Positions 1 to 41,852 of a DNA stretch of 41,852 nt are shown piece after piece. Below the pieces are notes generated by a model. The model did no database searches. It saw nothing but the letters and a program-made list of their open reading frames with translations, and had not been told where the DNA came from. The stretch is taken from IMG/VR virus record IMGVR_UViG_3300046485_000029, positions 1-41,852 of that record, one strand, 5' to 3'. The stretch comes from a virus. A program made the position numbers and the translations under genes. Every line of letters starts with the position of its first letter. Position 1 is the first letter of the stretch.

Positions 1-270
1 AACACGGTGAGGCTTAACTACACCTATACGACAGCTGCAACCGGAAACAAGATTGCAATTGTAAACCAGCTCCTCGGGACGACCCCGATGTTTTCAACTG
101 TTTTCTTCTCGACGTTCCAGTCTAAAAAATGCACGTTCACCTTTTCACAGTGCACGTCCAAGAAGTTCGCATTTGCGACCAAGCTGGAAGACTTCATAAT
201 CCCTGAAGTGGACTTCTCAATTTGCGCGGATGCTGCGGGCAACGTAGGCACTCTGAGCTTCGACGAGTAA
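1..270 (+). CDS. Major tail (tube) protein, C-terminal part
   Basis: This is the C-terminal 89 codons of the gene that begins at 41264. The window is circular, so the frame entering at base 1 (Asn-Thr-Val-Arg) continues the frame that leaves at 41852, and the joined protein is 243 aa. It lies between the tail terminator and the tail assembly chaperones, the usual place for the major tail protein. A beta-rich sequence with a Cys-containing C-terminal region fits a tube subunit. The GTG at base 7 is not a start but an internal Val codon. The call rests on synteny and composition, not on a named motif. Confidence 0.8.
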   Translation, partial: NTVRLNYTYTTAATGNKIAIVNQLLGTTPMFSTVFFSTFQSKKCTFTFSQCTSKKFAFATKLEDFIIPEVDFSICADAAGNVGTLSFDE

Positions 271-368
271 TAAGGCTGTCTAGCCTCATGGCAACCCTGG
301 CCGGTCAAAACCTCTCGGGCCGGTCAGGGCGGACAGGTAAAGCGAGAGGGATAAAAAGGAGAGGCGAC

Positions 369-695
369 ATGAAACGAATCAAGATTGTAGCAGACGACAA
401 GGTTTATTACGCAAAGCCACTAGGTCTCGGACAGCTGGAAGAGCTTGAGGATGATATCAACAAGATCGCGGAGCTGGAGAAGGAAGCGGTAACCAACCCG
501 GACAAGCTACCACTCGAATTGGTCAGGAAACAGGCCGCGATTGTGCTTATCGGACTGAAGAACCATAGCCAGGACGCAACGGAAGCCATTACCCAGGGGA
601 TGTCCTCACGCGAAATCGGAGAGGCGCTCTTTGCTGTTCTATCCGGATCCGGCTTGACTGAGGTGCCAGAGGGAAACGCAGCGCCGGGAGCGTAG
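369..695 (+). CDS. Tail assembly chaperone, short form (lambda gpG-like)
   Basis: This is a 108-aa, charged, helical protein. The start at 369 is chosen because an AAAAAGGAGAG ribosome site lies just upstream, and the longer in-frame reading has none. It sits between the major tail protein and the tape measure gene, where siphoviruses encode the chaperone that coats the tape measure during tail assembly. Near its 3' end it carries the heptamer G GGA AAC in the right frame for -1 slippage. Ribosomes that do not slip stop at the TAG at 693-695 and make this short form. Confidence 0.85.
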   Translation: MKRIKIVADDKVYYAKPLGLGQLEELEDDINKIAELEKEAVTNPDKLPLELVRKQAAIVLIGLKNHSQDATEAITQGMSSREIGEALFAVLSGSGLTEVPEGNAAPGA

Positions 696-982
696 ACTGG
701 GGTTTTCTCTTCGCCTCTATTGTGTCCGCCACGGGCTGGACATATGAACAGGTGGAGGCCCTCACGCTGCCCCGGCTTAACGAACTAACGGACTATTGGG
801 AGCAGGTGCCGCCGGTCAATGTATCGGCCAACCAGATCCGGATGATTATCAGGAGTTATTTCAAGATCAAGGATGACCCGAAAACAGGAGAAGCCGAAGA
901 GGTGAAAACATTGGAAGACTTCATCGGAGACTTCATGGCAGCGGGCGGCGGAATCAACGTAAAGGGGAACGTCAATGTCTGA
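369..982 (+). CDS. Tail assembly chaperone, -1 frameshift fusion (lambda gpG-T-like)
   Basis: The predicted product is 204 aa: 369-677 in frame, then a one-base slip back and 677-982. The -1 frame is open from 662 to the TGA at 980-982, and its region after the stop (…DWGFLF…ATGW…LPRLNEL…) resembles the T-like domain of chaperones. The alternative, a separate gene starting at GTG 722, has no clear ribosome site and would leave out the conserved stretch encoded by 677-721. The end overlaps the tape measure start by 8 bases. In lambda the G/G-T ratio matters for tail assembly; that this holds here is inference. Confidence 0.8.
671..677 (+). promoter_or_regulatory. Programmed -1 frameshift slippery heptamer
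   Basis: GGGAAAC fits the X XXY YYZ rule and is read G GGA AAC in the upstream frame. Slippage places GGG AAA in the -1 frame, which is open from 662. It lies 16 bases before the TAG of the short chaperone. Lambda uses the close relative GGGAAAG at the same place. Confidence 0.8.
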
Positions 983-3191
983 TGACAATAAAGTCGAGAT
1001 ACGGTACACCGCAAACACCAGCGACGCAATAGCCGGATCCAGAGCGGTCGCTAACGAGGTCGGCAATACGACCAATGCTGTCGGCGGATCCATAACCGAA
1101 TTGTCAGGGCATGCAAATCGCGGGGCTTTCGCGATGAAGGGCTTTCACTTCGCTTCCCATGAACTATTTGCTGAGCTGGGCATGGGCGGCCGTATGGCGC
1201 GGGCCTTCGGGCATGAGGTGCAGACCCTTGCCGGAACCCTCGGCTCTATAGCTTCAGTCATGGGCGGAGTGGCGCTGGCTGTTGTAGCGGGGTATCAGGT
1301 ATTCGAACATTTTACTAAAGCTGCAGAAGAGAAGAAGAAAGCCATCGATGCCAGCATAGCATCCCTCGAGAACGAGGTAAACAGCCTTTATCGGAACACC
1401 GAGCAGACCGCCGGCATGACCAGGGCCACTTACAATTTACTCGAGGCGAAAAGAGCGCTGTTGATTCTGGATCTAAGAGGCAAGATCGACGAAGACACAG
1501 AGGCGCTAAAGAAGCAGACCGAAGAAACCGAGAAGAATGCACGCGCCCGGCAGAATGCACAAAAGTGGTGGGGGGCAGGCCTCGATATTTCCGGGACTGC
1601 AGATATGGGTAGTGCTCCGGACAAGATGGTCGAAAAACACGAAAAGGACAATGCCCGGGAAGCACAGACACTCAAAGTCACGCAGGCTCAGATCGAGGCA
1701 CGAAAGGCTCTTCTCAAGCAACTCGAGGATATCAATCCCTCATATGCCAACTATTCCGAGAAGAAGGACAATAGCAAAGATAAGAGCCGGATGGCCGAAT
1801 GGGAGCAAACCTTAAAAGACTCCTACCAGAAAGATATCGAGAATAAGGGTCACTACTTCGAGCAGAGCAAATCCGAAGAGTTGAAGTACTTCCAGAATAT
1901 TCTGAGCGGACAGAAAACAACCGATGCAGAGAAAGCTCAGCTTGCCAAGCGCATCACAGATCTGAAGATCCAAATCTCCAAGGAAGGCGAGGCCGAAGAG
2001 ATAGGCGCTATGAAGTTCATGCTCGAGCAATACAAGAAAGGCTCTCAAGAGCGGATCGACATGGCGAAGGAGGTCGAGAAGGAAGAAGCGAAAAGCGGGA
2101 ACAATGATAAATACCTTGCGGCGGTCAAGGCCAGGATAGATGCAGAGAAGGAATATGCAGAGGAAAAGGGCAAGCTTGATGATGCTATCCTGGAGCGCGA
2201 AAGGCAAATCGAGAGACATAGCGTTGACATGAAGAAAGAGGATCTGAACACCCTCGTAGCCCTCGGCAAGATCAGCAAGGAAGAGGAGCTGCTCGCTCTA
2301 ATCGAATTCGAGAATAAATCATGGATTGCCCAGGTGAAGGCGCTCAATGACGAGAAGGCAAACCTCGCAGAGGGAACGGCGGCATACGCAGAGCACATGA
2401 ATAAGAGGCTGAAGCTTGCCCAGCAGCACGATCTGGAGATAAAGAAGCTCAACGACAAAACAAGAATCGAGACCGACGCCACCTGGAACCGGATGCTACA
2501 GCCGATGACTACCGGCTTTAACAGCATGGTCATGGGAATGCTCAACCGCACAATGACTCTCCGGCAGGGGCTCCGCAATATAGGACTCAACATTGCCAGC
2601 GATTTCTTGACTAATGTTGTGATGAAGGGAGTCACAAACTGGATCAAGGGCGAGCTGGAAAAGCTCGCAACGTCACGAACCATATCGGGGATGCTACAAG
2701 TTCTCGGAATTACTCAGGCTGCCCAGCAAGAGGCTACACAAACGACTACCACCACAACAGCCATTGTAGAAGCCAAAGCTATGGCCTTGGCGATGATCCC
2801 GGCCTATACAGGCATTGCGGCAATCGGTGCGGCCTCAGCTATGGCAGACATTCCCTATGTCGGCCCTGTCCTGGGCGCTGCGGCCTTCGCTGAAATGATG
2901 GCGCTCGGCGCCGGAGCGCTCGCTTATGGATTATCGGCCGAAGGTGGCTTCGACATTCCATCGAACATCAACCCGATCGTCCAGACGCATGCACGGGAAA
3001 TGATTCTGCCGGCGGACATCGCTGATCACGTCCGCAGCAGCATGGGGGCTGGAACTCAAGCCCCGTCAGCTTCGCCGACTTTCACGCTGGGCAGAGGATC
3101 GAAGCTGACAGACCTGATCACGCTGAAGGATCACAAGAAAGCATTCGAGCGTTTAGTGCGGGATTACCACTTGAAGCCAAGGAAGGCATAA
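975..3191 (+). CDS. Tail tape measure protein
   Basis: This 738-aa protein sets tail length and is ejected with the DNA. The order seen is a Ser/Thr/Asn-rich N-terminus, a hydrophobic segment at about residues 88-108, a very long charged and coiled-coil-prone middle rich in Lys and Glu (about 110-500), a Thr-rich stretch, and a strongly hydrophobic Ala/Gly-rich region near 605-660. It ends with a GGFDIP…REMILPADI segment, which resembles the C-terminal signature of lambda-type tape measures. It starts inside the end of the chaperone fusion, with AAAGGGG upstream. Size and position after the chaperones make the call secure. Confidence 0.9.
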   Translation: MSDDNKVEIRYTANTSDAIAGSRAVANEVGNTTNAVGGSITELSGHANRGAFAMKGFHFASHELFAELGMGGRMARAFGHEVQTLAGTLGSIASVMGGVALAVVAGYQVFEHFTKAAEEKKKAIDASIASLENEVNSLYRNTEQTAGMTRATYNLLEAKRALLILDLRGKIDEDTEALKKQTEETEKNARARQNAQKWWGAGLDISGTADMGSAPDKMVEKHEKDNAREAQTLKVTQAQIEARKALLKQLEDINPSYANYSEKKDNSKDKSRMAEWEQTLKDSYQKDIENKGHYFEQSKSEELKYFQNILSGQKTTDAEKAQLAKRITDLKIQISKEGEAEEIGAMKFMLEQYKKGSQERIDMAKEVEKEEAKSGNNDKYLAAVKARIDAEKEYAEEKGKLDDAILERERQIERHSVDMKKEDLNTLVALGKISKEEELLALIEFENKSWIAQVKALNDEKANLAEGTAAYAEHMNKRLKLAQQHDLEIKKLNDKTRIETDATWNRMLQPMTTGFNSMVMGMLNRTMTLRQGLRNIGLNIASDFLTNVVMKGVTNWIKGELEKLATSRTISGMLQVLGITQAAQQEATQTTTTTTAIVEAKAMALAMIPAYTGIAAIGAASAMADIPYVGPVLGAAAFAEMMALGAGALAYGLSAEGGFDIPSNINPIVQTHAREMILPADIADHVRSSMGAGTQAPSASPTFTLGRGSKLTDLITLKDHKKAFERLVRDYHLKPRKA

Positions 3192-3200
3192 GGAGATCCA

Positions 3201-3845
3201 ATGTCGGCATATACCATACCTGGACAGCCGTACCCGATCTTTCCGACACTGAGCGGACGAGGCTGGAGCGTAAAGCGGACTCCGAACTGGAAGACGTTGA
3301 CACAGGAGACATTTTCCGGACTCGACTCTCAGGCTGGGTGTATGGCCTACCCTTGGTGGCAGTGGGAACTCACTTATGAATTACTGAGATCGGATTCAGC
3401 CAATAACGAATTCCAGACACTAGTCGGCTTTTACAACCAGCAGAAAGGCGCCGCTATCCCTTTCTGTTTTTTAGATTCCGTGGATAATGCGGCAACCAAC
3501 CAGACCTTCGGAACCGGTGACGGAATATCTACGCAATTCCAATTGTTCAGAACCTTCGGGAACGTCTACGAGCCCGTCCTTGCTCCTTACGGAGGTGTCA
3601 CAGTATATAAGGGCGGAACGATGCTAACACCAACAACGGATTTTACCGTCAGCAATCTCGGCCTGGTCACTTTCACAGTCGCTCCGGTACTCGGCGCGGC
3701 ACTCACATGGACCGGAACGTTTTACTGGATTTGCCGATTCCTCGATGATCAAATCGAGTTTGAGAATTTTATGAATAACTATTGGATGTGCAAAAAAATA
3801 CTTTTTAAATCAAAAAAGCTTTATTCGCTGGGAACAACGGCGTAG
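3201..3845 (+). CDS. DUF2460-family distal tail protein (GTA gp12-like)
   Basis: This 214-aa protein has the family pattern. The N-terminus is a P-x-F-P-T-L-x-G-R-x-W-S-V-K-R-T-P motif, a Trp-rich segment (YPWWQWEL) lies near residue 55, and a GTGDG…FQL motif lies in the middle. In the Rhodobacter gene transfer agent the DUF2460 protein is the distal tail protein linking tube to hub. Here it directly follows the tape measure with a GGAGAT site before ATG. The end of the gene is A-rich and Lys-rich. Family assignment is from recognition of the pattern. Confidence 0.8.
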   Translation: MSAYTIPGQPYPIFPTLSGRGWSVKRTPNWKTLTQETFSGLDSQAGCMAYPWWQWELTYELLRSDSANNEFQTLVGFYNQQKGAAIPFCFLDSVDNAATNQTFGTGDGISTQFQLFRTFGNVYEPVLAPYGGVTVYKGGTMLTPTTDFTVSNLGLVTFTVAPVLGAALTWTGTFYWICRFLDDQIEFENFMNNYWMCKKILFKSKKLYSLGTTA

Positions 3846-3856
3846 AGGGGGGAATT

Positions 3857-4363
3857 ATGAAGAGATTATTTCAGGGTTTTCTTATAAGTCTTTTGCTTGT
3901 CTCATCTGCCTCAGCGATTTCTATCTGTCAGTTGCCGACGACAACTTCTCCCTCGCTTACCGATCTGCATGCTATCGATACTGCAGGATGCGGCGGTACG
4001 ATTCAGGAAACTACTGCCCAGATACTTTCGCTTGCTCCTGCGTATCTGACTGTAATCACTTCAACGACAACAGTGACGAATCCAACCCCTGTAGTGGGCA
4101 CTATCGGCCAGAAGATCGTCTTTAAACTAACGGCACAGGCCTCAACGGCGACATTCGCAACCCCAACAGGAACGCCGATGGACGCTCAGATGCTTGAATT
4201 CATCATTAAGGATAACGGATCAGCACAGAACCTCTCCTGGGGATCCGCTTATGTGGCCTCTACTATTGCACTCCCGACGGTAACCACGGCAAGCACACCG
4301 CTGCGCGTAGTTTTCCAATATAGCACCGATGATTCGAAATGGCACCTGGTAGGCGTGGCATAG
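3857..4363 (+). CDS. Exported beta-rich protein in the tail-tip cassette
   Basis: The protein is 168 aa. It begins with a textbook Sec signal peptide: MKRLF, about 12 hydrophobic residues, then an SSASA-type cleavage site near residue 20. The mature part is Thr/Ser/Ala-rich and beta-rich. Its last 80 residues resemble a domain common in phage fibre and decoration proteins, and look like the C-terminal domain of the 30612-31079 product. The ribosome site is GAGGGGGGAATT. The gene lies between two virion tail genes, where an exported protein is unexpected. It could be a cell-surface protein or a virion fibre with a hydrophobic N-terminus; no function is assigned. Confidence 0.7.
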   Translation: MKRLFQGFLISLLLVSSASAISICQLPTTTSPSLTDLHAIDTAGCGGTIQETTAQILSLAPAYLTVITSTTTVTNPTPVVGTIGQKIVFKLTAQASTATFATPTGTPMDAQMLEFIIKDNGSAQNLSWGSAYVASTIALPTVTTASTPLRVVFQYSTDDSKWHLVGVA

Positions 4364-4364
4364 C

Positions 4365-6410
4365 ATGAAAGCGCTTTTAAAAATCCTAATCGCGTGGCTG
4401 GTGCTCCTTCTTTTGCTTTGGGAGACCGGGGAGAGTGCGACCTATTACGTAGCGACAACAGGAAATGACAGCACCGGGACCGGATCCTCAGTCGCGCCCT
4501 GGGCAACATTCGCAAAGGCGATGACCGTGCTGATTCCAGGCGACACGCTCAACATTCGGCGCGGTACCTATTACCAATACATGCACGTCACGGTTTCTGG
4601 CAACTCGAGCAACTATATTACCATTCAAGCAGATCCCAATGATCCATCCGGAAACGCAGACGGCTATGTCTATATCGACCAAACCCAATGGAACGGATCA
4701 CCGAATAATCCAGCATGCGCGGTCGACGGACAAAGCTATATAAATATGCAAGGCCTAATTTGCGTAGCCTCGCCGGATGGCAGCAATTTTGCCATATTCG
4801 TCGGCCATAAAAGCAGCAATGATGCAACAGCAAGTTATGTGAATTTCAGGAGGATGTCGGCATATACCGGCTATGGGACCGCCGGCGGCGGTGGCGGCCA
4901 TATTGCAGTGATAAACGTAGATGGACATGACAACACTGGCAACGGAGGCCTCAGCTATGCCCATCATATTTTATTCGAGGACACAATTATCTATACTCCG
5001 GCCGGGAGCGGCTATATTTCATTTGACGCGCTATCGGCCGAATACATAACGGTTCGGCGGACATTCGCTTACACGGCGGACCCCTGCGTGGTTTTTTATC
5101 AGACAGAGAACAGCATCGCAGAAAATAATATTTGTAAATACCAAGTCGGCGGTTATCCATATAATGCCGCATACGGCGTCCAGATTAACGCATCCTCGGC
5201 ATGCTATGGCGCAAATAATTCCTTGATAGGGAATATCGTGGTCGGCAATTCATCCGGGAACGGCTACACGGCCGCCGTTTCGCTTTCAGATAGATATAAT
5301 TGCTACAACGTCGGAGATTCGGCAATCGTGCATGACAATTTCGGCTATAATTTCGCAAATTATGGCGCTTATATTAATAACAGCCGAAACCTAACATTTC
5401 ACAATAACACATTCGTCGAGACGCGGACAGACACGCCGCAGGCAGGCGGAGCATGGATCGCAGGCTTAAACCTAATGACATGGGGAAATCACAATTCCAT
5501 AACCATGCTTTCAGGACAGACGATAAACGCTAACGTTTGCGTGAGCAATAATTCCAATTTGAACGGCTCTTCTTTCGGCTACGTAGAAGATACAAACGCC
5601 GGCGGATCCATAACCGTGGCCCGCGCGAATAATGATTTTTACAATGCGTATCACGAATTCGGTGGATCCGACGGTCCGACAGCGGCCTCCGGCGAAGTAA
5701 CCACGCAACCCACGTGGAATTCATCCTATGGTACGATCGGCCAATATTTGACGCCACCGACAAACATGACATCGTGGGGAGCGACGATCACATGTCAAAC
5801 AGTAAACGGATCCACCGGGAGCAACGCGTTATTCCCCTGGCCGATGGATGACAGAATCCAGAGAGAACTCGGAAGCAGCGGAACGATCGCCGCGCTTGGA
5901 TTTAACGGCGCTACCTCCCTATTGTGGAACGGAACATCATATTCAGGGCTATGCGGCGGCGGCAGCCAGATCAATGGATACTGCGGCACGGCAAGCGGCC
6001 AAACCTTTACCTCGGCGCCGAGCATAAACCTATGCGCGAGCGGATCGGCCACAACGCTCTCCGGATCCGGTCCCTGGTACTGGGGATGTAACGGATCGAA
6101 CGGAGGAACGAGCACAGCAAGCAACGCCTGCGTCGCGTATTACCAAGCGCAATATACGGTCACTCCATCGATTCAAACCGGCTGCGTAATGAATCCGAGC
6201 AGCCCGGTCCAGGTAAACAGCGGCAACACGCAATCTTTCACGGTCGGAACGCAAACCGGATTTACGATTAATAACGTATGGGGATGCGGCGGAACGTGGG
6301 GTTCGTCGCCCTATGTTACGGCAGCAATAACGGCAAATTGCATGGTCTCATGCACGGTAAATGCGGCGAGCGGAATCACAACAAAAGCTGCCGGATTTTT
6401 CGCGTGGTGA
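4365..6410 (+). CDS. Exported right-handed beta-helix protein (possible depolymerase or adhesin)
   Basis: This 681-aa protein has an N-terminal signal sequence with a very hydrophobic Leu-rich core (residues about 5-20). It continues with the pattern of parallel beta-helix proteins: YYVATTGNDS, W-A-T-F-x-K-A, G-D-T-L-N-I-R-x-G-T-Y, then many short Asn/Gly-rich turns to about residue 480. This opening is typical of the DUF1565/pectate-lyase-like group. A Cys-rich C-terminal part ends in a module like divergent InlB B-repeats (V-N-S-G-N-T-x-S-F-T-V). Such folds serve as polysaccharide depolymerases in phage tails, but no catalytic residues can be identified. It sits in the middle of the conserved tail-tip set. 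Confidence 0.7.
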   Translation: MKALLKILIAWLVLLLLLWETGESATYYVATTGNDSTGTGSSVAPWATFAKAMTVLIPGDTLNIRRGTYYQYMHVTVSGNSSNYITIQADPNDPSGNADGYVYIDQTQWNGSPNNPACAVDGQSYINMQGLICVASPDGSNFAIFVGHKSSNDATASYVNFRRMSAYTGYGTAGGGGGHIAVINVDGHDNTGNGGLSYAHHILFEDTIIYTPAGSGYISFDALSAEYITVRRTFAYTADPCVVFYQTENSIAENNICKYQVGGYPYNAAYGVQINASSACYGANNSLIGNIVVGNSSGNGYTAAVSLSDRYNCYNVGDSAIVHDNFGYNFANYGAYINNSRNLTFHNNTFVETRTDTPQAGGAWIAGLNLMTWGNHNSITMLSGQTINANVCVSNNSNLNGSSFGYVEDTNAGGSITVARANNDFYNAYHEFGGSDGPTAASGEVTTQPTWNSSYGTIGQYLTPPTNMTSWGATITCQTVNGSTGSNALFPWPMDDRIQRELGSSGTIAALGFNGATSLLWNGTSYSGLCGGGSQINGYCGTASGQTFTSAPSINLCASGSATTLSGSGPWYWGCNGSNGGTSTASNACVAYYQAQYTVTPSIQTGCVMNPSSPVQVNSGNTQSFTVGTQTGFTINNVWGCGGTWGSSPYVTAAITANCMVSCTVNAASGITTKAAGFFAW

Positions 6411-6414
6411 TCGA

Positions 6415-7389
6415 ATGAAAAACATAACGACAGCGCTCCAGGCATTATTGAACGCCGGGACATTCCAAATGGCGGACCTATTCTCTATTCGGCTAATCGA
6501 TAACACCTCGCTCAATTTTACAAATTTTGACATCCCGATTCTATATGGCGGGAACGCATATCTCTGCGGAGGCGCCAATATAGAGCGCTCGAAGCTGAGC
6601 TTCAAAAACGATCTTTCGGTAAACAGTCTTGATATCACGATCAAGCGTCAGGCCTCCGGATTTATCGAGGGCGTTCCGATCCTGCAGGCGATAAAGAACG
6701 GCGTTTTAGATGGCGCAATCCTTACCCTCAGCCGGGCTTTTTTCAACACCGCTGCAAATATGCCGATTATGAATATTAGTAGCCAGGCGCAAACACTGAA
6801 CACTGACGCCGGCGATGCGATAACTACAGATTCCGGCGGCGTGATAACTTTCGGGACGACATTGTCGAGCGATTACGTCGTCGTTCTTTTTCAAGGCCGA
6901 ATAGCCGACATTGACCTCGATCGCATGCAGGCCCGCGCAACTAATAATTCATGGCTTGAATTACTCGACATGCAGATCCCGAGACAACTTTACGGCTCCG
7001 GATGTATCCACACTCTTTATGACGGTCCTGATGCCAACGGCAACGGCTGCCAGGTTAATATTGCCAGTTACACTCAGCCGACGGTCATCACCGGTGCTTG
7101 CACGCCGTCAATGATGCCGACGCAACTCGTATTCCCGGACAATTACTTCCAATATGGTATCGCTCAGTTCACATCAGGGGCAAACGCAGGCCTTCAGAGG
7201 GCCATCTCCGACTGGATAAGCAAGACTATTTATTTATTTGAACCTCTGCCTTCTGCGCCTCAACCAGGCGATACTGTGACGGTCATTGCAGGTTGCGATA
7301 AGACTATGGCCACATGCGCTGGCCGCTTTAACAATCTCTCTCAATTTTTAGGAATGCCATTTATACCTGTAGCGGAGACGGCAATATGA
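6415..7389 (+). CDS. DUF2163 / BR0599-family tail hub protein (GTA gp13-like)
   Basis: This 324-aa protein has the family layout. A domain with a LFSIRLIDN…LNFTNFD start is followed by a C-terminal segment GCDKTMATC-AGRFNN…F-x-G-M-P-F-I-P, which is the BR0599 signature. In gene transfer agents this protein forms the tail hub. Cysteines at GSGC, GNGC, GACT, GCDK and ATC could ligate an iron-sulfur cluster, as reported for lambda gpL; this is inference. ATG 6415 is chosen because it follows the previous stop by 4 bases and fits the family N-terminus. The stop overlaps the next gene as ATGA. Confidence 0.85.
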   Translation: MKNITTALQALLNAGTFQMADLFSIRLIDNTSLNFTNFDIPILYGGNAYLCGGANIERSKLSFKNDLSVNSLDITIKRQASGFIEGVPILQAIKNGVLDGAILTLSRAFFNTAANMPIMNISSQAQTLNTDAGDAITTDSGGVITFGTTLSSDYVVVLFQGRIADIDLDRMQARATNNSWLELLDMQIPRQLYGSGCIHTLYDGPDANGNGCQVNIASYTQPTVITGACTPSMMPTQLVFPDNYFQYGIAQFTSGANAGLQRAISDWISKTIYLFEPLPSAPQPGDTVTVIAGCDKTMATCAGRFNNLSQFLGMPFIPVAETAI

Positions 7390-7811
7390 CAGAACAAGAG
7401 CAGCGAGCAAAGATTGTAGATGTGGCTCTCACCTGGAATAAAACGCCATATGTCCACATGGGGCGAATTAAGGGTGCCGGGTGTGATTGCGCTACGTTTC
7501 TCCTTGAGGTTTACGAAGAGGCAGGTCTGAGTGAACATATCGACATTGAATATTATCCCATGGACTGGCACATGCATCAGGCCGAAGAGAAATACTTAAA
7601 GAAGATTCTCGAACACGGCCATCGGGTCAGCGTGCCACAGCCGGGAGACATCGCACTCTATCGATACGGCAAGACGGCTGCGCACGGCGCTATTGTTATC
7701 GACTATCCGACGATCATACATTCAGCAATTACCCAGGGAGTCGTCCTGTCAAATGATGAGCCGATAAGGGACAGGCTTGTTGGATTCTTCAGCTATTGGG
7801 AGCCTAAATAA
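7386..7811 (+). CDS. NlpC/P60-family tail peptidase (GTA gp14-like)
   Basis: This 141-aa cell-wall peptidase is presumably at the tail tip. The catalytic Cys lies in GCDCATF (Cys35), the His in AAHGAIV (His100), and a further polar residue is His112 in IIHSA. Family members cleave peptide cross-links of peptidoglycan, and the phage and gene-transfer-agent branch (phage NlpC/P60, about 140 aa) helps DNA entry. ATGA overlaps the hub gene, and TAATG couples it to the next gene. Length and motif order match the family. Confidence 0.88.
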   Translation: MTEQEQRAKIVDVALTWNKTPYVHMGRIKGAGCDCATFLLEVYEEAGLSEHIDIEYYPMDWHMHQAEEKYLKKILEHGHRVSVPQPGDIALYRYGKTAAHGAIVIDYPTIIHSAITQGVVLSNDEPIRDRLVGFFSYWEPK

Positions 7812-10450
7812 TGAGCGGCGCTAAAACCCAATCCACTCAGACCAAGCCCGAATATTCCGGCCTCGCAATCCAGACGAGCGCGAAGGGCGTCCCGGTCACG
7901 ATTCTTTATGGCACCAATCGCATAAGCAATAACATGATCTGGTACGGCAACTTTCAGGCGATCCCCCATACCGATCCGCAGGCGAGTGGCGGCAAGGGAG
8001 GTGGTAAACCTCAGGGGAATGTCACCTATACCTATACGACCGGCGTACAGCTCGGCCTCTGTGCCGGACCTATCAATCAGGTAGTCTCCATATTCGACAG
8101 CAGCAATAAAACTACCTACAGCCCGGCTGCTCTCGGCTTCTCAATCTACCCAGGATCTTCAACTCAAAATCCCGATGCGTGGTTGTCAGGCTTCGCTCCT
8201 TCTCAAGCTCTCGCGTATCGAGGCCTGGCAAATGCAATCTGCGGGAATTTCGATCTGGGGAACAGCGACAACATGCCCGATTTGTCATTTGAAGTGCAGG
8301 GGTTGCTGACATCGGGCGGTAATCTGGACGTGAACCCGGCGGATATGATTCTGGATCTTCTGCCTAATCCGATCATGGGCGCGAACTATCCTATCGGCAA
8401 CATTGCGGCGCTGACACAATTTAAGAATTACTGCCAGGCACTGGGGCTGCTCATCTCTCCGGTGATAGACTCACAGACAGCGGCTAGGGATACCCTTCAG
8501 TCGATCCTCAAATGCTGCAATGCAGGCGTTCAGGAATCCGGCGGCGTTCTCAATATCCTTCCTTATGAACTTTCCAGCGTCACCGGCAACGGCGCGACGT
8601 TCACTCCTCAGACTCCGCAATTCAATCTCACGGACAATGACTTTCTCTCGCAGGATAATGAGCCTCCGATAAAGATCACGAGAAAGCGGCCGGCCGACAC
8701 GTACAACCAGATCAGCGTCGAGTATGTCGAACGCAGCAACCAATACAATCCGGATATCGCAACTTACGAGGATCTGAGCATGATCCGTCAGTATGGGGTG
8801 CGACCCGCAGGAGTCGAGACAGCGCACTTCTTCACCTCCGCAGCGCCAGCGCTGATTGCTGCAAAAACGCTTGGGGCAAGACAGCATATTCGAAACACTT
8901 ACGAATTCACTCTCGGATGGAAGTATATCTGCCTCGATACTATGGACATCGTAACGCTGACTGACCCAGCCCTCGGTCTGAATCAACAATGGGTACGGAT
9001 AACAGATATAGAGGAAAATGAGAACGGAGACCTGGCCATTACCGCAGAGGATTGTCTGCAGGTAGGATGGACGATCCCGGGGGCGCAGCAGACTCATATG
9101 GGCGCAGCACCCGATCAGAACGGCCTGAGTCCTAACTGCTATGCTCCGGTGATCTTCGAGCCGCCGACGCCTCTCTGTGCATCTCCGAATGCTCCCGAAG
9201 TGTGGATCGGGCTGAATGGTCCGGATCTCTGGGGCGGCGCTTATATTTGGTTATCACTGGACGGCACGAACTATAAGAGCATCGGCGTCATAAACGGAAG
9301 ATGCCGGACGGGATCGCTTACCGCGCAGCTGCCCTCTGGAAATCCGACTGATAATACGAATACGCTTTCAGTCTTGCTTGACGGAAATAATCAGCAACTG
9401 GTGAGCTCATCATCTGCCGAATTAAACGCCCTGATTCCGCTCTATTACGTCGATGGCGAGCTTCTATGTGCTCAGACGGCTACATTGACCGCACTAAAAG
9501 CATACAACCTCACAACGATGCTCAGGGGCTGCTATGGTACGGCTATCGCATCTCATGCGGCAGCGTCACGTTTCGCAAGACTCGATAATGCGATCTTCAA
9601 ATACCAGGCCCCTGCTCAATATGCCGGCCGGAAGTTCTATCTCAAATTCCAGAGCTTTAACATATACGGAGCCGGAGTCCAGGATATCAGCACGCTCAAT
9701 CCCTACACCTACACTTTCGTCGGCATGGCATATTCTGCGGTCCAAGGCAATACGGCACCCGTAACGGTGCCGGCGGGCGGCCTGCAGATGAATTATCAGT
9801 ATCCTTTCCCGCTCGTCCCGATGATCGTGCCGACGATCTTGAACCCGCAGCAGAATGACAGCTGGGCCGCCACGAACATCACTAAGACAGGCTTCATGCT
9901 TTATGCGCTGAATTACTCGGCCGCATTTACCAGCTTCCTTTCGGGCGGCTCGGCCACAGCTGATTCGTCTAATGGATCCAACACGCCAGGCTATGCTGTC
10001 GACGGAAGCCTTGTCACCTACTGGCAACCGTCAGGATCCTTCCCTCACTGGTGGAAGTATGATCTGGGCGCTGGCATCACCAAGACGGCCCGGGCTTTAA
10101 ATTTAAGCGTGCCTCCACTGACCACGGCTGCGACCTTCACCCTGGAAGGCTCTGCGACGGGTGCTTTCTCCGGTGAGCAGTCCATCATATTAACTGCAAC
10201 GATGCCTGTTAATGCTTTGAATCAGACCTATCAATGGTATTTCGCCAATGTGGTCGCCTTCCGCTATTACCGGCTGAATTTCACGACCGGCGATGCAACG
10301 CTTGCAATGGAGGAAGTCAATCTACTGGATGGTCCTCTCAGCGTCTCGCGGATCATGAACTGGTTAGCAGCAGCCACGGTAGCGACTCAGACACAATCTA
10401 GCGGAGCTGGATACGGAACTACACCATACGGAACATCTTACGGAAATTAA
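7811..10450 (+). CDS. Large tail hub / host-specificity protein (GTA gp15-like) with F5/8-type C domain
   Basis: This 879-aa protein follows the peptidase with a TAATG overlap, where the central baseplate and receptor-binding protein is expected. The N-terminal half resembles the phage-tail-3/GTA gp15 hub family (GAKTQSTQ start, V-P-x-T-I-L-Y-G-T-N-R-I near residue 30, tail-hub beta domains near 290-430). Residues about 715-830 look like an F5/8 type C (discoidin) sugar-binding module: AVDGS…TYWQPSG…WKYDLG and a FRYYRLNF ending. That would give carbohydrate recognition on the host surface. The C-terminus ends in a Tyr/Gly-rich stretch. Confidence 0.82.
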   Translation: MSGAKTQSTQTKPEYSGLAIQTSAKGVPVTILYGTNRISNNMIWYGNFQAIPHTDPQASGGKGGGKPQGNVTYTYTTGVQLGLCAGPINQVVSIFDSSNKTTYSPAALGFSIYPGSSTQNPDAWLSGFAPSQALAYRGLANAICGNFDLGNSDNMPDLSFEVQGLLTSGGNLDVNPADMILDLLPNPIMGANYPIGNIAALTQFKNYCQALGLLISPVIDSQTAARDTLQSILKCCNAGVQESGGVLNILPYELSSVTGNGATFTPQTPQFNLTDNDFLSQDNEPPIKITRKRPADTYNQISVEYVERSNQYNPDIATYEDLSMIRQYGVRPAGVETAHFFTSAAPALIAAKTLGARQHIRNTYEFTLGWKYICLDTMDIVTLTDPALGLNQQWVRITDIEENENGDLAITAEDCLQVGWTIPGAQQTHMGAAPDQNGLSPNCYAPVIFEPPTPLCASPNAPEVWIGLNGPDLWGGAYIWLSLDGTNYKSIGVINGRCRTGSLTAQLPSGNPTDNTNTLSVLLDGNNQQLVSSSSAELNALIPLYYVDGELLCAQTATLTALKAYNLTTMLRGCYGTAIASHAAASRFARLDNAIFKYQAPAQYAGRKFYLKFQSFNIYGAGVQDISTLNPYTYTFVGMAYSAVQGNTAPVTVPAGGLQMNYQYPFPLVPMIVPTILNPQQNDSWAATNITKTGFMLYALNYSAAFTSFLSGGSATADSSNGSNTPGYAVDGSLVTYWQPSGSFPHWWKYDLGAGITKTARALNLSVPPLTTAATFTLEGSATGAFSGEQSIILTATMPVNALNQTYQWYFANVVAFRYYRLNFTTGDATLAMEEVNLLDGPLSVSRIMNWLAAATVATQTQSSGAGYGTTPYGTSYGN

Positions 10451-10460
10451 AGGAGGATAT

Positions 10461-11300
10461 ATGAATCAACTTATGAAGCGAATCGGCCTCATGCTGTCAA
10501 CTCTAACGCTTATTTTACTCTTAACGTCCACGCTCTTTGCCGGATCCTATACAAGTATTGGATACTACGAACCGGCAGCCGGTGAAAGCAGCTATGCCAT
10601 TACTTTCAATGCGAACTTTGACAAGGCGGATCAACTAGCTCAGGGCTGGGTCAGCACGAATTGGGCCTACACATATGTTTCCTCAACAAGTTATACCATC
10701 ACCGGAGACAAGACTTCCTACATTGCTGTCGGATATCCCATTAAAGCAATGCTCGGTGTAACTCCAGTGACCAGCACGATTACTGCTGTTAGTTATTCTA
10801 GCCCGAACACCACGGTCTCGATCGCTAATGCAGTCCTTACCAACGCCCTGACGACCGTCATGCATGCAATTCCTATGCGGCTAACGATTCTTCCGAAGGT
10901 CGCTGTCAGCGCCACAGATACGACGGCTGACTATCTATATCCTAAGCTCGTCGCCGGAACTAACATCACGCTGACGAAGCAGAACGTGGGCGGCAATGAG
11001 AACGTCAAGATCGATGCTGCCAGCGCGGTGACTGGCGGCGCAAACCTTGGGAGTGGCCAGATCATATTTAAGATGCTATCTGGTAACACGCTTCAATTCT
11101 ACAATCTTAAAATCGGCAATCCGAACGGGTCCTATCCGGACTCAAATCTCTGCTGCCTGTTTAATCGAAGCGCGATTACTCTCGTCGGAAGCGACGTCAC
11201 TATCACCACATACCACGGAACCAACCCATCGATCACCGATGTTTACGGGAATACCTGCGGATCATGGGGTCCTACTCTTTGCGCAAGCGGCGGCGGATAA
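10461..11300 (+). CDS. Exported fibre-like protein
   Basis: The protein is 279 aa with a clear Sec signal peptide (MNQLMKR, about 16 hydrophobic residues, cleavage near LFAGS). The mature protein is Thr/Ser/Asn-rich. It contains the phrase VAGTNITLTKQ…ENVKIDA, which is common in phage tail fibres, and ends in a short Cys/Gly-rich tail. The AAAGGAGG site is strong. It is the third gene in the tail region whose product carries an export signal. It could be a fibre that reaches the virion in an unusual way, or a protein placed on the host surface. No catalytic motif is seen. Confidence 0.65.
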   Translation: MNQLMKRIGLMLSTLTLILLLTSTLFAGSYTSIGYYEPAAGESSYAITFNANFDKADQLAQGWVSTNWAYTYVSSTSYTITGDKTSYIAVGYPIKAMLGVTPVTSTITAVSYSSPNTTVSIANAVLTNALTTVMHAIPMRLTILPKVAVSATDTTADYLYPKLVAGTNITLTKQNVGGNENVKIDAASAVTGGANLGSGQIIFKMLSGNTLQFYNLKIGNPNGSYPDSNLCCLFNRSAITLVGSDVTITTYHGTNPSITDVYGNTCGSWGPTLCASGGG

Positions 11301-11332
11301 GGCTTAAAAACTACGAAAAGGGAGACGAAGGG

Positions 11333-11803
11333 GTGAGCGCACGTGAAGAGGATAAAAGCAATTTTAGAACATCCGTAAGCCGTCAGAACTGTATCGATCG
11401 CGGGTGTGAAGATTGGAAGGAGGGTGTCAATAAGGATATCTGCTCTATCCTCCACCCAAAAGAGGGCGCAATAGCGGGCGTCCATAACCGGATCAGCAAT
11501 CTAATGTGGAAGGGGCTAGTAATAATCTCCACGCTCGTTACGGCTTTCTTTGTTTTTTATACGTGGGATACGAACAGTATGAAAACTGTTCAACATGAAG
11601 TAAATGCCGTGCAGGATGTAGCCATTAAGCGGCACGATGAGTTTATCGAGAAAATGTACGTCAAGCAGGATGATATGTATAGATTGCTCTTGTCTCACAA
11701 CGATACGGCACCTCGCATGCCCTCTAAGGCGTTACGTGAATACAGGCAGGCTCCAGAGATGTCCCACGAAGGCGTTGACAAGATAACGAGGCAGGGGAAA
11801 TGA
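11333..11803 (+). CDS. Single-pass membrane protein of the lysis region
   Basis: The product is 156 aa from GTG 11333, chosen because AAAAGGGAGA lies about 8 bases upstream and the longer in-frame ATG overlaps the preceding gene. The N-terminal half is charged with two Cys. One membrane segment (LVIISTLVTAFFVFYTW) lies near residues 65-82. The C-terminal part is coiled-coil-prone and then basic. The gene overlaps the endolysin start as ATGA, so it could be a holin or spanin-like component. The topology (about 65 residues before a single segment) is not that of a standard holin, so the role stays open. Confidence 0.55.
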   Translation: MSAREEDKSNFRTSVSRQNCIDRGCEDWKEGVNKDICSILHPKEGAIAGVHNRISNLMWKGLVIISTLVTAFFVFYTWDTNSMKTVQHEVNAVQDVAIKRHDEFIEKMYVKQDDMYRLLLSHNDTAPRMPSKALREYRQAPEMSHEGVDKITRQGK

Positions 11804-12285
11804 GACGCGATATCGACAAACCGTTCTATGCGCTGAATCCAGCGGAGATAATAGCCCTCATAGCCGATGCGGAGGCAAGAGGAGAGGAAGAAGCGGGCGA
11901 GATTGCAGTGATGTGGACGATTAAGAACCGGACCATTGCGGGCCACTGGTTTCTCGACAAGGAACTAGTCGCGGCTGGCTTATCTACTTTTCATGCGGTC
12001 GCACTTAAAAACGGCATCCCGAAGAATTGCACGATTCCAGTCTATCAGTATTCCTGCCTGAAGGATGGCACACCAGATCGTGCTCACATGATGAAAATAG
12101 CGCTAAATCCGGAAAGGGATAAATTACTCTTCGTCGACATTGCGTGGAGTGTCATAAATGGCGAGATCCCGGACCCGACAAAAGGGGCCACTTATTACTA
12201 TAATCCTGACCTCTGCACCCCGTTCTGGGCTTCTACGTTCATGGAGACGGCAATGATTGGGCATCACCGGTTCGAGCGCCCATGA
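11800..12285 (+). CDS. SleB/Hydrolase_2-type cell wall hydrolase (endolysin)
   Basis: This 161-aa protein is the probable endolysin. The family pattern runs from I-A-D-A-E-A-R-G-E…G-E-I-A-V-M-W-T-I-K-N-R (residues about 22-48, with the catalytic-type Glu in EARGEEE) to an QYSCL motif near residue 76 and a GATYYYNP motif near 133. Family members (PF07486) cleave the glycan strand of peptidoglycan. There is no signal peptide, so release would need a holin. ATGA overlaps the membrane-protein gene upstream and the 53-aa gene downstream. Confidence 0.85.
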   Translation: MRRDIDKPFYALNPAEIIALIADAEARGEEEAGEIAVMWTIKNRTIAGHWFLDKELVAAGLSTFHAVALKNGIPKNCTIPVYQYSCLKDGTPDRAHMMKIALNPERDKLLFVDIAWSVINGEIPDPTKGATYYYNPDLCTPFWASTFMETAMIGHHRFERP

Positions 12286-12443
12286 TAAAACACGCGATGA
12301 CCTTCGACGAGTTCCGGAAGGCGCGAATCAAGCGGGCGGCTAAGTGCAACAAGACGATCACGAAGCTTTGCGAACCGGAAAGGCACTTTCTATGTGAGGC
12401 GTGCTATGAGCATGTTGTCGTAGAACAGTTAAACCAAAAATGA
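12282..12443 (+). CDS. Small Cys-rich protein (53 aa)
   Basis: The start overlaps the endolysin stop as ATGATAA, so translation is probably coupled. The protein is basic at the N-terminus (FRKARIKRAAK) and then has four cysteines in the order C22, C30, C38, C41, spaced C-x7-C-x7-C-x2-C, which could bind one zinc ion. The gene runs from coupling to coupling with the intergenic space fully used, which supports it. The family was not recognised. A role with the phosphatase encoded next is only suggested by position. Confidence 0.6.
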   Translation: MIKHAMTFDEFRKARIKRAAKCNKTITKLCEPERHFLCEACYEHVVVEQLNQK

Positions 12444-12450
12444 GGGGGAC

Positions 12451-12903
12451 ATGAGCTATGACATAACACTTGTCGACAAAGGCTTCTGGCGTTCCCCGAG
12501 GCCTACGAAAGATCAGCTAGAACTCTGGAAGCGCCTCTATGGTATCGCAAGCGTCCTGAATCTCGAAGGGGATGCACCGGACGCGGTTGGTTGCGAAAAG
12601 GGTATGTGCGATCAACTCCATATAGATGAGTCTTACATTGCCATGAGCGGAGTCCAGAGGCCCTCTGCTAACGCACTACGTGAAGCGGTCAACTTCATTC
12701 AAATAGAGCAGGCAACCAATACGCCCGTTCTTGTGCATTGTTTGCATGGAGTGGATCGGACAGGAATGGTCTGTGCGGCTTATCGGATTGTCAAGCAAGG
12801 GTGGACAGTTGAGCAGGCGTGGGCTGAGGCCTTAGCTAAAGGGATGCACCGGATATATTTTTGGTGGAAGAACTCACTAGAAGAACTGAAAGGAGGGAAT
12901 TGA
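12451..12903 (+). CDS. Dual-specificity / tyrosine protein phosphatase
   Basis: This 150-aa protein has the complete Cys-phosphatase P-loop HCLHGVDRTG, with Cys97 as nucleophile and Arg103 binding phosphate (H-C-x5-R). The N-terminal part (GFWRSPRPT…LNLEGD) matches the compact dual-specificity class, and a short W-rich helix ends the protein. It would remove phosphate from Tyr or Ser/Thr of a host or phage protein in the cytoplasm; no signal peptide is seen. The GAGGGGG site is strong. It lies between lysis-type genes, a curious place for a signalling enzyme. Confidence 0.85.
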   Translation: MSYDITLVDKGFWRSPRPTKDQLELWKRLYGIASVLNLEGDAPDAVGCEKGMCDQLHIDESYIAMSGVQRPSANALREAVNFIQIEQATNTPVLVHCLHGVDRTGMVCAAYRIVKQGWTVEQAWAEALAKGMHRIYFWWKNSLEELKGGN

Positions 12904-12904
12904 A

Positions 12905-13237
12905 ATGACAGGACTTGAAGCTTTTTTAGCCTCACTGTTTACGCCGGACAATTTCAAGGAGCTTATCGGGATTACGTTTCTGGTGCTCTGGCTATGGTCA
13001 GAGAAATTGTCTTATAGCAATAAGACGTGTGCCAATGGAGTAATCCAGCGGTTTGCACCGCTCGTTAAGGCGATTGGTGAAAAGATGGCTCCGCCGGTGA
13101 TTGTGAAATGTCTCGAGACGTTCGAGGCGTCACAAACAAAGACGGTCACCGCGACTCAGGCGACTACTGAAGTGCCGACGACAGTCACCACTATCGATTC
13201 GTCATCGGTCAGCAATATAACGAAAGAGACGCCCTGA
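12905..13237 (+). CDS. Small membrane protein, holin candidate
   Basis: This 110-aa protein has one hydrophobic segment (LIGITFLVLWLW) at about residues 20-32, an amphipathic middle and a Thr/Val/Ser-rich tail. AAAGGAGGGAATTG precedes the ATG, and only one base separates it from the phosphatase stop. The following gene starts right after its TGA. Being small, membrane-bound and near the endolysin, it is a candidate for holin or antiholin, but a single segment and a long polar tail also allow other roles. The family was not recognised. Confidence 0.55.
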   Translation: MTGLEAFLASLFTPDNFKELIGITFLVLWLWSEKLSYSNKTCANGVIQRFAPLVKAIGEKMAPPVIVKCLETFEASQTKTVTATQATTEVPTTVTTIDSSSVSNITKETP

Positions 13238-13810
13238 ATGACGACCGAAGAAGAAGCGAAGATTATGCACGACCGCATGACTCCGACAGCGGATGAACTG
13301 GCAAGATCGGCACGCGAGGCACCGCCGGGGACAGAGACGGCGAGTGAGACCTTTAACGAGGTAGTGGCTCATTTTGAGCCAGCGGTAGAGATACCGAACG
13401 TAATAACATTCAAGACAGACTTATTAGGAGGCAACATGGCTTTAAAGGACAGTATTCTTTCAATCTTCGGTTTAATCTTCAACTTGGCCCCGACGCTTTT
13501 GGGAATCTTTGCAGCTAAAAGCAGCGTAACTCCGATTGTCGGTGCCTTAGCCCCGTTCATTCCGAAAGTTATGGAATCGGCTCAGGTGATTCTTAGCGAT
13601 CAGCCCGGCGATGTTAAGGCAAAGGCGGGGATTATGGCGCTTGGTACGCTTGTAGACGCAGGAGTAATCGTTTCAGCGGGCGGCCAGAAGCATACGATGG
13701 AAGAGTTCAAGGTTGCATTGCCCGCTATTCAGGAGACCTTCACGGAGATTGTCAATGCGGTAAAGGTTACGGCTGCACCTGTTGATACCATGACACAGGG
13801 CGCCGCTTAA
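13238..13810 (+). CDS. Membrane protein with an internal in-frame start
   Basis: The full reading is 190 aa and begins directly after the previous stop with only a weak ribosome site. An internal ATG at 13436 is preceded by TTAGGAGGC and would give a 124-aa protein. The internal form opens with a hydrophobic segment (FGLIFNLAPTLLGIFAA) and has further hydrophobic stretches (IVGALAPFIP, LGTLVDAGVIV). The first 66 residues are acidic and soluble. The short form is probably the main product. It may be a holin; the long form, with a polar extension, could modulate it. This is inference. Confidence 0.6.
   Translation: MTTEEEAKIMHDRMTPTADELARSAREAPPGTETASETFNEVVAHFEPAVEIPNVITFKTDLLGGNMALKDSILSIFGLIFNLAPTLLGIFAAKSSVTPIVGALAPFIPKVMESAQVILSDQPGDVKAKAGIMALGTLVDAGVIVSAGGQKHTMEEFKVALPAIQETFTEIVNAVKVTAAPVDTMTQGAA
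13436..13810 (+). CDS. Internal-start form of the 13238 membrane protein (124 aa)
   Basis: The AGGAGG site sits 5 bases before ATG 13436, far better than anything before 13238. The product begins MALKD and goes straight into a hydrophobic stretch. If both starts are used, the pair resembles the dual-start logic of lambda S, though with a much longer extension. Confidence 0.55.
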   Translation: MALKDSILSIFGLIFNLAPTLLGIFAAKSSVTPIVGALAPFIPKVMESAQVILSDQPGDVKAKAGIMALGTLVDAGVIVSAGGQKHTMEEFKVALPAIQETFTEIVNAVKVTAAPVDTMTQGAA

Positions 13811-13913
13811 CTCTGTGACCGAACAGTGACCGTCAAGGGGTGGAATAGAGTGGATTGAGGGGAAACTGGGCACTCTAAGAACAAATAATATCAATGGGTT
13901 AGGTGCCGAATAG

Positions 13914-13963
13914 CTCGCTTGGGGTGCGAGAGGCCGTCCGTTCAAATCGGATCGCCCCGACCA
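13914..13963 (+). other. attP core: 3' half of a tRNA-Pro(GGG)
   Basis: From 13914 the sequence folds as an anticodon arm (CTCGC, loop TTGGGGT, GCGAG; anticodon GGG with G37, as in tRNA-Pro). It continues as a short variable region, a T arm (GTCCG, loop TTCAAAT, CGGAT), the acceptor 3' strand CGCCCCG, discriminator A and CCA. The D arm and the matching 5' acceptor strand (CGGGGCG) are absent upstream, so this is not a working tRNA. A tRNA 3' half near the integrase gene is the classic attP that restores the host tRNA on integration. The exact crossover point cannot be seen. Confidence 0.85.
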
Positions 13964-13971
13964 ATTAGGAG

Positions 13972-14000
13972 AAGGGTTTGCTGGATTTCAGCAAACCCTT
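13972..14000 (+). terminator. Rho-independent terminator after the tRNA-Pro fragment
   Basis: A perfect 12-bp stem (AAGGGTTTGCTG with CAGCAAACCCTT, loop GATTT) is followed by TCTTTTTG. It lies 8 bases after the CCA, as host tRNA terminators do. It was probably picked up with the tRNA 3' end, and it also ends rightward transcription from the lysis genes. Confidence 0.85.
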
Positions 14001-14020
14001 TCTTTTTGTCCTGTGGCCGA

Positions 14021-14049
14021 TTGGTGACTATGGACATTTTTTCTATTAT
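14021..14049 (+). promoter_or_regulatory. Possible sigma-70 promoter
   Basis: TTGGTG (14021-14026) and TATTAT (14044-14049) are 17 bases apart in an AT-rich stretch, about 16 bases before ATG 14066. The -35 is weak. Confidence 0.35.
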
Positions 14050-14065
14050 ATTATATGCTTAGAAA

Positions 14066-14338
14066 ATGGGTACCGCCGCTGGCACATATTCGAAGTCAAT
14101 TAAACCACTGACGATTGACGATCTCCTCGAATGGGAGGAAATGCTAAAAGACCAGTTAGCTGATAGGATGCGAGATCTGGGATTCGATCCAGAGAGGGGC
14201 GCTCTTTTACTTTTACCCGCAAGACTTAAAGAACACTTTGGAGATCAACGCTTGCCAGATTATGTGAGATATCATCGCTTTGTCGAAACCCCGACGTTGT
14301 TTAATCCATTGCTTCTTCATCTAACAACTCCACAGTAG
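14066..14338 (+). CDS. Hypothetical 90-aa protein between attP and integrase
   Basis: The reading frame starts with ATG and has a possible promoter just upstream, but there is no good ribosome site. The sequence is helical and charged (TIDDLLEWEEMLKDQL…), with the composition of a real soluble protein. Its last 38 bases overlap the end of the integrase gene on the other strand. It could be a directionality factor or a small early regulator, from position alone. It could also be a chance frame. Confidence 0.45.
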   Translation: MGTAAGTYSKSIKPLTIDDLLEWEEMLKDQLADRMRDLGFDPERGALLLLPARLKEHFGDQRLPDYVRYHRFVETPTLFNPLLLHLTTPQ

Positions 14339-15326
14339 TTCGCAGCTTCTCCTTTATCGCATGTAAGTATTTCTGAGTCGTCGCGATATCGGTGTGCCCC
14401 ATGATCTCCATGACACTTTTGACGTCCGCGCCCTTCATCAACGCAAGAGTCGCAAAAGTGTGACGCATCATATTCGGCGTAACCTTCTTCTTTATCCCTG
14501 CCTTCTCCGCGGCCGCCGCGAGAGCCTTTTTAACCGACTTAACCGGCTTCTCCGTATTGCTGAATACCCACGGGCCTTTCTTCTTCATATCCAGCCCCTG
14601 AAGAATCGCCAGGGCGGTTTTATTGAGCGGCACCGTGCGTTCCTGCTTCGTCTTGATTATCCATAGCGGCGGCTTCGATACTATCCTGATGATCCCCATC
14701 TCCAGATCAACGTCTTCCCACGAGAGATAGGCCAACTCTCCCGGCCTGAGACCGGTTGCTAATCCAAAGCGGACACGCTTCGGGGACATGCCCTGGCCTA
14801 AATTGTCAAGTAGGGCTTTCAATTCGTCCGGGGTAAGAAAGGCATGCTGCTTCTGGCTTTCCGGGAGCATCGGGTATTTAATCTTGATGTCCTGGACCAT
14901 ATTATGATCCTTCGCGTAATTCATGATCTTGCGCACAAGGCCGATATGGATGTTGATGGTTCTGTTGGCAAAGCCGCTGCTCTTCTTTGCGGACTGGTAC
15001 TGTTGAAGGGCTTCTGTGGAAATGTCGCTTAGGAAGTATGTGCTGAAAATAGACTTCAGGTGGATATCGTAGTCAGTCTGCTCCAGCTCATACGTGCGTG
15101 CTGATTTGGTTGTCTTGCAGTAATTGAGGTATTGGCTGGCGGCAAAGTCGAAGACCTCCGGATCCGTGAGCTGCTCGACGGTGAGCTGCTTTAGATTGTG
15201 TCGCTTGAGAAGATCGGCGGCGTGTGCCTCCGCTTCCTTCTTGGTGCCGAGGGTCTTCCGCCGGAAACGGACGCTGCCGAGATAGATATCGATGTACCAG
15301 TGCTTGCCTCGGCGGTAGACTGACAT
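14301..15326 (-). CDS. int: Tyrosine-type site-specific integrase
   Basis: The protein is 341 aa. It has an N-terminal arm-binding-like region with SVYRRGKHWYIDI, a core-binding SAM-like region (about 60-150) and a catalytic domain from about 160. Catalytic residues visible are Arg194 (GLRPGEL), Lys225 or Lys227, Arg288 and His289 (MMRHTFA), His311 (MGHTDI) and Tyr320 (TTQKYLH). The usual His of the H-x-x-R box is Asn285 here. It is the last gene of the minus-strand lysogeny operon, lies about 340 bp from attP, and should act on the tRNA-Pro site. Confidence 0.95.
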   Translation of the reverse strand: MSVYRRGKHWYIDIYLGSVRFRRKTLGTKKEAEAHAADLLKRHNLKQLTVEQLTDPEVFDFAASQYLNYCKTTKSARTYELEQTDYDIHLKSIFSTYFLSDISTEALQQYQSAKKSSGFANRTINIHIGLVRKIMNYAKDHNMVQDIKIKYPMLPESQKQHAFLTPDELKALLDNLGQGMSPKRVRFGLATGLRPGELAYLSWEDVDLEMGIIRIVSKPPLWIIKTKQERTVPLNKTALAILQGLDMKKKGPWVFSNTEKPVKSVKKALAAAAEKAGIKKKVTPNMMRHTFATLALMKGADVKSVMEIMGHTDIATTQKYLHAIKEKLRTTVELLDEEAMD

Positions 15327-15337
15327 TTAACTGCCAA

Positions 15338-15353
15338 GTGAACTATCGTTCAC
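15338..15353. promoter_or_regulatory. 16-bp palindrome between int and the 57-aa gene
   Basis: GTGAAC-TATC-GTTCAC is a perfect inverted repeat just before the integrase start. The half-site GTGAAC also occurs in the repeat cluster before 17335. It may be an operator or part of an integrase promoter region. Confidence 0.4.
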
Positions 15354-15354
15354 C

Positions 15355-15528
15355 TTAATTCTTGCCCTTGTCGATTACGGCTTCTTCTTTGGCTTTGCTC
15401 TCTTCGGCCTTCTTTTGATCCCCTGCCTCATCTAGAGGAAGCTCACCACGCTTGCCGTTGCCGAAGTTGAATATCAGCTTCTCAGGCGTGAGAAAGAATT
15501 TGACTTTGAAGTCGTCTTTTAGGGACAT
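15355..15528 (-). CDS. Hypothetical 57-aa protein
   Basis: A small gene in the lysogeny operon, between the lipoprotein and integrase genes, with AAGGAGACCCCC before its ATG. The N-terminal half is hydrophobic and mixed (FKVKFFLTPEKLIFNFGNG), and the C-terminal half is highly charged with many Lys, Glu and Ala. The family was not recognised. Good ribosome site, tight spacing (10 bases after the lipoprotein stop) and charge pattern support a real gene. A regulator or accessory role is possible, but nothing shows which. Confidence 0.6.
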   Translation of the reverse strand: MSLKDDFKVKFFLTPEKLIFNFGNGKRGELPLDEAGDQKKAEESKAKEEAVIDKGKN

Positions 15529-15538
15529 GGGGGTCTCC

Positions 15539-16039
15539 TTAATTCAAAATAGCAGCCTTCTTTTTCTTTTCAGCGGCCTGATCCTTGGCAGATTCTATGG
15601 GTCTCAGTTTATCCTGAAGGGCCGTTGCTTGTTCAGCCTTTTTCAATGCCTTCTTCTCTGATTCAGCGTCCTTCAGGAGCGCATAAGATTTGGCGAGTTC
15701 CCTGTAATAGATCGCTTCCATCCCATAATTAGCAACAGACATCGTCCATTTAGTTCCATAAAACGGATCGTGCGGGTGCCTGTTCTCTTCGATGAGTCTC
15801 TGAAGTATATCTATCGCGTGATACGGTTGCTTCTCATTGTTATATGCCATAGCTAGATCCAGATCGAGCTTGTGGATTGTCCACAGCTTCGAAATATCCG
15901 ACTCATTGCCGTGAAGGACGGCAGACATTTTTGCTTCTATCGCCTTGCTGCTGTGTTCGTCGGCAGTGGAGCACCCGAAGAGGCAGATGCAAAGAACGGT
16001 GCAGACTATACCGAAAGAGAATTTCATAATCTTCGTCAT
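15539..16039 (-). CDS. Lipoprotein with TPR-like helices (lysogenic conversion candidate)
   Basis: This 166-aa protein has a signal peptide ending in a lipobox (LFGC, Cys23), so it should be lipid-anchored outside the inner membrane. The mature part is helical. Segments such as LDLAMAYNNEKQPYHAID and YYRELAKSYALLKDAESEK look like tetratricopeptide helix pairs. The end is Lys-rich. AAAGGAGATAGACC precedes the ATG. It lies in the operon of the repressor, so it is likely expressed in the lysogen. Surface lipoproteins of prophages can block superinfecting phages, but that function is not proved here. Confidence 0.75.
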   Translation of the reverse strand: MTKIMKFSFGIVCTVLCICLFGCSTADEHSSKAIEAKMSAVLHGNESDISKLWTIHKLDLDLAMAYNNEKQPYHAIDILQRLIEENRHPHDPFYGTKWTMSVANYGMEAIYYRELAKSYALLKDAESEKKALKKAEQATALQDKLRPIESAKDQAAEKKKKAAILN

Positions 16040-16042
16040 GGT

Positions 16043-16270
16043 CTATCTCCTTTGAGGGCGTCTTTTATGGCCGCGGACATATGTCCCGTCCTTTCGAGTA
16101 TACCCCCGTACACTAACAGTTTTATCCGCTCGACTTGAATGCTTGTGATGACCTTGGGAATATGCAGCCTTAGATTTCAACGGCTTTTCAGCTATGGCAT
16201 ATTCTGGAGAGATAATCAGACTGAAGAGAAGCGATATTATGAAAAGACAGAAGATCAAAGCCTTTTTCAT
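16043..16270 (-). CDS. Small secreted basic protein
   Basis: The product is 75 aa from ATG 16270, which has GAGAGGG upstream and opens directly into the signal peptide (MKKALIF, long hydrophobic core, cleavage near AIAEKP). The upstream in-frame start would add 11 polar residues and overlap the repressor. The mature part is about 50 residues, rich in His, Lys and Arg. It has the motif VRGYTRKDGTYVRGHKR, a short GYxRKDGTyV box seen in many small secreted bacterial proteins. It lies 3 bases before the lipoprotein gene. Its role is unknown. Confidence 0.7.
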   Translation of the reverse strand: MKKALIFCLFIISLLFSLIISPEYAIAEKPLKSKAAYSQGHHKHSSRADKTVSVRGYTRKDGTYVRGHKRRPQRR

Positions 16271-16292
16271 AAAACCCTCTCGAGTGGAATAA

Positions 16293-16973
16293 TCATCTTT
16301 CAATCTCGCGCCCGTACCATATCACCTTCCCGTTTATAGTCACTTGGTCTTCATTTAACAGTGCTGATTCATATTTAGTGTTGTCGCTGATCACCTTTAC
16401 TTTGCGGTCGGGCATCAAGACCTGAAGGCGCTTTATCATAATTTCGTTGTCATAGGCAATAGCATAAATCCCGCCGTGAGCATCTATGTAATGACGAGTA
16501 TGATCTATAAGCACAACGTCACCTGATTGGAGAGTAGGCTCCATACTGTCCCCTTGGACCCTGACAATTGACATGCGAGAAGGATCGCCCTTCCGGGAAA
16601 GCCAATCCTTTCGAAATGCAACGGTCATCTCGATCGTATTATCTGCCATTAGCCCCGGCCCTGCACTCACCTTGCCCTGCATCATAGGAACAAGGACGTA
16701 TTGTTCTCCCTCGTGCTGCTTGTGAATAAGCCCACTCATAGCTGATGAATCGTCATCTGTTTTAAAGAAATCGATAGGATTAACGCCCATTTCGTCGGCT
16801 AAGATTAGGATTTCATTCAAGGTAAAAGGAGCATCTCCGGTTTCCTTCTTGCTTACCGCCGACCTTTTTATCTCAAGCGCCTGTGCTAGGGATTCCTGCT
16901 TCAGGTCTAATTTCTTCCGCAGCTCTCTGATTCTGCCCAAAATACCGTCCATGTGAATGTGCTTGTTCTTCAT
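16293..16973 (-). CDS. CI/LexA-type prophage repressor (XRE HTH + S24 peptidase)
   Basis: This 226-aa protein has an N-terminal XRE helix-turn-helix (residues about 11-68, LKQESLAQALEIKRSAVSK). A linker follows, then an S24 self-cleavage domain: Ala104-Gly105 as a likely cleavage pair, Ser143 in GDSMEPTL, and Lys181 in IMIKRL. It should keep the lytic promoter shut, and RecA-stimulated cleavage would induce the prophage. It faces the Cro-like gene across about 85 bases. The first ATG is used because AAAGGCGG lies upstream. It heads a five-gene minus-strand operon. Confidence 0.92.
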   Translation of the reverse strand: MKNKHIHMDGILGRIRELRKKLDLKQESLAQALEIKRSAVSKKETGDAPFTLNEILILADEMGVNPIDFFKTDDDSSAMSGLIHKQHEGEQYVLVPMMQGKVSAGPGLMADNTIEMTVAFRKDWLSRKGDPSRMSIVRVQGDSMEPTLQSGDVVLIDHTRHYIDAHGGIYAIAYDNEIMIKRLQVLMPDRKVKVISDNTKYESALLNEDQVTINGKVIWYGREIER

Positions 16974-17020
16974 AGGAAATTATCCGCCTTTAATTTCTCC
17001 AAAAGCAATCAAATAAAAGT

Positions 17021-17031
17021 TCTTGACAAGA
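17021..17031. promoter_or_regulatory. Candidate operator over the rightward -35 box
   Basis: TCTTG-A-CAAGA is a perfect palindrome that includes the TTGACA box of the rightward promoter. A second inverted pair, GTTCTT (17019-17024) and AAGAAC (17051-17056), brackets the promoter. Binding of the repressor here would block RNA polymerase. Confidence 0.5.
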
Positions 17032-17051
17032 TACTTAAAGTGTGATATAAA
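17023..17051 (+). promoter_or_regulatory. Consensus sigma-70 rightward (PR-like) promoter
   Basis: TTGACA (17023-17028), a 17-base spacer and TATAAA (17046-17051). The predicted start of transcription is at 17057-17059, essentially at the ATG of the Cro-like gene, so the mRNA may be leaderless for that gene. Confidence 0.85.
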
Positions 17052-17058
17052 AGAACAT

Positions 17059-17256
17059 ATGAAGATAGGAGTGAACATAAGGAACATTCGGAAGCTGAAA
17101 AAAGTAACACAGAAGAAACTTGCCGACAAGTTACAAATTGAGCGATCTCTTATTTCTAAGTACGAGTCCGGGGCATACGATATCCCCACGAGTCGACTCA
17201 TTGAGATAGCTCGGGCATTAAATGTTTCACCGGCAAGATTTTTCAGCACGAACTGA
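17059..17256 (+). CDS. Cro-like XRE-family regulator
   Basis: The product is 65 aa from ATG 17059 and is almost only a helix-turn-helix domain. The HTH_3 pattern is I-R-K-L-K-K-V-T-Q-K-K-L-A-D-K-L, then RSLISKYESG and LIEIARALNVSPARFF. It faces the S24 repressor gene, the standard place for Cro. A start at 17023 is excluded because that triplet is in the -35 box of the promoter. No ribosome site fits, since the ATG lies at the predicted 5' end of the mRNA. It should repress the repressor operon and promote lytic growth. Confidence 0.85.
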   Translation: MKIGVNIRNIRKLKKVTQKKLADKLQIERSLISKYESGAYDIPTSRLIEIARALNVSPARFFSTN

Positions 17257-17284
17257 TTCATAAAAAAATTTACATCGGATCGAT

Positions 17285-17313
17285 GAGTGAACGCGAGTGA
17301 AGAAAATTCACTC
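17285..17313. promoter_or_regulatory. GAGTGAA repeat cluster, candidate operator
   Basis: GAGTGAA at 17285-17291 and 17295-17301, with the inverted copy TTCACTC at 17307-17313. The last two form a 7-bp inverted repeat around GAAAA. It lies just before the gene at 17335 and could bind the Cro-like protein or repressor, or act as an mRNA hairpin. Confidence 0.45.
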
Positions 17314-17334
17314 AGGGGAACTGAGGAGGTATCG

Positions 17335-17706
17335 ATGATTCAGAGAAGCCTTTTTGACGCACTCCAAACAGACAAGAACCAGTCCGAGAAGCTCATGGAG
17401 ATCGTCGAGCAGTCGGTTCACCGCATCGGCCTCAAGGAGTTCTCCTTTCTTATATCCAAAGAAGGATCCCACGTTCGGGATGCCATTTCCGGTAATGGGA
17501 AACACTTCTCGTCAACCTGGCTTATCACCCTGCTTAATCGTGATAACCGCTTCGCTTCCGAGTTCATTAATTACCTTTGCGATCTAACCGGCAAGGAACA
17601 TCCGAAAGAGCGTAAGCAGCTGCCCCCTGAGGAAAAATTGAAGAGATACGCTGCAATTATCGAGAAGCACAAGCTTCAGGACCTTTTTATGGAGGCATCC
17701 AAATGA
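17335..17706 (+). CDS. Putative early regulator (CII-like position)
   Basis: This 123-aa protein starts at ATG 17335 with CTGAGGAGGTATCG just upstream, and no ribosome site fits the earlier in-frame ATG at 17287. It is helical. A region SKEGSHVRDAISGNGKHFSS…ITLLNRD followed by a segment ending NYLCDLTGKE resembles the layout of phage CII/CP76-type regulators, but no clear HTH can be assigned. It is second in the rightward early operon, the usual CII position. ATGA couples it to the next gene. Confidence 0.55.
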   Translation: MIQRSLFDALQTDKNQSEKLMEIVEQSVHRIGLKEFSFLISKEGSHVRDAISGNGKHFSSTWLITLLNRDNRFASEFINYLCDLTGKEHPKERKQLPPEEKLKRYAAIIEKHKLQDLFMEASK

Positions 17707-17984
17707 CGATCCTAACCGAAGCCGAGATCAGGGAGCGCTTCAAATTAACCGGTGGCTTCATCGAGAAGCACAGCAGAAATATGGGCAATCTCAGCCGCAA
17801 TCCCCGCACGTTCATCCTGTCCCGCGTCGAGGCCTATATCGAGAGCCTGGCGAGCAAGAAGGCGGCGAAGGTGTCTCCTGAACTGGAGAAGGCCAGGCAG
17901 AAGCGAGAATTCAATCAGTTGTTTGAAGAGTCTCGGCGGGCGATAGAGGCGAAGAAGCTCAGAAGGAAGGTGGCAAATGCATAG
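17703..17984 (+). CDS. Putative MerR/excisionase-like DNA-binding protein
   Basis: This 93-aa protein is coupled by ATGA to the gene before it. Residues about 5-48 (LTEAEIRERFKLTGGFIEKHSRNMG…RNPRTFILSRVEAYIES) follow the plan of small excisionase-type winged helix proteins: an initial helix-turn-helix, a short wing, then a helix ending in VEAYI. The second half is a basic, Glu/Lys/Arg-rich helix. It may be the recombination directionality factor or another early regulator. Its last codons overlap the next gene and carry that gene's strong ribosome site. Confidence 0.5.
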   Translation: MTILTEAEIRERFKLTGGFIEKHSRNMGNLSRNPRTFILSRVEAYIESLASKKAAKVSPELEKARQKREFNQLFEESRRAIEAKKLRRKVANA

Positions 17985-18334
17985 CCAATCTTCTTTTCTA
18001 CCCCTTCCAAGACGCGATCTCACTCCGCGACAAAGGCATCCAGCGCGCGGTCGAGCATGCCGAAAAGGTAGAGCCTAACTGGACGGAGCAGGCGCTCAAC
18101 TTTATTGAGAGCTACTGTCACAGCCACTTCACCTTTACCGGCGAGGATATCCGGGCGGCGGCGGCGGGCGTCGTACCGGTCCCTGTGACGCTCAGGGCAT
18201 GGGGCGGAGTTATCAGGATGGCAGCAGTGCGCGGCTGGATCGTGCAGATCGGATTTCACCAGTGTAATAACCCTAAGGCACATCGTGCTAACGCCGCGCG
18301 GTGGCAATCGAGGTTGACATGGACTGCTCAGTGA
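17981..18334 (+). CDS. Conserved-type phage protein with probable AUA start
   Basis: The frame is open from 17927 to the TGA at 18332-18334 but has no ATG, GTG or TTG before the protein-like part begins. AGAAGGAAGGTGG (17961-17973) ends 7 bases before ATA 17981, exactly where a start belongs, and ATAG overlaps the upstream stop as ATGA overlaps do elsewhere. The 117-aa product is protein-like (LRDKGIQRAVEHAEK, WTEQALNFIESY, FTFTGEDIRAAA, AWGGVIRMAAVRGWI, an H-x-x-x-A-x-R-W end). I read it as a small winged-helix phage protein. It could also be a start-codon mutant. Confidence 0.6.
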   Translation: MANLLFYPFQDAISLRDKGIQRAVEHAEKVEPNWTEQALNFIESYCHSHFTFTGEDIRAAAAGVVPVPVTLRAWGGVIRMAAVRGWIVQIGFHQCNNPKAHRANAARWQSRLTWTAQ

Positions 18335-18432
18335 TTTGCTGGATTTGTTTAAGCGAAGGCGTCTGTACGAAGAAAGAGAAAGGCGCGGTGACGGAATGTA
18401 TCGACTTTACGGAAATAGGGGAGGTCTCATGA
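18319..18432 (+). CDS. Small Cys-rich protein (37 aa)
   Basis: ATG 18319 has GAGGT 5 bases upstream and lies inside the end of the preceding gene, and its TGA overlaps the next start as ATGA. Cysteines at residues 3, 7, 10, 16 and 27 include a C-x3-C-x2-C cluster that could bind metal. Coupling at both ends supports a real gene. The product was not recognised. Confidence 0.5.
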   Translation: MDCSVICWICLSEGVCTKKEKGAVTECIDFTEIGEVS

Positions 18433-18680
18433 AGCTCTTTAAACTCATCGCCTTACTTATGTACACCACTATCGTCATTGCAGTCGGCATGTACTTCGGC
18501 ATGGACAAAGCGGAGAACGGTGCCGATGAACGGGCGGAGATTCGCATTCAGAAGAAGGTCCATATCGCGGGGATGGTCAACCGTCCTGTGATGATAGGAA
18601 CGGGTAAATACACGGTCCAGATATTTCATGAGCAGATTGCAGGGGCTGAAGACTTCCACGCAATGAGGAGCGGCAAATGA
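18429..18680 (+). CDS. Small single-pass membrane protein
   Basis: The product is 83 aa from ATG 18429, which has AGGGGAGGTCTC upstream. A longer frame from TTG 18336 lacks such a site and overlaps the 37-aa gene. A membrane segment at about residues 5-25 (LIALLMYTTIVIAVGMYFG) is followed by a charged, beta-rich tail of about 55 residues. The N-terminus is probably inside or acts as an uncleaved signal anchor. Early-operon membrane proteins of this sort often deal with superinfection or host membrane targets. The family is unknown. Confidence 0.6.
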   Translation: MKLFKLIALLMYTTIVIAVGMYFGMDKAENGADERAEIRIQKKVHIAGMVNRPVMIGTGKYTVQIFHEQIAGAEDFHAMRSGK

Positions 18681-18850
18681 ACTGCACTCTCTTAACGGCT
18701 TCGCTTCATCCGACCATGAAAATGGACGACTCGGGGCCGAGTGAACACATCTGTAAAACAGGTAAGTTGAGGGGCTTCACTGGCTGCCTGAAGTGTGCGG
18801 ACCGCTCACCCGTCAAAGCGAGCAATTCTGAAAAGGAGGTGAAGAAATAA
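18677..18850 (+). CDS. Small Cys-containing protein (57 aa)
   Basis: Starts by ATGA overlap with the membrane-protein gene and ends by TAATG overlap with the next. Cysteines at residues 3, 26, 37 and 40 with His11 and His24 could form a zinc site (GCLKC is a C-x2-C pair). The sequence is polar with no membrane segment. Its 3' end contains the strong ribosome site of the next gene. The family was not recognised. Confidence 0.5.
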   Translation: MNCTLLTASLHPTMKMDDSGPSEHICKTGKLRGFTGCLKCADRSPVKASNSEKEVKK

Positions 18851-19107
18851 TGATGCGAGCAAAGATGCAGGTCGGATTTATACAGGAGCACTTTCATGGC
18901 CCGGACAAAGCTAAGTCACAAGAGACGCTGTCAATGCACGCCGTGTGCGCGTCGAAGTACCCCGAAGATGGCAGCGATGAGGACAACACTTTCGCTAAGT
19001 TTTCACCAGGTGCGAACTTGACCATTAACATTGCTAATCCTGCGCTGTTTGGGAAGTTCACGGTCGGCCAGAAGTTCTACGTCGATTTTACGGAAGTATC
19101 GGTCTAA
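18850..19107 (+). CDS. Hypothetical phage protein (85 aa)
   Basis: An exceptionally good site, AAAAGGAGGTGA, lies ahead of a double ATG, of which either may be used. The product has a polar N-terminus (MRAKMQVGFIQEHF) and a beta-rich C-terminal half (FAKFSPGANLTINIANPALFGKFTVGQ…FYVDFTEV). That ending is typical of small phage early proteins just before recombination genes. No function is known to me. It is followed by the first A-tract/hairpin leader. Confidence 0.65.
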   Translation: MMRAKMQVGFIQEHFHGPDKAKSQETLSMHAVCASKYPEDGSDEDNTFAKFSPGANLTINIANPALFGKFTVGQKFYVDFTEVSV

Positions 19108-19164
19108 ACAAAAAAAAAGACCGGCATTGACCGGCCTAAAATCGCTCTAAGGAGATTATAACAG
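19108..19164 (+). promoter_or_regulatory. A-tract / hairpin leader 1
   Basis: Nine A residues (19110-19118), then CCGG-CATTGA-CCGG (19121-19134), then TCTAAGGAGATTATAACAG before ATG. On the minus strand the same DNA reads hairpin plus T-tract, like a short intrinsic terminator. The part from CCTAAAATCGC on is identical to leader 2. Confidence 0.5.
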
Positions 19165-19452
19165 ATGAAAGGAAAGTATTGCATCGTCAGGACTCAGTCA
19201 GCAGGAGTTTTCGCAGGGACCGTGAAGAGCATAAAGGGGAAGGAAGCGGTCTTGACTGACGCTCGCCGTCTCTGGTATTGGGCCGGAGCAGCGTCTCTTT
19301 CCCAGATGGCAGTCGATGGCACCAAAGACCCGAAGAACTGCAAATTCCCCGTGGCGGTCCCGGAGGTTTTATTAACGGAAGTCATCGAGGTTATTCCAGC
19401 AACCGAGCAGGCCAGAGCCTCAATATCAGGAGTGCCTGTATGGGAAAAATAA
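19165..19452 (+). CDS. DUF6948-like protein, copy A
   Basis: This 95-aa protein matches what I recall of the DUF6948 family: a Y-C-I-V-R-T-x-SAGV opening, TDARRLWYW at about 32-40, and VPEVLLTEVIEVIP near the end. It is common in phages, with no function known to me. Copy B at 19863 differs at only 5 residues, yet has many silent changes between codons 10 and 55 and near-identity afterwards. The start is supported by CTAAGGAGATT. The last 13 bases overlap the start of the Gly-repeat gene, so the two are probably translated together. Confidence 0.75.
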   Translation: MKGKYCIVRTQSAGVFAGTVKSIKGKEAVLTDARRLWYWAGAASLSQMAVDGTKDPKNCKFPVAVPEVLLTEVIEVIPATEQARASISGVPVWEK

Positions 19453-19715
19453 ATTCCGGTGACGGTGACGGTTCCGGTTCCGGTTACGGTTCCGGTGACG
19501 GTTACGGTGACGGTTCCGGTGACGGTTTCGGTTCCGGTTACGGTTCCGGTTACGGTTACGGTTCCGGTTCCGGTTACGGTTACGGTGACGGTGACGGTTC
19601 CGGTTCCGGTTACGGTTCCGGTTCCGGTGACGGTGACGGTTCCGGTTCCGGTTACGGTTACGGTTACGGTTACGGTTCCGGTTACGGTTACGGTGACGGT
19701 GACGGTTCCGGTTAA
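19440..19715 (+). CDS. (Gly-Ser/Asp/Tyr)n repeat protein, copy A (91 aa)
   Basis: ATG lies inside the end of the DUF6948-like gene (overlap ATGGGAAAAATAA). After MGKIN the product is an unbroken alternation of Gly with Ser, Asp or Tyr (one Phe), about 43 dipeptides. The DNA is hexamers GGTTCC, GGTGAC and GGTTAC, so unit gain or loss keeps the frame. There is no signal peptide and no charged residue except Asp. The ordering looks irregular, not a simple long unit. A disordered or stacked-sheet (silk-like) protein is possible. Its function is unknown, but a second copy with different codons argues for selection on the peptide. Confidence 0.65.
   Translation: MGKINSGDGDGSGSGYGSGDGYGDGSGDGFGSGYGSGYGYGSGSGYGYGDGDGSGSGYGSGSGDGDGSGSGYGYGYGYGSGYGYGDGDGSG
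19456..19713 (+). repeat. Hexanucleotide repeat array GGT-(TCC/GAC/TAC)
   Basis: About 43 tandem hexamers of three kinds, coding in frame for Gly-Ser, Gly-Asp and Gly-Tyr. Other frames give meaningless Val-Thr/Pro or Arg-Asn/His repeats. Confidence 0.9.
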
Positions 19716-19721
19716 AAAAAT

Positions 19722-19806
19722 AACGGCAAAGGAATGGGGGCGGGGTGATGACACTCTGGCCTTCGCCCTTCAATAACTGGAATTCGTGTACTGGCGGGAA
19801 TTATGA
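19722..19806 (+). other. Conserved downstream segment of cassette A
   Basis: This stretch recurs after copy B (20242-20327) with high identity and a one-base length difference. One frame reads …DDTLAFALQ, stop (19774-19776), LEFVYWREL, stop. Another gives a 20-aa ORF from ATG 19748 to 19810. It may be a decayed or very small gene, or simply DNA carried along in the duplication. Confidence 0.45.
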
Positions 19807-19808
19807 AT

Positions 19809-19862
19809 AAAAAAAAAGAGCCGAAAGATCGGCCTAAAATCGCTCTAAGGAGATTATAACAG
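19809..19862 (+). promoter_or_regulatory. A-tract / hairpin leader 2
   Basis: Nine A residues (19809-19817), hairpin GCCGA-AAGA-TCGGC (19820-19833), then CTAAGGAGATTATAACAG before ATG 19863. Same layout as leader 1, with a different but compatible stem. Confidence 0.55.
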
Positions 19863-20150
19863 ATGAAAGGAAAGTATTGCATCGTCAGGACGTATTCAGC
19901 AGGAGTCTTCGCAGGGACCGTAAAAAGCATCAAGGGGAAGCACGCCGTATTAACCGACGCTCGTCGCTTGTGGTACTGGTCGGGAGCTGCTTCGCTTTCG
20001 CAGATGGCCGTCGACGGCACCAAAGACCCGAAGAACTGCAAATTCCCCGTGGCGGTCCCGGAGGTTTTGTTAACGGAAGTTATCGAGGTTATCCCTGCAA
20101 CCGAGAAGGCCAGAGCCTCAATATCAGGAGTGCCTGTATGGGAAAGGTAA
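19863..20150 (+). CDS. DUF6948-like protein, copy B
   Basis: This 95-aa paralogue of the 19165 product differs at residues 11, 27, 40, 82 and 95. The middle third of the gene shows many synonymous differences, whereas codons about 55-75 and the last 15 are almost identical in DNA. This suggests selection on the protein plus local gene conversion. TDARRLWYW and VPEVLLTEVIEVIP are kept. The ribosome site is the same as in copy A. The end overlaps the start of the second Gly-repeat gene by 13 bases, repeating the two-gene layout. Confidence 0.75.
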   Translation: MKGKYCIVRTYSAGVFAGTVKSIKGKHAVLTDARRLWYWSGAASLSQMAVDGTKDPKNCKFPVAVPEVLLTEVIEVIPATEKARASISGVPVWER

Positions 20151-20233
20151 TTAATGGGTCTGGGTCTGGGTCTGGGGATGGGTATGGGGATGGGGATGGG
20201 TATGGGGATGGGTATGGGGATGGGGATGGGTAG
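20138..20233 (+). CDS. (Gly-Ser/Asp/Tyr)n repeat protein, copy B (31 aa)
   Basis: ATG lies inside the end of copy B of the DUF6948-like gene. After MGKVIN the product alternates Gly with Ser, Asp or Tyr for about 12 dipeptides and ends at TAG. Copy A codes the same pattern with GGT plus TCC/GAC/TAC, whereas this one uses GGG plus TCT/GAT/TAT, so the repeats did not arise by simple copying. It is about a third of the length of copy A. Its function is unknown. Confidence 0.6.
   Translation: MGKVINGSGSGSGDGYGDGDGYGDGYGDGDG
20156..20230 (+). repeat. G-run array with G-quadruplex potential
   Basis: Repeated GGG or GGGG runs separated by 2-3 bases (TCT, AT, TAT) fill the Gly-repeat gene of copy B. 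The + strand (the mRNA sense) easily satisfies the G3-N1-7 rule several times over. Copy A, with GGT codons, lacks such runs. Confidence 0.75.
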
Positions 20234-20241
20234 AGAAAACG

Positions 20242-20327
20242 AACGGCAAAGGAATTGGGGCGTAGGCGTTGACACTCTGACCTGCGCCCTTCAATAACTG
20301 GAATTCGTGTACTGGCGGGAATTATGA
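20242..20327 (+). other. Conserved downstream segment of cassette B
   Basis: Counterpart of 19722-19806. The last 40 bases are identical and again read CAA TAA CTG…TTA TGA (stop, then LEFVYWREL, stop). No ribosome site or convincing start is seen. It is part of the 241 bases between copy B and the ATPase gene, which otherwise hold only leader 3. Confidence 0.45.
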
Positions 20328-20336
20328 AAAAAGACC

Positions 20337-20390
20337 AAAAAAAAAAGACCGCAATTAAGCGGTCGAGTCATCCAATAAGGAGTATAACAC
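20337..20390 (+). promoter_or_regulatory. A-tract / hairpin leader 3
   Basis: Ten A residues (20337-20346), a perfect 6-bp stem GACCGC-AATTAA-GCGGTC (20347-20364), then AATAAGGAGTATAACAC before ATG 20391. On the minus strand this is a good-looking intrinsic terminator. Confidence 0.6.
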
Positions 20391-22367
20391 ATGAAGAAAA
20401 TAATTTTACAGCGCCTCACCCTTCGAGACTTTCAGGGCGGCAACTATAACCTGGAGGCCGACGGTCAAGATGTCTCAGCATTCGGAGACAACGGGACCGG
20501 CAAGACGCGACTTTCTTCGGCCTTTAGCTGGTTACTATTCGGGAAGGATTCCCTCGGCCGTAAGGAGTTCGACATTAAAAACCTTGACGACGCGGGAGAA
20601 GCGGCTCACGGGTTGGAACATACCGTCGAGGGCGTTCTCGGCATAAGCGGCGGGGTTGAAACCGGGCTGAAAAAGATCTACAAGGAAATCTGGAAAAAAA
20701 CGAGAGGCCGGGCTGAGAAAGAATTTTCCGGACATACGATTGATCACTTCATCGATGACGTCCCGAAATCCAAGGGCGAGTATGACGCTACGATCGCTGA
20801 GATCGCAGGGAGCGAAGAGACGTTCCGGCTTCTAACTTCGCCGACTGTCTTCCCCGCGCTTCCGTGGCAGAAGCAGCGCTCCTTACTCCTCGAAGTTTGT
20901 GGAGACATCACAGACGCTGACGTTATCGACTCCAATCCAGAGTTGAAGGATCTGCCGGCCATTCTCGGGAAGAAATCCCTCGACGATCACAGGGCAGTCG
21001 TCACAGCTGAAAAGAAGAAGATCAACGGGGTGCTGGAGACATTGCCGGTCAGGATCGACGAACAGAGGCGAATGATGCCGGACATCAGCGGCCTTCATAT
21101 CGATGACGTCGATAAACAGATCATCGCAGCAGGGAACTCATTGAACGATGCAAAGCTCAGGCTTGCCGGGACCGAGACGAGCGGCAGATACGCAGCGCTC
21201 TCAAAGGATCTGACCGACATTACCGCGAAGATTCAGAAGATGGAGAACGCTCACTACCTCGAAACGATGAAGCAGGCCGACAGATTGAATCAGGAGCTCA
21301 CTAGCTTCCAAACATTCCAGCAGGCGAATGGCCGAAGGGAAGCTGACTGCATTGCCGAGATTGGCAGATGGGAGAGAATGTCGGCGCTCCTCGACAATGA
21401 GCTGGATGCTCTTCGCCTTAAATGGAGCGAGGTCGATGCCCAGGAGTTCCAGGACACAACACAGGATCTATGCGCCGCGTGTGGCCAGTCCTTGCCCGTT
21501 GATCGCGTCCAGGCGGCTCGTGAAAAGGCACTTGCGATATTTAACAATAACAAGGCCGAGATGTTAGGCGGGATCGAGCGGAAGGGCCGAGAGACGAAGG
21601 AGAGCAGGGATAAGTATATCCAAGCTATAGATCGCCTCAAGGAAGAGATTGAATCCATTCAGGCGGGCGACTCATCAACGACATCGAAGATCAATGAACT
21701 GTCGACCGAGATTGTCCTCCTGAAGAAAAAAGCCGAATCCTACACCGACATCGACGGCCACACGGATCTCGTATTGAAGATGGCGGATATCAATGAGGCG
21801 ATAGCGCGGGAGAAGGCCGGGCATAAGGACGATTCCGGCAAGATCAAGGAAGAGATCGCAACGCTTCAGGTGCAACTCTCCGCGGCAAAAGAAAAAGCCG
21901 ATCGCTTTGTCAGGCGTGAAGCTGGAGAGAAGCGAATCAAGGATCTGATGGCGCAAGAGAAGACCCTCGCCGGGGAGCTGGAACGCATCGAGCGCGAGCT
22001 TTACCTTTGCGATGTATTTATCAAGACAAAGGTCAGCCTTCTGACATCGAAGATCAATGAGAAGTTTGAGGTCGTCCGGTTCAAGCTCTTCCACGAGAAC
22101 ATCAACGGCGGGATCGAACCCTGCTGTGAAATTACGGTTGGAGGCGTTCCCTTCAACAGCGGCCTCAATAATGCAGCAAGGATCAATGCGGGCCTCGACG
22201 TTATCCGGACCCTGCAGAAGCACTATGGAGTCTTTCCGCCGGTCATCATCGACAACAGGGAGTCAGTGACGCGGATCGTCGACATGCCCTGCCAGGTGAT
22301 CTCTCTGATCGTGAGCGAGGCTGACAAAGACCTCCGTGTGGAAGTCGGGGATAGGGTGGCGGCATGA
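20391..22367 (+). CDS. SbcC/Rad50-like ATPase with zinc hook
   Basis: This 658-aa SMC-type protein starts I-I-L-Q-R-L-T-L-R-D-F and has Walker A GDNGTGKT at residues 32-39. Long coiled-coil arms (about 200-350 and 370-560) flank CAACG (Cys361, Cys364), which fits a Rad50-type zinc hook. The C-terminal lobe contains PPVIIDNRESV as a probable Walker B/D-loop, though acidic residues after it differ from the classic form. Such proteins act in DNA end processing, usually with an SbcD-like nuclease, which is not encoded nearby. It heads the recombination operon and overlaps the next gene as ATGA. Confidence 0.85.
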   Translation: MKKIILQRLTLRDFQGGNYNLEADGQDVSAFGDNGTGKTRLSSAFSWLLFGKDSLGRKEFDIKNLDDAGEAAHGLEHTVEGVLGISGGVETGLKKIYKEIWKKTRGRAEKEFSGHTIDHFIDDVPKSKGEYDATIAEIAGSEETFRLLTSPTVFPALPWQKQRSLLLEVCGDITDADVIDSNPELKDLPAILGKKSLDDHRAVVTAEKKKINGVLETLPVRIDEQRRMMPDISGLHIDDVDKQIIAAGNSLNDAKLRLAGTETSGRYAALSKDLTDITAKIQKMENAHYLETMKQADRLNQELTSFQTFQQANGRREADCIAEIGRWERMSALLDNELDALRLKWSEVDAQEFQDTTQDLCAACGQSLPVDRVQAAREKALAIFNNNKAEMLGGIERKGRETKESRDKYIQAIDRLKEEIESIQAGDSSTTSKINELSTEIVLLKKKAESYTDIDGHTDLVLKMADINEAIAREKAGHKDDSGKIKEEIATLQVQLSAAKEKADRFVRREAGEKRIKDLMAQEKTLAGELERIERELYLCDVFIKTKVSLLTSKINEKFEVVRFKLFHENINGGIEPCCEITVGGVPFNSGLNNAARINAGLDVIRTLQKHYGVFPPVIIDNRESVTRIVDMPCQVISLIVSEADKDLRVEVGDRVAA

Positions 22368-22762
22368 AAGATGGCTTCTACTACCTCCACACTAACGGCG
22401 ACCTGATTTACAAAAGATTCGAGCCTGAATCCGATAGCCCCTTCGTAAGGAAAGTATGGGCTCTTGATGTCACAGATCGCGCTCAGGCTTGGACGATTGC
22501 GCTTGAGGCCCTAGTCATGGGCGCAGACATAAACAGAGTCAAGGAACTTGCCGACAAATGGGGCCTGACGTTGAATGACAGCTTTGAATTTATGGCGCGC
22601 GAGGCGTCGACTCCCATCCTGAAGAAAGGGCTCGTCCTGTTTGCCGAGAAGATTCTGGGCATGTCGGAAGATGAATACTGGATCGCTTTAAAGCAGATCG
22701 CCGCTGAGAAGAAAAAAGAGGCCGACGATTACGAATATGAAAAATCACTATTACACGGATAA
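22364..22762 (+). CDS. Conserved phage protein between ATPase and recT
   Basis: This 132-aa soluble protein begins MKDGFYYLHTNGDLIYKRFEP and has a SPFVRKVWALDVTDRA…ALEALVMGADINRVKELADKWGL core and a Lys/Glu-rich helical end. I recognise this N-terminal pattern from proteins that commonly accompany recT-type genes in phages, but know no function for it. ATGA couples it to the ATPase gene. A role in recombination or early takeover is inferred from position only. Confidence 0.7.
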   Translation: MKDGFYYLHTNGDLIYKRFEPESDSPFVRKVWALDVTDRAQAWTIALEALVMGADINRVKELADKWGLTLNDSFEFMAREASTPILKKGLVLFAEKILGMSEDEYWIALKQIAAEKKKEADDYEYEKSLLHG

Positions 22763-22771
22763 GGAGAAAAT

Positions 22772-23764
22772 ATGACAACAGCAACGAAGGAAGCACCAGG
22801 CAACGGAACAAAGACGGTACCCGCGAAGCAATCCGAAAACCTCCTAGCGGTCACCAAGAGAACTTATGTTGACGTGATCTCGGAGAAGGCGCGGCAGTTT
22901 ATCGCTAAGGGAGAGCTTCAGCTCCCGAAAGATTACAGCGTCAATAATGCGCTCAAGGCGGCGTGGCTAATTCTACAGAGTGTTGAAAACAACAATAAGC
23001 AGCTGGCCTTGAAATGTTGCACGCCTGACAGTATAGCGAATGCCCTCCTTGACATGATCGTCATGGGGCTGAATCCGAGCAAAAAACAGTGTTACTTCAT
23101 CGTTTATGGCGACAAGCTCACCTGTCAGAGGTCGTACATGGGCGCGATGGTCGTCGCAAAGATGGTGCAGCCGAAGATCGACGACTTCGCGCATGCCGTC
23201 GTTTACGAGAAGGACGTCTTTAAGTATGGCATTAAGAACGGCAAAAAGTTCGTCACCGAGCACGAGCAGGACATTCACAATGTGGACAAGAAGAAGATCA
23301 TCGCAGCTTACTGCATCGCACTGGATGCGAACGGAGAACCTTTCAAGACGGAGATCATGACCATGGCCGATATCGTGACCGCGTGGAGCCAGTCGAAGGT
23401 TAAGCCGGTTGAGAACGGAAAGGTCAAAGACGACAGCACTCACGGGAAGTTTACAGAAGCGATGGCGCTGAAAACGGTCATCAACAAAACATGCAAATTA
23501 ATTATCAATGCTTCTTCCGACAACGTGCTTCTGCGTGAAGCGATGAGCAGGGCCGATGAACTTACTGACATGGCAGTCGTCGAGGCAGAGATCGAGCAGG
23601 AGGCCAATACGGGAGAGGTCTTGGGCATAGAAGGGCCGCAAGAGCCTATAGACATCACGGCTGAATCCAAAATCGACGATCCGCCGGAGATTACCGAAGC
23701 GGAAATGCAGAAACAGGCCGACGAGGCGAATAAGGAACTGCAAAAGAAGGGGCCGAACTTCTAA
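22772..23764 (+). CDS. recT: RecT-family single-strand annealing protein
   Basis: This 330-aa protein has a disordered N-terminus and then the RecT core (about 40-265): LPKDYSVNNALKAAWLIL, CTPDSIANALLDMIVMGLNP, KKQCYFIVYGDKLTC-QRSYMGAM and GKFTEAMALKTVINKTCK. It anneals complementary single strands in phage recombination and replication. The C-terminal 65 residues are acidic and may bind host SSB-associated partners. TAAGGAGAAAAT precedes the ATG. No RecE-type exonuclease gene is beside it, and the metallo-beta-lactamase-fold gene downstream may fill that place. Confidence 0.92.
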   Translation: MTTATKEAPGNGTKTVPAKQSENLLAVTKRTYVDVISEKARQFIAKGELQLPKDYSVNNALKAAWLILQSVENNNKQLALKCCTPDSIANALLDMIVMGLNPSKKQCYFIVYGDKLTCQRSYMGAMVVAKMVQPKIDDFAHAVVYEKDVFKYGIKNGKKFVTEHEQDIHNVDKKKIIAAYCIALDANGEPFKTEIMTMADIVTAWSQSKVKPVENGKVKDDSTHGKFTEAMALKTVINKTCKLIINASSDNVLLREAMSRADELTDMAVVEAEIEQEANTGEVLGIEGPQEPIDITAESKIDDPPEITEAEMQKQADEANKELQKKGPNF

Positions 23765-23898
23765 TGAAAGTATCCATCAACCTAATCGTTAAAACTGACG
23801 CATACGAAAGCGACGAGCAGATCCTTGATGCAGTCGTGGCACTCCTCGAACAGGACGGCTTTACCGTGCCTTGGTTTAAGGTGAGGGAAGTGGAGTGA
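23764..23898 (+). CDS. Small phage protein (44 aa)
   Basis: Starts by TAATG overlap with recT and ends in a GTGA overlap with the next gene, so it is coupled on both sides. The product is acidic with a beta-alpha pattern (VSINLIVKTDAYESDEQILDAVVALLEQDGF) resembling small ferredoxin-like fold proteins. The family is unknown. Tight packing and protein-like sequence support it. Confidence 0.65.
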   Translation: MKVSINLIVKTDAYESDEQILDAVVALLEQDGFTVPWFKVREVE

Positions 23899-24596
23899 TC
23901 AATTTCCGATCATACGCTTCGGGTAGCACGGGCAATCTTTATACCGTGTCAGACGGCTATGCAACCGTCATGCTCGAATGCGGTCTGCCCTGGCGCAAGA
24001 TCAGGGAGCTTCTTAATTTCAACACCTACAACATCGCAGGAATACTCTTGACACACCGACACATGGATCACGCTAAGGGCGCAGCTGACGCCGCAAAGTC
24101 AGGACACGATATCTATGCCTCGAAGGGCACCTTTGACGTGCTGAAGGTGCCTGAGCATCGCATGAAGATCGTTGCGGCTGGCTGTCAGTTCGAGATAGGC
24201 ACCTGGACGATCTTGCCCTTTGAAACAATCCATGATACCGAAGGATCTCTGGGCTTCTACATGGTCAACACCCTGGGCGAAGCGTTCTTGTTCATGACTG
24301 ACACCGGATTTACAAAGGTGAGATTTGCCAATCTGCACGTAATAGCATGCGAATGTAATTTCATTGACCAAATCTTGACGGACAATATTTTAAGCGGAGC
24401 ATTACCGGCGGTCGTCGGCCATCGCGTGAGAAGGGCACACATGAGCTTAAAAGTCTTCATCGACATGTTACGCAGCAACGACCTTTCGAAGTGCTCTGCA
24501 ATCCACTTGCTGCATATGTCATCAGGGAATGCTGATGAAGCAAGAATGATCAGAGAAATACAAGAACAAACCGGCATACCAACGAGGGCAGCGTGA
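23895..24596 (+). CDS. Metallo-beta-lactamase-fold hydrolase (phage recombination type)
   Basis: This 233-aa protein uses GTG 23895. The metal-binding motif THRHMDH is at residues 53-59 (His54, His56, Asp58, His59). Further ligands probably include His in TIHDTEG, Asp in MTDTG and the C-terminal His region (LLHMS). The opening FRSYASGSTGNLY is that of the YycJ/WalJ-like branch, which includes nucleases. Next to recT it may act as the 5' exonuclease partner, which is inference. GTGA overlaps join it to its neighbours. Confidence 0.85.
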   Translation: MINFRSYASGSTGNLYTVSDGYATVMLECGLPWRKIRELLNFNTYNIAGILLTHRHMDHAKGAADAAKSGHDIYASKGTFDVLKVPEHRMKIVAAGCQFEIGTWTILPFETIHDTEGSLGFYMVNTLGEAFLFMTDTGFTKVRFANLHVIACECNFIDQILTDNILSGALPAVVGHRVRRAHMSLKVFIDMLRSNDLSKCSAIHLLHMSSGNADEARMIREIQEQTGIPTRAA

Positions 24597-25108
24597 GCGT
24601 CGCCGTTATGGAGCAACTCGAACTATTAGAAGAACTTCCCGAATGGAACGAGTTGAATATCAAGGCGCTCAGATATGCGAAGGCTATAGGCTTCACCGGG
24701 CCGTCCAGGGTGAATGACGCCGATTGGTATGAGTTCGATATCCCTCAGTGGTTTATTGAGTTGCCAGCCTATAAAAATAAATACCACTCAGGCTGTGAGA
24801 TCAGACTTGGTCTTGCTCCTAACGGGATGTGGTGCACGTCAATATCTTGGGGAATGTGTCACGGTACTTGTCACGGCCATGGAGACGCTTATCCATGCGT
24901 ATACCACGAGTACATTTATACCTCACAATCCGAGGCTCTTTGGGGGGCTATCAGGGAGTATCTGTACGTAGTAGAAAGCCGTTTCCTGAAGGATGAGAAC
25001 GCTGATAACCGGAAATATGGCGCATTACTCAAAAAGACGCTTGAACAGTGGCTGTTGATGCCGCCTGATTTGATCAAATATGAAAGAAGCATGGATGAGG
25101 ACGACTAA
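24593..25108 (+). CDS. Hypothetical phage protein (171 aa)
   Basis: GTG 24593 overlaps the upstream stop, and an ATG 5 codons on is an alternative start. The product is acidic and rich in aromatic residues. Near residues 60-105 it has a Cys/His-rich patch (SGCEIRLGLAPNGMWCTSISWGMCHGTCHGHG) that could bind metal, then helices. The family was not recognised. It lies in the recombination operon between the MBL-fold protein and a zinc-ribbon protein, ending in TAATG. Confidence 0.7.
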   Translation: MSVAVMEQLELLEELPEWNELNIKALRYAKAIGFTGPSRVNDADWYEFDIPQWFIELPAYKNKYHSGCEIRLGLAPNGMWCTSISWGMCHGTCHGHGDAYPCVYHEYIYTSQSEALWGAIREYLYVVESRFLKDENADNRKYGALLKKTLEQWLLMPPDLIKYERSMDEDD

Positions 25109-25749
25109 TGAACATCCCCTGCGGTCACGATACCCGCGACCCTTCAAAAGTCTGCGCGGCGTGTCGCATCGAGCGCGAGTATGAAGCTATGACAGGCCAA
25201 GGAGTGCCTGTTGACGCTTCAAGGGCCATGGATACACCCGAAGAACCCCGGCGCAGGCCTGAGCGCGGCATTAGGCGAGGGAGTACCAGGCCTACCCCTC
25301 GCACACTAAAAGGAGGAACTATGTTATTCAAAGCTTGCCCTGCTTGCAATATAAGAGCTACAACGAACGCTCAGAAGGTCTGTCGTAATTGCGGTCATGA
25401 ATTCCCGCGAAAGAAGGGTAGTACTCCTGTCGAGATGCCAACTGAAGGGGTAAGGGTCAAAGAGAAAGTAAGGCTCACAGCGAATAAGGGACCGGAGAAG
25501 AAAAGTACCCCACAAGGTGGGGCAGAGATGAAAGGGAATAATGTTGACAAAATGACAAATCAACATGAAGCGCTGCCACTCCCAAATAATAATAGCCATG
25601 AAGTAACCCTCGACCTCGCGGCATATCCAACAGTCCACAAACTATTGTCTTCTATGCCTGAGGATGTTCGCGGGCGAGTGTTCTGGGCGCTTATCGCGGA
25701 TCGGCTGCAAATGGTTGAGAAGGGGATCGGAGTAAGTGGACAGACATAA
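25108..25749 (+). CDS. Zinc-ribbon protein with internal start
   Basis: The full product is 213 aa from ATG 25108 (TAATG overlap). The N-terminus has CGHDT…VCAAC, a linker rich in Arg/Pro follows, then a second ribbon CPAC-x12-CRNCGHEF near residues 75-95 and a basic, low-complexity region. The last 50 residues form a helical domain (LDLAAYPTVHKLLSSMPEDVRGRVFWALIADRL). An internal ATG at 25321 with AAAGGAGGAACT would give a 142-aa form with only the second ribbon. DNA or RNA binding is likely from composition; the partner is unknown. Confidence 0.65.
   Translation: MNIPCGHDTRDPSKVCAACRIEREYEAMTGQGVPVDASRAMDTPEEPRRRPERGIRRGSTRPTPRTLKGGTMLFKACPACNIRATTNAQKVCRNCGHEFPRKKGSTPVEMPTEGVRVKEKVRLTANKGPEKKSTPQGGAEMKGNNVDKMTNQHEALPLPNNNSHEVTLDLAAYPTVHKLLSSMPEDVRGRVFWALIADRLQMVEKGIGVSGQT
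25321..25749 (+). CDS. Internal-start form of the zinc-ribbon protein (142 aa)
   Basis: AAAGGAGG lies 5 bases before ATG 25321. The site is much stronger than that of the long form, which depends on coupling. The product starts MLFKACPAC and holds a complete C-x2-C/C-x2-C ribbon plus the C-terminal helical domain. Confidence 0.55.
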   Translation: MLFKACPACNIRATTNAQKVCRNCGHEFPRKKGSTPVEMPTEGVRVKEKVRLTANKGPEKKSTPQGGAEMKGNNVDKMTNQHEALPLPNNNSHEVTLDLAAYPTVHKLLSSMPEDVRGRVFWALIADRLQMVEKGIGVSGQT

Positions 25750-26038
25750 GAGAAATAGGATTCTTCGCTCTGAGCGCCTTGCGGCAGCACGCCTAAAAGC
25801 TACTCATACAAAAGAAGAATGGGAAGCTCTCAAGCTGGAATTTGATGACCGATGCGTCAAGTGTGGGTGCGAGGGATATCTTTTAGACAAAGATCACATA
25901 ATTCCACTTTATCAGGGGGGTAGCGATGGGATAAAAAACATTCAGCCATTATGTGCGCGGTGTAATGCTGGAAAGGGCCCGGATGATTTTAACTGGGTTG
26001 AACATCGGAGGAAAAATGGCTTGGCTAAGACTGTATGA
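25736..26038 (+). CDS. HNH endonuclease
   Basis: This 100-aa protein uses GTG 25736 with GGAGTAA upstream, and it overlaps the previous gene by 14 bases. The zinc pair CVKCG, the DKDHIIP motif (the first catalytic His), N-I-Q-P-L and CARCNAGKG are the full HNH signature. It nicks or cuts DNA. Free-standing HNH proteins near the terminase help packaging in some phages. Here it lies in the replication region, so it may instead be a homing-type or repair nuclease. Confidence 0.88.
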   Translation: MDRHKRNRILRSERLAAARLKATHTKEEWEALKLEFDDRCVKCGCEGYLLDKDHIIPLYQGGSDGIKNIQPLCARCNAGKGPDDFNWVEHRRKNGLAKTV

Positions 26039-26660
26039 CGACCTCATAGATGACGAGAAGCAAGCAAAGATGAGTGACCGGACCTTCAGGGTTTTCATAC
26101 TCCTTCTTTGCTATGCCAAGCAGCTCAATAATAATGGCAAGATCGAGAAGCCACTTTCTGACATTGCATGGAGGATTCGTAAGGACATAAAGACACTAAC
26201 GGCCTCCTTAAATGACATGCAATCTCTTCGGATTATCACATTTAATGAGCAGGGCGTAACGTTCATAAATTGGGACAAGAGGCAGTTTCAATCTGATGGC
26301 TCATATGAAAGAGTGAAACGTTTCAGAAACGGTAAGAGAAACGATGATGCGCCGTTACAGAAACGGCACCAGAGTACAGAGTCAGATACAGAGTCAGATA
26401 CAGAGTCAGATACAGATAAGAAAAAGAAAAAAAGAAAATCCCCCATCCCCCCTGAATTTGATATTTCTGAAAGAGTAAAGTTATGGGCTGAAAAAAATGG
26501 GCTCGAAAAACTAGAAGAGCATTTAGACGCATTCAAAAGAAAGGTGGCCGCGAAAGGCTACGAATACATCGACTGGGATTCTGCTTTCATGGAGGCCATT
26601 CGCGAAGACTGGGCGAAATTAAATGGCAAAAAGAAAGGAGCCGGATATTTTGATTCCTGA
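26016..26660 (+). CDS. Replication initiation protein (lambda O / DnaD-like)
   Basis: The product is 214 aa from ATG 26016, chosen for CGGAGGAAAA upstream. The N-terminal 110 residues look like the winged-helix domain of phage replisome organisers: MAWLRLYDDLIDDEKQAKMS, LSDIAWRIRKDIKTLTASLNDM, FINWDKRQFQSD. A Lys/Arg linker follows (TESDT repeats, KKKKKRK), then a C-terminal helical domain with YIDWDSAFMEAIREDW that is typical of the end of such proteins. The gene carries iterons, as lambda O does. Confidence 0.8.
   Translation: MAWLRLYDDLIDDEKQAKMSDRTFRVFILLLCYAKQLNNNGKIEKPLSDIAWRIRKDIKTLTASLNDMQSLRIITFNEQGVTFINWDKRQFQSDGSYERVKRFRNGKRNDDAPLQKRHQSTESDTESDTESDTDKKKKKRKSPIPPEFDISERVKLWAEKNGLEKLEEHLDAFKRKVAAKGYEYIDWDSAFMEAIREDWAKLNGKKKGAGYFDS
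26376..26417 (+). repeat. Iterons: three 12-bp repeats, candidate replication origin
   Basis: ACAGAGTCAGAT occurs at 26376, 26388 and 26400 plus half a unit at 26412, followed by an A-rich stretch to 26438. Inverted repeats GAAACGTTTC (26315-26324) and CCGTT-ACAGA-AACGG lie upstream. Lambda ori has the same plan inside gene O. Confidence 0.6.
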
Positions 26661-27006
26661 AAAAGTCTGGAAAAAAGAGATGAAGACCGTCTGCTTCCTT
26701 ATCGGCTATCCGAATCCGCCGGCTGAACAGATGGATGCTTTTTATCATCGCCTTAAACACTTTGAGATTGCAGACTTTCTTATAGCGGTCGGGGATGATG
26801 GTTTAATTGCCGACCTTACGAAAGAAAGACTGAACATGCCCGCGATTAAGCGGTACATCGAAAAGTACCAGGCCAAGCGCGAGAATGAAGAGCATGTCAA
26901 AAGAAAAGATGAGGATAGCGCAACGATCAAAGACCTAATGGCAAACAGATCGATGCCGCAAGAGGCGAGAGACGCCTTGAATAGACTATTTGGCAAGGAG
27001 TTTTAA
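26623..27006 (+). CDS. Putative replication accessory protein
   Basis: The product is 127 aa from ATG 26623, overlapping the replication gene by 38 bases. A TTG at 26650 after AAAGGAG is an alternative start. The protein is helical and charged: LIGYPNPPAEQMDAFYHRLKHFEIADFLIAVGDD, then PAIKRYIEKYQAKRENEE, then a final amphipathic helix. Position after an O-like protein is that of a helicase loader, but it is short and has no ATPase motif. No function assigned. Confidence 0.65.
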   Translation: MAKRKEPDILIPEKVWKKEMKTVCFLIGYPNPPAEQMDAFYHRLKHFEIADFLIAVGDDGLIADLTKERLNMPAIKRYIEKYQAKRENEEHVKRKDEDSATIKDLMANRSMPQEARDALNRLFGKEF

Positions 27007-27077
27007 TGGAGGCTCGGATGATATCGACATTTATTTGCATGGAGATCTGGGCGGTTTTGTTTTGGTGGCTGGGATGA
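27006..27077 (+). CDS. Possible 23-aa membrane peptide
   Basis: ATG 27006 overlaps the upstream stop (TAATG) with AAGGAG 5 bases ahead, and the TGA overlaps the next start (ATGA 27074). The peptide is short and hydrophobic with an aromatic end (ICMEIWAVLFWWLG). It may be a membrane micropeptide, or a leader that couples translation of the next gene. Confidence 0.4.
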   Translation: MEARMISTFICMEIWAVLFWWLG

Positions 27078-27361
27078 ACTTTGAATTATACCAGGATGTA
27101 AGGGCTGAGAGAGATAAGTTGATGTATTTCATCTTTGGCTTATGCACCTCCGATGTCAATCCGATTCTTAATTGCAAGACGGTATTTGAAGCGCAAGAAC
27201 TTGGCAAGAAGACAGGCCAAGAAGTGGAGAGCAGCCTTGCCGCTAAGAAGGCCACGATCAAGAAGCAGGAAAAGCAGATCGGAGATTTAAAGAATCAACT
27301 GACCATCCTAATTTGCTGGAAGAAGGAATACGAGAAAATCAAGGAACTGGAGGAAAAATGA
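27074..27361 (+). CDS. Coiled-coil protein (95 aa)
   Basis: Starts at ATG 27074 with GGTGGCTGG upstream and ATGA overlap. A longer frame from 26990 would share codons with the upstream gene and lacks a site. The first half includes two Cys (FGLCTSDVNPILNCK), and the second half is an uninterrupted Lys/Glu/Gln-rich coiled coil (KKATIKKQEKQIGDLKN…EYEKIKELEEK). The product was not recognised. ATGA couples it to the next gene. Confidence 0.6.
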   Translation: MNFELYQDVRAERDKLMYFIFGLCTSDVNPILNCKTVFEAQELGKKTGQEVESSLAAKKATIKKQEKQIGDLKNQLTILICWKKEYEKIKELEEK

Positions 27362-27798
27362 GAAAACTAGACGAAGCGGAGATGTTGCTATTGAGACAGA
27401 CGAACGCCATGGCGCCGGTCGCGCTTACCGAAGAAGAGCTTCAGGCTCTGGCCAATGGTGAGGGATCGTTTAAGTGTTTCAATGTCGCGGAGAAAAGGTT
27501 GAAGCAGATCAAAGAGCAAATGCGCATGGCCATCTCGAGACAGGAGGCTTACGATCGCTTTGTTACTTTCGAGACGCTTAACATGTGGGCGGCCAATGAG
27601 CTCGGCGAGAAGTTGCACCGGATCGATGTGGTGATCGAGGCCCTGATAACCGCCGGGGCTATCGACGCTGTGGATCTGAAGGCGGCAAGTGAGAAGATCC
27701 TCGCAGCCAGAAACGCAGCTATCGAAGCAGCAGCTACTACGCAGCTCGCGGAAAAGAGCATAGCGCCGGCAGAAGGTAAAGATGGCGAGTCAGCTTAG
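27358..27798 (+). CDS. Hypothetical helical protein (146 aa)
   Basis: ATG 27358 has CTGGAGGAAAA upstream and overlaps the previous TGA. The sequence is helical throughout: a segment VALTEEELQALANGEG, a basic region with Cys (FKCFNVAEKRLKQIKEQM), then long Ala-rich helices. The first part resembles generic early phage proteins of unknown role. Its end overlaps the VRR-NUC gene by 17 bases. Confidence 0.6.
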   Translation: MRKLDEAEMLLLRQTNAMAPVALTEEELQALANGEGSFKCFNVAEKRLKQIKEQMRMAISRQEAYDRFVTFETLNMWAANELGEKLHRIDVVIEALITAGAIDAVDLKAASEKILAARNAAIEAAATTQLAEKSIAPAEGKDGESA

Positions 27799-28147
27799 AG
27801 CGCCCAGGGCCGTCAAGGTCAAGCAGCCGAAACCCGTGAAGATCCCAGAAAAAGCGGTCATGGTTGAAATCAGGACCATGCTCAAATATCAGGGCTGGGT
27901 CGTGATCCGCATTCAGCAGGGCCTCGGTTGCATGAAGGGGATCTCGGATTACATAGCCTGCAAGCGAGGCTTGACGATCTGGATCGAGTGTAAGGCGTCC
28001 GACGGTGTTCAGTCTCCGTATCAGGTCGAGTTCCAGCGGCGCATTGAGGCAGTCGGCGGGCATTATGTTTGCGCAAAAGGCTATGCGGACGTCGAGGCAG
28101 CTATTCAGCGGATCACGGGGCAGACGGAGAAGGAGCGACTGTTTTAA
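27782..28147 (+). CDS. VRR-NUC domain nuclease
   Basis: This 121-aa protein starts at ATG 27782 with AGAAGGTAAAG upstream. It carries the PD-(D/E)xK core of VRR-NUC proteins: GISDYIA (Asp56), IWIECKAS (Glu69, Lys71) and SPYQVEF (Gln81), then a beta-alpha end. Stand-alone phage VRR-NUC proteins are thought to resolve or trim branched DNA. It closes the replication block before a 53-base gap that contains the next gene's AAGGAGG site. Confidence 0.88.
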   Translation: MASQLRAPRAVKVKQPKPVKIPEKAVMVEIRTMLKYQGWVVIRIQQGLGCMKGISDYIACKRGLTIWIECKASDGVQSPYQVEFQRRIEAVGGHYVCAKGYADVEAAIQRITGQTEKERLF

Positions 28148-28200
28148 CCAAATTATCGCATCACGCGGCTGGAAATCAATATGGGGTAAGGAGGTGAGAA

Positions 28201-28683
28201 ATGTCTAATTTTGTGCCGCCAGAGTTGAGAGGATGGAAGCATATTAGTGAATTCATCGGAGTGCTCAGTAAGCAAACCGCAAAGAAAATTCTTGCGAGGT
28301 CCGGGCTTCTGGAATATGAGAATGGACGCCCGGTCCTCAATGTGAAGAGATATGAAGAAGTGTCACGAGCGAGGCACCTAAAAAAGCAAGACCCCATGGA
28401 TTATGTTGGATTTATCTATATTTTACAGGTCAATGAGTTTTTTAAAATCGGGAAGACCGCTGCCTTTAGAGAGCGATTGAGTTCTATCCAAGGGTCCATT
28501 CCCTATGAGGTGACTGTTGTTTTATCAAAAAAGGTCCCTAACTATCACGTGATTGAAGAAAAGTTGCACAAGAAGTTTGCTCACAAGCGCCATAAGCTGG
28601 AATGGTTTAAGTTGACGCAAGAGGATTTGATGACAATAAAAGCCTTTGTAGACGCTTTTGATACCCCAAAGGGTACAAAATGA
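28201..28683 (+). CDS. GIY-YIG-like / T5orf172-domain protein with N-terminal HTH
   Basis: This 160-aa protein has a very strong site (TAAGGAGGTGAG). Residues about 8-55 look like a DNA-binding helix-turn-helix (WKHISEFIGVLSKQTAKKIL). Residues about 67-150 match the T5orf172/MUG113 branch of GIY-YIG proteins: GFIYIL, FFKIGKT, ERLSSIQGSIP, E-E-K-L-H-K-K-F and LEWFKLT. The domain is a nuclease fold, and activity in this branch is not well established. It lies just before the terminase genes. Confidence 0.78.
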   Translation: MSNFVPPELRGWKHISEFIGVLSKQTAKKILARSGLLEYENGRPVLNVKRYEEVSRARHLKKQDPMDYVGFIYILQVNEFFKIGKTAAFRERLSSIQGSIPYEVTVVLSKKVPNYHVIEEKLHKKFAHKRHKLEWFKLTQEDLMTIKAFVDAFDTPKGTK

Positions 28684-28749
28684 TATAAAAACCGTACAAA
28701 ATGGACATCATCCTACATTTTCTGTCATCCATTGTCCTACAATTAACTC
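28673..28749 (+). promoter_or_regulatory. Repeat-rich region before terminase small subunit gene
   Basis: Direct repeats GTACAAAATG (28673-28682, 28694-28703) and TCCTAC (28711-28716, 28735-28740), plus the inverted pair GGACA/TGTCC (28703-28707, 28733-28737). TACAAT (28738-28743) could be a -10 box. This is a candidate promoter or terminase recognition (pac/cos) site. Confidence 0.35.
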
Positions 28750-29340
28750 ATGAAAGGGAAGGCATTACTCCATGATGTCTACAAAGATTGTCCTGTCTTC
28801 TCGTCACTATCCCTCCAGAAACAGAAATTTGTAGTCGAATACTTCAAGGACTTCAACGCCACTCAAGCCGCGATCCGGGCTGAATATGCTAAGAAGAATG
28901 CACGGCGGCAGGGCACAAGGTTGTCCACAAATGTCCACGTCCAGAAGGCCCTTGCAGAGGTCTCTAGTATCTGTTTCCGGGCTGATATCGCTGACGCTCA
29001 AGAGTTGCGTGAGTATTGGACGATGATTAAGCGAGGGAGTATCTCTGATGTTTGCAGCTGGAATGAGAAGGATGGTATTGCGTGGTCTGCAAGCTCTGAG
29101 GAGATGGATCGGGCTACTGCGAAACTAATCAAGAAGATCAAGACGACCACAAGGACGTCGGCAAAGGGCGATTGGACTGAAGTTGAGACGAACGTTGAGC
29201 TGCACGATCCGCTCAAGGCTTCGGAGTTGCTGGGGCGCTCGCTAGGCATCTTCATAGACAAGTCAGAGTTATCAGGACCCAACGGTGGCCCGATAGAGGG
29301 AAAGATCGTCATCGAGTTTGTGAGGTGCCCCGGTGAGTAG
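28750..29340 (+). CDS. terS: Terminase small subunit
   Basis: This 196-aa protein recognises phage DNA for packaging. The family pattern is visible: SLQKQKFVVEYFKDFNATQAAIRAEYAKKNARRQGTRL as DNA-binding helices (about 22-60), NVHVQKALAEVS next, then an oligomerisation region and a C-terminal segment DPLKASELLGRSLGIF before a short tail (GKIVIEFV). It resembles the Terminase_2/XtmA group. Its end overlaps the large subunit gene by 8 bases. No ribosome site is obvious. Confidence 0.9.
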   Translation: MKGKALLHDVYKDCPVFSSLSLQKQKFVVEYFKDFNATQAAIRAEYAKKNARRQGTRLSTNVHVQKALAEVSSICFRADIADAQELREYWTMIKRGSISDVCSWNEKDGIAWSASSEEMDRATAKLIKKIKTTTRTSAKGDWTEVETNVELHDPLKASELLGRSLGIFIDKSELSGPNGGPIEGKIVIEFVRCPGE

Positions 29341-30601
29341 CGTACTCCTGGAAAAAAAGGTTCAGTTCCCTCACAAGCTAGAGTTCTTGTTTAATCCTTC
29401 GAGGTACAAGGTTGTATACGGCGGCCGAGGCGGAGCAAAGTCATGGGGCATCGCAAGATCTTTAATCCTTCTCGCTACTCAGTCGCCGCTTAGAATTCTG
29501 TGCGCTCGCGAATTTCAAAACTCTATCCAGGACAGTGTTCACCGGCTGCTCTCTGATCAGATTGAAGCGATGGGCCTTTCCGCTTTCTTCGAGATCACGC
29601 TGACTAACATTAAGGGGCTGAACGGATCGTTGTTTATCTTCTATGGCATTAAGAACAATCCCACGAAGATCAAGTCCACAGAGGGTATTGATATCGCTTG
29701 GGTTGAGGAAGCGGAGACAGTCAGCAACGAGTCCTGGCAGATCCTCATTCCCACTATCCGAAAGAATGGGTCTGAGATCTGGATGTCGTTCAATCCGAAT
29801 CAGGAAACAGACCCGACCTATCGGCGCTTCATAACGACTCCGCCCGATAATGCCGCCGTTGTGCCGATGAGCTGGCGTGACAATCCGTGGTTCCCCGAGG
29901 AGCTGCGCAAGGAAAAAGATTACCTCGCCCGCGTGGACATGGATGCATATGAGCATGTATGGGAAGGCAAGTGCCGGCAGATGTCCAATGCTCAAATCTT
30001 CAAGGGGAAATATCGCGTTGAATCGTTTGACCCACAACCTGAGTGGCAGGGACCTTACTTCGGCGCCGATTGGGGCTTTGCGCAAGACCCGACAACGCTT
30101 GTAAAAATGTGGATCGGTGGCGCGAAACTCTACGTTGAGAAGGAGCTGTATAAGATCGGGCTTGATATAGACTTCACGCCTACTGAGTTCGACAAGATCC
30201 CTGAGGCCAGGCTACACGCAATCAGGGCTGATAGTGCCCGGCCTGAGACGATTAGCTATATGCAACGGCATGGCTACGGAAACCTTGTAGGCGTGGATAA
30301 GTGGCCAGGAAGCGTTGAAGAGGGGATCACAATCCTCCGCTCGTTTGAGGAGATAGTTGTTCATCCTAGCTGCATCCATACTGCCGAAGAGATGCGTCTT
30401 TATTCGTATAAGACCGACAAGCTGACCGGCGACGTGTTGCCGGAAATAGTAGACAAGCACAATCACTGCATCGATCCGATCCGTTACGGGTTGCAGCCGA
30501 TCATCAAGACTAGTGGTAACACTGGCTTTCTTGATTATCTGGCAGGGTTGGCGGCAGAGAAAGCAGCACAGAAAAAAGCCGAAGAAGCATCGAAAAATTG
30601 A
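29333..30601 (+). CDS. terL: Terminase large subunit
   Basis: This 422-aa packaging motor uses GTG 29333. The ATPase has Walker A GGRGGAKS (30-37), Walker B IAWVEEAE (121-128) and a coupling region near MSFNPN (151-156). The nuclease domain has Asp246 in GADWGFAQDPT, Asp300 in IRADSA and Asp381 near NHCIDPIRY. This is the PBSX/Sf6-like Terminase_3 type of usual length. It pumps DNA into the prohead and cuts it. Headful or cos mode cannot be decided from the sequence. Confidence 0.95.
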   Translation: MSSVLLEKKVQFPHKLEFLFNPSRYKVVYGGRGGAKSWGIARSLILLATQSPLRILCAREFQNSIQDSVHRLLSDQIEAMGLSAFFEITLTNIKGLNGSLFIFYGIKNNPTKIKSTEGIDIAWVEEAETVSNESWQILIPTIRKNGSEIWMSFNPNQETDPTYRRFITTPPDNAAVVPMSWRDNPWFPEELRKEKDYLARVDMDAYEHVWEGKCRQMSNAQIFKGKYRVESFDPQPEWQGPYFGADWGFAQDPTTLVKMWIGGAKLYVEKELYKIGLDIDFTPTEFDKIPEARLHAIRADSARPETISYMQRHGYGNLVGVDKWPGSVEEGITILRSFEEIVVHPSCIHTAEEMRLYSYKTDKLTGDVLPEIVDKHNHCIDPIRYGLQPIIKTSGNTGFLDYLAGLAAEKAAQKKAEEASKN

Positions 30602-30611
30602 AGGAGGCAAC

Positions 30612-31079
30612 ATGGCTATTTCTCAGGCGTTAAAATTCCCTCCGGGGATATCAGGTTTTCAGGACAGGAACGGCAATAAGGTTGTGCCGGATGCAAACGG
30701 GCTGGTGACGATCACAGACCAGAATCTCTTGGCCTCATACCTGGCAGCCGGGTTTACCTATCCCGTGACAAAGCCGGTCGCCTCGCTCACAGACGCGGCC
30801 ACGATCAACATCGACTTTACCCAGGCTAATGACTTTACGGTTACGCTTGGCGGCAACAGAACGCTCGCTAATCCGACAAACCTCGCAGTCGGGCAGCAGG
30901 GACTGATCAGGATCGCCCAGGACGGCACCGGAAACAGGACGCTTGCCTTCGGGACGTTTTACAAGTTTTCAGGCGGATCCAAGACGCTGAGCACCGCGGC
31001 CAGTGCGATCGACACGATCAGCTATGAGGTTGTTCAGCCTGGCGAGATCCTGTGCGAACTATTAAAGGCGTATGCCTAA
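30612..31079 (+). CDS. Putative capsid decoration / fibre-domain protein
   Basis: The product is 155 aa from ATG 30612 (AAGGAGGCAAC upstream); the longer frame from 30513 lies in the terminase gene. The N-terminal 55 residues look like a small attachment domain (PPGISGFQDRNGNKVVPDANGLV). The rest is a beta domain common in phage structural proteins (NIDFTQANDFTVTLGGNRTLANP, GNRTLAFGTFYKFSGG, IDTISYEVV). A related domain ends the exported protein at 3857. It is likely virion-associated. Confidence 0.65.
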   Translation: MAISQALKFPPGISGFQDRNGNKVVPDANGLVTITDQNLLASYLAAGFTYPVTKPVASLTDAATINIDFTQANDFTVTLGGNRTLANPTNLAVGQQGLIRIAQDGTGNRTLAFGTFYKFSGGSKTLSTAASAIDTISYEVVQPGEILCELLKAYA

Positions 31080-31099
31080 CTGAATGAAACGGGGCTTGT

Positions 31100-31330
31100 A
31101 TGGAAGTGAAGAAGGCCGATGAGGTGTTGGGAATTGATGGCAGATGGAGAGAGCACGTCGACGCTCTCCAGTATGCAACCCCTGAGGAGAGGCTGAATTA
31201 CTTGTTTGAGACATTTCCACGGCTGAAGCACTGTACACATGCATCGTTGGCTTATGTGATCGGCATGACAATAGAGACAGTTACTAGAGCGATGAAACGG
31301 ATAAAAAAAGACGAGACAGGGAGAAACTGA
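31100..31330 (+). CDS. Crp/FNR-type HTH protein without sensor domain
   Basis: This 76-aa protein looks like the isolated C-terminal DNA-binding domain of Crp/FNR regulators: ATPEERLNYLFETFPRL, then THASLAYVIGMTIETVTRAMKRIKK as the helix-turn-helix (A-x-x-I-G-M-T-x-E-T-V-T-R). No cyclic-nucleotide-binding domain is present. It is in the head gene cluster, coupled by TGATG to the next gene. It might regulate late genes or a host regulon, but target and signal are unknown. Confidence 0.7.
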   Translation: MEVKKADEVLGIDGRWREHVDALQYATPEERLNYLFETFPRLKHCTHASLAYVIGMTIETVTRAMKRIKKDETGRN

Positions 31331-31902
31331 TGGAAAAGATGAACGGCGTGGATAAAAGCGATGCGACGGTAGTACGAGGCGGTAACGGCATGAATGAAGA
31401 GATGATGGTGCACGGCATTTATCACGTCAAATGCTTCGATGCAGAGGGCAACCTAAAGTGGGAAGATGAGGCAAAGAACCTCGTCGTCAACACTGGTAAG
31501 AACTTGATGCTGGATACGATTCTAGCTCCTGCAACCGTCTCGGCTGGCTGTTTCATGGGGCTCATCAGCTCAGTATCATGGTCAGCGGTGGCCGCAGGAG
31601 ACACTATGGCATCGCACGCGGGATGGCTCGAGGCTGGATCGACTAATGCACCGACATTTGCAGCCAGGCTCGCTCCTTCTTTCAGTGCGGCTTCGGCAGG
31701 ATCCAAGACTACCTCTGCAACAGTCAACTTTACAATGACCGGCGCAGGAACCGTGGAAGGACCCTTTATCGTCACAAATGGCGGCTCGGCAACCCTTATG
31801 AATACTTCCGGGACCTTGTTCTCAGCGGCTGTATTCTCTGGTGGTGCGAAGACTGTCGCAAACAATGACGTGCTTCAGGTCACTTATACCTGCTCGGTGT
31901 AA
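31330..31902 (+). CDS. Phage structural protein, hypothetical
   Basis: The product is 190 aa from ATG 31330 (AGGGAGAAAC upstream). ATG at codons 21 and 25 are alternatives. The part HGIYHVKCFDAEGNLKWEDEAKNLVVNTGKNLMLD is a pattern I recognise from many phage head-region proteins. A beta-rich Ala/Ser/Gly/Thr domain follows, ending DVLQVTYTCSV. It is probably a capsid accessory or fibre-base protein. It follows the Crp-type gene and runs directly into the next one. Confidence 0.65.
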   Translation: MEKMNGVDKSDATVVRGGNGMNEEMMVHGIYHVKCFDAEGNLKWEDEAKNLVVNTGKNLMLDTILAPATVSAGCFMGLISSVSWSAVAAGDTMASHAGWLEAGSTNAPTFAARLAPSFSAASAGSKTTSATVNFTMTGAGTVEGPFIVTNGGSATLMNTSGTLFSAAVFSGGAKTVANNDVLQVTYTCSV

Positions 31903-32481
31903 ATGGCACTGAGATATTACATAGCGCCGCTGATTGGCACCGGAGCGAGCAGGGATGATGCCCGCCGTCCGGCTTATATTGCTGATCTCGGCGTCCAGTG
32001 GGGCGGTCTCGACTTTGGTCTTGAACCCTTCATGCTTGTCGTTGCTGATGTGACACCGGCTCAACATGCCACCATCTCGGGGAACTCAGACGTTATCAGC
32101 CTTCCTCAAAATATCGACAATCAAATTGCAGCTTCATTGACCGCGGTGCAGACGGCCCTCGAGTCGATCAACGTTCCTGCGGATTGGGTGACATCAGGTA
32201 TGACGTACAGGCAGATCATGAGGCTTGTTTCTGCAATGTTCTTATTCACGCAGCGGCTGCATGGCGTTGCAAGTCTCCGCATATTCACGGGCGGCGTGAC
32301 TCTCTCAACTAGATTTAATCAGTTGCCCGCTGGAGTCCGGCAGAATCTACTCGACGCTGCGAATAGTATGAGCTTCGATACGTCCAGCCTAAGCGGCACG
32401 TCTACGATCCGACAGATCCTGAAGACGATGGCTGATCAGTGGGGCAGTCAGCCTATTAATGTGGGAGGCTTTGCACTTTGA
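31903..32481 (+). CDS. Hypothetical phage structural protein (192 aa)
   Basis: ATG follows the previous stop with no gap, so translation is probably coupled. The N-terminus (LRYYIAPLIGTGASRDDARRPAYIADLG) is typical of a group of phage head-region proteins of unknown role. A helical second half includes MTYRQIMRLVSAMFLFTQRL and a conserved-looking end, IRQILKTMADQW. No enzyme motif is seen. It ends in a TTGA overlap with the repeat protein. Confidence 0.6.
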   Translation: MALRYYIAPLIGTGASRDDARRPAYIADLGVQWGGLDFGLEPFMLVVADVTPAQHATISGNSDVISLPQNIDNQIAASLTAVQTALESINVPADWVTSGMTYRQIMRLVSAMFLFTQRLHGVASLRIFTGGVTLSTRFNQLPAGVRQNLLDAANSMSFDTSSLSGTSTIRQILKTMADQWGSQPINVGGFAL

Positions 32482-33872
32482 GCTTACCGGCAACAGACAA
32501 TTTCAACAGGGCAGACTCTAATCCAGTCGGCGGCAACTGGAGCACGGGGAATGGCTTTAATGCCTGCAAGATTGCCTCCAATACCTTAGCTCCGGCTAAC
32601 GTGGAAGCGTGTTCCCAGTGGAATGCGGACACGTTTAATGCCGATCAATATTCTCAGTGCAATTTTGCAGTCCTTAATGATGGCGGCCCGGCTGTAAGAA
32701 TATCGTCCTCGAGCAAGAGCTGCTACTTGGTAACTACGCAGTCAGGCGGCAACACAACTGCTCAGATAGTGTATAAGGTCGTGGCTGGATCCTATACACA
32801 GTTGAGCAGCACTCTTTCCAACACGATAAGCACATCCTCGGTGCTTAAAATGTCGGCGACAGGCACGACGATTGAGTATGACATCGACGGTTCGATGATC
32901 ACGCAAATAACCGACGCGTCGCTCTCGACAGGCTCAGCAGGGATCTGGTTCTATGATTCTGATTTGTCGGCTAGGGCAGACAACTGGCAGGGCGGAAACA
33001 TCGGCGGAACGAATTACTCAGTCTCAGACTCTGAAAGCGGTGCAGCGTCAGACAGCGCTTCAACAGTATTCATAGGGAAGCCTAGCCATACCGAGTCGGG
33101 GAGCGCAGCGGATGTGCCTTCGACTACGATGACGTCACCTCAATCCGTCACGGAGAGTGGCTCTGCCTCTGATTCTCCCAGTGCGCTTAGACTCACTCCA
33201 GCATCGGTAACAGAGGCCGGATCCAGCGTCGATACGCCAAGCACTGTTTTCATCGGGAAGCCAGCGCATACGGAAAGTGGAGCAGCTGCAGACACGCCGT
33301 CCACACTGATGATCGGCAAGCCTTCCATTACTGAGGCTGGAAGTGCAACTGATGCGCCGAGCGCAGTAAATGTCTCTCCTCAATCAGTCACTGAATCCGG
33401 AGCAGCTTCGGATACATCATCAGCCGTCACTGGTACAAACATATATTCAGTATCAGTGACAGAGGCTGGAAGTGCTACAGACGTTGAGTCAGGGGTGATG
33501 CTCTCGCCTCAAGCGGTTTCGGAATCAGGAAGCGCCACAGATACCCCTGCAGCATCTAGCATTAAGCCCGTCTCAGTCTCGGAGGCTGGCAATGCTTCTG
33601 ATACTAGCAGCTATGCCTTCATCACTCCGCAGTACATCATCGAATCAGGGAATGCCGTTGATAGTCCTCAGATCGTGATGATCTCCCCGCAATCTGTATC
33701 GGAGGCGGGCAGTGCGAGTGATGTTTCTTCCCTTGGAGCAATGCCTTTCGTTGGGAAATATGTTGAAGGGGATCAGGTCATGCCACGATATTTTTCAGAT
33801 ATTGCAGCAGCCCGGACTTTTTTGGATCAAGCACCTAAGCGCATCTTCGCAGACACAGTGAGGCCGAAATGA
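32478..33872 (+). CDS. Lectin-like protein with 12 tandem 20-residue repeats
   Basis: The product is 464 aa from TTG 32478 (TTGA overlap with the upstream stop). Residues about 1-175 look like a concanavalin A/LamG-type beta sandwich (DNFNRADSNPVGGNWS, SAGIWFYDSDLSARADNW). Residues about 180-425 hold 12 repeats of the form S-V-(T/S)-E-(S/A)-G-x-A-x-D-(T/S)-x-S, each about 20 long, acidic and lacking Cys. The last 45 residues form a separate end domain (EGDQVMPRYFSDIAAARTFL). It is probably a virion-surface fibre or decoration protein in which repeats set the length. Confidence 0.7.
   Translation: MSLPATDNFNRADSNPVGGNWSTGNGFNACKIASNTLAPANVEACSQWNADTFNADQYSQCNFAVLNDGGPAVRISSSSKSCYLVTTQSGGNTTAQIVYKVVAGSYTQLSSTLSNTISTSSVLKMSATGTTIEYDIDGSMITQITDASLSTGSAGIWFYDSDLSARADNWQGGNIGGTNYSVSDSESGAASDSASTVFIGKPSHTESGSAADVPSTTMTSPQSVTESGSASDSPSALRLTPASVTEAGSSVDTPSTVFIGKPAHTESGAAADTPSTLMIGKPSITEAGSATDAPSAVNVSPQSVTESGAASDTSSAVTGTNIYSVSVTEAGSATDVESGVMLSPQAVSESGSATDTPAASSIKPVSVSEAGNASDTSSYAFITPQYIIESGNAVDSPQIVMISPQSVSEAGSASDVSSLGAMPFVGKYVEGDQVMPRYFSDIAAARTFLDQAPKRIFADTVRPK
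33015..33747 (+). repeat. Twelve degenerate ~60-bp repeats inside the lectin-like gene
   Basis: Each unit codes about 20 residues around (T/S)E(S/A)G-x-A-x-D. The DNA units have diverged at silent positions, so the array is old rather than a recent expansion. Repeat 7 has a 3-residue insertion. Confidence 0.75.
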
Positions 33873-34159
33873 TAAAGAAAGCCTATGAAGAGTGTTGGTA
33901 TTACCGCGAGTTTAAAAGACCTGACGGCGCGGGATGGCTTAATGCAAGCGAGACTGTCTCATCAGCAACTGTCACTCTTACTGATGCAAGCGGCGCGGAC
34001 ATGTCAAGCATGGTCTCCGGAGTAAATCCAAACAATAGCACGCAGGTGATTTTCATGCTCAAGGGCGGTACCGCCGGGCAGAACTATGACGGGAAGATTC
34101 GCGTGGTTACTTCCAACTCACAGAAATTCGAAAGCGACTTTACACTTGAGGTCACATAA
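33869..34159 (+). CDS. Small Ig-like phage structural protein
   Basis: This 96-aa protein is coupled by ATGA. After a short N-terminal helix (YEECWYYREFKRPDG) it reads as one beta domain: ASETVSSATVTLTDASGADMS, STQVIFMLKGGTAGQNYDGKIRVVTSNSQKFESDFTLEV. This is a pattern common in small phage proteins lying before portal genes. It may be a capsid-surface or fibre adaptor. The protein is short and lacks catalytic motifs. Confidence 0.7.
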   Translation: MIKKAYEECWYYREFKRPDGAGWLNASETVSSATVTLTDASGADMSSMVSGVNPNNSTQVIFMLKGGTAGQNYDGKIRVVTSNSQKFESDFTLEVT

Positions 34160-36481
34160 ATGGCAATAGACACTCACGAACTCTTGAAGATTGCACTGAG
34201 CAGGAACCCGAACGCCTCAGCGATCGATAAGGATCTCGTCGCGCGGATCGCCGCGGGAATAGACAATCAGATAACCGGCTCTGACTGGTTCTCTCCGATG
34301 ACGCCGATCAATCCGCTGGCTCCTAAGGACGTCGCCGGCCGCCAGTTCGATTATCCCGTAGGAGTAAACCTCCAGCTCAAGCCTCGTCAGTATGAGGCTG
34401 TCTCCTTCGAGCAGATGCGGGCCCTAGCAGACAATTACACAATCATGCGTCTTGCGATCGAGACCAGGAAAGATCAGCTCGTAAAGCTCAAGTGGAACAT
34501 TAAGGCAAAGGACGAAAAGAAGAAGCTGTCTTCGGACGATAAGCGCAAGGCTATGCTGGAGGCCTTCTTCACGTTGCCGAATAAAGAGAATTCTTGGCAG
34601 CAATGGCTCAGGGCTCTTGTTGAAGACATGCTTGTTATCGACGCTTCGACATTGTACCCGCGCATGACCAGGGGAAAGGATCTGTACAGCCTCGACCTGA
34701 TGGACGGAGCGACTGTCAAGAGAGTCATCGATTATTCAGGGCGCACTCCGACGCCTCCGGATCCGGCGTATCAGCAAGCCTTGAAGGGTCTTCCGGCCGT
34801 CAACTATACGCGCGATGAGCTGGTCTACTACCCGCGCAATATACGCACGAATAAGCTGTACGGGTTCGGCCCTGTCGAGCAGTGCATTATGATCGTCAAT
34901 ATCGGTCTCAGGCGCGACCTCTCGATGTTGCAGTACTACACCGAGGGGAATATCCCTGACGCTTTCTGCTTCCTGCCTCCGGACTGGCAGCCCGACCAGA
35001 TCAAGCAGTTCCAGATCTACTGGGATACTCTGATCGAGGGAGACACCGCAGCGCGCCGGCACATGCGTTTTATGCCCGGTGGCAACGGCGCTAAGATCGA
35101 GCAGACCCGCGACCCGAAACTCAAAGACGAGTACGATGAATGGCTTGCTCGCATAATCTGCTACTGCTTCTCATTGCCTCCGACACCGTTCGTGAAGCAG
35201 ATGAATCGGGCAACATCAGAGAGCGTCCAAAAGGCTGCTCTCGAGGAAGGTCTCGCTCCCATGATGCAGTGGGTAGCTGACCTCATCAATTACGTCATCG
35301 TCAAGTATTTCGGAATCACTGACCTGGTGTTTGCGTGGATAGAAGAGGAGACGGTCGATCCGCAGGTAAGGGCTGAGATACAAGACAAGAAGATTCGCAG
35401 CGGAGAAATCACGCTGGATGAAGCGCGCGAGGCCACTGGAAAAGATCCCTATCCAAACGGCATGGGATCTAAGCCGCTGCTCTACACCAGTACCGGCGCG
35501 GTTAGACTGGAAGACGTTATCGAAGGAATCCCGGAGCCCGTAGCGACACCTCCTAGCAATGGGCAACCCTCCAAGCCTGGGGCGGACGCCATACCGCCTC
35601 AGGCTCCTCCTGCAAAGAAAGACGTGAAAGCGGTCGAGGATAAGAAGGCCGAGAAGCTGGAGAAGAAGCGTAAGAAGGGCATGCGGATCATTGACCCTGC
35701 CAGGCCGTCAGCATTGAAGGCAGTCCGAGGATTGAAGAAGACATACGCCAAGTTCTTTAAGAAGGCGCTTCCCGATATTGCAGGCCAGTTGAGCAAGAAC
35801 ATAGCCAAGCTCACCAAAATGAGCGAGTCTCAGGTTAAGCAGGTTCTTGGTGAGCTGTCTTTGAGTGGCTGGACGGTTCTCGTTAATTCAACGATCGAAG
35901 AGCTCGAGGCGGCATATAAAGAAGCTGCGACTCACGCCATAGCGCAAATTGGAAGCCTTGAGATCGACACAGACCGTCTGACCTCACTCGTTAATGAGGC
36001 CGCTAAGAAATACGCCGAGAACCGCGCAGCGGAGATGGTAGGCATGAAGTTCATCGATGGCGAGTTGGTAGAGAATCCCAACGCTAAATGGGCTATCACC
36101 GATAGTACTCGAGACATGCTCCGCACTTCGGTTGCAGATGCGATCGACAACGGCTGGTCAACTCAGCACCTAGCTGATGAGCTGGAGAAAACAGGCATCT
36201 TCGATGAGAACCGGGCGGAGCTGATAGCCAGGACCGAGATCAAGAATGCAGACGAGCGCGGGAATCTTGAAACATATAAGGCTTCGGGGCTTGATCTTGT
36301 GAAGGAATGGCAGGTTAGCGCGGATCATCCGGATATGGATGAGTGTGACGAGAATGAAGACGCGGGGCCCATCGACTTGAACGATGACTTCCCTTCAGGG
36401 GACGAGTGTCCGGGAAGTCACCCGAACTGCATGTGCACCATGATCGTAACCACGAAAGACGAGCCGATAGGAGCGGCATAG
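34160..36481 (+). CDS. Portal protein fused to MuF-type head morphogenesis domain
   Basis: This 773-aa protein starts after TTGAGGTCACATAA. Residues about 60-440 are a portal domain (REYEAVSF-like start, LYGFGPVEQCIMIVNIGLRRD, CYCFSLPPTPF, TSESVQKAALEEGL). Residues about 450-520 are a Pro/Lys linker. Residues about 520-773 are a MuF/SPP1 gp7 domain with the signature ARTEIKNADERGN, EWQVSADHPDMDECDENED and a CPGSHPNCMCTM end. The portal is the DNA gate, and MuF domains enter the capsid with it. They are usually separate genes, and here no stop or frameshift is seen between them. Confidence 0.9.
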   Translation: MAIDTHELLKIALSRNPNASAIDKDLVARIAAGIDNQITGSDWFSPMTPINPLAPKDVAGRQFDYPVGVNLQLKPRQYEAVSFEQMRALADNYTIMRLAIETRKDQLVKLKWNIKAKDEKKKLSSDDKRKAMLEAFFTLPNKENSWQQWLRALVEDMLVIDASTLYPRMTRGKDLYSLDLMDGATVKRVIDYSGRTPTPPDPAYQQALKGLPAVNYTRDELVYYPRNIRTNKLYGFGPVEQCIMIVNIGLRRDLSMLQYYTEGNIPDAFCFLPPDWQPDQIKQFQIYWDTLIEGDTAARRHMRFMPGGNGAKIEQTRDPKLKDEYDEWLARIICYCFSLPPTPFVKQMNRATSESVQKAALEEGLAPMMQWVADLINYVIVKYFGITDLVFAWIEEETVDPQVRAEIQDKKIRSGEITLDEAREATGKDPYPNGMGSKPLLYTSTGAVRLEDVIEGIPEPVATPPSNGQPSKPGADAIPPQAPPAKKDVKAVEDKKAEKLEKKRKKGMRIIDPARPSALKAVRGLKKTYAKFFKKALPDIAGQLSKNIAKLTKMSESQVKQVLGELSLSGWTVLVNSTIEELEAAYKEAATHAIAQIGSLEIDTDRLTSLVNEAAKKYAENRAAEMVGMKFIDGELVENPNAKWAITDSTRDMLRTSVADAIDNGWSTQHLADELEKTGIFDENRAELIARTEIKNADERGNLETYKASGLDLVKEWQVSADHPDMDECDENEDAGPIDLNDDFPSGDECPGSHPNCMCTMIVTTKDEPIGAA

Positions 36482-37803
36482 TGACAGAGGCTGAGCGGAA
36501 AGAAGTAATCGAAGCATTGAAAGCCCTTGAGGGCATAAAGAGGAAGCTAGGCTTTTTTATTGAGCACAAGGAGGATCACATGAAATTTTACGCAGACATA
36601 ACGAAGGTCGACGAAGAGAAGCGGATGGTTTACGGCTATGCCTCGACCGAGAAGCTGGACAGCCAGGGCGAAGTTGTCAGCAAGGCCGCGATCGAGAAAG
36701 CGCTTTCTTCATACATGGAGTTTGCCAACATCCGAGAGATGCACCAGGCTTCGGCGGTAGGAGTTGCGAAACAAGCTGACATCGATGACAAAGGTCTCTA
36801 CCTCGCCGCGAAGGTTGTTGATGACGCTGCCTGGACAAAGGTCAAGGAAGGCGTTTATAAGGGCTTTTCCATTGGTGGCAAGAAACTCTCAAAGGTCGGT
36901 GACACAGTTGAATCTCTTTCCCTCACTGAGATCAGCCTGGTCGATCGGCCGGCAAACCCTGAATGCAAATTCGATGTTTATAAATCTGAGGACGGCGCGC
37001 CGCCCGAGAAAAAGGAGGCAGTAAAGATGAAGCTTTCGAAGGCAGACGTGGACGCGATCATGGACAAGCTGGAGAAGTTCGACGCAGAGCATCCCGGCAA
37101 GACAAAGCTGGAGATCATCCAGAAGTACGCAGGCGAAGAGGTCTATGACGCAAGCTCGGCGATCTATGCCCTTCAGAGCATTTACTACCTCTACCAGAAA
37201 GAGGCTGGCGAAGATGAGGTCGACACTGAGCAGGTCTCGGCGCTCAAGACCGTCATCGATAAGCTGAAGACCTTCATCTCCTCAGAGATCATGGAGAACA
37301 ACGAGCCGGTTGTCTCTCCTGACGTTATCGCACTCGCAGAGAAGACAGAAGATTTAGAAAAAGCCGGAGCGCGTAACAGCAAGTCCGACTCGGAGCGGAT
37401 CCAGGGGATCCACGACCATGCGGCAGCGCTGGGCGCTACGTGTAGTAAAGCGGAGAAATCGGCACAGGGTGACGACCTCCAGAAGGCAGCAACAGAAGCA
37501 CAGGAAGCGGCAGCGGCCTCACTCACCAAACTCGAAGAGGCTACCGGCACGATTACCAAGCTCGAAGCTGAGAAGGTCGATCTCCAGAAGCGCATCACCG
37601 AACTGGAGGCACAGCCGGAGACTCCGAAAGGCTCTCTCAGGGTTGTCGAGAAGGGGCAGGACATCGCCACAACGTCAGAGGTCAAAGAGCCTGAGCCGAT
37701 CAAGAAGGCTGACGGCAGCATCGACCAGGAAGCCACTGCGCTCGCACTTATTAAGCACGCACAAACACAACCCGTTCAGTTGAGCGGACTTAGAAAACTG
37801 TAA
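36481..37803 (+). CDS. XkdF-like prohead protease with scaffold region
   Basis: From GTG 36481 (TAGTG overlap, AGGAG upstream) the product is 440 aa. An internal ATG at 36580 with CAAGGAGGATCAC gives 407 aa and exactly the usual start of the family (KFYADITKVDEEKRMVYGYAS). In the short numbering, His55 (REMHQAS) and Ser97 (KGFSIGG) are the likely catalytic pair of the S78/XkdF fold, and the domain ends with SLVDRPANPECKF. The remaining 250 residues are acidic and coiled-coil-rich, as in scaffolds. It should build and mature the prohead. Confidence 0.85.
   Translation: MTEAERKEVIEALKALEGIKRKLGFFIEHKEDHMKFYADITKVDEEKRMVYGYASTEKLDSQGEVVSKAAIEKALSSYMEFANIREMHQASAVGVAKQADIDDKGLYLAAKVVDDAAWTKVKEGVYKGFSIGGKKLSKVGDTVESLSLTEISLVDRPANPECKFDVYKSEDGAPPEKKEAVKMKLSKADVDAIMDKLEKFDAEHPGKTKLEIIQKYAGEEVYDASSAIYALQSIYYLYQKEAGEDEVDTEQVSALKTVIDKLKTFISSEIMENNEPVVSPDVIALAEKTEDLEKAGARNSKSDSERIQGIHDHAAALGATCSKAEKSAQGDDLQKAATEAQEAAAASLTKLEEATGTITKLEAEKVDLQKRITELEAQPETPKGSLRVVEKGQDIATTSEVKEPEPIKKADGSIDQEATALALIKHAQTQPVQLSGLRKL
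36580..37803 (+). CDS. Internal-start form of the prohead protease (407 aa)
   Basis: AAGGAGG lies 5 bases before ATG 36580, a stronger site than that of GTG 36481. The product begins where the protease domain begins, so this may be the true start and the upstream 33 codons an extension or a coupled leader. Confidence 0.6.
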   Translation: MKFYADITKVDEEKRMVYGYASTEKLDSQGEVVSKAAIEKALSSYMEFANIREMHQASAVGVAKQADIDDKGLYLAAKVVDDAAWTKVKEGVYKGFSIGGKKLSKVGDTVESLSLTEISLVDRPANPECKFDVYKSEDGAPPEKKEAVKMKLSKADVDAIMDKLEKFDAEHPGKTKLEIIQKYAGEEVYDASSAIYALQSIYYLYQKEAGEDEVDTEQVSALKTVIDKLKTFISSEIMENNEPVVSPDVIALAEKTEDLEKAGARNSKSDSERIQGIHDHAAALGATCSKAEKSAQGDDLQKAATEAQEAAAASLTKLEEATGTITKLEAEKVDLQKRITELEAQPETPKGSLRVVEKGQDIATTSEVKEPEPIKKADGSIDQEATALALIKHAQTQPVQLSGLRKL

Positions 37804-37814
37804 GGAGAAAAATA

Positions 37815-39296
37815 ATGAATCCTAACGATACTCAGACAACTCTCGATCTCGTAAAGGGCGCGATCGACCCGACCCTTGCGAAGAGCATAACCACAAGCAC
37901 CGGCTTGGTTGCTTACGACCTTCAGGCCCCTGCAAAGAACCTGTATCCCACGGCAACCCCGATCAGGAATCAGATCCCCAGAATCGGCGGCGGTACAGGC
38001 GTAGCCACGAACTGGAAGCAGATCAGCGCGATAATCGGCTCAGGCGTAGACACTATGGGCTGGGTTCCTGAAGGACAGAGATCAGCCCGCATGAGCTACA
38101 CCGCTGCGAATAAGTCCGCATCTTACGTCACCCTGGGCGAAGAGGATCAGGCAACGTATGAGGCGATCAACGCCGGTAAAGGCTTTGAGGACATTAAGGG
38201 CCGCATGGTCATGAGACTGCTCCAAAAGGCCATGCTCAAAGAAGAAATGGCTCTGATTGCGGGTAATGCAACCTTGCAGCTTGGCACTCCGACAACTCCG
38301 ACGTTGGCCGCTGCAGGATCCGGCGCAACTCTCCCGACACTGACCTACAGCGTCATCGTCGTCGCCCTCACGATGGAAGGCTTCAGGGCCGCATCCGTTG
38401 CTGGAGGCGTCAAGGCAGCTGTAGCGATAACCGGGGCAGACGGTCAGTCTTACACTATCAACGGCGGCTCCTCGATGAAGAGCGCTGCTGCTACTCAGGC
38501 GGTAACTCTCGGACAGATCCTCTCCTGCTCCACCCCTGCAATAAATGGTGCTGTCGGCTATGCCTGGTATACGGGCGCGGCAGGCGCGGAGAAGCTGGAG
38601 AAAATCACCACGATCAACAGCGTCACCTTCTCGGCTCCCCTTCTGGGCACCGGGCAGGCCGCAACTGCGATCACGGCAGATTGCTCCGCAAACCCGAACT
38701 ATGCTTTCGACGGCCTGATCACAGTGGGAATCAAGAGCGGACTCGGGTATCTGAACATGCTGGCAACCGGCACCGCGGGCACCGGAACTGTAATGACCGC
38801 TTCCGGGCGCGGATCTGTAACCGAGATCGACAACATGCTTCAGGCCATGTGGGACAACTATCAGGTTTCCCCGACGGTCCTGTATGTCAACTCTCAGGAG
38901 CTGAAGAACATCTCCAATAAGGTCCTGTCGAGCGGATCATCTCCGCTGCTTCAGTATCATATTCAGCCGGGCGACACTGCGTACGAACTCATGGCGAGCG
39001 GCATCATCTCCGCTTACTTCAACCCCTTTGCGCTTAACGGCGGCGTCAAGATCCCGATCAAGATCCATCCTATGGTTCCTGCCGGAATGCTCTTCGGCTA
39101 CGCCGAGAACTTGCCCGCTCAGTACCAGAGCAACGAGGTCCCGAACGTAGCAGAGGTCAAGACCCGCGCTGACTACTACCAGATCGACTGGCCGATAGTC
39201 ACCAGGGCTCAGGGCGTCGGTGTCTACATGGAAGAGGTGCTCGCAGTCTACGCGCCTTTTGCGGTCGGAATAATCGGCAACATCGCCAACGGCTAA
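37815..39296 (+). CDS. Major capsid protein (HK97 fold) with inserted beta domain
   Basis: This 493-aa protein comes after the protease-scaffold gene with TAAGGAGAAAAATA upstream. The HK97 outline is visible: an N-terminal arm, NLYPTATPIRNQIPRIGG, a helix EEDQATYEAINAGKGFEDIKGRMVMRLLQKAMLKEEMALI (spine-like), and a C-terminal P-domain/A-domain with DNYQVSPTVLYVNSQEL and QIDWPIVTRAQGVGVYMEEVLAVYAP. Residues about 153-295, rich in Ala, Gly and Thr, look like an inserted Ig/FN3-like domain that would sit on the capsid surface. It is longer than the usual 300-400 residues because of this insert. Confidence 0.9.
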   Translation: MNPNDTQTTLDLVKGAIDPTLAKSITTSTGLVAYDLQAPAKNLYPTATPIRNQIPRIGGGTGVATNWKQISAIIGSGVDTMGWVPEGQRSARMSYTAANKSASYVTLGEEDQATYEAINAGKGFEDIKGRMVMRLLQKAMLKEEMALIAGNATLQLGTPTTPTLAAAGSGATLPTLTYSVIVVALTMEGFRAASVAGGVKAAVAITGADGQSYTINGGSSMKSAAATQAVTLGQILSCSTPAINGAVGYAWYTGAAGAEKLEKITTINSVTFSAPLLGTGQAATAITADCSANPNYAFDGLITVGIKSGLGYLNMLATGTAGTGTVMTASGRGSVTEIDNMLQAMWDNYQVSPTVLYVNSQELKNISNKVLSSGSSPLLQYHIQPGDTAYELMASGIISAYFNPFALNGGVKIPIKIHPMVPAGMLFGYAENLPAQYQSNEVPNVAEVKTRADYYQIDWPIVTRAQGVGVYMEEVLAVYAPFAVGIIGNIANG

Positions 39297-39328
39297 GCGT
39301 AGGCGAATAAAGAGAGGGAGAAGAAAAC

Positions 39329-39646
39329 ATGCAAATGAAACTACCTGAAGACTGCACCGGCGTGAGCTGGCGCGGCGAAGCACATACCCCAAACGAGCGG
39401 GGCTATATAGACGTCCCTGACGAGGCGGCCCTTGAGCTTATGGCTCATGGCGCAAAGGTGGAAGATGACATTCCCCCGGTTCCGATCAAGAGTGCGGACA
39501 TGTCGGCGAAGTTGGCTATCTGCCGGATTCCGGACATGAGCGACATCGAGGCGATCAGCTCTTTCATCGAAGGCGAAGACCGGACGAGCGTCACCGCCGC
39601 TGCCGACGCTCGCATAGCCGAATTGAAGAAGCCGAAAGAGGAATAA
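39329..39646 (+). CDS. Hypothetical protein after the capsid gene (105 aa)
   Basis: The site is GAGAGGGAGAAG. The acidic product has an opening GVSWRGEAHTPNERGYIDVPDEAALELMAHG, a phrase common in phage proteins encoded beside the capsid gene (G-Y-x-x-V-P-x-x-A-x-x-L-x-x-H-G), and a Lys-rich helical end. It is probably a small head-completion or decoration protein, from position. No enzyme motif is seen. Confidence 0.65.
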   Translation: MQMKLPEDCTGVSWRGEAHTPNERGYIDVPDEAALELMAHGAKVEDDIPPVPIKSADMSAKLAICRIPDMSDIEAISSFIEGEDRTSVTAAADARIAELKKPKEE

Positions 39647-39647
39647 A

Positions 39648-40190
39648 ATGCTAACGACCTACGCCGATGTGAAGGAGTACATGGGACTAGCAAACGATAC
39701 TGACCAGGCGTTAATCACACGTCTGATCAGCGCTGCGAGTGATTTCATAAAGCAATGGTTGAACCGTGGCATCGAAAGCCAACCCTATACCGACACGCTG
39801 AACGGTACCGGGAAAGACAGGCTCATGCTCGGCAACTATCCCATTACTGCGGTAGCATCGGTGTCGGTCGACGGCGTAAACATTTCCCCTGCGGCTAACT
39901 CTCAGGGCTCAGGATACCTATTCGATCAGTATTCGGCATATCTGACCGGCTACTCGTTCACCAGGGGTTATCAGAATGTGGTGATTGCATACACCGCCGG
40001 ATATACCACGGTCCCTCCTGGGATTGCTCAGGCATGCCTCGATCTCGTAGCGCTCAAGTACAAGGAGCGTGACAGGATCGGGCTTCAAAGCAAGATCATG
40101 GCCGGTGATACGGTCACATATAAAACGTGGGACCTGACGACGAGCATGAAAGGGATGCTCACTCAGTACCAAAAGAGAGTTCCCGTATGA
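39648..40190 (+). CDS. Head-tail connector protein (gp6-like)
   Basis: This 180-aa protein has the connector pattern: an N-terminal helix bundle (TTYADVKEYMGLANDTDQALITRLISAASDFIKQWLNR), a beta segment (DRLMLGNYPITAVASVSVDG), then a helix (PPGIAQACLDLVALKYKERDRIG). HK97 gp6 and SPP1 gp15 relatives form the ring below the portal. AAAGAGGAATAAA precedes the ATG. It overlaps the next gene by ATGA. Confidence 0.85.
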   Translation: MLTTYADVKEYMGLANDTDQALITRLISAASDFIKQWLNRGIESQPYTDTLNGTGKDRLMLGNYPITAVASVSVDGVNISPAANSQGSGYLFDQYSAYLTGYSFTRGYQNVVIAYTAGYTTVPPGIAQACLDLVALKYKERDRIGLQSKIMAGDTVTYKTWDLTTSMKGMLTQYQKRVPV

Positions 40191-40672
40191 TCAAGGCCGA
40201 AATCATAGGCAGCGAAGAAGTTGTCGCCAGGCTGAAAGAGATCGGCCCGAATCTCAAGGCTGAGCTGAGGATTGCTGTCGAAAGGTTCTCACTCAATACC
40301 GTGGGCTATATCAGGAGCAGCAAGCTCTCAGGAAGTCCGCTTAATCATCGAACGGGCAAGCTGCAGGGTTCGATCAACTATCGGGTAGAAGAGGGCGGGG
40401 AGAGCGTCTCCGGAGTGATCGGAACAAACGCTGAATATGCGGCGATTCACGAATACGGATATACAGGTCCGGAAAATGTGAAAGCTCATCTTCGGATGAT
40501 CACGCAGGCCTTCGGGAAGTCGCTATTGAATCCGAGACAGGTACAGATCGGGGCCCATACGCGACAGATGAATATGCCGGAGCGGTCCTTTATGAGATCC
40601 TCGATGAAGGAAAGGACAGAGACTTTCCGCAATGAGGTACTTGCGGCCGGCAAGAGGGCGATAGATAAATGA
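40187..40672 (+). CDS. HK97 gp10-like neck / tail completion protein
   Basis: The product is 161 aa from ATG 40187 (ATGA overlap); the longer frame from 40127 lies in the connector gene. The family layout is visible: E-I-I-G-S-E-E-V-V-A-R-L-K-E-I at the start, SPLNHRTGKLQGSI near 45-58, GTNAEYAAIHEYG near 75-87 and PERSFMRSSM near 125-135. It joins connector to tail. ATGA couples it to the terminator gene. Confidence 0.87.
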   Translation: MIKAEIIGSEEVVARLKEIGPNLKAELRIAVERFSLNTVGYIRSSKLSGSPLNHRTGKLQGSINYRVEEGGESVSGVIGTNAEYAAIHEYGYTGPENVKAHLRMITQAFGKSLLNPRQVQIGAHTRQMNMPERSFMRSSMKERTETFRNEVLAAGKRAIDK

Positions 40673-41097
40673 TCGACTTCGAGCTCATCTACTCCACTCT
40701 CTTCGCAAGGGTCAGCGCGGCTGCTGGGTTCGCCACAACGGGGCGTCGGTTGAAGCACTGGGCCGATGTGCCTTCAAGTTCGCAACCGGCGTTATTCCAG
40801 GCTCAGAAGGACATCGCCGTGAAGCAGCAACGACCCTTGCCGCCGGTCTACACATTGGATGCCGAATTCTACATATACGCATTCAATAATGATCCTAACT
40901 CGACGCCTGCAACGATTCTGAATCAGCTTGTAGCTGCCCTTATCGCTACGCTTGCCCCCGATCCAGTGACCAACGTACAAACGCTCGGACTGAGCACCGT
41001 ACAGCACGCCTGGATCGAGGGCGCCATAAAAACAGATGAGGGAGCGCTTGGCGATCAAGCCGTTGCAATCGTTCCCGTAAAAATTCTAACTGCATGA
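40669..41097 (+). CDS. Tail terminator protein
   Basis: This 142-aa protein is coupled by ATGA. Its plan is that of gpU/gp17-like terminators: an N-terminal helix (DFELIYSTLFARVSAAAGF), a beta segment (PLPPVYTLDAEFYIYAFNND), a helix (ATILNQLVAALIATL) and a last beta strand (DQAVAIVPVKILTA). It caps the tail tube and sits before the tube gene. The call is by length, order and fold pattern. Confidence 0.8.
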   Translation: MIDFELIYSTLFARVSAAAGFATTGRRLKHWADVPSSSQPALFQAQKDIAVKQQRPLPPVYTLDAEFYIYAFNNDPNSTPATILNQLVAALIATLAPDPVTNVQTLGLSTVQHAWIEGAIKTDEGALGDQAVAIVPVKILTA

Positions 41098-41105
41098 GGT
41101 GATTT

Positions 41106-41264
41106 ATGGAAGATGAGATAAAAGATGAAAAGACCGCAGAAGAGCTGATAGTGAATCAGTGGTTTGTCGATCACTTCAGCAACTGCGGCTTCCCTACAGA
41201 ACTCTATAACAAGGTATACGCAGCCAAAGAGGACTTAATTGTCCGGCTGCGGAAGGAGGCATAA
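41106..41264 (+). CDS. Small acidic protein before the tail tube gene (52 aa)
   Basis: ATG 41106 has GAGGTG upstream and the TAA overlaps the next ATG (TAATG). The product is helical and charged (DEIKDEKTAEELIVNQWFVDHF…YAAKEDLIVRLRKEA), with one Cys. It lies between terminator and tube genes, where small proteins of unknown role are common. The AAGGAGGCATA at its end serves the next gene. Confidence 0.65.
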   Translation: MEDEIKDEKTAEELIVNQWFVDHFSNCGFPTELYNKVYAAKEDLIVRLRKEA

Positions 41265-41852
41265 TGTACAGTTTCGGATCCGGCGTCCTTTACGGCGTCA
41301 ACACAACTGCTAACAGCACCCCGGCACGCTTCGGCGGCATTCAGGACTTCACACTCGACTTCTCCTTTGACGTGAAGGAGCTTTACGGGCAGTATCAGTT
41401 TGCCCTGGCAATAGCTCGAGGCAAGGCGAAGGTTGAAGCGAAGGCAAAGCTCGCCACGATCAACGGTGCTATTGTCAACTCCCTCTTTTTCGGCGCTACG
41501 ATGTCTACCGGCATCACGCAGGCGGCGGTTGATGAAGGGCCGTCCCCAATCCCTACGACGCCCTTTCAGATCACCGCAGCCAACGGCGCGACCTTCTTGC
41601 AGGATCTCGGCGTTCAGAACGCAGCAACTGGTCTGTACCTGGTGAAGGTTCCTAGCGCACCAACGACCGGCCAGTACAGCGTTTCGGGTGTTGGAGTATA
41701 CTTATTCGCCGCAGCAGATACCGGCAACACGGTGAGGCTTAACTACACCTATACGACAGCTGCAACCGGAAACAAGATTGCAATTGTAAACCAGCTCCTC
41801 GGGACGACCCCGATGTTTTCAACTGTTTTCTTCTCGACGTTCCAGTCTAAAA
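41264..41852 (+). CDS. Major tail (tube) protein, N-terminal part
   Basis: ATG 41264 follows GGAAGGAGGCATA. The frame stays open to the window end and continues at base 1, giving 243 aa in total. The N-terminus (MYSFGSGVLYGV…STPARFGGIQDFTLDFSFDVKELYGQYQFALAIARGKAK) is the classic start of siphovirus tube proteins: a G-x-L-Y-G motif and a K-E-L-Y-G-x-x-x-F strand, then the G-K-A-K-V-E-A-K strand. The last 127 bases here are the same DNA as 1-127. Confidence 0.85.
   Translation, partial: MYSFGSGVLYGVNTTANSTPARFGGIQDFTLDFSFDVKELYGQYQFALAIARGKAKVEAKAKLATINGAIVNSLFFGATMSTGITQAAVDEGPSPIPTTPFQITAANGATFLQDLGVQNAATGLYLVKVPSAPTTGQYSVSGVGVYLFAAADTGNTVRLNYTYTTAATGNKIAIVNQLLGTTPMFSTVFFSTFQSK
41726..41852 (+). 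repeat. Terminal 127-bp direct repeat (same as 1-127)
   Basis: The end of the window is identical, base for base, to its first 127 bases. Because the tail tube gene reads through the junction without a break, this is overlap from linearising a circular sequence and not a biological terminal repeat. The length 127 equals a commonly used maximum assembly k-mer. Confidence 0.95.

Follow-up and report, generated by a model that had tools for sequence, protein, structure and literature searches.

The reading frame at positions 17927-18334 of the viral record IMGVR_UViG_3300046485_000029 encodes a real member of the phage protein family PHROG 27658 and has no usable canonical start codon. The window, that is the whole stretch of 41,852 nucleotides that was analysed, carries an ATA codon about where a start would be expected, and an ATG in another frame lies just upstream of it. 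The reading that we favour, with a probability of roughly 0.55, is that the gene started at this ATG (17977) and was broken by one base, through mutation or in the record. The two codons, their spacings, the homology and the relation between the frames are direct observations; we infer that ATG 17977 is the true start, past or present, and that the break is an indel. The probability given here, like the grading of the alternatives below, is a judgement in which spacing, an argument from the upstream stop codon and the rarity of AUA starts were weighed against codon usage.

A conserved gene without a canonical start in its own frame

The frame is open from stop to stop over 135 codons on the plus strand (17927-18334). 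Counted from the ATA codon, the conserved reading frame (17981-18334) comprises 117 codons followed by TGA, with a product of about 116 aa. Residues 12-110 of this product match positions 7-97 of the 99 in the PHROG 27658 profile (E 1.2e-12), the best tblastn match is an IMG/VR phage protein with 50% identity over residues 3-111, and the coding score of the frame is on par with that of other genes of similar length; together, these results place the frame beyond chance. PHROG 27658 consists of phage proteins of unknown function, and its profile is matched across most of the window protein. All 17 aligned members, which come from IMG/VR contigs, phage records, and one plasmid, also match this family.

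An AlphaFold2 model based on 13 sequences has a confident fold (mean pLDDT 84.9), with low confidence for residues 1-7 and a helix from residue 9. The nearest solved structures found by Foldseek are mostly MarR/PadR-like winged-helix proteins, but every E value lies above 0.001, so the winged-helix assignment is a hint at the level of the fold only. The best viral models by structure comparison are mostly uncharacterised phage proteins. The gene lies in an early operon, flanked by a Cro-like gene and recombination genes, and this genomic place suits the function suggested by the model, in which the product is probably a small winged-helix DNA-binding protein. The gene immediately upstream (17703-17984, plus strand) encodes 93 aa and ends with a TAG stop at 17982-17984. 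At the other end, a tiny Cys-containing ORF of 37 aa (18319-18432, MDCSVICWICLSEG...), without a PHROG match, has a 16-nt overlap with the conserved gene at its end.

The earliest in-frame ATG, GTG, or TTG is GTG 18185, which lies well within the conserved domain, and a start there would cost over half of that domain. A codon-usage scan of the plus strand found about 51 coding-like frames, and 17927-18334 is the sole one without a usable ATG, GTG, or TTG. The original prediction of a conserved-looking gene without these codons is thus borne out. Relatives are usually free-standing ORFs with a canonical start, a property outside the definition of the profile, and the window copy departs from them in this respect. 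The missing start bears on the expression of the gene, not on its sequence homology.

Several repeats were observed elsewhere in the window. Two near-identical genes of 95 aa (19165-19452 and 19863-20150, MKGKYCIVRT...), each with an array of 6-bp repeats after it, are probably a recent cassette duplication. The first array, about 43 tandem copies of a 6-bp unit (19457-19714), gives rise to an ATG-started ORF (19440-19715) consisting almost wholly of Gly-Asp/Ser/Tyr dipeptides; the second (ATGGGT) lies at 20154-20232. In addition, a 12-bp tandem repeat (26370-26416, CAGATACAGAGT, 3.8 copies) inside a replication-initiation-like gene (25953-26660) is possibly an origin iteron array.

The start region

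The ATA codon proposed as an AUA start (17981-17983, plus strand) forms an ATAG overlap with the TAG of the upstream gene. The overlap is there as originally described, mirroring overlaps of the ATGA type, but it is not a simple one-base decay of that type: the last base of ATG, GTG, and TTG alike is G, which at 17983 would destroy the upstream TAG. A single ATG-to-ATA change at 17981, which had been offered as an alternative, is for the same reason less plausible than it first appears.

The original prediction overlooked an ATG in the third frame (17977-17979), 4 bases upstream of the ATA, which is better spaced from the ribosome site. It opens an ORF of 33 codons (17977-18078, plus strand) that ends with TAA at 18076-18078. 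The presumed ribosome site is the purine-rich tract AGAAGGAAGGTGG (17961-17973, plus strand), 13 bases long and ending 7 bases before the ATA, exactly as had been reported. When spacing is aligned by pairing with the 16S tail, the SD lies 6 nt from ATG 17977 and 10 nt from ATA 17981. The mean among the 33 other genes of the window with a detectable site is 5.5 nt; 10 nt occurs in only two of these 33, and is the largest value seen for genes of this phage. The best ungapped SD pairing amounts to only about -3.6 kcal/mol. The context of ATG 17977 (GGCAAATG) resembles that of the genes at 17703 (TCCAAATG) and 18677 (GGCAAATG), and an 8-nt overlap (ATGCATAG) links the ATG with the upstream stop, an arrangement also seen for GTG 29333 and the gene before it. 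Chance rates do not decide between the two codons, since an ATG stands 3-9 nt downstream at about 9% of internal SD-like sites, and an ATA in a given frame stands at 3-12 nt for about 5% of them.

Both codons also lie in the 9-nt loop (AAATGCATA) of a predicted RNA hairpin (17962-17997, plus strand, -13.5 kcal/mol), in which the first codons, rich in pyrimidines, pair with the purine tract and would sequester the ribosome site. The hairpin ranks among the strongest start-site structures in the window; its z score is -2.9 on a stretch of 41 nt picked post hoc and -0.4 on a stretch of 81 nt.

In the favoured reading, the gene would be an ordinary phage early gene with ATG 17977 as its natural start. 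The purine-rich ribosome site would serve this ATG, with translation coupled to the upstream gene, and a one-base frame difference, probably in the first few codons past the ATG, would separate it from the conserved frame. The break itself would stem from a genuine, recent frameshift mutation or from a fault of the record. At any position between about 17980 and 18019 (plus strand), an offset of one base brings ATG 17977 into the conserved frame with no stop met, and this interval contains the runs TTTT (17994-17997) and CCCC (18001-18004). Over 17984-18001, codon usage prefers the ATA frame to the ATG frame by 11-23 to 1. This makes a late break, such as one at CCCC, unlikely and calls for an early indel, but it does not distinguish initiation at AUA from a break very soon after the ATG. 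The family profile does not discriminate between the candidate N-termini, because the first residues of the homologues are too variable: one-base joins at 40 positions score about 115 to 116 bits up to 18008 and 113 to 115 bits beyond it, and the ATA version, at 115.7 bits, is within about 1 bit of the joins up to 18008.

Two counterpoints apply to this reading and to its main competitor. The other genes that were checked gave no sign of a frame break, and the record is therefore not generally error-ridden; conversely, an AUA-started gene would be the lone exception among about 51 coding frames. A second frame break had been suspected at the end of the terminase gene (30522-30601), and was rejected since the gene that follows has an ATG of its own (30612), served by a GGAGG site.

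Homologues and alternative readings

The homologues inspected are free-standing genes, each read in a single frame from a canonical start. They begin with ATG, apart from one on a 77.6-kb viral contig (1435-1842 of L016) that has no ATG near the expected start and only GTG 1465 or TTG 1435 in reach. This gene was dismissed as a second start-less case because the GTG covers for the missing ATG. No AUA start was identified among the homologues inspected in this comparison, which had been suggested with the original prediction, and this counts against the use of AUA. IMG/VR protein scans were queried with the window protein or its family, as well as with other proteins of the window phage. IMG/VR proteins, degenerate DNA patterns, tblastn against phages and plasmids, a genome scan, and the 398 genomes searched from a single phylum yielded no relative with more than 50% identity, nor any near relative whose frame is intact; near-identical records may have been kept out of these searches, and two loci from the genome scan were spurious. 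As judged by sequence identity, which reaches 50% at best, none of the relatives is close enough to decide the start question.

The strongest alternative is initiation at AUA 17981 itself, with fMet. Such a start would be weak, aided by re-used ribosomes from the overlapping TAG, and would give a low protein level. We regard it as possible, though on balance unlikely. Codon usage suits the ATA frame from its second codon onwards (likelihood ratio 11-23), and in a MAFFT alignment the ATA residue falls in the start-methionine column of most homologues, within an N-terminus that is too variable to settle the matter. Natural cases also exist in bacteria, in which ATA stands in place of the usual start codon, as it may here. 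The genes infC, ccpN, and citZ of S. aureus have natural AUA starts, and an extended SD is predicted to direct their selection at infC and ccpN; noncanonical sites tested by reporter in this species yielded about 10% of AUG output, and up to 30% for ccpN (PMC13009471). Natural ATG-to-ATA variants of L. monocytogenes rsbW occur in an overlapping gene pair, rsbV-rsbW, which resembles the overlap at 17703/17981; less than 0.3% of core ORFs in Listeria use rare or flexible starts (PMC13068326). These bacterial starts have an extended SD or experimental support, whereas the SD before this gene is weak and mis-spaced and has an ATG nearby. A strong, well-spaced SD would be expected for an AUA-started gene, and here ATG 17977 is the codon better served. 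The ATG also competes with the ATA from 4 nt upstream in the hairpin loop that they share, an ancestral canonical codon at 17981 would have left the upstream gene without its stop, and no AUA-started homologue was identified. The original "probable AUA start" is thus partly supported: the gene and its lack of a canonical in-frame start stand, while the use of AUA is judged less likely than a frame break.

An elaboration of AUA initiation, which we consider improbable, is that a temperate phage uses such a start to throttle a small early protein that binds DNA, with the AUA in a hairpin loop beside a decoy AUG and with output tied to termination at the upstream UAG.

Similarly improbable is a start at ATG 17977 after which some ribosomes shift +1 in the first codons, so that the conserved protein is made at a low, regulated level. 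The original prediction had sought only a slippery heptamer, and CCC-C at 18001-18004 is an obvious slip site of a known +1-prone sequence. In E. coli, slippage at a CCC-C placed at codon 2 amounts to up to about 1% (PMC4519876), and the Listeria phages PSA, A118, and A500 rely on +1 shifts at CCC codons for proline (PMC5009743), where, as here, the CCC codon is in the incoming frame and the conserved frame lies at +1. However, the window site differs from those of the Listeria phages in having no 3' stop, no stable downstream structure, and no conservation. The codon after CCC-C is CUU, which is neither a stop nor one of those that this phage uses least; in a pseudoknot-free model, the RNA downstream of the site is no more stably folded than shuffled sequences (z 0.15); codon usage ahead of CCC-C favours the ATA frame and opposes coding in the incoming frame; and none of the inspected homologues needs a shift, so that the split frame is not conserved. 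The marks of programmed +1 shifting, namely a slow codon, stop, or stimulator at the slip site and a split frame in relatives, were thus not observed.

Lastly, a -1 shift from the upstream gene, raised with the original prediction, would be in frame between 17927 and 17984, where the conserved frame is already open, but the resulting fusion protein is very improbable and was rejected, as no slippery heptamer is seen (in agreement with the first reading of the sequence), the inspected homologues stand alone, and the 17703 product has no relative in IMG/VR by the search run; a +1 shift from ATG 17977 is the one that merits consideration.

Implications for annotation and expression

Gene annotation that relies on a canonical start would miss this protein, whether the frame is broken or begins at AUA. 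If AUA is not used, the case illustrates how what looks like a near-cognate start may instead reflect a frame break that conceals a better-placed ATG. If the hairpin is real, expression would depend on translation of the upstream gene, regardless of which of the two codons is used. Throttling at the start codon is known mostly from a few bacterial genes, and should AUA initiation or +1 recoding prove true, this gene would be a phage case of it, acting on a probable regulator.

Follow-up and report, generated by a model that had tools for sequence, protein, structure and literature searches.

SSB carries a Gly-rich linker and an acidic tip. In silk fibroin, a secreted protein, every second residue is Gly and the intervening (X) residues include Ser, Tyr and much Ala, whereas Asp is not known to be used. 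In Hfq, RNA and the acidic tail compete for the Sm core, to a degree tuned by the length of the linker, as described in the available part of PMC5606850, which also mentions autoinhibition by the SSB tail. The number of GGFGGQ repeats matters in Acinetobacter baumannii Hfq, according to the accessible sections of PMC11617691.

We analysed a whole 41,852-nt stretch of viral DNA (the window; IMG/VR record IMGVR_UViG_3300046485_000029) carrying two copies of a cassette that pairs a DUF6948 protein with a chain in which Gly alternates with X (Gly-X). This widespread phage gene pair is apparently undescribed. No papers were found in a literature search on DUF6948, and the Pfam entry to which the partner belongs (PF22253) names no function, fold or partner. 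Literature on Gly-rich, repeat or Sm-like phage proteins contained no such pair among the matches listed. A paper on hypervariable loci in the skin virome (PMC5299996) was set aside as unrelated to the pair, as far as its available part goes.

Two cassettes in the window

A duplicated cassette of DUF6948 plus (Gly-X)n had been proposed in the initial annotation and was recovered to the base, including the overlap and the 91 and 31 aa lengths of the Gly-X proteins. The cassettes and their downstream context comprise the following features.

19149..19154, plus strand: Shine-Dalgarno AAGGAG of the copy A DUF6948 gene (read from the sequence)
19165..19452, plus strand: copy A DUF6948 protein, 95 aa, predicted Sm/LSm fold (PF22253, E 1.2e-29)
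19428..19432, plus strand: AGGAG within the copy A DUF6948 gene, 7-nt spacer to the Gly-X ATG (read from the sequence)
19440..19715, plus strand: copy A Gly-X protein, 91 aa, GGT + TCC/TAC/GAC array (ORF, TRF)
19716..19806, plus strand: 3' flank common to both copies (alignment)
19847..19852, plus strand: Shine-Dalgarno AAGGAG of the copy B DUF6948 gene (read from the sequence)
19863..20150, plus strand: copy B DUF6948 protein, 95 aa, five replacements relative to copy A (PF22253, E 9.6e-30)
20126..20130, plus strand: AGGAG, 7-nt spacer to the copy B Gly-X ATG (read from the sequence)
20138..20233, plus strand: copy B Gly-X protein, 31 aa, GGG + TCT/TAT/GAT array (ORF, TRF)
20391..22367, plus strand: SbcC-like ATPase, the next gene (context; PHROG 77, E 6.7e-69)
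22772..23764, plus strand: RecT-like annealing protein (context; PF03837, E 4.8e-33; PHROG 148, E 2e-58)

In both copies the Gly-X ATG lies 10 nt ahead of the first base of the DUF6948 stop, overlapping the last DUF6948 codons. The two DUF6948 proteins scored 102.7 (A) and 103 (B) bits against PF22253 (gathering score, 27). As claimed, the partner has been kept (90/95 residues identical) despite silent divergence: 28/95 codons differ, 23 silently and 5 with replacement, and the differences fall 5/1/27 by codon position. Array A consists of 42 Gly-X units with GGT throughout, followed by TCC (16), TAC (14), GAC (11) or TTC (1). The contrast drawn earlier between its codon set and that of array B, under the same peptide rule, was verified, and TRF detected both arrays. 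The duplication took in the whole cassette, because approximately 90 nt downstream of the arrays and the upstream leaders are also common to the copies. A short Gly-X remnant is present 3' of array A. A sub-threshold Rfam match to anti-hemB (19111-19187, minus strand; 21.2 bits vs 49.5) was taken as chance.

Occurrence and neighbourhood of the pair

That the two genes form a conserved unit was borne out by a survey of DUF6948 loci. Relative to the DUF6948 stop, a Gly-X frame started between -14 and +9 in 87/87 loci first examined, and likewise in 44/53 loci from prokaryote assemblies. Five of the other nine were at contig ends, and the four without a recognisable array comprised two seemingly eroded arrays, one cut by a contig end and one partial DUF6948 match. 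The pairing extended to two remote partner families, R1 (68/76 usable loci) and R2 (77/77); eight R1 loci lacked an array by the test used, three of them having a degenerate or cut Gly-rich frame. Overall, a Gly-X ORF started at the end of 267/293 partner-family ORFs vs 24/10,088 other ORFs, and the pairing therefore exceeds chance. The control ORFs were defined stop-to-stop (>= 80 codons, i.e. at least that length) on both strands of the same loci, whether real genes or not. The 267/293 set includes loci found via their arrays, and the four survey counts above are less biased. Seventeen array loci had no DUF6948 match; in seven of them, reading the upstream ORFs by eye revealed no partner of this kind next to the array.

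A conserved pair with overlap or close spacing is thus shown. The overlap itself, as originally described, held for the DUF6948 loci but not throughout the remote families, where the second gene often abuts the first without overlap. AGGAG-type motifs were enriched family-wide before the Gly-X start (45/109 vs 545/3502 control windows); no such Shine-Dalgarno enrichment was found for R2 (3/52 vs 103/1759 controls).

Across loci, the neighbours of the cassette included replication and recombination genes, among them those of primases, helicases and Erf/RecT/Bet proteins. The early cluster of a Rheinheimera phage consists mainly of replication genes according to the available part of PMC9305737, which leaves the gene of the pair unnamed; a term search of the accessible text of PMC6715854 found no virion or expression data on the Rheinheimera phage pair. 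The Gly-X/Sm-like pair is carried by many very different phages. This included phages of Pectobacterium, Iodobacter, Vibrio and Chlorobiaceae, and assemblies labelled with many phyla (mostly MAGs, in which binning is uncertain).

Such a wide host spread would suit a module for counter-defence or host takeover, with the Gly-X chain blocking a host machine and the partner delivering the chain; ClpXP-type proteases, for example, can be clogged by Gly-rich chains. The pair is also small, phage-borne and hypervariable. We consider this role improbable, however, as length and order vary while the chemistry does not, unlike an arms-race surface. PADLOC matched none of six proteins, although its library holds defence proteins and the evidence is weak.

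Peptide rule, length and frame of the Gly-X chain

Codon sets and lengths change, and the peptide rule and the close coupling persist. Across 77 distinct arrays the dominant Gly codon was GGC (57), GGT (9), GGG (9) or GGA (2), and the dominant Ser codon TCC (52), TCT (13), AGC (6) or AGT (2), with none in four. The X residues were polar (Ser/Asn), aromatic (mostly Tyr) and acidic (Asp), and Ala, one step from Ser and Asp, accounted for merely 40/2,710. Among 221 arrays of at least 10 units, three had no acidic X and one no Tyr/Phe/Trp; Lys/Arg occurred occasionally as X (43/109, 10/66 and 19/52 proteins). The X counts span whole ORFs, a small part coming from fused domains, and some (221-array set, Lys/Arg, N-termini) cover only loci with a Gly-X frame. 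The suggestion that the peptide pattern is selected fared well on the variation in Gly and Ser codons and the scarcity of Ala, and selection on a peptide-level rule while the DNA is rewritten is supported, as far as sequence comparison allows. Pfam TrAA12 matches to the Gly-X part were below cut-off and low-complexity, and were rejected.

The array could instead act as RNA or DNA, with the mRNA hexamers as binding sites of the Sm-like protein for autoregulation. Hfq binds triplet repeats, and this possibility draws on the predicted Sm fold of the partner, the position of the array directly in the partner's own mRNA and the mostly homogeneous codons across the array of any one phage. Third positions and Ser boxes (TCN/AGY) nevertheless vary among phages under a constant peptide rule, and Gly-X persists in degenerate, non-repetitive DNA at two loci (L051 and L077). 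RNA folding z-scores in three arrays were -2.0, +1.5 and +4.0, and their opposite signs led us to reject a conserved RNA structure in the array. With no Rfam family above its gathering score, and with fused folded domains (below) that require translation, a role of the array as RNA or DNA appears quite remote.

Changes of length in whole hexamers without loss of frame, as predicted, were observed in eight related Pectobacterium/Dickeya phages. Their Gly-X ORFs measured 162, 204, 222, 252, 258 or 270 nt and differed only by multiples of 6 nt, and the partner was nearly unchanged. Routine frame breakage would have counted against the initial annotation and was looked for. It proved rare: besides the few loci without an array (4/53 and 8/76), a Gly-X run resumed in another frame in 1/62 distinct closed arrays (L200), in a scan too coarse for short remnants like the one that follows array A. 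Arrays plainly gain and lose hexamers, which leaves room for a slippage by-product, i.e. a microsatellite ORF without function. We find this very hard to credit given the single resuming run and the conservation of frame, start site, residue set and position over hundreds of loci. Non-repeat N-termini were also conserved, with P-V/I/L/M-G in 45/52 R2 proteins.

In 37 loci the array serves as a linker within a larger protein whose C-terminal domain is folded. For this domain, sequence comparison with Pfam, PHROG, NCBIfam and the PDB gave nothing in the members scanned, where only the low-complexity array was matched. It was rejected as a DUF6948 homologue (hhalign prob 0.3), and no known fold could be assigned (Foldseek best E 0.34; VIA best Z 6.3, to a helical part).

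These fusions are among the features compatible with a scaffold or condensate former, in which Gly/Ser/Asp spacers and Tyr stickers, arranged by a silk-like Gly-X rule, concentrate replication and recombination proteins, with the Sm-like protein a client or anchor and not the regulated part. Tyr is nearly universal, every second residue is Gly, Lys/Arg are few and length varies freely; these properties and the primase, helicase and Erf/RecT/Bet neighbours point the same way. Against this, some Gly-X chains are merely 16-31 aa, short for such a role, and a generic scaffold needs no near-strict coupling to one partner superfamily. We regard it as unlikely, though it deserves to be kept in view.

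Predicted Sm fold and a possible split module

DUF6948 is predicted to be a five-stranded Sm barrel of the Sm/LSm fold. The AF2 model (pLDDT 98.3) was compared with the PDB using Foldseek, and all 50 matches listed were Sm/LSm (34) or spliceosome/snRNP entry chains (16), the best among them with E 9.3e-4 and prob 1.00. VIA gave Z up to 7.8 (rmsd 2.0 over 62 residues), below its caution line of Z 8. By sequence, no convincing solved relative was identified (one match, E 0.61). All 30 members of DUF6948 set A2 matched PF22253, and none matched the Pfam LSM/Hfq models at E up to 10. The uridine-binding residues of the Sm1 motif are Asp and Asn; these canonical residues were not conserved in the partner, with D in 44/131 sequences and mostly Glu and Val in the aligned columns, whose register was set by eye. 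R1 was linked to DUF6948 by profile comparison (hhalign E 3.6e-5, prob 71.5; E 1.4e-6, prob 90.3 with deeper alignments). An uncharacterised 104-aa protein of Rheinheimera phage barba_12-9E matched the DUF6948 model (E 2.6e-5). It has the same length as the R1 protein of these phages, with which its identity is not established.

Our preferred reading, which we hold tentatively and would not yet call probable, is a split Hfq-like nucleic-acid module, in which an Sm-like core is served in trans by an acidic, Tyr-bearing, disordered Gly-X tail. By analogy, the first gene would supply a small Sm/LSm-fold protein expected to form a ring, and the second a presumably disordered Gly-X chain of hypervariable length, taking in trans the role of the Hfq acidic C-terminal tail or of the SSB Gly-rich linker and acidic tip. 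The chain may contact the Sm core, for which there are no binding data, and is inferred to compete with or release nucleic acid. Weak Tyr/Arg contacts of the chain might cluster the rings, in the absence of condensation data, and gain or loss of hexamers would tune tail length with the frame preserved. Gene context, without support from expression data, suggests that the module acts on RNA or ssDNA at an early stage of infection. Median net charges of the Sm-like proteins were +2, +1 and -2 in the three families; because these are not strongly basic, electrostatic docking of an acidic tail is weakly supported, least for R2. At one locus (L105), DUF6948 and then Gly-X occur in one frame as a single ORF, with the domain order of Hfq.

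More speculatively, and in our judgement doubtfully, this split Sm system, apparently across many host phyla, could combine an Sm core and a separate tail gene under hexamer turnover with a selected two-letter grammar (Gly, then polar/aromatic/acidic) into a tunable ribonucleoprotein/ssDNA condensate serving phage replication; such a condensate would parallel LSm bodies in viruses of prokaryotes. The pair offers a clean case of selection keeping a low-complexity peptide grammar while the DNA is repeatedly rewritten, and array lengths that vary naturally among cultured phages (Pectobacterium, Rheinheimera) make its function testable.

Among known systems, silk fibroin shares the alternate Gly with Ser and Tyr among X, whereas in the Gly-X protein Ala is rare and Asp common. 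SSB likewise joins a Gly-rich, disordered, acidic chain to a small beta-barrel protein that binds nucleic acid, and does so in the setting of replication and recombination, but it has an OB fold, its tail in cis and no known Gly-X rule. A. baumannii Hfq combines an Sm domain, a Gly-rich aromatic repeat and acidic residues; in contrast to the pair it is one bacterial gene, and all eight of the sequenced clinical isolates shared the same locus, on the evidence of the accessible sections of PMC11617691. Hfq in general resembles the pair in its Sm-fold core and acidic disordered tail, the length of which tunes its action (PMC5606850, in the part available). Its tail is in cis, however, whereas that of the window copies is a separate overlapping gene, L105 being the only one-frame case. 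The pair further differs from Hfq in a tail gene that overlaps or abuts, is strictly Gly-X and hypervariable in length, and in a core without the canonical Sm RNA-pocket residues. Were the Hfq-like model wrong, the pair would still be a new system; if it is true, the pair may count as a variation on the known Sm-core-plus-tail design, new in being split.

Gly-X frames at DUF6948 genes

Window positions 19165-20233 hold a two-gene cassette twice in tandem, each copy pairing a DUF6948 gene (Pfam PF22253; 95 aa) with a gene, read in a different frame, for a Gly-X protein, in which glycine alternates with Ser, Asp, Tyr or another residue (X). In both copies (A and B) the Gly-X start lies 10 nt ahead of the DUF6948 stop codon's first base:

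19440-19715, Gly-X gene of copy A, 91 aa
20138-20233, Gly-X gene of copy B, 31 aa

The initial annotation described the DUF6948 copies as conserved despite silent divergence, which was borne out: 28 codons differ, 23 of them silently. Array A, the repeat of copy A, contains 42 Gly-X units (DNA hexamers), with GGT as the glycine codon throughout and TCC, TAC or GAC plus a single TTC as X, and array B combines GGG with TCT, TAT and GAT. Since the leaders and ~90 nt 3' of the arrays are common to both copies, we infer from the sequence that the cassette would have been duplicated as one unit and its arrays rewritten later. Within the similar 3' flanks (19716-19806 and 20234-20330), a short Gly-rich stretch (NGKGMGAG) continues in frame past the array A stop, and a comparable stretch follows copy B but in a different frame; these are perhaps remnants of an older tail. 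The window (41,852 bases) carries integrase, terminase, portal and tail genes, with an SbcC-like gene adjoining the cassettes and a RecT gene farther on. A second hexamer array (CAGATA/CAGAGT, 26370-26418) encodes a Ser-Asp-Thr-Glu stretch within a replication-initiation-like protein.

Viral contigs searched at the protein level contained 77 DUF6948 loci which, with 8 of 15 GenBank phage records and the two window copies, made 87 loci representing 77 distinct arrays; several loci were near-identical and some arrays ran off the contig. The overlapping Gly-repeat frame was surveyed at these genes and a Gly-X frame was present in 87/87, starting -14 to +9 from the stop: at -10 in 70 (64 ATG, 5 GTG, 1 TTG), +4 in 7, -14 in 4 and elsewhere in 6. 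The shortest Gly-X protein had 16 aa (L050). Six further GenBank records of the 15, all Pectobacterium phages, also contain the pair; the remaining record, a RefSeq copy of PhiPLPE, was left out. A profile search of prokaryote assemblies, mostly MAGs whose labelled phyla may differ from the phage hosts, yielded 53 loci. Gly-X was present in 44; 5 lay too near the contig end and 4 had no recognisable array. These four comprised two that look eroded (L224, L253), one cut by the contig end, before which a short Gly-X start is visible (L258), and one partial DUF6948 match (L259).

Remote partner families and further domains

Searching from the array side with a codon-neutral pattern (GGNKMY x8) returned at least 120 stretches, of which 100 arrays in 91 loci remained after filtering. 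A DUF6948 profile, iterated with matches from those same loci, matched next to or in frame with 57/100 arrays (E up to 0.01); 19 could not be judged because they start close to the end of the locus, and the other 24 (17 loci) had no match. In 9 of these 17 loci the upstream gene encodes a small protein of one of two families, R1 (RGFVYVGDV...WGTTKGLGELV) or R2 (RGWIFAGDV...HVFKWESIGF), and L173 has a similar small protein by eye. Profile comparison with hhalign linked R1 both with DUF6948 (E 3.6e-5, prob 71.5; from deeper alignments, E 1.4e-6 and prob 90.3) and with R2 (E 4e-13, prob 97.9; deeper 4.1e-10, prob 96.7), the direct DUF6948-R2 match being weak (E 0.0039, prob 8.6; deeper 0.001, prob 21.1). 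Pfam gave nothing above cut-off for R1 members L101 and L261 or R2 member L137, and neither L101 nor L137 matched an NCBIfam family.

We then kept the best 80 loci of each family, out of 169 confirmed for R1 and 260 for R2, counting a Gly-X run of at least 4 units including Tyr within 400 nt. Among these, a run was present in 68/76 R1 loci and 77/77 R2 loci, the other 4 and 3 ending too soon. The eight R1 misses included two degenerate Gly-rich frames (L285, L337), a Gly-Phe/Asp run truncated where the contig stops (L335) and five with none. As a control, a Gly-X frame followed 24/10,088 other stop-to-stop ORFs (minimum 80 codons) across all loci, and 267/293 partner-family ORFs, a set that includes array-found loci. 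The gene overlap originally described holds for most DUF6948 loci, but not for R2 or the Barba phages of Rheinheimera, in which the second gene mostly abuts.

Inspection of upstream ORFs by eye found no partner beside the array in 7/17 loci (L084, L116, L128, L142, L153, L175, L194), so the array has no absolute need of a partner next to it. L084 and L128 contain several tandem Gly-X ORFs with conserved ends (at least three at L084:1200-2000, five at L128:1720-2800), and L128 has a DUF6948 profile match farther upstream (696-977). At L194:826-1020 a different small protein, YLDQYGNAFWARTLKEL.., lies upstream of the Gly-X frame and is perhaps a further partner family.

A domain of ~150 residues (..WHHxLTGSCxxGRxxF..) continues the Gly-X ORF in 37 loci, some near-identical, with a short Gly-X part in L248:

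L061:4465-4926 and 36 other loci (including L055, L068, L072, L074-L076, L093), undescribed C-terminal domain

Its model had a pLDDT of 95.8, and no clear relative was found by sequence or fold. Several of these loci are faecal- or gut-labelled phages and MAGs. A relative of the domain occurs on a leucine-rich-repeat-like protein (L099:7593-8216, minus strand), whose gene is directly upstream of an R1-Gly-X pair, followed by one small ORF and RecT-like and YqaJ-like genes (named by eye). At L057:4276-6414, the Gly-X frame continues without a frame change into a long protein that by eye resembles a ParB-type protein.

Peptide rule and length change

Counted over whole ORFs, the 2,710 X residues of the 77 distinct arrays were mainly Ser (949), Tyr (782) and Asp (605), followed by Asn (130), Ala (40), Glu (35) and others. 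Ala is scarce though Ser and Asp are each a single step away. Comparison of codon sets showed that the dominant Gly codon varies by phage (GGC in 57 arrays, GGT 9, GGG 9, GGA 2), as does the dominant Ser codon (TCC 52, TCT 13, AGC 6, AGT 2, none 4), with TCC and AGC more than one step apart; codons are nearly homogeneous within most single arrays. The Gly-rich rule is kept in degenerate, non-repetitive arrays (L051, L077, L040, L200), and we read the whole pattern as selection acting at the peptide level. The repeat frame is not routinely broken: of 62 distinct closed arrays, only L200 has a Gly-X run that picks up again in a different frame.

Composition was compared across nonredundant loci with a Gly-X frame (109 DUF6948, 66 R1, 52 R2). 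Among arrays of at least 10 units, acidic X was missing from 3/107 DUF6948, 0/62 R1 and 0/52 R2; Tyr, Phe and Trp from 1/107, 0/62 and 0/52; and Ser, Asn and Thr from 0/107, 9/62 and 1/52, respectively. A conserved P-V/I/L/M-G opens 45/52 R2 chains and L-D-G occurs in 19/66 R1 chains. A Shine-Dalgarno core preceded the Gly-X start in 45/109 DUF6948 loci (545/3502 control windows) and 26/66 R1 loci (130/1710), with no enrichment in R2 (3/52 versus 103/1759).

Length change without loss of frame, also proposed at the outset, was evident in eight related Pectobacterium/Dickeya phages, whose Gly-X ORFs measure 270, 258, 252, 222, 222, 222, 204 and 162 nt (the Gly-X proteins of two of the phages, Abuela and Ymer, are identical) and whose partner is nearly identical. 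Units are reshuffled downstream of a constant start (MSKLIKPE[KR]YG), and 7/8 share the end GEG. The R1 pair occurs in Rheinheimera Barba phages (115 records); among the 60 spans listed, 41 had 711 bases, 17 had 717, one 741 and one 753, and the extra bases were whole Gly-X units in the five isolates examined.

Genomic setting, predicted fold and possible relation to Hfq

Neighbours were defined as proteins of at least 110 aa on the same strand within 3 kb, from 110 nonredundant loci, and were hand-trimmed from 151 and 192 proteins without a control set. A PHROG scan of 116 downstream and 126 upstream proteins most commonly matched replication initiation proteins, DnaB-like helicases, primases, Erf/RecT/Bet/Sak4 annealing proteins, methyltransferases, ParB-like proteins and integrases, with no PHROG family in more than 5 proteins; one protein may match several. 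Judged by these neighbours, without data on the gene's own expression, the setting looks like an early replication/recombination region rather than a structural one.

AlphaFold2 modelled DUF6948 from a 131-sequence alignment with pLDDT 98.3 and pTM 0.89. Foldseek gave 944 PDB matches at E up to 10, and the 50 listed comprised 34 named Sm/LSm and 16 spliceosome/snRNP-entry chains, the latter presumably Sm proteins themselves (best E 9.3e-4, prob 1.00). Likewise, all 50 VIA rows were Sm/LSm or spliceosome/snRNP chains (Z 6.8-7.8). A Z below 8 may mean a common arrangement; the uniform match list nonetheless argues that the predicted fold is a true Sm barrel. DUF6948 did not match the Pfam LSM or Hfq models. 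A viral-model search matched DUF6948 proteins and a 104-aa uncharacterised protein of Rheinheimera phage barba_12-9E (E 2.6e-5), equal in length to the Barba R1 protein, though their identity is unconfirmed.

The canonical Sm1 motif includes Asp/Asn residues. These are not conserved in the DUF6948 alignment, with register set by eye, whilst R9, G14, G18, R34, R35, W37, W39, G52, K60, E75 and A83, among others, are nearly invariant. With the Sm pocket lost and the core proteins only weakly charged, there is room for a rival reading in which the Gly-X chain would be a condensate scaffold.

The literature searched, which took in only a minority of subscription-journal papers and no bioRxiv preprints, contained no mention of DUF6948 and nothing on such an Sm-like/Gly-X pair. 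In E. coli Hfq the acidic tip and nucleic acid compete for the core, with linker length setting the strength (PMC5606850), and the number of Gly-rich repeats matters in A. baumannii Hfq (PMC11617691). Tailed Hfq combines an Sm-fold core with a disordered, acidic, aromatic chain, a design that in phage would be split over two neighbouring genes. At L105 a single frame encodes DUF6948 then Gly-X, the Sm-then-tail order of Hfq, and PHROG 18306, which matches DUF6948 and a Gly-X chain at separate profile positions, suggests that more such fusions exist. By analogy, the phage pair looks most likely to be an Hfq-like core and tail cut into two genes, and a separate gene would free tail length and stoichiometry to vary. 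We rate the gene pair as categorically new as a system, and its best mechanistic reading as a variant of a known design.
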